Source: a virus. From it: a stretch of DNA of 33,359 bases. The stretch spans positions 1-33,359 of the IMG/VR virus record IMGVR_UViG_3300023235_000077; one strand, 5' to 3'. A program made the position numbers and the translations under genes. The notes under the pieces were generated by a model. The model worked only from the letters and a program-made list of their open reading frames with translations, was not told the origin of the DNA and searched no databases. Of the stretch, positions 1 to 33,359 are shown piece by piece (positions within the stretch are counted from its first letter, which is position 1; every line of letters begins with the position of its first letter).

Positions 1-1
1 T

Positions 2-538
2 TCACAAGTTGGACAAACCTTCAATAAGATCGATGCCAATGGGTTGCGTAAGTTTCTTGTTGTGCAGAATGGTATGACGGGTGCGGTCGCTGGTGCATCA
101 CTCAAGACCTATAATAACTCAAAGGTTCGTGCTGGTGAGAAGATCAGCAATCCTGCTGCACATGCAAAGGGATATGAGAAGTGGGTGTTCGACTCTATTC
201 AGAAACAAATTGACAAGGCAAAGTCTGATAAGGGTAAGGAGAAATATACCAACATACAGAAAGAGTATGGGCGTGAAATAAAGAAACATACTCAAAATCT
301 AATTCAAATCATTATTTTCCAGAACCTATTAGTAGATGCGAAGATGCAAATCGTTAAGAAACTAAATAGTGTCAAGGGTTTGACCGATACTTTTATTCAA
401 ACCCCAAATGGATTTAAAGTGACTAACCGAGAGGGTTATGTTGCTATTGACAGAATAAGTGGCAATGCAGTTAAACTTGTAGACCGTATGGAATTCTCGT
501 TTAACAATTTCACTGCTGTCAAAAGTTGGATGAAATAA
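2..538 (+). CDS. Unknown phage protein, C-terminal part
   Basis: The frame is already open at base 2, so this is the 3' part of a gene that begins before the window. The TTG at base 44 is an internal Leu codon, not a start. The visible 178 residues are lysine-rich and mostly helical in character. They end in a stretch with VAIDRISGN and AVKLVDRMEF, a style of ending I associate with conserved but unnamed marine T4-like phage proteins. There is no catalytic motif, signal peptide or membrane segment. The stop codon TAA overlaps the next start by one base (TAATG at 536-540), so the two genes are probably translationally coupled. Function is unknown. Confidence 0.7.
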   Translation, partial: SQVGQTFNKIDANGLRKFLVVQNGMTGAVAGASLKTYNNSKVRAGEKISNPAAHAKGYEKWVFDSIQKQIDKAKSDKGKEKYTNIQKEYGREIKKHTQNLIQIIIFQNLLVDAKMQIVKKLNSVKGLTDTFIQTPNGFKVTNREGYVAIDRISGNAVKLVDRMEFSFNNFTAVKSWMK

Positions 539-3500
539 TGCGTAGTTTTAGAGAATTAACAGAGGCTAAAGAAACCGTAGTATTCGGATTCGGAAGATTC
601 AATCCACCTACAACGGGTCATGAGAAGTTGATTGAGAAGGTTGCTTCTGTTGCAAAAGGCAATCCATTCTTCATATACCCCTCTCACACTACTGGTCCTA
701 AAGACCCCCTGCCCCATGCAAAGAAAGTTGCATGGATGAGAAAGATGTTCCCCAAGTATAAGAAAAACATCATTGCAGACAATAATGCCAAGACTGCTAT
801 TCATATTGCAGAAAAACTCTACAAGGATGGATACAAGAACCTAATCATGGTTGCTGGTTCTGACCGCTTGAAAGAATTTGAAACTCTATTAACTCGTTAT
901 AATGATGCACCTGATAAGAAGGGTAATCAACTCTTCAAGTTTGATTCCGTGAAAGTGGTTAGTGCGGGGGAACGTGATCCTGATGCTGAAGGTGTATCAG
1001 GTATGTCTGCATCTAAGATGAGAGCAGCTGCTGAGAAAGGTGACTTTGATTCCTTCAAGACAGGTATTCCTGCTACATTGGGTGATGCTGATAAGAAGAA
1101 GCTTTACTTTGAAGTTCGTAAGAATATGGGTATTCGTGAAGAACGTGCAATGGGCGAAGACTATGATTCCTTGCGTGATGCATATCTCACAGGTAAAATC
1201 TGGAACGTGGGTGAGATTGTAGAAGCCAAGGGTAATCGTGGTGAAGTTGTTCGTAAGGGTACAAACTATCTCTCATTCGTGACTGAGGACGGTAAGGTTC
1301 ATAAGGCATGGCTTCATGAGATTTTGGTAGAGGAAATCACCAAGAGAGACTTGGATCAAGTAGAGAAATTCGCAGATAGATTGTTTGCTGCGGTTGGTAT
1401 TGATGTAGAGTTTACAAGACACTTCCTTGACCGTGTGAATGATGCCCGTAATAAGAAAGATATTACCACTTCTGAATTGACCCGTCTGTTCAAACAATCA
1501 TTTAAGAAATATGGTAAGAAGATTGCTCAACTTGGTCCTGATGCTGAAGCAGTTATCAATGACATGAAGACTGACGTAAATGTGCCTTTTGTTCTCAACC
1601 TCAAAGGTAATGAATTAGAGTTGGTTGCAAAAACAGTTATGCGTAAGAAAGACTTCAAGACTTCTGGCCCCAAACTATCGTTTGAAGACCTTGTTGGTGG
1701 AAAACAAATGAGTGGTCCTACAGGACAAATCTTTTCTATGAAAGAAGCAAAGTCTCCCCTGCAAAAATTAAAAGATTTTGATAAGTCTAGAGTTGCTGTC
1801 GGGAAACCCCCCATCTTTAAGGATAAACCTACACCGGAGTGGGTTCGTATGAAGAAGTCTGGTATGATGACAACCATGAACGTGCCCACTGATGAAATTG
1901 ACAAGTTTGAGAAGAGGGGTTATAAGATCATTGAGGGTGTTGAACTTGATGAGCGCAACTATGCCAAGGAATATGCGAACTACGGAGGCAAACCAGAACA
2001 GATTGCCCGCCGTTCTTCAAGGAACAAGGCTCGTAGGGCAATGGGTGATAAGGCAGTTAAGGGTATGGACGTTGGACATAAGGACAATAACCCACTGAAC
2101 AACTCTCCTGAGAACCTACGCAATGAAGACCCATCAAAGAATCGCAGGGAACCACGGTTGCGTGAGGTAAAAGCACCTGATATTAATAAGGGCGATACCA
2201 TTATTCTTTCTAAATCAAAACGTCCATATAGGGTGGCTGGGGTTATAGACCCAAAGAAGACATTTCCAGCAGAATCTGACAAAATGGTTGTTCAGAAGAT
2301 TACAAAAACCAGCAAAGGTCGCAAAGCACATCTCATATATCATGATACTAAAAAGAGAGGTGGATTTGCGGTTTTTCTAGATCAGATGCCTGATTTTATG
2401 TCTGTTAAGATTGCAGAAGAAGTTGAACTTGATGAAGCATGGTATAAAGTAGCAATAGCAAAAATTAGTCAATTGAACCACCCTAAAGATTATGAAAAAA
2501 TGCTCAAACAATATATGTCTGATATGAAAAAACCAGAACTAAAAAACAAGACTGCTTCTTATATCGCAGCAAGGATTGCCAATGATTATAAGGGTCAGGA
2601 CGGTAGAAAACTTGTTCAGTATATCAACAAACTGGTTGATGATGGTAAGCTCCCCAAAGAACTCAAGGCAGAATATCAAGAGGAAAAAACAATGCAGACC
2701 TTTTCTGACCTAGTTAAACAGATTAATGAAGTTAAACAAGATAAAGATGTTGATGATAAGAAGGGCACACAACCAGCAAAGTATTATGCTGGTGATATGG
2801 CAAAGTCTACTAAAGACAAGAGGGATGCACACTTCAAATCAAAGAAGGTTGGTCCTGCTCCCGGCGATGCTGATGCAGAAACCAAACCCTCTACACACAC
2901 CAAGAAGTTCAAACAGATGTTTGGTGAAGTGCTTCCTGATGATGCAGATCAGGGAGACTATATCGATGATTTCGAGAAGTCAGATGCACCACAGTTTAAG
3001 GGTAAGTCTAAAGAGAAACGCAAGGACATGGCTATTGCTGCATACCTCTCAAAGAATGAAGAAGTTGAACTTGACGAAAAGATTGCAGGTTTGGTAAAGA
3101 AGTCAGAGAAATCTGGTATGTCATATTCTATTTTGAAAAAGGTTTATGACCGTGGTATGGCTGCATGGAAGACGGGCCATCGTCCCGGTACTACACCTCA
3201 ACAGTGGGCATTTGCAAGGGTTAACTCCTTCACAACCAAGTCAGCTGGAACTTGGGGTAAGGCAGACAAAGACCTTGCAAAACAGGTGGAACAGATAGAA
3301 GAAGCTTGTTGGGTTGGATACAAACAGGTTGGTATGAAAAAGAAGGGCAATAAAGAAGTCCCTAATTGTGTACCAGAAGAGAAAGAATTAAATGAGTGGG
3401 GCGAGATTGAGGAAGAATCAGAGTATCAAGGCCGTAAGGTTACGCTCAATAAACCCACAGCGGGTGATGTAAAGAAGTCTAAAGTTTATGTTAAGAATGA

Positions 3501-3654
3501 AAAGGGTAATGTCGTAAAGGTTAATTTTGGTGATCCAAATATGACAATTAAAAAGAGTAATCCGGCAAGACGTAAATCTTTCCGTGCTAGACACAATTGC
3601 GATAATCCGGGTCCGAAATGGATGGCAAGATATTGGTCATGCAAAGCATGGTAA
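538..3654 (+). CDS. Giant modular protein: nucleotidyltransferase head, HNH-like middle, multiple protease-like linkers
   Basis: This 1038-residue protein has a cytidylyltransferase-like nucleotidyltransferase domain at about residues 12-205, with GFGRFNPPTTGH (HxGH-type) and SGMSASKMR as the second nucleotide motif. Next come a small module with RGEVVRKGTNYL, a module with FTRHFLDRVND, an HNH-like segment at about 473-550 (DVGHKDNNPLNNSPENLR), and unnamed phage modules. The C-terminus ends ARRKSFRARHNCDNPGPK...WSCKAW. The N-terminus, MRSFRELTE then A, resembles the T4 capsid-targeting peptide cut by the prohead protease. Recurrent EEVELDE linkers end at residues 472, 633 and 847, and IEE-A at 922. 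I start at 538 (TAATG overlap) rather than an in-frame ATG at 526. It may be packaged in the head and cut into pieces; that is inference. The nucleotidyltransferase substrate is unknown. Confidence 0.85.
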   Translation: MRSFRELTEAKETVVFGFGRFNPPTTGHEKLIEKVASVAKGNPFFIYPSHTTGPKDPLPHAKKVAWMRKMFPKYKKNIIADNNAKTAIHIAEKLYKDGYKNLIMVAGSDRLKEFETLLTRYNDAPDKKGNQLFKFDSVKVVSAGERDPDAEGVSGMSASKMRAAAEKGDFDSFKTGIPATLGDADKKKLYFEVRKNMGIREERAMGEDYDSLRDAYLTGKIWNVGEIVEAKGNRGEVVRKGTNYLSFVTEDGKVHKAWLHEILVEEITKRDLDQVEKFADRLFAAVGIDVEFTRHFLDRVNDARNKKDITTSELTRLFKQSFKKYGKKIAQLGPDAEAVINDMKTDVNVPFVLNLKGNELELVAKTVMRKKDFKTSGPKLSFEDLVGGKQMSGPTGQIFSMKEAKSPLQKLKDFDKSRVAVGKPPIFKDKPTPEWVRMKKSGMMTTMNVPTDEIDKFEKRGYKIIEGVELDERNYAKEYANYGGKPEQIARRSSRNKARRAMGDKAVKGMDVGHKDNNPLNNSPENLRNEDPSKNRREPRLREVKAPDINKGDTIILSKSKRPYRVAGVIDPKKTFPAESDKMVVQKITKTSKGRKAHLIYHDTKKRGGFAVFLDQMPDFMSVKIAEEVELDEAWYKVAIAKISQLNHPKDYEKMLKQYMSDMKKPELKNKTASYIAARIANDYKGQDGRKLVQYINKLVDDGKLPKELKAEYQEEKTMQTFSDLVKQINEVKQDKDVDDKKGTQPAKYYAGDMAKSTKDKRDAHFKSKKVGPAPGDADAETKPSTHTKKFKQMFGEVLPDDADQGDYIDDFEKSDAPQFKGKSKEKRKDMAIAAYLSKNEEVELDEKIAGLVKKSEKSGMSYSILKKVYDRGMAAWKTGHRPGTTPQQWAFARVNSFTTKSAGTWGKADKDLAKQVEQIEEACWVGYKQVGMKKKGNKEVPNCVPEEKELNEWGEIEEESEYQGRKVTLNKPTAGDVKKSKVYVKNEKGNVVKVNFGDPNMTIKKSNPARRKSFRARHNCDNPGPKWMARYWSCKAW

Positions 3655-3656
3655 CT

Positions 3657-3664
3657 TATAAATA
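3657..3664 (+). promoter_or_regulatory. T4-type late promoter
   Basis: The octamer TATAAATA matches the T4 late promoter box recognised by a gp55-type sigma factor. It lies 26 bases before the ATG at 3691, in the short gap after the preceding stop. No -35 box is needed for this class. Confidence 0.7.
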
Positions 3665-3690
3665 GAAGACAACAAAAAAGGAACGCCGAT

Positions 3691-5286
3691 ATGTCAAATT
3701 ATAGAAAAACAATGGCTCAAGCAATCAGAGAGATGTATCCTATTAATGAGGATAACATGGAGCTGATGCGTAAAGCAGCCGGTGGTGCAATGCAGACTGT
3801 CAAAATGAAAGACGGTAATTTAAAGATGGATTCATTTACTGCATCTGCCATTATGAAAGTTTTTGATAAGGTCAATCCTGCTAATCAGAAAAAGATGGCA
3901 GATATGATCAATAAAGGCACCAAGGGCGGCATGATGAAATTGCAAGATTTTGCAATGAAACAGGTTAAGTCTGAAAATGACCCAGAGATTGAAGAAGAAG
4001 TTGACCTTGATGAAGCGTTAAAGGTTGGTCAAAAGGTCAAAGTTAAAGATAAGGGTAAGGTGGTTTCTGGTGTTATAACAAATGTCGGTAAGGGACAAAC
4101 ATTAGGTGTTGCTGATGTAAAACTTCCAGATGGGCGCATCAATGTATATGATACGGATAAAATCAATGAAGAAGTTGAATTTGACGAAGACCATGCTCAG
4201 GACCAAGTTATTGCACAAATATTTGACGAAGGCACAAAACAGGTTCTTGCTCATGGGGGTAAGGGTCAGTATAAAGTAACCAAAGATGGCGATAGCATTA
4301 ACATCATGCATAAGGGTAAGGTAGTTGGAACTGCTGACTTTGATAGGGGTGCAGATAGTTTCTTCGTAAGTATCAAAGGTGAGAAGGGTCAAAAGTCTTT
4401 TAAAGATGCTCAAGCAATGGCCGATTATTTTGCAAAGAACAAAATTACAGAAGAAGTTGACCTTGATGAAGGACAAAAACCATTCGTTTCATCTGATCGT
4501 GATGGCAAGCATGTTATGAGTGCTTCTGGAAAAATTGTGAAATCTTTTAAGGACATAGATAAGGCAAATGCTTTTCTTAAAAAGAATTTTGATAAATTAA
4601 ATAAAGAAGAAGCTGACCTTGATGAAGCTCGTCAACTAAAAGACCCCAAGAAAGAAACGATGGTTTCTAAGGGTGGTAAAGTTATAGTCATTGACAAGAA
4701 GGACCAAGATAAGTATCTGAAAAAAGGTTGGACCTTGGCTGAAGAATCTGACCTTGATGAAGGTAAGATGTCCCAGTTGCACCAGCATATCAAAGACAAG
4801 AAGAGTGCAGAAGAGATTGCGAAAATCATGGGCCTTGATGTAAAAACAATCAAGTCACTTATGAGCAGTCATCACCCAGAGGATGTAGAGGAAAGTGCTG
4901 CATCTGATGCTCGCCGTGCGATGGCGAAGGATAAAGACTTCTCTCGTAAAGATAGTGCTGATGATGATGACGATGCAAGTGATGATGATATCAAAGGTGC
5001 ATCAAAGAATATCATGATGCAATTGAGAAAGGCGCAATCATTGAAAGGTCGCTTTGATGTTGAATTTGCAGATGGTAAGAAGGTTAAAGTTTCTGCACCC
5101 ATATCTGTGGCGGTTCAACAGAAATACAATGCACAGAAGAGGCCCGCAGATAAAGAGAAATTCCAAGCACGAATTGGTAAATCTTATAAAGATATGTTGT
5201 CTGCACTAAAAGAAGAACTACAACCCAAAAAAGAATCAATCCTAGAACGGATGAATAGAAAAATCAAGGAGAATAAACATGGGTAA
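3691..5286 (+). CDS. Modular protein with repeated acidic LDE-A/G linkers, putative head-internal protein
   Basis: This 531-residue lysine/aspartate-rich protein is built from short modules. They are separated by near-identical acidic linkers: EEEVDLDE-A (cut point after residue 108), EEVEFDE-D (166), IFDE-G (180), TEEVDLDE-G (260), KEEADLDE-A (312) and AEESDLDE-G (357). Five of these fit the T4 prohead protease consensus [L/I]-x-E before A, G or S. The first module (VFDKVNPANQKKMADMIN) looks helical. The 109-165 module has a KOW/SH3-like feel (LKVGQKVKVKDKGKV). The last third holds an Asp-rich stretch (DSADDDDDASDDD). It follows a late promoter and a start at ATG 3691. No enzyme motif is visible. 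I infer a scaffold or internal head protein matured by proteolysis. Confidence 0.8.
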   Translation: MSNYRKTMAQAIREMYPINEDNMELMRKAAGGAMQTVKMKDGNLKMDSFTASAIMKVFDKVNPANQKKMADMINKGTKGGMMKLQDFAMKQVKSENDPEIEEEVDLDEALKVGQKVKVKDKGKVVSGVITNVGKGQTLGVADVKLPDGRINVYDTDKINEEVEFDEDHAQDQVIAQIFDEGTKQVLAHGGKGQYKVTKDGDSINIMHKGKVVGTADFDRGADSFFVSIKGEKGQKSFKDAQAMADYFAKNKITEEVDLDEGQKPFVSSDRDGKHVMSASGKIVKSFKDIDKANAFLKKNFDKLNKEEADLDEARQLKDPKKETMVSKGGKVIVIDKKDQDKYLKKGWTLAEESDLDEGKMSQLHQHIKDKKSAEEIAKIMGLDVKTIKSLMSSHHPEDVEESAASDARRAMAKDKDFSRKDSADDDDDASDDDIKGASKNIMMQLRKAQSLKGRFDVEFADGKKVKVSAPISVAVQQKYNAQKRPADKEKFQARIGKSYKDMLSALKEELQPKKESILERMNRKIKENKHG

Positions 5287-5938
5287 GAAATATTTTGATA
5301 CAAAGGCCGAAACCCTTGAATCTTCGATTCTGGGTGTTTGGACAGAAGCAGCCAAGAAGGTTGCAGAAACCAACAAGAACAACAAATCTGATGACGGTGA
5401 GGGTCTGGACGCTGTTCAACCCAAAGCAGTCAAGAAGAAGTTTGATGACCGCAAGGACAAGGATATTGACAACGATGGTGACACTGATGATTCTGATAAG
5501 TATCTTCACAATCGCCGCAAGGCAGTATCTAAGGCAGTAAAGGACGAAGGTAACGAATTTGGAATGGCACTAAAGGCTGCCAAAGACAAGGGTGAAAAAA
5601 CTTTCGTGGTTGCTGGTAAGACATACCCAGTAAAAGAAGGTTTCGCAGTACCAGAAGATATTCCCGCAATGGAAGTCGGCACAAATCGCTATCGTGACTA
5701 TGCATTGGATGTCACCCCCGGCGAGACTGACCCTGAGTGGGCACAAGCCCGTGACTTCAAGGTTGCTTCAATGAAGGAAGCACTTGCAAAAATTTGGGGT
5801 TTGGATGAGAAAAAACTTGACAAAACTTCTAAAGAAGAGTATGATGAAGAAGATGAGGAGCTCAAACCCGTTAAAGGTTCAAAGACCATGACAGGTGGAA
5901 AAGTTGCTAAAGTAGATACAAAACCTAAGATTGACTGA
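5279..5938 (+). CDS. Acidic protein with an EF-hand/dockerin-type calcium loop
   Basis: This 219-residue protein overlaps the preceding gene by 8 bases and has a good ribosome site (AAGGAG) before ATG 5279. Residues 62-73, DIDNDGDTDDSD, place Asp at loop positions 1, 3, 5, 9 and 12 and Gly at 6, the canonical EF-hand or dockerin calcium loop. It is followed by KYLHNRRKAV. The C-terminus is very acidic (EEYDEEDEEL) and then Lys-rich. WTE-A at residues 21-24 and LDE-K near the end resemble the linkers of the two upstream proteins, but fit the protease consensus less well. Its place among them suggests a virion or scaffold role. No function is assigned. Confidence 0.78.
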   Translation: MGKKYFDTKAETLESSILGVWTEAAKKVAETNKNNKSDDGEGLDAVQPKAVKKKFDDRKDKDIDNDGDTDDSDKYLHNRRKAVSKAVKDEGNEFGMALKAAKDKGEKTFVVAGKTYPVKEGFAVPEDIPAMEVGTNRYRDYALDVTPGETDPEWAQARDFKVASMKEALAKIWGLDEKKLDKTSKEEYDEEDEELKPVKGSKTMTGGKVAKVDTKPKID

Positions 5939-5939
5939 A

Positions 5940-6455
5940 ATGAAAAATTTGTTGGAGTTAATGGAAGCATCTAAGGACGATCTTCCAGAAATCTATTGTG
6001 ATATGGATCAGGTTCTCGTTGACTTTATCGGTGGTGCTGAGGAGGTAATTGGTATGCCTTTTGCACAGGCTGAAAAGGATGACCGCTGGGAAGCGATTAA
6101 AAACACAAAGGATTTCTGGGCAAATCTTGATTGGATGCCAGGGGCAAAACGATTGTATTCGTTTATTGCTAAGTATGATCCTCACATTCTCTCCGCAGCA
6201 TCAGGTCGTGATGTTAATGCTCGGCCGGGAAAGTTGAAGTGGTTAAGTAAGAATACCAGAATTAAACGTGGTAAAACTAATCTGGTAAAACGGGAAGATA
6301 AACAGAAATTCGCAATGACTGATGGGAAACCAAACGTATTGATTGATGATTATCTGAAAAATATTACCCAGTGGGAAGCAAAGGGTGGTATTGGTGTTTA
6401 CCACACAGAAGTGGGTAAAACCATTGCTGAATTGAAACGTCTGGGTTTTAAATAG
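5940..6455 (+). CDS. HAD-superfamily phosphatase, 5'(3')-deoxyribonucleotidase-like, with capsid-targeting-like N-terminus
   Basis: This is a 171-residue HAD-fold enzyme. Motif I is YCDMDQVLVDF (nucleophile and acid/base Asp), motif II is ILSAASGRD, and the late acidic motif is NVLIDDY. The size and DMD...VLVDF signature fit the short 5'(3')-deoxyribonucleotidase group, which removes phosphate from nucleoside monophosphates. The substrate here is a guess. The start chosen is ATG 5940, one base after the previous stop. It gives MKNLLELME-A, with a possible cut after Glu9, the same spacing as the nucleotidyltransferase protein upstream. I infer that both enzymes could be packaged in the head and delivered with the DNA. 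No clear Shine-Dalgarno site is visible. Confidence 0.75.
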   Translation: MKNLLELMEASKDDLPEIYCDMDQVLVDFIGGAEEVIGMPFAQAEKDDRWEAIKNTKDFWANLDWMPGAKRLYSFIAKYDPHILSAASGRDVNARPGKLKWLSKNTRIKRGKTNLVKREDKQKFAMTDGKPNVLIDDYLKNITQWEAKGGIGVYHTEVGKTIAELKRLGFK

Positions 6456-6463
6456 TATAAATA
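6456..6463 (+). promoter_or_regulatory. T4-type late promoter
   Basis: TATAAATA begins immediately after the preceding stop codon and 90 bases before the ATG at 6546. The leader has a strong AGAGGAG ribosome site. A CTCCT at 6516-6520 could pair with AGGAG at 6535-6539 and mask it. Confidence 0.7.
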
Positions 6464-6545
6464 GAAATAATAATAGATTCTGGGACGAATAAAGCAGAGA
6501 TACTTACATTTCTGCCTCCTACCTAGAAGAATAGAGGAGAATAAA

Positions 6546-7502
6546 ATGAGCTTATGGGGATCAAGTACATCGGCGGAAAGCCGACCCAAGTTCCTACCAC
6601 TGGATTCAAATGCTGCTGGATCAGGCGGAGCGAGAGAAAATGCCATTGCTGTTGCTGGTGGTTGGGGTTTATCTCCTGGCCTTGCAGCTTCGGGTAATGA
6701 TAACAAAGATGCGCAACCTGAAGTTCTGGTCTGTATTAGTAACCTAGCAGAAGTTTTTGGTTCTGCTACACCAGTATCAATCGGATTTTCAGAAGGAGCA
6801 GTTGCTGACGCTGGAACATTTGACATTTCAATTACTTTCGATGAAGCAATTGATGTAACGTCAGCTGCTTGGGCTGCAAATCAGACTGTTACTAACAAAG
6901 CATATATTTTACTGTCTCGTTTGGGTTCAACTGATATGGTCGAAGATAGTACTGTTATGTGTTCTTACTACTCTGGATCGGGCACTAACAAAATCACGTT
7001 CAGAGGTACTTTGACTACTTCGACGGCTGGATTTCTTGCATTTAATGGTGCTGGTGTTGGTGATACCGCTGGTGAAGGAAGAAATGCAATTATTTTTGAC
7101 GGTACTGCGAATCTCGCAGAAGAGGATGGCGGGTCGATTCTTGGACTGATGCTAGAATCAGGAACAAGAGATACACCCGGCGACAAGCTTGTTCAAGATA
7201 CTGCTGCTAACGCTGGTGATGAAATACTCATGGAATCAGTAGACTTCACAATTGCGGGCGTAACAGGAACGGCTGACATTACTGACCTGACAATGACAGG
7301 CGGCGATGCTGATGTTAATATTTCTCTTGAGGGTGATACAGACGGTCATCAAGGTGGTAGACTTGTACAAGATACTGCTGCAAATGTAAATGATCCATTC
7401 GACATGGAAGACTATACCAGCGATATTGCCGTATACACACAGGCTGGATCATCCAGTGGTACTGCTTCTGTGTTAAATGGTGTAACTGTTACTGCTGCAT
7501 AA
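6546..7502 (+). CDS. MSLWG-type virion structural protein
   Basis: This 318-residue protein begins MSLWGSSTSAES, an N-terminus I recognise from abundant virion proteins of marine T4-like phages. It is rich in Gly, Ala, Ser and Thr with short beta-strand-like segments. It contains an internal duplication: LVQDTAANAGDEILME near residues 216-231 and LVQDTAANVNDPFDME near 274-289. There is no enzyme motif and no membrane segment. It has its own late promoter (6456) and an excellent ribosome site, consistent with a highly expressed structural protein. A head-decoration or tail/neck role cannot be decided from sequence alone. Confidence 0.75.
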   Translation: MSLWGSSTSAESRPKFLPLDSNAAGSGGARENAIAVAGGWGLSPGLAASGNDNKDAQPEVLVCISNLAEVFGSATPVSIGFSEGAVADAGTFDISITFDEAIDVTSAAWAANQTVTNKAYILLSRLGSTDMVEDSTVMCSYYSGSGTNKITFRGTLTTSTAGFLAFNGAGVGDTAGEGRNAIIFDGTANLAEEDGGSILGLMLESGTRDTPGDKLVQDTAANAGDEILMESVDFTIAGVTGTADITDLTMTGGDADVNISLEGDTDGHQGGRLVQDTAANVNDPFDMEDYTSDIAVYTQAGSSSGTASVLNGVTVTAA

Positions 7503-7507
7503 GTGTT

Positions 7508-7515
7508 ATAAATAA
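7508..7515 (+). promoter_or_regulatory. T4-type late promoter
   Basis: TATAAATA lies 5 bases after the preceding stop and 31 bases before ATG 7547. AAAGGAAAA just before that ATG can serve as the ribosome site. Confidence 0.68.
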
Positions 7516-7546
7516 CTATATATAATTGAAAAGTGAAAGGAAAATT

Positions 7547-7780
7547 ATGATTGATATTGAAAAAATTAATGAACGCAAACTAGTTATTTCGAAAGATATC
7601 GAAGCGGTTCGGGGACGTATTGCCGAAGCGCAAAAGAAGATTGCTGAAGACCAAGCACTGTTGAACGCACTAATGGGTGCATTTCAACAGTGTGACGCCT
7701 TCATCAAAGAGTTAGATGATGATGAAGCAGTTGAAGATTCAACTGTTAGTGATGTAGAGAATAGTTCAGAAGAGGATTAA
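7547..7780 (+). CDS. Small coiled-coil protein with acidic tail
   Basis: This is a 77-residue protein. Residues 1-50 form a likely coiled coil (KDIEAVRGRIAEAQKKIAED), followed by an acidic, serine-rich tail. ATG 7547 is preferred to an upstream in-frame TTG at 7526 because AAGGAAAA precedes it and the late promoter at 7508 would place the transcript start just before 7526. Size, coiled coil and position between structural genes recall T4 gp57A, the trimerisation chaperone for tail fibres. No sequence match is visible by eye, so that is only a possibility. Confidence 0.72.
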   Translation: MIDIEKINERKLVISKDIEAVRGRIAEAQKKIAEDQALLNALMGAFQQCDAFIKELDDDEAVEDSTVSDVENSSEED

Positions 7781-7796
7781 TATCTACAGTAACATT

Positions 7797-7812
7797 CCCA
7801 CAATTAAGTGGG
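7797..7812 (+). terminator. Intergenic hairpin
   Basis: CCCAC, a 6-base loop and GTGGG form a perfect 5-bp stem in the 53-base gap between two structural genes. It is followed by TTAATATAAGG rather than a clean T-run, so it is a weak terminator or an mRNA-stabilising hairpin. Confidence 0.35.
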
Positions 7813-7833
7813 TTAATATAAGGAGAAGCTAAA

Positions 7834-8310
7834 ATGGCAGATAAGAAAATTACAGCTCTCACAGACCTTTCCACTGGAATTGCGTCTGGTGATCTACTAC
7901 ATGTGATTGATGATCCTACGGGAACACCAATCAATAAGAAAATTTCCGTTGCAAACTTTTTGAACCTTAATCCGGTTCCTCTTGCAACCAACACCGTAGA
8001 AACCATCATTGTTAATGGTGCAGCTACACTTACAAAGGGCATTCATCTTCTTGGTGGTGCAGATGTAGCTTGTGCAGTTACCTTGGCTGATGGTACAGTT
8101 ACAGGTCAGCTTCACACGTTTATTGCTACAGAAGCAGTAACGAATCCACCTACAGTTACCCTGACCACGCCAGGTGGTGCAGGTAATATTGCCACGTTTG
8201 ATGCAATTGGTGAAAGTGCAACTTGTCTCTGGACAGGTGCTGCTTGGTATTGGGTTGCTCATGCTACAAATGTTGTGGGTGATCTTGGTACAGGTCCAGC
8301 ACTTACTTAA
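7834..8310 (+). CDS. Tail-fibre/virion structural protein
   Basis: This 158-residue protein begins [20 protein letters not shown] and continues [18 protein letters not shown], a leader shared by many phage virion and tail-fibre-associated proteins. The rest is beta-rich (Val, Thr, Gly, Ala), ending in [11 protein letters not shown] and a Gly/Thr tail, as in small beta-sandwich or fibre head domains. AGGAG sits 8 bases before ATG 7834. A strong terminator-like hairpin follows at 8330, so it may close a late transcription unit. The exact structural role is unknown. Confidence 0.72.
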
Positions 8311-8329
8311 TAGTGTAATACTTTGGTGT

Positions 8330-8356
8330 GGGGGGCTTGTCCCCCCCATCATTTTT
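8330..8356 (+). terminator. Rho-independent terminator
   Basis: Six G (8330-8335), a CTTGT loop and six or seven C (8341-8347) form a very stable stem. CATCA and five T (8352-8356) follow. It lies 20 bases after the stop of the structural gene and before the next ribosome site. Confidence 0.65.
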
Positions 8357-8373
8357 ACGAATGGGAGAATTTA

Positions 8374-8526
8374 ATGGTTGAAGTTTTATCAGAGGTTAAT
8401 TGGGGTAAGGTGGTAGAACCTGTTACCAAAGTTTTTACTAAGAAGAAAGAAGAACCTAAATTTCTTGAAGAACAAATTAGAGATCATTATCCCTGTGACG
8501 TAGAACCGAAGGAAGAAGAAAAATGA
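8374..8526 (+). CDS. Small hypothetical protein
   Basis: This 50-residue protein starts at ATG 8374 behind GGGAGAA and ends in an ATGA overlap with the next gene. An upstream in-frame ATG at 8323 lies inside the terminator hairpin and has no ribosome site, so I rejected it. The sequence is charged (VFTKKKEEPKFLEEQ) with an acidic tail. No domain is recognised. Confidence 0.6.
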   Translation: MVEVLSEVNWGKVVEPVTKVFTKKKEEPKFLEEQIRDHYPCDVEPKEEEK

Positions 8527-8960
8527 AAACATTTAAAAAATTCGCATTAGATGAAGCCACATTTCAGACAACTATTGCTTCTCTAAATCAAGATATCCCA
8601 ACGGGCAATTATTCTGACCCCAGAGTTGTACGGGCGCTTAATTCTTTTGTTGGTACGGTAGCAAGAGCTACAATAGACGGAACAATGATCCCAGAGATGG
8701 TTGTTAGTAGATTGAGAAGTTCTCTAAGTAAAATTGGACTGACATTTGATGAAGTCCCTATGATGGAAGGTGAAAGTGGTTCTTACGATTTACCCTTGAC
8801 CAGTTTTGGCGGTCGCTTCGGTAAAGGTTTGGACACTCCATATGATGAGTTTGAAGCAGATGACGGCATCTCTCATCAGGTAGAGGGTGGTTTAAGTCTG
8901 GTGCTGGGTTATGAAATGCAAGAGGATAATTCATGTAGGTTAACTGCTTCTATTAAATAG
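8523..8960 (+). CDS. Unknown protein with capsid-targeting-like N-terminus
   Basis: This 145-residue protein overlaps the previous gene by 4 bases (ATGA), with GGAAGAAG as a ribosome site. The N-terminus MKTFKKFALDE-A closely resembles the capsid-targeting peptides of T4 internal proteins (MKTYQEFIAE-A) and fits the [L/I]-x-E/A cut site of the prohead protease. The remainder (NYSDPRVVRALNSFVGTVAR, then a Gly/Asp-rich loop and a short beta C-terminus) is not recognised. I infer a small protein carried inside the head. That rests only on the N-terminal pattern. Confidence 0.7.
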   Translation: MKTFKKFALDEATFQTTIASLNQDIPTGNYSDPRVVRALNSFVGTVARATIDGTMIPEMVVSRLRSSLSKIGLTFDEVPMMEGESGSYDLPLTSFGGRFGKGLDTPYDEFEADDGISHQVEGGLSLVLGYEMQEDNSCRLTASIK

Positions 8961-8961
8961 A

Positions 8962-9324
8962 ATGTATGAAAATATAACTACTAACAATTTTGTAATGTAT
9001 GCTATTAAACATTATAACAATCCACAGTGTGAAGGGGAAAAAGAGTTTCACGATGATATGAAGAGGTTTAAGTATATTAAACGTCTTTTTAAAAAGTATT
9101 CATTGGGGGGACAACTTAAAGAACGGTTGCTTCTCAATCATATCATCATTCTCAGGAACCTTTTTGGAACTGAGGCTTGTGTCACCCTTCTTCTCTTTAG
9201 GACACAAAAAGAATACCTTGGTGTCTTGAAGTCATTTCTAATTTTCCTAAATATGATTAGAGAAGATGAATTGTCAGATATTGAATCTGACAATTACGTT
9301 TTAGAAACATTAAGGGAAATCTAA
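8962..9324 (+). CDS. Conserved phage protein of unknown function
   Basis: This 120-residue, mostly helical protein contains NNFVMYAIKHYNNPQC, FKYIKRLFKKY and RLLLNHIIILRNLFG. The AIKHYNNPQC...KYIKRL...LNHI pattern is one I associate with an unnamed family in marine T4-like phages. It has hydrophobic helices but no convincing signal peptide or long membrane segment. It sits one base after the preceding stop and overlaps the next start (TAATG at 9322-9326). The run of coupled genes suggests a structural or assembly role. Confidence 0.72.
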   Translation: MYENITTNNFVMYAIKHYNNPQCEGEKEFHDDMKRFKYIKRLFKKYSLGGQLKERLLLNHIIILRNLFGTEACVTLLLFRTQKEYLGVLKSFLIFLNMIREDELSDIESDNYVLETLREI

Positions 9325-9938
9325 TGGGAAGAGCGATAGATTTATTTGTTACATACAGATTCATAAAACTACTTGTGACACCATTTGATAATATGCCAGC
9401 ATTTAAGCTGGGTATTATTGATGCAGATGGTAATCGTATCATGGAGAAGACTGTTTCCCGTGGTATGCAACCCACCCAACTCATAGGTGATGAGATGCGA
9501 TCTGCATACACAGTTCTCCACAAACTAGTATTCAACATCAAAAAGATTTTTGGCAAGGTGCCCGGACTTAGAACTAAGTTGGGAACCTATGCTGCTGCCC
9601 TATTCCTACTCAAAGATACATTCAAGGAATCTGTTGATGACCCTGATATGTTTGAGAAAGAGTTTATGAAGTATCTTAAAGAAGAAGGATATGAGATAGA
9701 CAACACAATTTCTGAGGAAGTCATTGGATTTGGTGAGGTGCTACCTAAAGGGGAGTACACTCTAGTTAATGATATCCTAAATAGTGAAGAGGAAGAATTA
9801 ACTGCTAAGAAGGGTGATAAGGTAGTTGCGTTTGATGACGAAGCTCCGTTAGATACGATTCTTGGTATTGACATATTTCCTATTATTCACGTTAAAACAC
9901 AAGAAAAGATTTACGTTAGTTTGGAGGACATAAAATGA
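9324..9938 (+). CDS. Conserved virion-region protein
   Basis: This 204-residue protein begins MGRAIDLFVTYRFIKLLVTP. Its conserved core includes FKLGIIDADGNR, AYTVLHKLVFNIKKI and LGTYAAALFLLKD, followed by an acidic region (NSEEEELTAKKGD). The core pattern matches my memory of an unnamed protein next to virion genes in marine T4-like phages. No catalytic motif, signal peptide or membrane helix is certain. It overlaps both neighbours by a few bases, so it belongs to the same late operon. Confidence 0.72.
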   Translation: MGRAIDLFVTYRFIKLLVTPFDNMPAFKLGIIDADGNRIMEKTVSRGMQPTQLIGDEMRSAYTVLHKLVFNIKKIFGKVPGLRTKLGTYAAALFLLKDTFKESVDDPDMFEKEFMKYLKEEGYEIDNTISEEVIGFGEVLPKGEYTLVNDILNSEEEELTAKKGDKVVAFDDEAPLDTILGIDIFPIIHVKTQEKIYVSLEDIK

Positions 9939-10507
9939 AACGCTGGATAGAAGTATCCCCCCATAGTGGGTTAGAAGAAGATGCCCCCGCTAATAACGCA
10001 AGTAGTGGTGCAGTAGACATGAACCCTGATGGTGGTAAGAAAAAGAAATTGCTTAACCGTTCCTTGATTGATGCTCGCACTAAGGCATATCGGGAACACA
10101 AAACACGTTTAGAAACACGCCGAGCCAAGCGGGAATCAAAGAAGAGTGCTTTCATTGAAAAGATTAAAGAGGATGCTGTTTCTGAAATTGCATATGGTTC
10201 TGGATATGATGTAGCAAAACCTGTTGCAGACATTCAGCCTGTAAATGCTGCAAAGTCTGCCACTGGATACGAACTGTATCACAAGGATTTCTCTGGAGCC
10301 ATGCAACACGCATACAAGTTTGCAAAGACCAAAGGCGTGACAGTAGACCCATCTGAGATTGATAGCAAGGTTGCATCTGGTCCAAAGAAACCCAGTAGTG
10401 GCAAGACCAACAGTTATATCCTTGACACAAACAAGAAACAGAAAGTGCATATTCAAGTTGCTAATCTCGACAATAAGAGATATGAACTGAATATGTATAT
10501 TGACTGA
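9935..10507 (+). CDS. Basic hypothetical protein
   Basis: This 190-residue protein overlaps the preceding gene by 4 bases. It begins MKRWIEVSPHSGLEED and continues APANNASSGAVDMNPDGGKK, then a Lys/Arg-rich helical stretch (RTKAYREHKTRLETRRAKR). The C-terminal half has GYELYHKDFSGAMQHAYKFA and ends VQVANLDNKR-type beta sequence. The LEE-D near residue 15 is a poor fit to the prohead protease site. A DNA-binding or head-internal role is possible from the charge, but unproved. Confidence 0.7.
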   Translation: MKRWIEVSPHSGLEEDAPANNASSGAVDMNPDGGKKKKLLNRSLIDARTKAYREHKTRLETRRAKRESKKSAFIEKIKEDAVSEIAYGSGYDVAKPVADIQPVNAAKSATGYELYHKDFSGAMQHAYKFAKTKGVTVDPSEIDSKVASGPKKPSSGKTNSYILDTNKKQKVHIQVANLDNKRYELNMYID

Positions 10508-10986
10508 TGATTAAAGTATATCTATTCCTGATCATCATGGGTGTGCTTAGTGCCGTAGGTTTCGGTGGGTATTTGTATTATAAGGATACCCAACAACGCA
10601 TTGCTATTCTTACTGAGAACAATGCAAAGCTTGAAATTGCAATTCAGATTAGTGAAGATAGTATTACAACATTGCAAAACGATATTGCAAAAAACGCAGA
10701 ACTAAGTAGAGAACTACAGAAGGAATTGCAGATTGCAGAGGGTTATGGTGATGAACTCCGTGCAACTTTGCAAAAACACAACCTAACACACTTGGCAAAT
10801 AAGAAGCCGGGTTTGATAGAAAAGAGGATGCAAAATGCGACCAATCGTTTATGGGATGATCTTGCTGTCATCACTGATCCTACTGGGGGGGTGCAGTCTG
10901 ATGCCGTCAAAGGTAGTGACGGTAACAAAGACAGTAAAGACGGAAGTTCCAATAGTAACAAGGCCAAAGCAAGTCCAGCTAAATGA
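10507..10986 (+). CDS. Inner-membrane spanin (Rz-like)
   Basis: This 159-residue protein has one N-terminal membrane helix (VYLFLIIMGVLSAVGFGGYL) followed by a long periplasmic coiled coil (LQNDIAKNAELSRELQKELQ) and a polar tail. This is the layout of an i-spanin, which works with an outer-membrane lipoprotein to fuse the two membranes in the last step of lysis of Gram-negative hosts. The assignment is supported by the lipoprotein gene that begins inside it at 10835 in the +1 frame, the classic Rz/Rz1 arrangement. The start overlaps the previous stop by one base (TGATG). Confidence 0.75.
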   Translation: MIKVYLFLIIMGVLSAVGFGGYLYYKDTQQRIAILTENNAKLEIAIQISEDSITTLQNDIAKNAELSRELQKELQIAEGYGDELRATLQKHNLTHLANKKPGLIEKRMQNATNRLWDDLAVITDPTGGVQSDAVKGSDGNKDSKDGSSNSNKAKASPAK

Positions 10987-11218
10987 TGTAAAAATCTATG
11001 TAGTTGCAAAGGCTAACTACGCTGAATTTGTCAAGGAATATGCGAAGAAGAATGGTGCTGATTCTTATATCGCACTATCAGTAAAGGATTATGAAAATCT
11101 GGCGCTGAACTTTGCTGAACTGAGACGATATATAGAACAACAGAAACAGATCATTGTCTACTATGAAAATGCGGTAGCGCCAGAGAAGAAAGAAGATAAA
11201 AATGGGAAAGTTCAATAA
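10835..11218 (+). CDS. Outer-membrane spanin lipoprotein (Rz1-like)
   Basis: This 127-residue protein has a lipoprotein signal peptide (MILLSSLILLGGC), with the lipobox LGG-C giving a lipidated Cys20. The mature part starts SLMPSKVVTVTKTVKTEVPI and has a C-terminal helix (NFAELRRYIEQQKQIIVYYE). It starts 328 bases into the i-spanin gene in the +1 frame and runs 232 bases past its end, so it is partly nested. At about 108 mature residues it is longer than the usual short, proline-rich Rz1. GAGG precedes the ATG by about 8 bases. It likely pairs with the i-spanin for outer-membrane disruption. Confidence 0.75.
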   Translation: MRPIVYGMILLSSLILLGGCSLMPSKVVTVTKTVKTEVPIVTRPKQVQLNDVKIYVVAKANYAEFVKEYAKKNGADSYIALSVKDYENLALNFAELRRYIEQQKQIIVYYENAVAPEKKEDKNGKVQ

Positions 11219-11678
11219 TAAAATTTCAGCTGAATTTCATCCACCCAAGAAGTGGATTCTGGAACGAGCCCTCTCTTATCAGAATGATGAGATTGATGCG
11301 GCTGCACTACAGGCAGTTGGTGTAAAATGTCCCGATAGTAAGATCACTTGCTCTAAGGGTTTTGTCACTGACTTAGCTAGTGTGCCTCGTGCAATCTGGT
11401 GGTTGATTTCCCCGTGGGACATCGCTCGTGCTGCAATCATTCATGACCTTCTCTACAAACGCATTCGCCAGTATCGTTTCAAAAACGAAGACCCTGATGA
11501 TCCGAATGTAGAAGAAGTTCAACGTGCATACAAATCTGCAAAAAAGGCATCAGATAAGGTTTTCCTGATGGCAATGAAAGATGCTGCTCCATCTGTTCCG
11601 AAGTGGAAAATGCATGCCGCATATTATGCAGTTGTTCTATTTGGTCGTTGGTCAATCATTCCAAGAGAGGAAGACTAA
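11202..11678 (+). CDS. DUF1353 family protein
   Basis: This 158-residue protein carries the DUF1353 signature: GFVTDLASVPRAIWW, then ARAAIIHDLLYKR and a helical C-terminus with KASDKVFLMAMKDA. The conserved TD..S.P and HD..Y residues look like a possible metal or catalytic site, but the family has no proven activity that I know of. It overlaps the lipoprotein gene by 17 bases and is followed by a TAATG overlap. A link to lysis or the envelope is inferred from its neighbours. Confidence 0.8.
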   Translation: MGKFNNKISAEFHPPKKWILERALSYQNDEIDAAALQAVGVKCPDSKITCSKGFVTDLASVPRAIWWLISPWDIARAAIIHDLLYKRIRQYRFKNEDPDDPNVEEVQRAYKSAKKASDKVFLMAMKDAAPSVPKWKMHAAYYAVVLFGRWSIIPREED

Positions 11679-11854
11679 TGATGGCTGAAGATTGGGATGT
11701 GACCTATTGCAATATTTGTGGTCACGAATCTCATTGTGGAACGAAAAGGATGAAAGATTATAGACGTGAACCTTACAGCCATGGCATTGAAGGTCAAGTA
11801 GAAGTTTGTAAATCTTGTAGATGCGAAAAATGCACAACACCAGATTGGGGTTAA
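11678..11854 (+). CDS. Small zinc-ribbon protein
   Basis: This 58-residue protein starts at ATG 11678 or 11681 (tandem ATGs overlapping the preceding stop). It has Cys/His pairs in two groups, CNICGHESHCG and CKSCRCEKC, consistent with one or two structural zinc sites. The middle is basic (RMKDYRREPY). No family is recognised. It is followed after one base by the TTG start of a PP-loop enzyme, so the two may be co-translated. Confidence 0.6.
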   Translation: MMAEDWDVTYCNICGHESHCGTKRMKDYRREPYSHGIEGQVEVCKSCRCEKCTTPDWG

Positions 11855-11855
11855 C

Positions 11856-12707
11856 TTGAAAATTCTTATACCATTTTCGGGAGGAGTTAATTCGACCTAT
11901 AATCTTTGTCGCTGGTTAACGGAAACCGATGCTGAGGTTGTTGTGAGATATGCAGTTGAGAAATGGAATGTGCCCGGATACAATGATAGGGACAATATGA
12001 AAGAAATAGAGTCTATTAGAGAAATTATTCTTTTAATTAAATCCACTATCCGAGACTTTGATTTACAATTTGTTGATTGGTCAATTGATTACGTCAATAA
12101 TAGAGTCCCTGTTCTCAGTGGATTTACAAAAGGAACCTATGATATTGGCATGATTCTACCACGATACGAATCGTATGCCATCTGGCCATCTGAAACTGGA
12201 GCAGATGCAATTTCTATTGGAATATCGATGGAAAATACGGCAACGGATTGGGGATATCTTGAAAATTCTGAGATGCGGGGGCTGATTGAGTCTGCTGGTG
12301 TTGATATCTATCTAGGCGGTTCTCCTGATCTAACTCCCATACCAACGGGTAAAGACCTTGATCCTGATTTGTTTCACAAGACACTCACAGGTAGATTTGC
12401 ACAATATGAAGCAATGCCAGAGGAGCTTCGTGTGCTTACTCATAAGTGTGACACATCCACATGTAATAAATTGTGGTGTATGCCTTGCGCCTACCAAAGA
12501 GGATATGAAACTTTTGTTGCAGATGGAAAAACAGGACGTGACTTTGATTTATATTGTGCTGAAAGGGGTAGTTATGGTCCATTCCGTTCACTAGCTAACA
12601 AAGACACTTACACATATCGAGGCGAGGCCTCGCCGACCTCTAGTAACAATCGGTGGAATTATTTAGCCGATGCTGCGGGCCTTCCATGGCCTTCAGTGGT
12701 CGTATAA
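11856..12707 (+). CDS. PP-loop ATPase, QueC-like (7-cyano-7-deazaguanine synthase fold)
   Basis: This 283-residue protein uses a TTG start at 11856, giving MKILIPFSGGVNSTYN. SGGVNST is the PP-loop of ATP-pyrophosphatase enzymes. A Cys cluster at about residues 199-212 (CDTSTCNKLWCMPC, then RGYE) resembles the zinc-binding C-terminal cluster of QueC, although QueC normally has the tighter C-x2-C-x2-C pattern. QueC makes preQ0 from carboxy-deazaguanine for tRNA or DNA modification. No QueD, QueE, FolE or DpdA gene is present here, so the product could act with host enzymes or have another substrate. A 14-base GC palindrome sits in its 3' part. Confidence 0.55.
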   Translation: MKILIPFSGGVNSTYNLCRWLTETDAEVVVRYAVEKWNVPGYNDRDNMKEIESIREIILLIKSTIRDFDLQFVDWSIDYVNNRVPVLSGFTKGTYDIGMILPRYESYAIWPSETGADAISIGISMENTATDWGYLENSEMRGLIESAGVDIYLGGSPDLTPIPTGKDLDPDLFHKTLTGRFAQYEAMPEELRVLTHKCDTSTCNKLWCMPCAYQRGYETFVADGKTGRDFDLYCAERGSYGPFRSLANKDTYTYRGEASPTSSNNRWNYLADAAGLPWPSVVV

Positions 12708-12710
12708 ATA
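12703..12710 (+). promoter_or_regulatory. T4-type late promoter
   Basis: TATAAATA overlaps the stop codon of the PP-loop gene and lies 17 bases before ATG 12728, followed by AAAAAGGAAACAG as the ribosome site. It likely drives the three small membrane and coiled-coil genes that follow. Confidence 0.68.
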
Positions 12711-12727
12711 AATAAAAAGGAAACAGT

Positions 12728-12973
12728 ATGTGGTTTTTTTTAATAAGTAGTATTGCCTCTGCCGTTATTGGTAGTGCCGCAGATTCTTGGTTCTCTGACA
12801 CCAAGATGGGTAAGTGGTTCTATCGTAAGGTTGATGATGTTGCATCATGGGCATCTAGGAAATTGGGATTGAAGGTTCTTGCTGATGAAACGAATTGGAA
12901 GACAAAATACCCAAATGTCAGTTTAAAGATTGACAGTCTAGAAGTCAGAATAAAACAATTAGAGGAGAAATAA
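12728..12973 (+). CDS. Small membrane-associated protein
   Basis: This 81-residue protein has a hydrophobic N-terminus (MWFFLISSIASAVIGSAADS), an aromatic and basic middle (KWFYRKVDDVASWASRKLGL) and a short C-terminal coiled coil (LKIDSLEVRIKQLEEK). AAAAGGAAA precedes the ATG. It is followed with no gap by another small membrane protein. A role in the membrane or in lysis is possible from context. The family is not recognised. Confidence 0.68.
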   Translation: MWFFLISSIASAVIGSAADSWFSDTKMGKWFYRKVDDVASWASRKLGLKVLADETNWKTKYPNVSLKIDSLEVRIKQLEEK

Positions 12974-13138
12974 ATGTTTAGTTGGATTAAAAGTAGAGTA
13001 ATGGAACGCACTTCATGGGATGGCGGCGCACTGATTGCTGTTGGTCTTGTGGTGTTGTTCCTCGGCCCATTTGCGAAGTATGCTGCACTTGCAGCAATTG
13101 CATGGGGTGTTCTTACCATGTTGAAATCTGAGAAGTAG
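12974..13138 (+). CDS. Small two-helix membrane protein, possible holin
   Basis: This 54-residue protein begins MFSWIKSRVMERTSWDGGAL, followed by two close hydrophobic segments (IAVGLVVLFLGPFAKYA and AALAAIAWGVLTML) and a basic tail. Size and two membrane helices fit a small holin or antiholin, and similar small proteins occur in marine T4-like phages. The gene starts directly after the previous stop, with GAGGAG just upstream. A holin role is inference from size, topology and closeness to the spanin genes. Confidence 0.7.
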   Translation: MFSWIKSRVMERTSWDGGALIAVGLVVLFLGPFAKYAALAAIAWGVLTMLKSEK

Positions 13139-13143
13139 ATATT

Positions 13144-13575
13144 ATGGGAGAGTTGGAAACAGAGGTTGAGCTTCTTAAAAAAGAAGTAGCAGATCAAACA
13201 AAAATACATGACCGTTTGGACATTGCGATTGAAAAATTGACCGATGTTTCCAACTCAATCCATCGTATGTTGTCTGTGCATGAAGAGAAGATTGCTCGCC
13301 AAGAAGAAACAACTACAGCTGCAGATAACAAATTAGAGATTCGTCGCATAGAACTAACCGCTAAGATAGACGAACTTCATTCCCGCATTACCACAAATAC
13401 CAAAGAGATTATGGCTGCGGCACTAGTGCAACATACCCAGCAGAATAAAGAGATACAGAAGATTAAGGATGAACTGGCCACAAGGGTAGGCGTTCTGGAG
13501 AAATGGCGTCATGTCCTGATAGGAGCATCAATTGTCGCCGGATTTGTTTTGCATAAACTGCTGCAAATCACTTGA
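13144..13575 (+). CDS. Coiled-coil protein with C-terminal membrane anchor, XhlA-like
   Basis: This 143-residue protein is almost wholly coiled coil (ELETEVELLKKEVADQTK; KLEIRRIELTAKIDELHSRI) and ends in one membrane helix (HVLIGASIVAGFVLHKLLQ). Coiled coil plus C-terminal anchor is the layout of XhlA-type phage proteins that act with holins, but the coiled coil here is much longer than in typical XhlA. It follows the putative holin by 5 bases. Its 3' end overlaps the -35 box of the strong promoter at 13572. Confidence 0.7.
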   Translation: MGELETEVELLKKEVADQTKIHDRLDIAIEKLTDVSNSIHRMLSVHEEKIARQEETTTAADNKLEIRRIELTAKIDELHSRITTNTKEIMAAALVQHTQQNKEIQKIKDELATRVGVLEKWRHVLIGASIVAGFVLHKLLQIT

Positions 13576-13600
13576 CATTATACCATAGACCTGTTATTAT
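13572..13600 (+). promoter_or_regulatory. Sigma70-type promoter for primase/RNR operon
   Basis: TTGACA (13572-13577), a 17-base spacer and TATTAT (13595-13600) make a near-consensus promoter. The expected start point is about 13606-13608, which coincides with the ATG of the primase gene at 13607. Confidence 0.75.
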
Positions 13601-13606
13601 GTATGA

Positions 13607-14602
13607 ATGTCATATATTGATACCAAATACTTAAATATTATCAGTCCTTATCTTCAACAGTTCAAGAAGAAGGGCGATAATTTATGGAACTTCCGTTGTC
13701 CCTATTGTGGGGATTCCCAAAAATCACGAACTAAGACAAGAGGATTTGTCTTCCGTAAGAACAATGACCTGTTCTTCAAGTGTCATAACTGTGGCGTTGG
13801 TGCATCTTTGGGTAACCTAGTCAAGACAATAGACTCAAAAACCTACAAAGACTATATAATGGAACGATATAAAAAAGGTGTTGAGACTCGTAGTAGTCCT
13901 CAGCCGGAGTTCAAATTCAATGCACCAGTGTTTCGCAAAAAAGGTATTCTTGAAGGTCTTAAATCTATTAAAGACCTACCTAATGACCACCCAGCGAGAC
14001 AGATTGTGGAAAGACGAAAACTCCCTCTGGAATCACTCTCCGATTTATATCTATGCGAATCATTTTATAAATTCACAAATACGATAATCAAAGGTAAATT
14101 TCCTTCCTTGGGTGGCGATCATCCAAGGTTGATTATTCCGTTTCGTGATGAACAAGGTGAAGTGTTTGCGTATCAGGGTAGAGCCTTTGGTGATGAACAA
14201 CCTAAGTATATCACCATCAAGATTGATGCTGACCGTGACAAGATTTTTGGTCTGGACAAGATAGACAGGGGTAAACCTATTCTTGTTGTTGAAGGACCGT
14301 TAGATAGTCTGTTTCTGGATAACTGCATTGCAGTTGCCGGAGCAGACTTTAGTAATATTGAAGGTGGCCTCACAATCATCTACGACAATGAACCTAGAAA
14401 TAAGGAGATCAACAAACAGATAGAGAAAACAATTGATCAGGGGAAGAGCGTATGCCTGTGGCCTGATACTATGGAGTATAAGGATATCAACGATATGGTT
14501 ATCGGTGGATATACTAAAGAAGAAATACAAGAAATCATAACAAACAATACTCTCTCTGGACCAGCGGCAAAGTTGAGGTTCGCAGAATGGAGAAGAGTGT
14601 AG
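13607..14602 (+). CDS. DNA primase, T4 gp61-like
   Basis: This 331-residue protein begins MSYIDTKYLNIISPYLQQFK. An N-terminal zinc-binding domain follows: FRCPYCGDSQ at about 28-37 and FKCHNCGVG at about 56-64, a C-x2-C / C-x2-C pair. Then come a TOPRIM-type segment (ILVVEGPLDSLFLDN, about 227-241) and an acidic motif (IYDNEPRNK). Length and motif order match T4 gp61 (342 residues), the primase that makes RNA primers with the gp41 helicase. The gene starts the replication and nucleotide block right behind a strong promoter. The start coincides with the predicted transcript start, so it may be translated from a leaderless mRNA. Confidence 0.88.
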   Translation: MSYIDTKYLNIISPYLQQFKKKGDNLWNFRCPYCGDSQKSRTKTRGFVFRKNNDLFFKCHNCGVGASLGNLVKTIDSKTYKDYIMERYKKGVETRSSPQPEFKFNAPVFRKKGILEGLKSIKDLPNDHPARQIVERRKLPLESLSDLYLCESFYKFTNTIIKGKFPSLGGDHPRLIIPFRDEQGEVFAYQGRAFGDEQPKYITIKIDADRDKIFGLDKIDRGKPILVVEGPLDSLFLDNCIAVAGADFSNIEGGLTIIYDNEPRNKEINKQIEKTIDQGKSVCLWPDTMEYKDINDMVIGGYTKEEIQEIITNNTLSGPAAKLRFAEWRRV

Positions 14603-14611
14603 GAGCAAAAG

Positions 14612-15790
14612 ATGAACACCGCAACCGCTGAAGTTGTATACCTCAAAACCACAGAAGAATACGTTGGAATTAAAATAGACAGAACAAAAGATCAATCTCT
14701 GTCAGAACAAGCTAAGAAGTTACTTACAGATTATTACCAGACAAAGGATGAAATATCACCACAACAGGCATATGCACGAGCAGCGGTTGCGTATTCATAT
14801 GGTGACATGGAACTTGCCCAGAAGATTTATGATTATGTAAGTGATGGTTGGTTTATGTTTGCTTCCCCGGTCCTATCCAATGCTCCTATGCCGGGTGAGA
14901 AGACACGAGCTCTTCCTATCTCCTGTTTCCTCACATATGTTCCTGATACCCTTGAGGGTTTGATTGACCATTCTGCTGAGTTGCGTTGGTTGTCAGTCAA
15001 GGGTGGTGGTGTTGGTGGACATTGGAGTGATGTTCGTGCAGTGTCAGATAAAGCACCCGGTCCTATGCCATTTATCCATACAGTAGACGCTGACATGACC
15101 GCATATCGTCAGGGGAAGACCCGTAAGGGGTCATATGCTGCATACATGGACATCTCCCACCCTGATATTATTGAGTTCCTAAACATGCGTATACCCACAG
15201 GAGACGTGAATCGTAAGAACCTTAATTTGCATCATGCAGTGAATATTAGCGATGCGTTTATGCGAGCAGTAGAACGTGATGAGATGTGGGATTTGGTTGA
15301 TCCAAATGAACAAGATGCCCGTGACAGTATGAAGGCTAGAAAATTATGGGAAACTGTGTTGGAGACACGTTATCGCACAGGTGAACCATATCTTAACTTC
15401 ATTGATACAGCCAACCGTGCATTACCACAGACCATGAAAGATAAAGGATTAAAAATCAACGGGTCTAACCTGTGTCTTGTGGGTGATACAAAACTTGATT
15501 GTATTATAGACGGCGATCCCTGTTTTGGGGTTACACTTGAATATATTTGCAAACAGAGTTTTGCTGCTGATGTTAAAGTTCTGTCCTATAATGTGGAAAC
15601 TGGTGAAACTTCCTATCAAAGAGTATTATCTGGTTCGTTGATGAATAATGATGCTGATTTGATTCGTATTGAGGATGAAGAAACTGGCAACTTTATTGAA
15701 TGCACCCCCGACCACAGAGTATTCACAAAAAATCGTGGGTATGTAAAGGCTGAGGATTTGAACGAGGATGATGATCTTGTCTTTGGTTAG
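14612..15790 (+). CDS. nrdA: Ribonucleotide reductase alpha subunit, N-terminal half fused to N-intein
   Basis: Residues 1-287 are the N-terminal half of a class I RNR large subunit without an ATP-cone. They contain ASPVLSNAPMP, LPISCFLTYVPDTL (the first redox cysteine) and KGGGVGGHWSDVRA. They end GLKINGSNL, exactly before the catalytic thiyl cysteine (E. coli Cys439). The next 105 residues are an N-intein that starts CLVGDTKL and ends EDDDLVFG-stop. The rest of nrdA lies in a separate gene at 16522, with a homing endonuclease between. NrdA can only become active after protein trans-splicing with that product. GGAGC precedes ATG 14612. Confidence 0.92.
   Translation: MNTATAEVVYLKTTEEYVGIKIDRTKDQSLSEQAKKLLTDYYQTKDEISPQQAYARAAVAYSYGDMELAQKIYDYVSDGWFMFASPVLSNAPMPGEKTRALPISCFLTYVPDTLEGLIDHSAELRWLSVKGGGVGGHWSDVRAVSDKAPGPMPFIHTVDADMTAYRQGKTRKGSYAAYMDISHPDIIEFLNMRIPTGDVNRKNLNLHHAVNISDAFMRAVERDEMWDLVDPNEQDARDSMKARKLWETVLETRYRTGEPYLNFIDTANRALPQTMKDKGLKINGSNLCLVGDTKLDCIIDGDPCFGVTLEYICKQSFAADVKVLSYNVETGETSYQRVLSGSLMNNDADLIRIEDEETGNFIECTPDHRVFTKNRGYVKAEDLNEDDDLVFG
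15473..15787 (+). other. Split intein N-terminal part (NrdA intein)
   Basis: These 105 residues begin with the nucleophile Cys1 (CLVGDTKLD, block A). They contain block B with ECTPDHRVFTKNRGYVKAED, including the catalytic TxxH (TPDH). They end in an acidic run (EDLNEDDDLVFG). The matching C-intein at 16522 begins basic (MALKITKLTQRR). Opposite charge at the break is typical of natural split inteins and helps the halves associate. Confidence 0.9.
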
Positions 15791-15795
15791 ATAAT

Positions 15796-15859
15796 AGTAG
15801 ATGGATTTCTATAGATTTGTTTTATTATAAATATAAGTATAACAAGAAATCCATCTACT
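15796..15859 (+). promoter_or_regulatory. Long inverted repeat enclosing a late promoter
   Basis: Bases 15796-15810 and 15845-15859 are perfect 15-bp complements (core GTAGATGGATTTCT / AGAAATCCATCTAC). Outside them, TAGAT at 15788-15792 can pair with ATCTA at 15861-15865, extending the stem towards the GGGG ribosome site at 15868-15871. The loop contains TATAAATA. A read-through transcript would carry the whole hairpin. A transcript from the late promoter would start inside the loop and lack the 5' arm. This fits stage-specific control of the downstream endonuclease gene. Confidence 0.7.
15826..15833 (+). promoter_or_regulatory. T4-type late promoter inside intein break
   Basis: TATAAATA lies 44 bases before ATG 15878, in the loop of the 15-bp inverted repeat. 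It would express the endonuclease, and possibly the C-terminal nrdA half, late in infection. Confidence 0.7.
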
Positions 15860-15877
15860 CATCTATCGGGGATTAAT

Positions 15878-16519
15878 ATGAAATACACAACATATCTATT
15901 AACATCTAAAACATCCGGCAAACAATATGTGGGATATAGTTCAAAGGGTGTATCAGCGAGATTGCACAAACACCATATTAATGCTAAACGAGGTCAGCAG
16001 ACGCATTTATATAATGCGATACGATTATATGGTATAGATGATTTTTCATCAAAGATATTGTGGGAAGGTCGTTCTAAAAAGAAAGCAACTGATATGGAAA
16101 AGTTCTATATTAAAAATCTTGATACTTATGTGAATGGGTATAATCAAAGTCTTGGTGGTGATGGTGGATATTGTGTTCCCCCAGAGAAACGAGATGAGTT
16201 TTATAAAAATCATAGTAGGATGATGAAAGGAACGAATAATCCCAGATATATTAATGTTGATGACGAAACACTGCTTGAAGGCGCATATTCTTATTTTAAA
16301 GAACATGGTGTATTACCATTATATCACTGGTTTATATATAGTAAAACTCTTGGTTTTCCCACAAGTTATGCGCTGTGTAGATTTGAAGATTTGGGTGGTG
16401 GCAGAGTGGGATTTAAAAATTCTATGAAGAAAAAATATGGGTTGTGTGACGATGACTTTAAATATGTAAAAACTAAAGAACACAAACAAAAACTAGCAGA
16501 AGCAAGTAGGAGAAAATAA
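15878..16519 (+). CDS. GIY-YIG homing endonuclease in the nrdA break
   Basis: This 213-residue protein has an N-terminal GIY-YIG nuclease domain: YTTYLLTSKTSGKQYVGYS (the GIY and YIG strands, in variant form), an Arg helix (ARLHKHHINA), the metal-binding Glu in KATDMEKFYIKNLDTY, and the closing NGYNQSLGGDGGY. The C-terminal part carries short DNA-binding helices and ends in a NUMOD3-like KTKEHKQKLAEASRRK. It is a complete, free-standing gene with its own GGGG ribosome site, ending 2 bases before the C-intein gene. It probably cuts intein-less nrdA genes so the whole break is copied in; that target is inferred from position. Confidence 0.85.
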   Translation: MKYTTYLLTSKTSGKQYVGYSSKGVSARLHKHHINAKRGQQTHLYNAIRLYGIDDFSSKILWEGRSKKKATDMEKFYIKNLDTYVNGYNQSLGGDGGYCVPPEKRDEFYKNHSRMMKGTNNPRYINVDDETLLEGAYSYFKEHGVLPLYHWFIYSKTLGFPTSYALCRFEDLGGGRVGFKNSMKKKYGLCDDDFKYVKTKEHKQKLAEASRRK

Positions 16520-16521
16520 TC

Positions 16522-16623
16522 ATGGCCTTAAAAATAACGAAACTAACTCAGCGCCGGCCCGTATATGATATTACTGTAGAGAACAACCACAACTTTTATG
16601 CTAATGGTATTGTTGTGCATAAC
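16522..16623 (+). other. Split intein C-terminal part (NrdA intein)
   Basis: This is a 34-residue C-intein. Block F is PVYDITVENNHNFYANGIVV and block G is VVHN, followed by Cys+1. Penultimate His and terminal Asn are intact, so the standard Cys1/Asn/Cys+1 chemistry is expected. The 105 + 34 residue split matches known natural split inteins broken at the usual endonuclease insertion site. Confidence 0.9.
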
Positions 16624-17568
16624 TGTAATGAGATTCACCTTCCTACTAATGAAGATCGCACTGCTGTGTGTTGTTTGTCATCTGTCAATCTGGAGAAATT
16701 TGATGAATGGAAGGATACTACAATGATTCGTGATCTTATTCGATTCCTAGATAACGTCCTTCAGTTCTTCATTGACAATGCGGGTGATGAAATCAGTCGT
16801 GCTCGTTTCTCTGCTACACAAGAACGTAGCCTTGGTTTGGGTGCAATGGGATGGCATTCTTATTTGCACAAGCATCGTATCCCCCTTGAGTCTCCATCTG
16901 CTGTGGTTAAAAACATTCAAATCTTTGAACATATTAAATCAGAAGCAGTTGCAGAGACAGAACAACTTTCAAAGGAACGTGGTGAATGTCCAGATATGAA
17001 GGGTACAAGAAGGCGCAATTCTCACCTATTGGCAATTGCACCTAATGCAAACAGTTCAATCATCTGTGGCACGTCGCCATCTATTGAGCCCAGTAAGGCA
17101 AATGCATATACGCACAGAACCCGTGCTGGTTCCCATTTGGTTAAAGATAAATATCTTGAAGAGGAATTGGAGAAGATAAATAAGAATGATGCAACAACTT
17201 GGAGTTCGATTATCACTAATGGTGGTTCTGTTCAACACCTAAGTTTTCTGTCATCAGAGGTAAAGGATATATTCAGGACTGCTATTGAAATTGACCAAAA
17301 CGCAATCGTTTCTCAGGCTGCTGATCGGCAACAGTTTCTATGTCAGGGTCAGTCATTAAATGTGTTCTTTCCAGCAGGCGCATCGAAGGCAGACCTACAT
17401 AAAGTACACTACAATGCTTGGAAGTTGGGTTGTAAGGGATTGTATTATCTTCGTACAGAAACCTCAGCCAAAGCAGAGAATGTGTCAACCAAAATAGTGC
17501 GTGATGCATTGAAAGATTACGAAACACAAACAATGACACAAGAGGAGTGTATAGCATGTTCGGGATAG
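16522..17568 (+). CDS. nrdA: Ribonucleotide reductase alpha subunit, C-terminal half preceded by C-intein
   Basis: Residues 1-34 are the C-intein and residues 35-348 the C-terminal RNR extein. The extein begins at the catalytic cysteine (CNEIHLPTNEDRTAVCC). It has LGAMGWHSYLHKHRIPL, APNANSSIICGTSPSIEPSK, the radical-transfer tyrosines in GLYYLRTETS and the C-terminal redox pair ECIACSG. After splicing with the 14612 product the mature subunit would be about 601 residues, short because the ATP-cone is absent. The gene starts 2 bases after the endonuclease gene; AGTAGGAGA precedes the ATG. The next gene overlaps its end. Confidence 0.92.
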   Translation: MALKITKLTQRRPVYDITVENNHNFYANGIVVHNCNEIHLPTNEDRTAVCCLSSVNLEKFDEWKDTTMIRDLIRFLDNVLQFFIDNAGDEISRARFSATQERSLGLGAMGWHSYLHKHRIPLESPSAVVKNIQIFEHIKSEAVAETEQLSKERGECPDMKGTRRRNSHLLAIAPNANSSIICGTSPSIEPSKANAYTHRTRAGSHLVKDKYLEEELEKINKNDATTWSSIITNGGSVQHLSFLSSEVKDIFRTAIEIDQNAIVSQAADRQQFLCQGQSLNVFFPAGASKADLHKVHYNAWKLGCKGLYYLRTETSAKAENVSTKIVRDALKDYETQTMTQEECIACSG

Positions 17569-17870
17569 CGCTAACAAAATCGGCAGTTGATTATCTAGAT
17601 AGTGTTAGATCAGATGGAGACTATGTGTCCCTTGGAGTTAAGGGTGGTGGATGTTCTGGTTTGGAATATGTTTGGGCAATGGCATCAGAGCTTCCAGATG
17701 TAAATTGGTCAGAACCAATTGAAAATGTATTAGTACTTGACCCAATGGCAGAGATGTATGTCTTGGGGTCAGAAATAGATTATGTAACAGAGTTGGGGGG
17801 TTCGTTCCTCAAAATTAGCAATCCACAACAGAAAAGTAGTTGTGGTTGTGGATCATCGTTTGGAGTATAG
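17556..17870 (+). CDS. A-type iron-sulfur/iron carrier (IscA/HesB-like)
   Basis: This 104-residue protein contains [14 protein letters not shown] and the C-terminal CGCGSSF, the three-cysteine signature of A-type carriers (IscA, ErpA, SufA), which accept and pass on Fe-S clusters or iron. The start ATG 17556 lies inside the end of nrdA, with AGAGGAG 9 bases upstream. An upstream in-frame ATG at 17547 is less well placed. Its position between nrdA and nrdB suggests it supports metal loading, perhaps of the NrdB di-iron centre. That link is inference. Confidence 0.85.
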
Positions 17871-17871
17871 T

Positions 17872-19023
17872 ATGAATATAAGAGTGGTAACAAAGTCCGA
17901 TTGTCCATTTTGCACGATGGCAAAGAGTTGGTTGAAGGAACATGCATTTGAGTATGAAGAGGATTTGATTGATAATGAAGAAGAACGTCTAGCGTTCTAT
18001 CAGACAATCAATGGCGCTACCGAAGTGGTGGGTGCGATGAATACTCGTAGGGTTAATTCTGTTCCCCAAATCTTTATTGATGACAAGCGTATCGGGGGTT
18101 ATGATGATCTAATGAAGATGGGTGATGACCTACTGAAGAAACGCAGCGGGGGTGGACTATTACAGTTCAGTGAAACCTATAAACCGTTTCACTATCCTTG
18201 GGCAGTAGAGATTACCACACGCCATGAAAAGGCACATTGGATTGAGGACGAACTTGATTTGTCTGAGGATGTGGCTGATTGGAAGTCTGGTAAGGTCACT
18301 GAGACTGAGAAGGAATATGTTACCAACATCCTACGCCTGTTCACACAGTCTGATGTTGCAGTGGGTCAGAACTATTATGACCAGTTTATTCCCAAGTTCA
18401 AGAATAATGAAATCCGTAACATGCTTGGTTCTTTTGCAGCCCGTGAAGGTATACACCAACGTGCATATGCTCTACTCAATGAGACACTTGGGTTGCCAGA
18501 CAGTGAGTACCATGCATTCCTAGAGTACAAGGAAATGGTAAATAAGATTGAGTTCATGCAGGAGTCAGACAATACCACAATGAAGGGTCTAGGTCTTGCA
18601 CTTGCAAAGTCTGTGTTCAATGAAGGTGTTGCACTGTTTGCGTCATTCGTTATGCTCCTCAACTTCCAGCGGTTCGGTAAGATGAAGGGTATGGGTAAGG
18701 TTGTTGAGTGGTCTATTCGTGACGAAGCATTATTGGTTGGCACGAAAGTAACAACTAAGGCCGGCGATAAAAATATTGAAAATATAACATTAGAAGATGA
18801 AGTGTTACAATTTGATATGAACACAAAAGATTTTTCATATACAAACCCAACAAAAACACAAAAAGTTATTCGTGATGAAATATATCATTTTGAGGGCGCC
18901 GGGTTTGACCAAAAAGTTTCACCAAATCATAGAATGATATATGAACAGGGTGGTGAAATAAAGGAATGTTTAGCAAAGGATTTTGAACCATCAGAAGACA
19001 AATATTTTATAATTGTTGAATAA
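17872..19023 (+). CDS. nrdB: Glutaredoxin-NrdB fusion, N-terminal half with N-intein
   Basis: Residues 1-90 are a glutaredoxin: [17 protein letters not shown] (CPFC active site), [19 protein letters not shown]. Residues 95-285 are the first part of the RNR small subunit. [12 protein letters not shown] carries Glu, His and the radical Tyr, and [16 protein letters not shown] carries another iron-ligand Glu. The extein stops at VVEWSIRDE, in the middle of the iron-binding E-x-x-H motif. The last 98 residues are an N-intein. GGAG lies 6 bases before ATG 17872. The product must be trans-spliced to the protein encoded at 19848 to build the di-iron site. The glutaredoxin could supply electrons to the same enzyme. 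Confidence 0.88.
18727..19020 (+). other. Split intein N-terminal part (NrdB intein, Ala1 type)
   Basis: These 98 residues begin ALLVGTKV and include a block B-like segment [20 protein letters not shown], with SPNH as the TxxH equivalent. Extein logic fixes the boundary. Splicing RDE to SMH gives the required E-x-x-H iron motif, while keeping the Ala in the extein would give E-x-x-x-H. The first intein residue is therefore Ala, not Cys or Ser. Confidence 0.8.
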
Positions 19024-19049
19024 CTCTTTCGTCTTGAATACTCCATTAT

Positions 19050-19057
19050 TATAAATA
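19050..19057 (+). promoter_or_regulatory. T4-type late promoter inside intein break
   Basis: TATAAATA lies 29-36 bases before the endonuclease starts at 19081/19087. It overlaps an 8-bp A/T hairpin (19047-19054 with 19061-19068). This repeats the arrangement in the nrdA break. Confidence 0.65.
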
Positions 19058-19086
19058 GTATTATAATATTAACTGGGGGTATGTTG

Positions 19087-19857
19087 ATGGGGTATATATA
19101 CAAAACATTAAATGTAACTAATAATAGGGTTTATATTGGTAAAAGTCATAAAAAAATATTTGATGAAAATTACTTTGGTTCTGGAATGTTGCTGCGTCAA
19201 TCAATAAAAAAACACGGCAGTACTGATCATTTAATTGTTTCTATTATTGAATATTGTGATAATAGTGATATAGATGATAGAGAAATATATTGGATTGACA
19301 AATATAAATCTAAATTTGGTGATTTGATATACAATTTATCAGAAGGTGGTTCGGGCGGAAACACAAATAAATATAAATCACCAGAAGAAAGGAATAAAAT
19401 ATATAAACGCATATCAAAGAAAACTATTGGGAGAAAAGATTCGCCAGAAGTAAAATTGAAAAAATCAATATCAGCTAAAAAAAGAATAATAGATTTTCCT
19501 AACACATTACCGGACAATAAAGGAAGAATTCATGAGAGGAGTGGTTTAGAAAATATACGAAATGGGATAAAAAAAAGAATTGGTGAGATGACTATAACTG
19601 ATGGTGTAAATGAAAAAAAGATTATGAATGAAATTGATATTCCTGATGGTTGGCAAAGAGGGAGAAGCAATGCGTTTAAAAATAAATCGAGGGGGAGAAC
19701 AATGAGTGTTGAATCTTCATCTAAAAAATCAAAACATTTTACTGGAAAAATTAGAATCACAAATAAAGTGGAAAATAAATGGATTTGTGGGGGACAAGAA
19801 ATTCCAGCTGGATATATAAGAGGAATAACAAAAAGGGGTGACATGATATGCAAATAA
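19087..19857 (+). CDS. GIY-YIG homing endonuclease in the nrdB break
   Basis: This 256-residue GIY-YIG protein has GYIYKTLNVTNNRVYIGKSH (GIY and YIG strands), an FGSG.LL helix (YFGSGMLLRQSIKKHG), the catalytic Glu in DDREIYWIDKYKS and NLSEGGSGGN. A long basic C-terminal region follows, with NUMOD3-like segments and two similar sub-domains (TDGVNEKKI...IPDGWQRGR and ITNKVENKWI...IPAGYIRG). I prefer ATG 19087 because GGGGG at 19075-19079 is then at normal spacing; ATG 19081 is also possible. It overlaps the C-intein gene by 10 bases. It is not a close copy of the nrdA-break nuclease, which implies a separate invasion. Confidence 0.82.
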   Translation: MGYIYKTLNVTNNRVYIGKSHKKIFDENYFGSGMLLRQSIKKHGSTDHLIVSIIEYCDNSDIDDREIYWIDKYKSKFGDLIYNLSEGGSGGNTNKYKSPEERNKIYKRISKKTIGRKDSPEVKLKKSISAKKRIIDFPNTLPDNKGRIHERSGLENIRNGIKKRIGEMTITDGVNEKKIMNEIDIPDGWQRGRSNAFKNKSRGRTMSVESSSKKSKHFTGKIRITNKVENKWICGGQEIPAGYIRGITKRGDMICK

Positions 19858-19991
19858 AAAGAATTAAATCAACCGATGTAAAAATAACACATACAAAACT
19901 TGACGAACCAACAGAATTTCATTGCTTATCTGTTCCGGGTAAATCATTTGTTGTTACGGATGAACATGGCAATAGGTCGGTTACTGGAAAT
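19848..19991 (+). other. Split intein C-terminal part (NrdB intein)
   Basis: This 48-residue C-intein begins basic (MQIKRIKSTDVKITHTK). Block F is EFHCLSVPGKSFVVTD and it ends RSVTGN before Ser+1. The penultimate residue is Gly instead of the usual His, as in many phage inteins ending TGN-S. With Ala1 and Ser+1, the splicing chemistry must skip the first acyl shift. Confidence 0.82.
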
Positions 19992-20384
19992 AGTATGCAT
20001 GTTGAGGGGAACGCTAAACTGTTCCGTCAATTTTGTGTTGAGCATCCCAAGGTAGTTGATGATGATTTCAAGGGAGACATTTATGTTATGGCTCGTGTTG
20101 CAGTCAAGTTAGAAGACAAATTCATTGACCTTGCCTATAAGATGGGTGAGATTGAAGGTCTAGATGCGTCTGAAGTAAAGTCATATATAAGGTATATAAC
20201 AGACAGACGTTTATTGCAGTTGGGTTTAAAAACCAATTTTAAGGTAAAGGAAAATCCTCTGCCTTGGTTAGAGTGGGTACTGAATGGTGCAGACCACACT
20301 AACTTCTTTGAGGGAAGAGTTACAGAATATGAGGTGGCAGGATTATCAGGCAACTGGGAAGACGCATATGAGGCAATTGCGTGA
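19848..20384 (+). CDS. nrdB: Ribonucleotide reductase beta subunit, C-terminal half preceded by C-intein
   Basis: Residues 1-48 are the C-intein and residues 49-178 the NrdB C-extein. The extein begins SMHVEGNAKLFRQF, so splicing restores RDE-SMH and the last iron ligands. It continues with MARVAVKLEDKFIDLAYKMG and YIRYITDRRLLQLGL and ends GLSGNWEDAYEAIA. The spliced product would be about 415 residues including the glutaredoxin domain. The gene overlaps the endonuclease gene by 10 bases and the next small gene by 4 (GTGA), so it depends on coupled translation. Confidence 0.9.
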   Translation: MQIKRIKSTDVKITHTKLDEPTEFHCLSVPGKSFVVTDEHGNRSVTGNSMHVEGNAKLFRQFCVEHPKVVDDDFKGDIYVMARVAVKLEDKFIDLAYKMGEIEGLDASEVKSYIRYITDRRLLQLGLKTNFKVKENPLPWLEWVLNGADHTNFFEGRVTEYEVAGLSGNWEDAYEAIA

Positions 20385-20539
20385 AATTAATAGTATGTGA
20401 AGAATGTGAAGCAGAGTTTCGTATTAAACATGGGATGGATGAACACCATTATCAAATAACCTATTGTCCTTTCTGTGGTGAATCAACTTATGATCCAGAA
20501 TTTGTTGATGAGATTGAGTGGAGCGAAGAGGATGAATAA
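20381..20539 (+). CDS. Small zinc-ribbon protein
   Basis: This 52-residue protein starts at GTG 20381 (GTGA overlap with the nrdB stop) and ends in a TAATG overlap with the next gene. Two Cys pairs, LIVCEECEAEF and YCPFCGES, form a rubredoxin-like zinc ribbon, followed by an acidic tail. I recall similar short proteins near nrd genes in marine T4-like phages. The tight coupling on both sides supports it as real despite its size. Function is unknown. Confidence 0.72.
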   Translation: MKLIVCEECEAEFRIKHGMDEHHYQITYCPFCGESTYDPEFVDEIEWSEEDE

Positions 20540-20970
20540 TGAGTGATTTTTATATTACTGGAACAAGGAGAGGCCTTGGTCAAGCACTTAGTGTATTCTA
20601 TGACACAGTAGATACTCTAGAAGATTGTGATGTATTTATTAATTGCAAACATGATGGGTTTCAACAAGTTGATCTATTGTATAAGGCTGCTGAACTCAAC
20701 AAACGTATAATTAATATAGGATCAAATTCTCCTGATCAGCGTGGAAATAGAATTAGAACTTATCCAACTGAGAAAGCAGCATTAGACTATGCTAATGATC
20801 AATTGTTTTATCAAGGAATAGATACAACGATTGTAAGGTTTGGTCGTTTTGATACTGCTAGGGTTGCTCATATTGACGCTCCAAAAATGACTGTATCATA
20901 TTGTGTATCACTTATTGATTGGATTCTTAATCAACCATATAGAGTAAAAGACATTACGGTTACACCATGA
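20539..20970 (+). CDS. Compact short-chain dehydrogenase/reductase-like protein
   Basis: This 143-residue protein has the Rossmann nucleotide motif YITGTRRGLGQAL (TGxxxGxG) at residues 5-17, INIGSNSPD and a YxxxK-type motif (TYPTEKAALDYA), the hallmarks of SDR enzymes. It is about half the usual 250 residues: the substrate-binding part is much reduced and one strand pair after the cofactor motif seems absent. Whether it is an active oxidoreductase, and on what substrate, is unclear. It is coupled to genes on both sides by overlaps. Confidence 0.72.
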   Translation: MSDFYITGTRRGLGQALSVFYDTVDTLEDCDVFINCKHDGFQQVDLLYKAAELNKRIINIGSNSPDQRGNRIRTYPTEKAALDYANDQLFYQGIDTTIVRFGRFDTARVAHIDAPKMTVSYCVSLIDWILNQPYRVKDITVTP

Positions 20971-21122
20971 ACATGTGGAAATATTGGTGTAAGGCAATCG
21001 GGTATAAAGCATTTGATGAGGATGACAAAGCAGACAGGGTTGCGATAATCAGGACTGTTTGGGTTGTCTTACATACAGCAACATGCTTTGCAATTATTGC
21101 AAACGCTTGGAGACAGTGGTGA
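20967..21122 (+). CDS. Small single-pass membrane protein
   Basis: This 51-residue protein starts in an ATGA overlap with the preceding stop. It reads MNMWKYWCKAIGYKAF, an acidic stretch (DEDDKADR), then a membrane helix (TVWVVLHTATCFAIIANAW). It ends at TGA 21120-21122, overlapping a GTG start at 21119. I associate this short WKYWCKAIG...ADR+helix form with marine T4-like phages. Function is unknown. Confidence 0.68.
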   Translation: MNMWKYWCKAIGYKAFDEDDKADRVAIIRTVWVVLHTATCFAIIANAWRQW

Positions 21123-21535
21123 CTTGGCACTACAACGGAAAACCATTCACAAGTGAAATGATTGAAGACAATCTTGGTTTTGTTTATATAGTAACTGACA
21201 AAAGAAATGGTAAAGACTATATTGGCAAAAAAGGTTTAGTGTCTAAAAGAAAATTACCCCCACTGAAGGGTAAGAAAAGAAAACGCATCAAGATAGTGGA
21301 GACTGATTGGAAAACTTACTGTGGTTCAAATGAAGAAGTAAAGTTGTTAGTAGAAGAACACGGATTAGAATTGTTTGATAGAAAAATTGTTCGGCTATGT
21401 AAATCAAAGGGCGAAATAAATTACTATGAAGCTAAACTTCAATTTGACACAGATTGTCTATTAAAACCAGATGAATTTTATAATGCATTTATAGGATGTA
21501 AAATAAGTCGCTCCCACCTAATAACTAAACCCTAA
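21119..21535 (+). CDS. SegE-like GIY-YIG domain protein
   Basis: From GTG 21119 this is a 138-residue protein. GFVYIVTDKRNGKDYIGKKG carries the GIY-YIG strands, followed by basic KKRKRIKIVETDWKTYCGSN, LVEEHG and a Glu in INYYEAKLQFDTDC. It resembles the T4 SegE group, single-domain free-standing nucleases common in T4-like phages. An upstream ATG at 21059 lies within the preceding gene in another frame and lacks support. Unlike the three other GIY-YIG proteins here it has no NUMOD tail and sits in an ordinary operon, so it may be a resident phage nuclease rather than a mobile one. Confidence 0.75.
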   Translation: MTWHYNGKPFTSEMIEDNLGFVYIVTDKRNGKDYIGKKGLVSKRKLPPLKGKKRKRIKIVETDWKTYCGSNEEVKLLVEEHGLELFDRKIVRLCKSKGEINYYEAKLQFDTDCLLKPDEFYNAFIGCKISRSHLITKP

Positions 21536-21558
21536 AACACCCGAATCACCTAAATAAT

Positions 21559-21578
21559 CCTATATCGTATTTTATAGG
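21559..21578 (+). promoter_or_regulatory. Hairpin overlapping a ribosome-binding site
   Basis: CCTATA (21559-21564) and TATAGG (21573-21578) form a 6-bp stem with an 8-base loop. It takes in the first bases of the AGGAG ribosome site (21576-21580) of the gene at 21587. It could limit translation of the first gene of the curli block. A weak late-promoter-like CCTAAATA lies just upstream. Confidence 0.4.
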
Positions 21579-21586
21579 AGTCAGCG

Positions 21587-21865
21587 ATGGAAATATTTGC
21601 AATTATCGCTGAACTTGGTTTTACGGTTACTGCCGTTTTAGCTGGTGGTGCATTTATTATTATTCTCCTAAAATATATACTAGCATCGGTGGTAGATTCC
21701 GCTGCGACATTGAATATGTTGATTACGGCGTTAGATAACCGTGTCAAAACTATTAATAATGAAATTGTGAGACTAGACTCTTTGGTATGCCATGTATTGG
21801 GTGTAAAACCAGATGTCCGAAGGATGTCTGCTGCCGATGGCAAGGAGGATGCCAGAAAGGACTAG
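21587..21865 (+). CDS. Small membrane/coiled-coil protein 1 before curli genes
   Basis: This 92-residue protein has a membrane helix at about residues 10-32 (VTAVLAGGAFIIILLKYILA), a coiled-coil-like segment (ALDNRVKTINNEIVRLDSLV) and a basic tail. AGGAG lies 6 bases before ATG 21587. It has the same plan as the next gene: N-terminal membrane helix, then an NxxxxRLD-type helix. The pair could be an old duplication. The layout recalls BhlA/UviB-type small holin-like proteins. A role in export or lysis is inference. Confidence 0.68.
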   Translation: MEIFAIIAELGFTVTAVLAGGAFIIILLKYILASVVDSAATLNMLITALDNRVKTINNEIVRLDSLVCHVLGVKPDVRRMSAADGKEDARKD

Positions 21866-21869
21866 TTGA

Positions 21870-22124
21870 ATGGAAGAGATTATTAAAGCAGTCCAAGAAC
21901 AGGGCATTACTGTAGTTATGGCTGTTGGTATGGGTTATTTCATATTCTTTATTTGGAGATACGTCACCCAAGAAATTCTTCCCGCATTGGAAAAGGCAAC
22001 CGGAACTACTATTGGACTTATTGATAGGGTACGGATGCTTGACAATGATATGATACGAATGGACCAAAAGATCAATACTATACTGGAACTTCGTGATATT
22101 GAGAAGGAGAAGAAGAATGATTAG
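21870..22124 (+). CDS. Small membrane/coiled-coil protein 2 before curli genes
   Basis: This 84-residue protein reads MEEIIKAVQEQGITVVMAVG, then a membrane helix (VMAVGMGYFIFFIWRYV) and a helix with RVRMLDNDMIRMDQKINTIL. The N-terminus and topology resemble BhlA/UviB family proteins, described as holin-like or bacteriocin-associated. It shares overall plan with the preceding protein (…DNxxIRxDxxI/V). Its 3' end overlaps the csgF-like start at 22117, tying it to the curli block. Confidence 0.68.
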   Translation: MEEIIKAVQEQGITVVMAVGMGYFIFFIWRYVTQEILPALEKATGTTIGLIDRVRMLDNDMIRMDQKINTILELRDIEKEKKND

Positions 22125-22554
22125 GTTTATACCGATATTATTGTTTGTTCCTTCACTTGCGTTTGCTGGAGATTTGACGCACCAATGGAAGTCTCCTGCT
22201 TTTAGTGGGCAGGGATATAGCGCCCATGTTCTAACTATTGAGAATCAAGAGTTCTCTAGGAAACAAGCAATCAAAGAGAAACGAGAAGCAGAGGAACGTC
22301 AAGCAATACGAGATGCTGCAAATACGAACCTATCTAAATTTATGAAAAATGTAGAGTCAAGGATATATGCTCAACTTTCAAAACAATTAGTAGATAGTAT
22401 GTTCGGAGAAGAATCTTCAACTTCCGGCACAGTTACTTTTGAGGGTACAACAATCAGTTACACCAAAAGTTCTGAAACCGTAGAATTAACGATTGTGGAT
22501 GCAAATGGTAGTTCGACTATTATCACTGTTCCTGTTGGCGACTTTACTTTCTAG
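22117..22554 (+). CDS. csgF: CsgF-like curli assembly factor
   Basis: This 145-residue protein has a signal peptide (MIRFIPILLFVPSLAFA). The mature start GDLTHQWKSPAFSG lines up by eye with E. coli CsgF (GTMTFQFRNPNFGG), the segment that sits in the CsgG pore. A charged linker (KQAIKEKREAEERQAIRDAA) is followed by the C-terminal beta part ending TIVDANGSSTIITVPVGDF, similar to CsgF's DRKTGQTSTIQVSG. In bacteria CsgF couples curli subunits to the secretion channel. ATG 22117 overlaps the preceding stop; GAAGGAGAAG precedes it. It overlaps csgG by 50 bases. Confidence 0.82.
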   Translation: MIRFIPILLFVPSLAFAGDLTHQWKSPAFSGQGYSAHVLTIENQEFSRKQAIKEKREAEERQAIRDAANTNLSKFMKNVESRIYAQLSKQLVDSMFGEESSTSGTVTFEGTTISYTKSSETVELTIVDANGSSTIITVPVGDFTF

Positions 22555-23293
22555 TTGTGCATCTATCCAACCGATAGATGCACCTGAAGTAACTTCATCG
22601 CCAATGGTAGATGAACTAAAAAATATCCCGGCACCAGTGCAAAAAGTGCCGATAGCAGTGTATAAATTTAATGACGTTACTGGTCAGAGAAAGTCTGGTA
22701 ATAATCTTGCTTTGCTTAGTAGTGCGGTTACACAGGGCGGTGACATATGGTTACTGCAAGCATTAAAGAAGGCTGGGAATGGTGAGTGGTTTCAAGTTAT
22801 TGAGAGGATGGAATTAGACAATCTTCTTAAAGAACGGCAGATTATACGAAACACAAGAAAGTCGCACGAAGGAGATAAAGCAGAAAAGATCAGGCCGCTA
22901 CTATTTGCAGGAGTGTTACTAACAGGCGGTATAGTTGGTTATGATACTAATACGGAAACTGGTGGACTAGGTGTAAGATATTTGGGTATTGGTATATCTG
23001 ATGAGTATCGTAAAGATATGGTTACAGTTGCTTTACGATTAATATCGGTACAGACAGGTGAGGTGTTACTAGCAGTCAGTTCTCAGAAGACAATTCTGAG
23101 TACTAAGTTATCTGCTACAGTGTTCAAGTTTTTGGATATGGGAACAAGCTTGCTGGAGACTGAAGCAGGTATAACAGACAATGAGTCTACTACCTATGCC
23201 GTGAGGAAAGCAATTGAACAATCGGTTATAGAAATTATTAAGGTGGGTGAGAAAAATAAACTTTGGGAATTTAAAAAGGAGAAAATCAAATGA
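22505..23293 (+). CDS. csgG: CsgG-like outer-membrane curli secretion channel
   Basis: This 262-residue lipoprotein has the signal MVVRLLSLFLLATLLSSC, with lipidated Cys18. The CsgG family is clear by eye: VPIAVYKFNDVTGQRK (E. coli VSVYNIQDETGQFK), VIERMELDNLLKERQIIR (E. coli LERQGLQNLLNERKIIR), GGIVGYDTNTETGGLGVRYL, SVQTGEVLLAVSSQKTILS and KLWEF near the end. CsgG forms a nonameric outer-membrane pore for type VIII secretion. The residues of the pore constriction (E. coli Tyr51/Asn55/Phe56) do not look conserved. I chose ATG 22505 because the signal peptide then starts correctly; 22493 is also open. Confidence 0.9.
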   Translation: MVVRLLSLFLLATLLSSCASIQPIDAPEVTSSPMVDELKNIPAPVQKVPIAVYKFNDVTGQRKSGNNLALLSSAVTQGGDIWLLQALKKAGNGEWFQVIERMELDNLLKERQIIRNTRKSHEGDKAEKIRPLLFAGVLLTGGIVGYDTNTETGGLGVRYLGIGISDEYRKDMVTVALRLISVQTGEVLLAVSSQKTILSTKLSATVFKFLDMGTSLLETEAGITDNESTTYAVRKAIEQSVIEIIKVGEKNKLWEFKKEKIK

Positions 23294-23973
23294 GAACGAG
23301 CATACTTACTATTCTCGCTTACTTTGTTATGATGAATGTGGGTTATGCGAGTGACGTTTACATTACGCAGTCTGGTGCAAGTCTGACTGCAAACATCAAT
23401 CAAGATGGACAAGACAACCAATTTGGTGACGGGACAACTGATGTTACCCTAACAGGTGACAACCAGACGTTGGACATTGACCAAGTTGGTAGTACAAATA
23501 CTATTGCTGCATCTGTCGTTGGTGCAACACAAGAGTTAACAATCAACCAGACAGGTAGTAGTAATACGTCTACCGTATCGGTTGGTTCTAGTTCTTCATC
23601 TGATGACAACAGTATTATCCAGACAATCACTGGTAGCTCAAATACGACTACGGTGAATGTGGGTAATAGTGCTGCGTCTAGTGATGCCGATGTTGATCTT
23701 GTTGTTACAGGTGACAGTAATACAGTGACTATTAATGAAAATAGTACTGCAACAATGGCGAGTGGTGATAAGAAGGTGACAAACATTACAGCGATTGGTG
23801 GAAGTAATACTATTACATCTACACACACTGGTGCTGCTGACCAAGACACAACCCTGCATCATACGGGTTCATCTAGTACTTTTTCTATTACACAGGGTGG
23901 TGCATATGATGGAACAGTGGACATGACAACAGTGGGGTCAGGCCATGATGTTACGATTACTATGGACGATTAG
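23290..23973 (+). CDS. Curlin-repeat amyloid protein (CsgA/CsgB-like) 1
   Basis: This 227-residue protein has a signal peptide (MRTSILTILAYFVMMNVGYA). The mature part is made of Asn/Gln/Ser/Thr/Gly-rich beta repeats: ITQSGASLTANINQDGQDNQ, LTINQTGSSNT, IIQTITGSSNTTTVNVGNS. These are the x-Q-x-G-x-x-N type of curlin repeats, which stack into a secreted amyloid. There is almost no Cys and few Lys/Arg. It overlaps csgG by 4 bases (ATGA), and AAAAAGGAGAAAA is its ribosome site. The expected role is a fibre subunit exported through the CsgG-like pore. Confidence 0.85.
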   Translation: MRTSILTILAYFVMMNVGYASDVYITQSGASLTANINQDGQDNQFGDGTTDVTLTGDNQTLDIDQVGSTNTIAASVVGATQELTINQTGSSNTSTVSVGSSSSSDDNSIIQTITGSSNTTTVNVGNSAASSDADVDLVVTGDSNTVTINENSTATMASGDKKVTNITAIGGSNTITSTHTGAADQDTTLHHTGSSSTFSITQGGAYDGTVDMTTVGSGHDVTITMDD

Positions 23974-25003
23974 TATTATTTTCTTTAGTACCAATGCTTA
24001 TGGTGCTATTGGAAATGTGGTCAAAGGAAACGCTTCTGTAGAAAGGTCTGGTGAAAAGACTGATCTAAAGAAGGGTTCCGATATTGAGTTTAAGGACACT
24101 GTGAAAACTGGTAAAGGTGACATAGGTATCACGTTTGTTGATGATACTAATGTTGCAGTGAGTGCCCACAGTGCTTTGGTAATTGATGAATTTATATATG
24201 ACCCTAATTCTAAAACAGGCTCTAAGTTGGTCATGAATATTGCACTTGGCACAGTGCGATATGCGAGTGGTAATATTGCTAAATTAAATCATCAGAACGT
24301 AGAAATTAGAACACCAACAGCAAGGATTGGTGTGTTGGGGACTGCATTCAGTATGACCGTGGATGAGGTTGGAAAATCTTTAATTATTCTACTACCCAAC
24401 AAAGACGGGACCGTAGGTAAGATATCGGTAGAGACTGATGCGGGACAAGTTATTATGAACCAAGCATTCCAATCAACATTAGTTAGTACGGGGGAAAACA
24501 AACCATCTAAGCCTGTAATACTAGATTTGACATTAGACCAGATTAATAACATGTTGATTATTAAACCGCCCAAACAGAAATTGTTGGATTTATTAGAGGA
24601 TTCTAAAGACAGTAAGAATTTACTTGATATTGATCTCTTAGAGTTTAATGATTTAGGTAAGAACGAATTAGAAGAAGACCTATTTGGGTTTAATGAATTA
24701 GACATTAACGATTTGGATGTTGACCTACTTGGAAATATCCTAGACCAGATTGCCGCTTCACTCGCACAATCAGAGATGATTGATGGTAGAACAAGTGGGT
24801 TTAATAAAGTCACACAGGTCAACACACTGGTAGATGGAAACAGCACACGCATCATACGAAGAGTAGGAAGTAACACAGTAGATTTAGACTTGATAAACGA
24901 CTATGGTTATAGGATTAATATTACACAGGGAATGCCTGTGCCGGAGATAACAACAAAAGATGAAAACGCTTCTAATATCATTAATATTACTCAGTCTGAC
25001 TAA
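23945..25003 (+). CDS. Secreted FecR-domain protein
   Basis: This 352-residue protein has a signal peptide (MMLRLLWTISIIFFSTNAYG). A FecR domain at about residues 22-160 includes GNVVKGNASVERSGEKTDLK, DTVKTGKGDIGITFVDDTNV and VEIRTPTARIGVLGTAFSM. The rest is an Asp/Leu/Asn-rich region (DLLEFNDLGKNELEEDLFGF) and a polar C-terminus. FecR domains often occur in bacterial envelope loci next to CHASE2-cyclase genes, without the FecI sigma factor; none is here. The first 29 bases overlap the curlin gene and the last 44 overlap the next signal peptide. Confidence 0.85.
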   Translation: MMLRLLWTISIIFFSTNAYGAIGNVVKGNASVERSGEKTDLKKGSDIEFKDTVKTGKGDIGITFVDDTNVAVSAHSALVIDEFIYDPNSKTGSKLVMNIALGTVRYASGNIAKLNHQNVEIRTPTARIGVLGTAFSMTVDEVGKSLIILLPNKDGTVGKISVETDAGQVIMNQAFQSTLVSTGENKPSKPVILDLTLDQINNMLIIKPPKQKLLDLLEDSKDSKNLLDIDLLEFNDLGKNELEEDLFGFNELDINDLDVDLLGNILDQIAASLAQSEMIDGRTSGFNKVTQVNTLVDGNSTRIIRRVGSNTVDLDLINDYGYRINITQGMPVPEITTKDENASNIINITQSD

Positions 25004-25751
25004 CTTTGCACTTGCTGGCAACAGTGTGTTCATTGAACAGATAGGTACGAGTACAGATTCTACGATAACTGTAGATATTGACGGTAATAACAATTCCGTA
25101 AATCTTACTATGGAAGGTACTAACAATGATTTGAATATTACACAAGGGGGAAACAACAATACAGTCAGTTGGATTTCTTATTGGGGTAGTGGTGAGACTT
25201 GGGGTGGTGATTTGGATGGTAACAGCAACACCATAAAAACTGAACAATACAACACCACCGGCACAGATACGAATAGGGTGGGTATGCATATTCAGAGCAA
25301 TAGCAACACGGTTAGTGTTGGCCAAGGATGTACATATGATAGCCAATCAGACACAACTTGTTCTGGTACTATATCAGAATATGGTGGCCATACTGTGAAT
25401 TTAGACTTACATTCAGGTAATAATAACATCAAGGTGGGTCAATCATCAGGTTCGGTTGATGCAGACCATTATGCACAGATTTACATGTATGGTGGGGAAT
25501 ATAATACTATGTTTGTCAAGCAGGATGGTAGTGGAAATAAGACCCTAAATATAACAGTGAGGACAGATGGTGGGACACAATCTGTTATTCAAAAAGATAG
25601 CGGGGCCCATAGTGCAACAATAGATTTGACAGGTAGTTATCACACAGATTTGAATTTGATTCAGCAAGGTAGTACAAACCAATCATATTCATTGACACAG
25701 AATTGTCTGACAAGTGGTGGATGTAGTGTGGGAATTACGCAAGGAAATTAG
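24960..25751 (+). CDS. Curlin-repeat amyloid protein (CsgA/CsgB-like) 2
   Basis: This 263-residue protein has a signal peptide (MKTLLISLILLSLTNFALAG). NSVFIEQIGTSTDSTITVDI begins the mature part, and curlin-type repeats continue: NDLNITQGGNNNTVSW, HIQSNSNTVSVGQG, MFVKQDGSGNKTLNI, DLNLIQQGSTNQSYSLTQN. Unlike the first curlin it has two Cys pairs and aromatic residues. One protein may act as nucleator (CsgB-like) and the other as the major subunit (CsgA-like); which is which cannot be told. It begins 44 bases inside the FecR gene and ends 2 bases before the cyclase gene. Confidence 0.83.
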   Translation: MKTLLISLILLSLTNFALAGNSVFIEQIGTSTDSTITVDIDGNNNSVNLTMEGTNNDLNITQGGNNNTVSWISYWGSGETWGGDLDGNSNTIKTEQYNTTGTDTNRVGMHIQSNSNTVSVGQGCTYDSQSDTTCSGTISEYGGHTVNLDLHSGNNNIKVGQSSGSVDADHYAQIYMYGGEYNTMFVKQDGSGNKTLNITVRTDGGTQSVIQKDSGAHSATIDLTGSYHTDLNLIQQGSTNQSYSLTQNCLTSGGCSVGITQGN

Positions 25752-25753
25752 TT

Positions 25754-27805
25754 ATGAAAAAGTGGATTATATCATTATTCGTCATTTTAGTATTGTGTGG
25801 ATTGCGTTTTGCAGACCCGTGGTTCCTAGACATGGTTCGCCTCAAGGCAATGGATCAACATCAGCGCAATCAAGAAACACTGATAATTGATAATGTTGTT
25901 ACTGTAGAAATTAACAATCAGACAATCAGAGAACGTGGGCAGTGGCCTTGGGATAGGGAAACACTTGGTAACGAGATTATCAAACTCTATCAAGCAGGAG
26001 CGTCATTAGTCGTTGTTCCTATTCTATTCGCAGACCCAGACCGTGGGGGTAAGGATACATTCTTTGCTAACGTGCTCAAACAAACACCAACTGTTATAGG
26101 GCAGATACCTAGCACAGACAATAGTAATTCTGGTGTAGTGCGTGGTGTTGCAACGGTTGGCCATCCTTGGAAAAATTGGGTATATAGATACCCCGGTGTG
26201 GTTGGTCCTATTCCAGAACTTGCAAAGAGTGCCAATGCTGTTGGTATGATGGTTATTGCACCAGAGGCTGATGGTGTAGTTAGACGTATGCCTTTGGTGA
26301 TTGCAGTGAATGATAAAATATATCCATCTATCAGTATGGAAATCCTACGCATGGCATCAGGAGACATATCGTTCCAGATGAAGACGGGTATCGCTGGTGT
26401 AGAAAAACTACGCATCCCCAAATATAAAATGATTGACACAGATGCCAATGGTAACATATGGTTGGATTTTCAGTGGAGAACAAAAACTCACCCCCTACAT
26501 GAGAAATTACCAGACCTCAAAGGTAAAATCGTTATACTCAGTATGACTGCTTCTGGTCTTGGAAGCCCTGTTGCAACCCCTGTGGGGGTCATACAGTCCC
26601 ATGACCTTATTGGTGCATCACTTGCTACCATGATGACAGGTCGCAATATAACCAGACCATTTTGGACTGATCTTGCAGAATTAGCAATCAGCGGTGTTGG
26701 TGCATTAATCCTAGCACTAACAGTTCTCACATTGGCGTGGTATTTTGGTGCAGTATTACTGCCATTGTTCCTTGTCGGTTCATTCTATGGTTCATCTTAC
26801 CTATTCACGGAATACAGTTATCTGGTGGATTGGTCCTATCCCGTCCTTACTATGTTTGTAGTTTGGGCCATTGCTGCGTTTCTGCGGTTCATGGAAGAAT
26901 ATAAACAGAAAATGGAAATCAAGAAACAGTTCGCTGGATATGCCAGCCCAACTGTGGTTCGGTTACTACAAGAAAATCCATCACTGATCAAAGACGGTAT
27001 GAAGAAGGAGATTAGTATTTGCTTCTCTGATCTTCGTGGGTTCACACCATTAGGCGAGAGTTTTGGTGATGATGTCAAGGGTCTTACTGAAATCATGAAT
27101 GGATATATGGATGCAATCACACAACCTATTTTAGATTCAAACGGCATGGTAATCAAATATATCGGTGATGCAAGTATGCACATTCATAACGCACCCATAG
27201 ATGACCCAGACCACCCAAAGAGCGCAGTTAAAACTGGGCTACTGATGCTAGATGCAGTAGTGAAGTTTAATGACAAGATCGTTGCTGAAGGCAAACCACC
27301 TATAGGAATGGGTGCGGGTATCAACACAGGGTTGGGATATCTTGGAGAGATGGGTTCTACCATGCGACACAGTTATGATGTCCTTGGTGATGCAGTCTCT
27401 ACCGCTGCTCGTATTGAGAGCAAGTGCAAAGAGTATGGGTGTCTGTTGTTGGTTGGTGAAGCCACATATGACTTAACCAAGGATGACTTCTTCTACTTGA
27501 AGGTTGATGAGCTTGCAGTGAAGGGTAAGACTGTTGGTATTCGAATATATACCGTTCTCAGTGAAATGGGATGGATGATGGAGAATACCAATTGGGGTAT
27601 AGCAGAGAGCCAACATGAGAAGATGCACGAATATTATCGTAATCAACATTTTGACCATGCTATTAGATTATGTAATGATTTGATGAATGAATTCGACGGT
27701 AGAATGAAAAACTATTATACTATGTGGATTGAACGCTGTGAGTTTATGAAGACACAACCACTTGAAGAGGATTGGGATGGAATCTTCTGGGCTCAATCAA
27801 AATAA
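25754..27805 (+). CDS. CHASE2-domain membrane adenylate/guanylate cyclase
   Basis: This 683-residue protein has an N-terminal membrane helix (WIISLFVILVLCGLRF). A periplasmic CHASE2 domain covers about residues 20-300 (VVTVEINNQTIRERGQWPWD). Three membrane helices lie at about 308-395, then a class III nucleotide cyclase at about 420-605. Visible catalytic residues are Asp426 in CFSDLRGFTPLG, Lys468 and Asp472 in IKYIGDASM, Asp542 in YDVLGD and Arg553 in STAARIES. The usual transition-state Asn (GDxVN) is Ser549, which may lower activity. The likely product is cAMP, made in response to an unknown periplasmic signal. It follows the second curlin by 2 bases. Confidence 0.88.
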   Translation: MKKWIISLFVILVLCGLRFADPWFLDMVRLKAMDQHQRNQETLIIDNVVTVEINNQTIRERGQWPWDRETLGNEIIKLYQAGASLVVVPILFADPDRGGKDTFFANVLKQTPTVIGQIPSTDNSNSGVVRGVATVGHPWKNWVYRYPGVVGPIPELAKSANAVGMMVIAPEADGVVRRMPLVIAVNDKIYPSISMEILRMASGDISFQMKTGIAGVEKLRIPKYKMIDTDANGNIWLDFQWRTKTHPLHEKLPDLKGKIVILSMTASGLGSPVATPVGVIQSHDLIGASLATMMTGRNITRPFWTDLAELAISGVGALILALTVLTLAWYFGAVLLPLFLVGSFYGSSYLFTEYSYLVDWSYPVLTMFVVWAIAAFLRFMEEYKQKMEIKKQFAGYASPTVVRLLQENPSLIKDGMKKEISICFSDLRGFTPLGESFGDDVKGLTEIMNGYMDAITQPILDSNGMVIKYIGDASMHIHNAPIDDPDHPKSAVKTGLLMLDAVVKFNDKIVAEGKPPIGMGAGINTGLGYLGEMGSTMRHSYDVLGDAVSTAARIESKCKEYGCLLLVGEATYDLTKDDFFYLKVDELAVKGKTVGIRIYTVLSEMGWMMENTNWGIAESQHEKMHEYYRNQHFDHAIRLCNDLMNEFDGRMKNYYTMWIERCEFMKTQPLEEDWDGIFWAQSK

Positions 27806-27843
27806 GAAGCTTTTGTCGCAACCACAAAATACTAAATACATGT

Positions 27844-28494
27844 ATGAAACATACATATCTATACATCAAAACACATTCTTCAGGATTAAAGTATTTGGGT
27901 AAAACCGTACAAAATCCATACACATATATGGGCTCCGGCACGCATTGGATTCGCCATTTAGATAAACATGGTATAGAACATACTACGGAAATACTATTTG
28001 AGACTAACGATAAGTTATTATTTAAGGAAACCGCACTCTACTATAGCCACTTATATAATATAGCAGAATCCAACGAATGGGCTAATATAGTACATGAACA
28101 GGGTGATGGCGGAGACACACCCCACAGTCCAGCGTACCAAGCACACATAGCAAGCAAAAACTTTTTGTATGGCGAAAAAAATGGATTTCATGGTATGAAA
28201 CACACAGATGAAACTAAACGCAAAATAAGTGAAGCAAACAGGGGTAGGGGCTTGGGCATTCCTAAGAATCACGGAGATAAACTAAAATCAGTATGGGCAG
28301 AAAAGGGTCATCCCCGTAAAGGTAAAGAGCCTTGGAACAAAGGTAAAAAAGGATCGCAATCCAGAACTCAAAATATGATGGAAAGTTATAGTATAAAAGT
28401 CATTTTTGAAGGTGTAGAATATCCGTCACTCAATGCCGCTAGTAGAGCAACAGGGTTAAGTGCCTATAAGATTAAGATAGCCACCACAAAGTAG
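27844..28494 (+). CDS. GIY-YIG homing endonuclease downstream of cyclase
   Basis: This 216-residue protein starts at ATG 27844; an upstream in-frame ATG at 27772 lies inside the cyclase gene. TYLYIKTHSSGLKYLGKTVQ gives the GIY-YIG strands in variant form (YLG). YMGSGTHWIRHLDKHG and the Glu of FKETALYYSHLYN complete the nuclease. The tail has NUMOD3 motifs (HTDETKRKISEANRGRG; KEPWNKGKKGSQ) and a NUMOD1-like helix-turn-helix (YPSLNAASRATGLSAYKIK). It is free-standing at the end of the curli block and may be a hitch-hiker that helps spread the neighbouring genes. Confidence 0.82.
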   Translation: MKHTYLYIKTHSSGLKYLGKTVQNPYTYMGSGTHWIRHLDKHGIEHTTEILFETNDKLLFKETALYYSHLYNIAESNEWANIVHEQGDGGDTPHSPAYQAHIASKNFLYGEKNGFHGMKHTDETKRKISEANRGRGLGIPKNHGDKLKSVWAEKGHPRKGKEPWNKGKKGSQSRTQNMMESYSIKVIFEGVEYPSLNAASRATGLSAYKIKIATTK

Positions 28495-28503
28495 GAGAGA
28501 ACT

Positions 28504-28659
28504 ATGAGTAGGAATTATTTTTCATCGAAGACAGGTCATAAGGCATCAGATATATATTTAAAAAATCAACCCCTTTGGTATGATAGCGATATGTTGAAAC
28601 ATGGGATTGTTTGGTTCATCATTGGAACAATCGTCGGAGTACTCGTATCGTATATTTAA
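28504..28659 (+). CDS. Small C-terminally anchored membrane protein
   Basis: This 51-residue protein starts at ATG 28504 behind GTAGGAGAGA. A polar N-terminus (MSRNYFSSKTGHKASDIYLK) is followed by a C-terminal membrane helix (GIVWFIIGTIVGVLVSYI). The family is unknown. The ribosome site and lack of overlap with other frames support it as a real gene. The 27 bases that follow are A/T-only runs before a strong promoter. Confidence 0.6.
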   Translation: MSRNYFSSKTGHKASDIYLKNQPLWYDSDMLKHGIVWFIIGTIVGVLVSYI

Positions 28660-28686
28660 TTATTTTAAAAAATATCAAAAAAAGAC

Positions 28687-28715
28687 TTGACAATCCCTTT
28701 ACAATGTGTTATATT
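28687..28715 (+). promoter_or_regulatory. Sigma70-type promoter
   Basis: TTGACA (28687-28692), a 17-base spacer and TATATT (28710-28715) form a strong promoter. A leader of about 30 bases with AAGGAAAG leads to ATG 28751. Confidence 0.72.
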
Positions 28716-28750
28716 ATACTTGTAGATTGGTTCTAAGGAAAGATATAAAT

Positions 28751-28987
28751 ATGATTATGGATGTATACCTCCACACATTCCTTGCAATGGGTGCTATTGG
28801 TGCCGCATATTATGCAGGAGGTTATTTCTCAAAGACAAATATTAAGAATATCATCGGCTCTATGCTTGAAACCCTAGAGAAAGAGGGTTTTATTGCAACA
28901 TCAATGGATAAGGATGGCGACAAAGAGTTGATTCCTATTTCAGAATTAATTGCATATGCGCTTAAAGATTCTGAAAAAAACACTTGA
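28751..28987 (+). CDS. Small membrane-anchored protein
   Basis: From ATG 28751 this is a 78-residue protein, with AAGGAAAG about 9 bases upstream. An N-terminal membrane helix (FLAMGAIGAAYYAGGYF) is followed by a soluble domain (IIGSMLETLEKEGFIAT, ELIPISELIAYAL). An upstream ATG at 28706 lies within the promoter and was rejected. The family is not recognised. The 3' end runs into the -35 box of the next promoter. Confidence 0.65.
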   Translation: MIMDVYLHTFLAMGAIGAAYYAGGYFSKTNIKNIIGSMLETLEKEGFIATSMDKDGDKELIPISELIAYALKDSEKNT

Positions 28988-29012
28988 CAAACCCTAAAAA
29001 ATAGTTTATAGT
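28984..29012 (+). promoter_or_regulatory. Sigma70-type promoter before tRNA block
   Basis: TTGACA (28984-28989), a 17-base spacer and TATAGT (29007-29012). The expected start is near 29019, upstream of a small ORF and the two tRNA genes. It likely transcribes the tRNAs. Confidence 0.7.
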
Positions 29013-29042
29013 TATATAATGAACAGTATGCATTTATTGCCT

Positions 29043-29468
29043 GTGTATTATTCGACTACGAATACACGCAAGCGCAAACAGAAAAAGAAGTCGGCCTCTG
29101 TCCTAGAGGCAGAGCGTCAACACGACAAGTTTCTCAAGAAGATGGGTATAGGCACTCGTAGCTCAGTTGGATTAGAGCAACGGCCTTCTAAGCCGTGGGT
29201 CGCAGGTTCGAGTCCTGTCGAGTGCGCCAAATCACAGACCTGTAGTTCAGTCTGGTTAGAACGGAGCGCTCATAACGCTTATGTCGCAGGTTCGAATCCT
29301 GCCGGGTCTACCAATAATGTTCTGTATGATTCTTCTATGGCAAAGAAACCAGAGAAGATTTATACTGGTATTGAGATTATAGGTATTGCACAGATGCATA
29401 AATCCAATGCAGTGCCAGTTCGGGGTAAGAAACAGGCAGAAGAGATTGCAAAGATGAGGCGAGGATGA
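29043..29468 (+). CDS. Open frame running through both tRNA genes; small basic protein at its 5' end
   Basis: The frame is open from ATG 29019 to 29468. I mark it from GTG 29043 because VYYSTTNTRKRKQKKKSASV and LEAERQHDKFLKKMG resemble a short basic protein of T4-like phages. No stop occurs before the tRNA genes, so the frame reads through both, giving tRNA-derived peptide (RSSVGLEQRPSKPWVAGSSP). Only the first 36 or so residues and the last 43, which have their own start at 29337, look like real protein. tRNA processing would cut the mRNA at about 29151 and leave a message without a stop codon. Confidence 0.35.
   Translation: MYYSTTNTRKRKQKKKSASVLEAERQHDKFLKKMGIGTRSSVGLEQRPSKPWVAGSSPVECAKSQTCSSVWLERSAHNAYVAGSNPAGSTNNVLYDSSMAKKPEKIYTGIEIIGIAQMHKSNAVPVRGKKQAEEIAKMRRG
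29152..29229 (+). tRNA. tRNA-Arg (TCT)
   Basis: This is a complete cloverleaf. The acceptor stem is GCACTCG/CGAGTGC, the D-stem GCTC/GAGC, and the anticodon stem ACGGC/GCCGT with loop CTTCTAA (anticodon TCT at 29187-29189). The T-stem is GCAGG/CCTGT with TTCGAGT. Discriminator G is followed by an encoded CCA. It reads AGA (and AGG by wobble), codons seen often in the genes of this window. Confidence 0.95.
29236..29313 (+). tRNA. tRNA with CAT anticodon (Met elongator or Ile2)
   Basis: This is a complete cloverleaf. The acceptor stem is AGACCTG/CGGGTCT (one T-G pair), the D-stem GTTC/GAAC, and the anticodon stem GAGCG/CGCTT with loop CTCATAA (CAT at 29271-29273). The T-stem is GCAGG/CCTGC. 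Discriminator A is followed by an encoded CCA. The paired A1-T72 and lack of three G-C pairs next to the anticodon argue against an initiator tRNA. Met elongator and lysidine-modified Ile2 cannot be separated by eye. Confidence 0.92.
29337..29468 (+). CDS. Small conserved-type phage protein
   Basis: This 43-residue protein starts at ATG 29337: MAKKPEKIYTGIEIIGIAQM, HKSNAVPVRGKKQAEEIAKM. It lies 23 bases after the second tRNA and ends in an ATGA overlap with the next gene. It shares frame with the long open frame through the tRNAs, but its own start makes a separate small protein likely. I have a vague memory of similar short proteins in T4-like phages. Function is unknown. Confidence 0.55.
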   Translation: MAKKPEKIYTGIEIIGIAQMHKSNAVPVRGKKQAEEIAKMRRG

Positions 29469-29689
29469 CCGAAGATCGCATTAAAGAACTTGAAATAGAG
29501 AATGAAAAACTCAAGAACATTCTCCGTAAAGTATTTCCAGAAAAGTCGGGACACTTCTTCATTTGTGGAGAAGCTGGTGAGAAGGATAGTTCTGGATTGC
29601 CAGATAAGATTTTTGTTTGTCCCACATACGGGCTTGATGGTTTTCAAGTATATAAAAAGGATGGCGACTATCGTGCGCCAGGATGGTAA
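29465..29689 (+). CDS. Small conserved-type hypothetical protein
   Basis: This is a 74-residue protein. An N-terminal coiled coil (IKELEIENEKLKNILRKVF) is followed by a compact domain with HFFICGEAGEKDSSGLPDKI and FVCPTYGLDGF. The F-I-C-G-E...K-D..GLP...VCP pattern is one I associate with small proteins of marine T4-like phages. Two cysteines could bind metal, but no full zinc site is seen. It is coupled by ATGA to the gene before it. Confidence 0.68.
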   Translation: MTEDRIKELEIENEKLKNILRKVFPEKSGHFFICGEAGEKDSSGLPDKIFVCPTYGLDGFQVYKKDGDYRAPGW

Positions 29690-29694
29690 GAGAA

Positions 29695-30018
29695 ATGAAT
29701 AATAAAGATTATGTTGTTGTTACTACTATTTCATCGCACCGTATGCGTTATGTAATGCATCGTGATGATCTCCAGAAACTAAATCCATTAGACCGAGTTA
29801 ATGCTATTGAGTGGGCTAACGATACAGTTAATGCTGATGAATGTAAAGAGTTCTCCCAAGAGCATATGGGGGAATATATCGTGGATACTGTTGAGATGAG
29901 CGAAGATGATATGCTTGAACTTTTTGATAAGGACAATGATTATCTTAGTGAATGGACAAAGGATCAAAAACTTGAGTTGGTGAGGAAAAGTATTGCTTCA
30001 GAAGATGGGGTTGAATAA
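29695..30018 (+). CDS. Acidic hypothetical protein
   Basis: This 107-residue protein starts at ATG 29695, preceded by GGTAAGAGAA; an in-frame ATG at 29683 is also possible and overlaps the previous gene. It is acidic (VEMSEDDMLELFDKDNDYLS) with DYVVVTTISSHRMRYVMHRD at the N-terminus. No domain, signal peptide or membrane segment is recognised. It is followed after 2 bases by another acidic gene, and the two share the phrase W(T/A)xDQKLELV / NNQKLAVV, perhaps a common helical element. Confidence 0.65.
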   Translation: MNNKDYVVVTTISSHRMRYVMHRDDLQKLNPLDRVNAIEWANDTVNADECKEFSQEHMGEYIVDTVEMSEDDMLELFDKDNDYLSEWTKDQKLELVRKSIASEDGVE

Positions 30019-30020
30019 CA

Positions 30021-30404
30021 ATGGTTGATGATTCTTATGATCTCAGTGATGAGATGAAAGATTTGACTAATAATCAGAAACTTGCTGTAGTGCAGTGGGC
30101 AATGAAGCATATTGTTGAACATGCCAGAGATGGTGGATCATATCGTCATCTTGTCTATGGGCGGCTGGGATTTGGACCTGAAGCATATGCCGCCCTTTGC
30201 AATGACGGGCTCACTATTTCAAATGAATTTGATCTTGAACTGAAAGATTTGATTCTAAACGCACTCAAAGAAGATGATTCAATCAAGATCAAGAGAGTAT
30301 TAGGATTATGCGACGAATTTGATTGTTTCGAATATGTTTCATGTGGCTGGCAAGCCATTGATCGTTATAGGGTCACTTGTTCTGAACATTATAATGAAAA
30401 ATAA
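30021..30404 (+). CDS. Acidic hypothetical protein
   Basis: This 127-residue protein reads LTNNQKLAVVQWAMKHIVEH, then GSYRHLVYGRLGFGPEAYAA and an acidic helical part. The C-terminus has three cysteines (CDEFDCFEYVSC). No known domain is seen. It follows the preceding gene by 2 bases and shares a weak NxxKL-type element with it. Function is unknown. Confidence 0.65.
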   Translation: MVDDSYDLSDEMKDLTNNQKLAVVQWAMKHIVEHARDGGSYRHLVYGRLGFGPEAYAALCNDGLTISNEFDLELKDLILNALKEDDSIKIKRVLGLCDEFDCFEYVSCGWQAIDRYRVTCSEHYNEK

Positions 30405-30419
30405 AAGAGAAAGAAACAA

Positions 30420-30776
30420 ATGACAATTAGTTACAGCACTAACTGGATGGGCCCCATCGCTCTCAGCTGGTATAGGGAACGTGATTTATTGATGCCCCCT
30501 GTAACACGCTGGAGTGATTTTCTCAAAGAAGAAGTTACCACTGAAGAAATCAAGCATAACTACATGGCCGGCCGTATTGACGTTCATGGAACTGAATTAC
30601 CATATGGTGATGAGATTGGATTGCCCTTAATGTCCGCCGCAGATTGGAATAGATTTTCAGTGTGGTTGGATGATTATGAAACTAAAACGATGGAAACCCT
30701 TGACAAAATCCTAGAATCATATTATAATGATGGCAACAGTGAAATTGAATGGTGGAAAGATAATGTTAGCATCTGA
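30420..30776 (+). CDS. Conserved phage protein of unknown function
   Basis: This 118-residue protein begins MTISYSTNWMGPIALSWYRE and contains YMAGRIDVHGTELPYGDEIG, LPLMSAADWNRFSVWLDDYE. The YSTNWMGP..L.WY...AGRID..G pattern is familiar to me from many unrelated tailed phages, always without a known function. AAAGAGAAAG precedes ATG 30420. Its 3' end contains a perfect-consensus promoter and the start of the next gene. Confidence 0.72.
   Translation: MTISYSTNWMGPIALSWYRERDLLMPPVTRWSDFLKEEVTTEEIKHNYMAGRIDVHGTELPYGDEIGLPLMSAADWNRFSVWLDDYETKTMETLDKILESYYNDGNSEIEWWKDNVSI
30700..30728 (+). promoter_or_regulatory. Perfect-consensus sigma70 promoter inside a gene
   Basis: TTGACA (30700-30705), exactly 17 bases, TATAAT (30723-30728). 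It lies in the 3' part of the gene at 30420. The expected start, about 30735, gives a leader of about 28 bases to ATG 30763. Confidence 0.72.
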
Positions 30777-31014
30777 ATACAAGAAAGAAGTCAACCGTCT
30801 TGAGGCTGAGTTGAAAGTTATGTCGGACTATGCAGACAAACTAGCAGATGGGTTACCAGAGGGTATGTTGCCTAAAGATATTGAGATTCTGAGGGCAACA
30901 AACGCCGAACTGATGCAGTTTTATGAGAGCGTGAAGAAGGCTTCTGATTATTGCGTTACACGATCAGAGTTAGAAAACTCTATTGACATAGCCATTGCGG
31001 AGTACGAGAAATGA
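30763..31014 (+). CDS. Small coiled-coil protein
   Basis: This 83-residue protein starts at ATG 30763, with GGTGGAAAG upstream. The N-terminal half is a coiled coil (YKKEVNRLEAELKVMSDYAD), followed by PEGMLPKDIEILRATNAELM and a final helix. The in-frame ATG at 30727 falls inside the -10 box and was rejected. It overlaps the preceding gene by 14 bases and the next by 4. Function is unknown. Confidence 0.65.
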   Translation: MLASEYKKEVNRLEAELKVMSDYADKLADGLPEGMLPKDIEILRATNAELMQFYESVKKASDYCVTRSELENSIDIAIAEYEK

Positions 31015-31187
31015 CTTGGCAACCGATTGATACTGCGCCGAAGGATGGGACTGAGATATTGACAATAAACATAAGGCATGAGGCGTTCCCCTGTGAAGTT
31101 GTTTGGTGGGAGTCTGGAGGATGGACGGAGGGGACACAATCTATCAAATCCACACACTGGATGCCATTACCGGCCCCCCCGACATGA
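31011..31187 (+). CDS. DUF551-like small protein
   Basis: This 58-residue protein starts in an ATGA overlap with the previous stop. MTWQPIDTAPKDGTEILTIN, W-W-x-SGGW and the ending THWMPLPAPP match the W.PI..AP.DG...W...THWMPLP.P pattern of DUF551, a short family common in phages with no known role. All the hallmark Trp and Pro residues are present. Confidence 0.75.
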   Translation: MTWQPIDTAPKDGTEILTINIRHEAFPCEVVWWESGGWTEGTQSIKSTHWMPLPAPPT

Positions 31188-31243
31188 GTACAGTGAAGGA
31201 TGAACTTAAAGATGCCGGTGGTAAAGTAGATCGTTGGGAATAA
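31184..31243 (+). CDS. Possible 19-residue mini-protein
   Basis: ATG 31184 overlaps the previous stop (ATGA), and the frame runs MSTVKDELKDAGGKVDRWE to TAA 31243. Translational coupling is the only support. It could equally be a chance frame before the promoter at 31259. Confidence 0.3.
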   Translation: MSTVKDELKDAGGKVDRWE

Positions 31244-31258
31244 TAATGAAAAAGGTGC

Positions 31259-31287
31259 TTGACAAACTCTGTTTAATGGTGTATACT
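31259..31287 (+). promoter_or_regulatory. Sigma70-type promoter
   Basis: TTGACA (31259-31264), a 17-base spacer and TATACT (31282-31287). The leader of about 31 bases contains GGGAGAA before ATG 31325. Confidence 0.75.
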
Positions 31288-31324
31288 AACGTATAAACTA
31301 AGAAGATATGGGAGAAATTGAAAA

Positions 31325-31651
31325 ATGAGTAATTATAATCCAGATAATTGGGTTGTTGTTAAAATGAGTGGAGATGATCCCCATTACCGAGTCCTTGCAG
31401 GATGGAGTGGTGGATATCTTGATGGCGATAGTTGGCGTATGAACTCTGGTATTACAAGTGTTGAAGATGCTGGTGACCAGTATAACTTTTATGGGTCGTC
31501 TGGTAGTTGTTATAGTTGTGATAAAGAAAGTTATACACTTCGTATGAACAATGCTGGTGCCTGGGCTAAACTACAAGAATTACACGGTGATAAGGTTGAG
31601 CTTATGGATGAAGACACTAATTGGATGAATACTGACTGGATTATTAAGTAA
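31325..31651 (+). CDS. Conserved-type hypothetical protein
   Basis: This 108-residue protein reads NWVVVKMSGDDPHYRVLAGW, SGGYLDGDSWRMNSGIT, then FYGSSGSCYSCDKESYTLRM and a C-terminal helix ending NWMNTDWIIK. It is rich in Trp, Tyr and Gly and looks like a small globular protein. It has its own strong promoter and ribosome site, which suggests early, high expression. No family is named. Confidence 0.7.
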   Translation: MSNYNPDNWVVVKMSGDDPHYRVLAGWSGGYLDGDSWRMNSGITSVEDAGDQYNFYGSSGSCYSCDKESYTLRMNNAGAWAKLQELHGDKVELMDEDTNWMNTDWIIK

Positions 31652-31655
31652 TTTT

Positions 31656-32051
31656 ATGATGAATGCTGAGATTTTCGATGAAACCTTTAAGCTTGCACAA
31701 GCAGTAGAACCTGTTCGTGGTGCAAGGATTGCAGCTGTAGTGGTTCGCAGGGGTAAGGTTATATCCTATGGATTTAATCATAAGAAGTCGCATCCCTTTC
31801 AGGCTAAGTTCTGTAAGAACAACCATGCGGTATTCTTTCATGCAGAGGTCCATGCAATCAAGAACGCACTAACATCTGTTGATGTGGATGACCTATCTAA
31901 GTGCGAACTATATATTGTAAGGGCAAAGAGGAACAAGACTAACAGAAAATGGATTACTGGTTTGTCAAAGCCATGTAGTGGATGCCAAAGGTGCATTGAC
32001 TTATTTGACCTAAAGAGTGTATACTATTCACAAGAAGGAGAATCGGTGTGA
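31656..32051 (+). CDS. Cytidine/deoxycytidylate deaminase-like protein
   Basis: This 131-residue protein has the deaminase zinc site: HAEVHAIKNAL (H-A-E, zinc ligand and proton shuttle) and KPCSGCQRCIDLF (PCxxC), with the N-terminal ARIAAVVVRRGKVISYGFNH strand typical of the fold. dCMP deaminases of T4-like phages feed dUMP to thymidylate synthesis. This one is shorter than T4 gpcd (193 residues), so the substrate may be dCMP, a free nucleoside or a base. Tandem ATGs lie at 31656 and 31659. Its 3' end contains a promoter for the bS21 gene. Confidence 0.8.
   Translation: MMNAEIFDETFKLAQAVEPVRGARIAAVVVRRGKVISYGFNHKKSHPFQAKFCKNNHAVFFHAEVHAIKNALTSVDVDDLSKCELYIVRAKRNKTNRKWITGLSKPCSGCQRCIDLFDLKSVYYSQEGESV
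31996..32025 (+). promoter_or_regulatory. Sigma70-type promoter before bS21 gene
   Basis: TTGACT (31996-32001), an 18-base spacer and TATACT (32020-32025), inside the end of the deaminase gene. The transcript would start near 32032, next to AAGGAG (32035-32040), giving a very short leader for GTG 32048. Confidence 0.55.
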
Positions 32052-32251
32052 GAATCGAAGTGCGTAATAATAATGTTGATAAGGCGATGAGAATTCTAAA
32101 GAAGAAGCTCACCGAAGATGGGTTCTTTAATGAACTACGAGAACGAGAATCCTATATGAGTCGGGGTGAGAAACGCCGACATGAACGTGCTTCTGCTAAA
32201 CGTAGGCAGAAGCGTAACCTTGAAAAACGAATGGAAGAACAGGGATACTAA
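32048..32251 (+). CDS. rpsU: Phage-encoded ribosomal protein bS21
   Basis: This 67-residue basic protein reads MRIEVRNNNVDKAMRILKKK, LTEDGFFNELRERESYMSRG, then EKRRHERASAKRRQKRN. The V-R-N/D-N..V..A...KK..(E)G...E...RE.Y...EKR pattern and length match bacterial bS21, which sits by the anti-Shine-Dalgarno end of 16S rRNA and helps initiation. A phage copy could replace host bS21 and favour phage messages. It starts at GTG in a GTGA overlap with the deaminase stop and has a perfect AAGGAG ribosome site. Confidence 0.9.
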   Translation: MRIEVRNNNVDKAMRILKKKLTEDGFFNELRERESYMSRGEKRRHERASAKRRQKRNLEKRMEEQGY

Positions 32252-32255
32252 TCCA

Positions 32256-32885
32256 ATGGCACGAAAGAAAATCACTGTTACCACAGACAATAGTGAGTGG
32301 AAAGCACCTAAGAAACGCAAATCCCGCAAACCTATGACTGAGGAACAAAAGGAAGCAGCATCAGAACGTCTTGTAAAGGCACGGGCAGCAAAATTAGAAA
32401 AAAACCCTGATTATGGTCAGACTAACATTCATGAAAGTCTTCGGAAGCTTCCTGACGATCACCAATTAAGTCCTGCTAAAGTTAAACATTGGATTAAAGT
32501 TCAACAGGACTATGCAAAGTCTGAACGTGCTGCTGTTCGACAGAATGTAAAAGGTTCAATAGCAAAACTTTCTGACCATGAAGCGTATGTTCGTAATATG
32601 CAGGCATATCTTCGCACAGGAACATGGGTTGACATGTTCTATGGTGAACAACAACAGGGTAAGATTCGCAACAGGTGTGTTGCGCTTGCTTACTACTGGT
32701 ATGGCCCACGCAAGGGTCAACCAAAAAGAGACGTAGGAACATTGTATCCTGATTTGGGATTGGTGTGGACACAAGAAATGCATGAAGAGGCTACTGGATA
32801 TGAGCGACCAAAAGACGATACCGCCGGACAACGTAGTAAAGGGCCCGTGGTCCGAAAAGGGCGGAAGAAAAGTAAAGCTTCCTGA
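32256..32885 (+). CDS. Basic conserved-type hypothetical protein
   Basis: From ATG 32256 this is a 209-residue protein; upstream in-frame ATGs lie inside the bS21 gene. It has a Lys/Arg-rich N-terminus (KAPKKRKSRKPMTEEQKEAA). The core has LPDDHQLSPAKVKHWIKVQQ, DHEAYVRNMQAYLRTGTWVD and CVALAYYWYGPRKGQPKRDV, with a basic tail. The core pattern is familiar to me from marine T4-like phages without a function. The charge suggests nucleic acid or ribosome contact. The 3' end is overlapped by the next gene by 86 bases. Confidence 0.72.
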   Translation: MARKKITVTTDNSEWKAPKKRKSRKPMTEEQKEAASERLVKARAAKLEKNPDYGQTNIHESLRKLPDDHQLSPAKVKHWIKVQQDYAKSERAAVRQNVKGSIAKLSDHEAYVRNMQAYLRTGTWVDMFYGEQQQGKIRNRCVALAYYWYGPRKGQPKRDVGTLYPDLGLVWTQEMHEEATGYERPKDDTAGQRSKGPVVRKGRKKSKAS

Positions 32886-33222
32886 TAAGGATATTATCCT
32901 ACATCATGAAAATCTTCAATTTGCTGAAGAGCTTACTCAAAGTTTGATGGTACAAATGATTCATACTATGAGTGAGAATGGTATTGCTGTTGGTGAGAAA
33001 GATTTCATTCGTGATATGGCAATGATCATTGAACTGGTTATGGGTTCCCTTTATAGAGATATGGAAATGGTCCATCCAACACATAAGTTTATGGAACAGT
33101 TTGTTGATATTATGGAATCTGGCGACACGTTTGAAACAGAAGTTGACTTTAATACTATTGTTGAACTTGCAAATTTGATAGAGGATGATGAAGGAGAAGA
33201 TGATGACCCAGAAATTTCATGA
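32800..33222 (+). CDS. Acidic hypothetical protein
   Basis: From ATG 32800 this is a 140-residue protein (MSDQKTIPPDNVVKGPWSEK). A mainly helical acidic body follows (HHENLQFAEELTQSLMVQMI; IIELVMGSLYRDMEM), ending in EDDEGEDDDPEIS. It overlaps the preceding gene by 86 bases in another frame, unusually long for this region; the in-frame ATG at 32782 would lengthen the overlap. Helical acidic proteins of this kind occur in T4-like phages, but no function is known to me. Confidence 0.7.
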   Translation: MSDQKTIPPDNVVKGPWSEKGGRKVKLPDKDIILHHENLQFAEELTQSLMVQMIHTMSENGIAVGEKDFIRDMAMIIELVMGSLYRDMEMVHPTHKFMEQFVDIMESGDTFETEVDFNTIVELANLIEDDEGEDDDPEIS

Positions 33223-33359
33223 ACCATTTAGCCCAACAATCCTAGAGACAACAGTTTCAGACAGGTTTGTTGATATTGTTAACGCTGTAGCTGATGATGT
33301 TCTCTCTAGTGATGAAAAGAGTAAGAGGTGGGATTGGTCACACAAGCTCGTTGGCAAAG
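33200..33359 (+). CDS. Partial protein, possibly 2OG-Fe(II) oxygenase family
   Basis: The gene runs off the end of the window. It starts at ATG 33200 or 33203 behind AAGGAG, overlapping the previous gene by about 20 bases. The visible 53 residues (FHEPFSPTILETTVSDRFVD, then KSKRWDWSHKLVGK) resemble the N-terminus of phage proteins often annotated as putative 2OG-Fe(II) oxygenases. The catalytic part is outside the window, so the family call is tentative. Confidence 0.5.
   Translation, partial: MMTQKFHEPFSPTILETTVSDRFVDIVNAVADDVLSSDEKSKRWDWSHKLVGK

What the first reader, a model, noticed from the sequence alone, without database searches (positions are those of the whole stretch)
14612..20384. 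Both RNR subunits are fractured genes with split inteins and an endonuclease in each break
nrdA (14612-15790 and 16522-17568) and nrdB (17872-19023 and 19848-20384) are each cut into two cistrons. The 5' cistron ends with an N-intein and stop codon. The 3' cistron begins with its own start and a C-intein. A complete GIY-YIG endonuclease gene lies between. The two halves carry complementary charge at the break (acidic N-intein end, basic C-intein start). Active RNR would need two separate trans-splicing reactions. Split inteins with a gene between the halves ('fractured genes') are known from ocean metagenomes for NrdA and others. Both subunits of one enzyme split this way, with GIY-YIG nucleases, is not something I know to be described.
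Basis: partly seen in the sequence, partly recalled or inferred. Interest (0 to 1): 0.92.

Follow-up and report, generated by a model that had tools for sequence, protein, structure and literature searches.

The report
Phage ribonucleotide reductase with both subunits split
A phage has both parts of its DNA-building-block enzyme cut in two by self-joining protein pieces, each cut holding a DNA-cutting gene; one of the cuts was already published and shown to rejoin, while the pairing and a likely late-expression switch on the cutter genes appear undescribed.

Summary
nrdA and nrdB (a glutaredoxin-NrdB fusion) are each divided by a split intein with a GIY-YIG gene in the break. Four IMG/VR contigs repeat it, and close relatives have both genes uninterrupted exactly at the predicted splice points. 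The NrdA intein looks class 1, and related split NrdA genes with GIY-YIG genes occur in other contigs. In the papers I could search I found no report of both subunits split by inteins in one operon (both interrupted by introns and cis inteins is known), nor of T4-type late promoter motifs (TATAAATA) before the endonuclease of a fractured gene. In the NrdA break the motif lies in a strong predicted hairpin that covers the ribosome site, as known for I-TevI; the same layout recurs in other split RNR genes with GIY-YIG or HNH nucleases. The hairpin is not supported in the NrdB break. A new variant of a known kind.

The parts
14612..15472 (+). nrdA N-extein, ends ...KINGSNL
15473..15790 (+). NrdA N-intein (105 aa, Cys1, TPDH block B), stop TAG
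15791..15877 (+). leader of GIY-YIG A; 15-bp perfect inverted repeat 15796-15810/15845-15859; GGGG ribosome site predicted to pair with the end of the N-intein cistron
15826..15833 (+). TATAAATA, T4-type late promoter motif, between the arms of the inverted repeat
15878..16519 (+). GIY-YIG endonuclease gene A (213 aa)
   Evidence: 61-bp deletion allele in contig 3300022843_001301
16522..16623 (+). NrdA C-intein (34 aa, ends VVHN)
16624..17568 (+). nrdA C-extein, +1 Cys is the conserved Cys of SNLC
17872..18726 (+). nrdB N-extein with glutaredoxin domain, ends ...SIRDE
18727..19023 (+). NrdB N-intein (98 aa, Ala1) = AceL NrdHF IntN
19024..19080 (+). leader of GIY-YIG B; hairpin not supported
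19050..19057 (+). TATAAATA late promoter motif before GIY-YIG B
19081..19857 (+). GIY-YIG endonuclease gene B (258 aa)
19848..19991 (+). NrdB C-intein (48 aa, block F Cys, ends VTGN) = AceL NrdHF IntC
19992..20384 (+). nrdB C-extein, +1 Ser (SMHVEG)

Best explanation
Two separate mobile units invaded the RNR operon of a T4-like phage at its two catalytic centres. Each is a split intein with its own GIY-YIG homing endonuclease gene between the halves. The four polypeptides pair by their intein fragments and trans-splice into whole NrdA (class 1 chemistry, Cys1 and Cys+1) and whole Grx-NrdB (class 3 chemistry, internal Cys and Ser+1). Because one break falls just before the catalytic cysteine and the other between two metal-site residues, unspliced halves should be inactive and only exact loss of the insert would be tolerated (inference). 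The endonuclease is a cistron of its own with its own late promoter motif; in the NrdA break, RNA reading through from upstream folds so that its ribosome site is covered, while RNA starting at the late motif lacks the 5' arm. Shown: gene layout, splice points, NrdB intein chemistry (published, in vitro), promoter motifs, predicted fold. Inferred: NrdA splicing, homing, late timing in infection.
For: Intein-free alleles contiguous at the splice points. NrdB intein equal to 6ZGQ over 145 residues except its Cys-to-Ala position and a 3-residue linker in the construct; trans-splicing with native SIRDE/SMHVE flanks, half-time about 3.8 min at 37 C (PMC7891396). NrdA intein related to the solved split intein NrdJ-1, E 6e-18, with Cys1, TPDH, VHN|C. 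Inserts are AT-rich: NrdB insert 28-33% GC, NrdA insert 24-38%, exteins 41-44%. Four split forms without an endonuclease in the break and one damaged endonuclease allele fit a homing cycle. TATAAATA in 7 of 13 representative leaders, 0.4 expected from shuffles; leaving out the two window leaders in which I first saw it, 5 of 11 with about 0.3 expected. NrdA leader z -5.5; ribosome site unpaired 0.12 in read-through RNA and 0.51 in late RNA. Controls: 49 other window starts, z mean -0.6, lowest -4.2, unpaired median 0.54, 5% quantile 0.14; a gain of 0.38 or more on shortening at -40 in 2 of 49. Melnitz, the best match in the phage collection, is annotated with a late sigma factor, late coactivator and clamp and has TATAAATA before virion genes.
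Against: No splicing of NrdA has been measured. The NrdB leader has the motif but no convincing hairpin: z -0.3, ribosome site 0.58 to 0.62; z -1.4 on another cut. Six of 13 representatives lack the + strand motif, among them the seven-locus G1 group, which also lacks a hairpin. Covering of the ribosome site in the other groups is moderate (0.29, 0.23, 0.39, 0.33; L200 0.00), and shortening an RNA often frees it anyway: gains of 0.32 or more in 7 of 49 control starts cut at -20 and 5 of 49 at -26. The compensatory change in the G2 stem is one pair and not above shuffles. Homing activity is untested.
Confidence: 0.78

Rival explanations
1. Genes in pieces without splicing, as for Aeh1 NrdA: the halves assemble without being joined.
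For: Phage precedent: Aeh1 nrdA split by mobE is still functional (stated in PMC3653736 section 9; the original paper is not held).
Against: Intein halves with catalytic residues sit at both breaks; the NrdB intein splices in vitro (PMC7891396); unspliced N-halves would carry about 100 extra residues at the active site.
Confidence: 0.07
2. Assembly artefact or decaying pseudogenes.
For: The four supporting contigs are near identical and could be one population.
Against: Four separate contigs with intact RNR and intein frames; homologous units with the same layout in other contigs. The only damage seen is in the endonuclease of one contig.
Confidence: 0.02
3. The leader hairpins do something else, such as RNA processing or termination, or TATAAATA there is chance in AT-rich DNA.
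For: Leaders are 24-28% GC; NrdB leader hairpin weak; freeing of the ribosome site on shortening is not rare in controls.
Against: Motif in 7 of 13 representatives, 0.4 expected; hairpins of different sequence around it in five groups. The terminator scan marks none there, but it only looks at loops of 3-8, and I saw no T run after the NrdA stem.
Confidence: 0.25

Closest known systems
AceL NrdHF split intein (Hoffmann 2020, PMC7891396; PDB 6ZGQ)
   Same: The NrdB intein, its split, its extein flanks and a GIY-YIG in a fractured gene
   Different: NrdA and NrdE do not occur in its main text; I saw no late promoter in the parts read
Fractured genes of ocean metagenomes (Dassa 2009; not held, seen as cited: 7 nrdA and 2 nrdJ)
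   Same: Split intein in nrdA; free-standing endonuclease between halves (recalled)
   Different: Both RNR subunits split here, GIY-YIG nucleases, late motif and hairpin; cannot be checked against the paper itself
Brochothrix phage A9 and Bacillus phage SPbeta RNR genes (PMC3653736)
   Same: Both subunit genes of one RNR interrupted by mobile elements
   Different: There by introns and an intein in nrdE and an intron in nrdF, not two split inteins
NrdJ-1 split intein (8UBS)
   Same: Closest solved relative of the NrdA intein, E 6e-18
   Different: Host RNR class differs (recalled from its name)
I-TevI, I-TevII, I-TevIII, segB and Aeh1 mobE control (PMC2988022, PMC3014915; passages)
   Same: Late promoter placed so that only read-through RNA forms a hairpin hiding the ribosome site
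   Different: Those lie in introns, between genes or in a gene broken without an intein
Aeh1 NrdA genes in pieces
   Same: Phage nrdA cut in two by an endonuclease gene
   Different: Inteins present here

Membership tests
Fractured gene with split intein | Host gene in two cistrons, N-intein ending the first, C-intein starting the second | tested here: met
Fractured gene with split intein | Free-standing endonuclease gene between the halves | tested here: met
   GIY-YIG in both breaks
Class 3 (split) intein, NrdB | No nucleophile at position 1, Cys in block F, Thr at G:5 | tested here: met
   Ala1, FHC, VTGN; residue roles from PMC7891396
Class 3 (split) intein, NrdB | Trp at B:12 (WCT triplet) | tested here: not met
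   Met instead; the published MCT form was nevertheless shown to follow the class 3 path
Class 1 intein, NrdA | Cys1, block B TxxH, penultimate His, final Asn, +1 Cys | tested here: met
   CLVGDTKL, TPDH, VVHN|C; motif rules recalled
Class 1 intein, NrdA | Splicing activity | not testable with these tools
   needs co-expression
I-TevI/mobE-type late control | Late promoter motif upstream of the endonuclease | tested here: met
   TATAAATA in both leaders; use as a promoter not tested
I-TevI/mobE-type late control | Hairpin hiding the ribosome site only in read-through RNA, NrdA break | tested here: met
   by predicted fold only
I-TevI/mobE-type late control | Same hairpin, NrdB break | tested here: inconclusive
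   z -0.3 and -1.4
Homing endonuclease | Cuts the intein-free allele near the insertion site | not testable with these tools
   needs a cleavage assay
Genes in pieces without splicing (Aeh1) | No intron or intein at the break | tested here: not met

The most novel reading that the evidence does not exclude
Genes are fractured because splitting the intein frees the endonuclease from the early host reading frame and lets it be made late, under its own promoter and hairpin: a protein-level counterpart of the I-TevI intron design, reached several times with GIY-YIG and HNH nucleases. This RNR operon has been captured twice, so one enzyme needs four polypeptides, two splicing chemistries and two timed endonucleases.
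Probability: 0.35. Interest if true: 0.72.

Novelty: new variant of a known kind. Interest (0 to 1): 0.5.

Why it matters
It offers a testable reason why split inteins with free endonuclease genes exist: timing. It places an uncharacterised class 1 type NrdA split intein next to a published class 3 one in one operon, so two natural trans-splicing systems act on two subunits of one enzyme. It also shows insertion at both catalytic centres of a single enzyme.

Tried and rejected
Rfam at gathering thresholds gave only two tRNAs in the window, so no known intron family in the breaks. A masking hairpin in the NrdB leader was tested and not supported. Covariation in the G2 stem is not above shuffles. 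Identity to seven loci from five intein-free contigs showed no clear co-conversion tract at either site. The +1 Ser codon AGT differs from most intein-free relatives (69 TCN, 14 ACN, 2 AGY, 10 other of 95 distinct contexts): suggestive only. E. coli numbering is recalled: chain offsets put the NrdA Cys at 440-444 against recalled 439, so they do not settle it, and the NrdB Glu and His at 238-243 and 241-246 against recalled 238 and 241; no residue-level alignment to E. coli was shown. No structure prediction was run. Whether the published 12.2-kb contig includes nrdA is unknown to me.
Full report
What is there. The best match in the phage collection, Methylophilales phage Melnitz, has primase, nrdA, a small ORF and nrdB in the same order, each RNR gene as one CDS.

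Splice points and reality. IMG/VR scans with the two 3' cistrons found 568 and 186 relatives and kept the best 80 loci each. Searching the joined exteins against those 153 loci gave an uninterrupted NrdA junction in 133 of 147 loci with a match and an uninterrupted NrdB junction in 141 of 151. Of the 14 NrdA exceptions nine carry the insert and five are truncated; of the 10 NrdB exceptions eight carry it and two are truncated. The insert-bearing NrdB loci come from four contigs. Three match the window at all sampled 60-mers and in protein; the fourth, 3300022843_001301, has lost 61 bases of GIY-YIG A while both inteins stay intact.

The NrdB intein is known. It begins with Ala and ends with Asn before Ser. 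A joined query matched PDB 6ZGQ, AceL NrdHF-1-1, over 145 residues, differing only where the construct has Ala for the block F Cys and a short linker. Of Hoffmann 2020 I read the outline, two of six parts, and passages found by term: first split class 3 intein, MCT triplet, Ace Lake, fractured gene with a GIY-YIG, 12.2-kb contig of 17 genes, trans-splicing with five native flanking residues. NrdA and NrdE do not occur in its main text.

The NrdA intein. It carries Cys1, TPDH, VVHN and +1 Cys, passes TIGR01443 (6.6e-12) and is nearest to NrdJ-1 among solved chains. A scan with its N-half and the L146 homologue gave 48 loci. In one search seven of the 48 read as cis inteins, three show no C-half, and in 38, including the four window-like contigs, a C-half match follows a stop (for L221 and L228-230 the match is weak). 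L187 holds a cis mini-intein at the same NrdA site. GIY-YIG relatives at 45-52% lie in the NrdA break of L188-190, L192, L194-196 and L232, with L231 alike; more distant matches in L197, L201, L198-199, L207-208, L225 and L211. The 5' cistrons of L197, L198, L200, L203, L209, L210, L211 and L212 are RNR large subunits by Pfam (8 of 8 tested). L200 carries an HNH nuclease; L209's nuclease has no Pfam match. L193, L202, L205 and L227 are split with no endonuclease in the break; in the first three the gap ends with what looks like the endonuclease's 3' end, carrying the ribosome site of the C-half (by eye).

Only the window-like contigs show both subunits split. In the 11 loci whose NrdB aligns up to the site on both sides it is uninterrupted in all 11; eight more align only partly, with no insert above about 9 nt. 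This concerns fetched loci, not all phages.

Where the breaks fall. The NrdA break is directly before the Cys of SNLC, the NrdB break between the Glu and His of RDE-x-x-H. That these are the thiyl radical cysteine and two metal ligands is recalled family knowledge; one search gives only approximate E. coli positions.

Late promoter and hairpin. TATAAATA occurs seven times in the window, all on the + strand, 2.3 expected over both strands, 1 of 100 shuffles reaching seven. In Melnitz it occurs 22 times on + and three times on -, 7.0 expected per strand. Mapped by eye to the gene table, 16 of the 22 begin 24-69 nt before a gene, among them tail sheath, prohead core, major capsid, baseplate and tail fibre genes; the other six do not. 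The three - sites lie 6, 44 and 6 nt before - strand genes, two of them too close for a usual leader. Both window endonuclease leaders hold the motif. The NrdA leader folds at -31 to -32.5 kcal/mol, z about -5.5, with the ribosome site paired to the last codons of the N-intein cistron. I examined 27 leaders. Strong hairpins, z about -4.9 or lower: NrdA leader, L231, L232, L197, L201, L198, L199, L207, L208, L225, L200, L209. With longer flanks L232, L201 and L209 give -4.4 to -4.7, L199 and L200 -6.9 and -7.7. None or weak: NrdB leader, L211, seven G1 loci, L203, L204, L210, L212, L215, L216. Of 13 representatives seven have the motif, 0.4 expected. In the seven leaders with both motif and strong hairpin the predicted accessibility rises in the late RNA by 0.32 to 0.43; the NrdB leader and L211 hardly change. 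In 49 control starts shortening alone gives 0.32 or more in 7 (cut at -20), 5 (-26) and 3 (-40), so the rise is unusual but not unique.

Literature. Two reviews, read as passages, describe this control for I-TevI, I-TevII, I-TevIII, segB and Aeh1 mobE. The held papers that contain both split intein and late promoter are five; the four listed are on gene therapy and synthetic biology by title; one search showed 15 of 39 rows, none with both terms. Section 9 of PMC3653736, read whole, reports both subunit genes interrupted in Brochothrix A9 and SPbeta by introns and an intein. Most subscription papers and Dassa 2009 are not held.

Assessment. A double fracture with a probably late-timed endonuclease is a new variant of fractured genes; the NrdB component alone is already known.

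Noticed in passing
21059-21535: Third GIY-YIG gene, SegE family (PF19835, 9.6e-37), free-standing after the RNR operon, without a TATAAATA close before it.
   Followed up: partly
L310 (from contig 3300035145_003993): Second fractured gene in the same 211-kb contig: a PHP-domain cistron (PolIII alpha-like by eye) ending in an N-intein, followed by a 316-aa ORF with a sub-threshold Vsr match, E 0.008.
   Followed up: partly
17547-17870: IscA/ErpA-like iron-sulphur gene between nrdA and nrdB.
   Followed up: no
29152-29313: Adjacent tRNA-Arg(TCT) and tRNA-Met(CAT) genes.
   Followed up: no
L187 1616-2068: Cis mini-intein at the same NrdA site, 56% and 70% identical to the two split halves: a candidate ancestor or fusion.
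   Followed up: partly
L198, L199, L225 4319-4378: Perfect stems of 16 bp or more before the endonuclease without a + strand TATAAATA.
   Followed up: partly
L211 3167-4312; L212 4001-8117: Signs of a second intein in the same RNR gene: an extra HINT stretch at residues 58-142 of the L211 cistron and a second N-half and C-half pair in L212.
   Followed up: no
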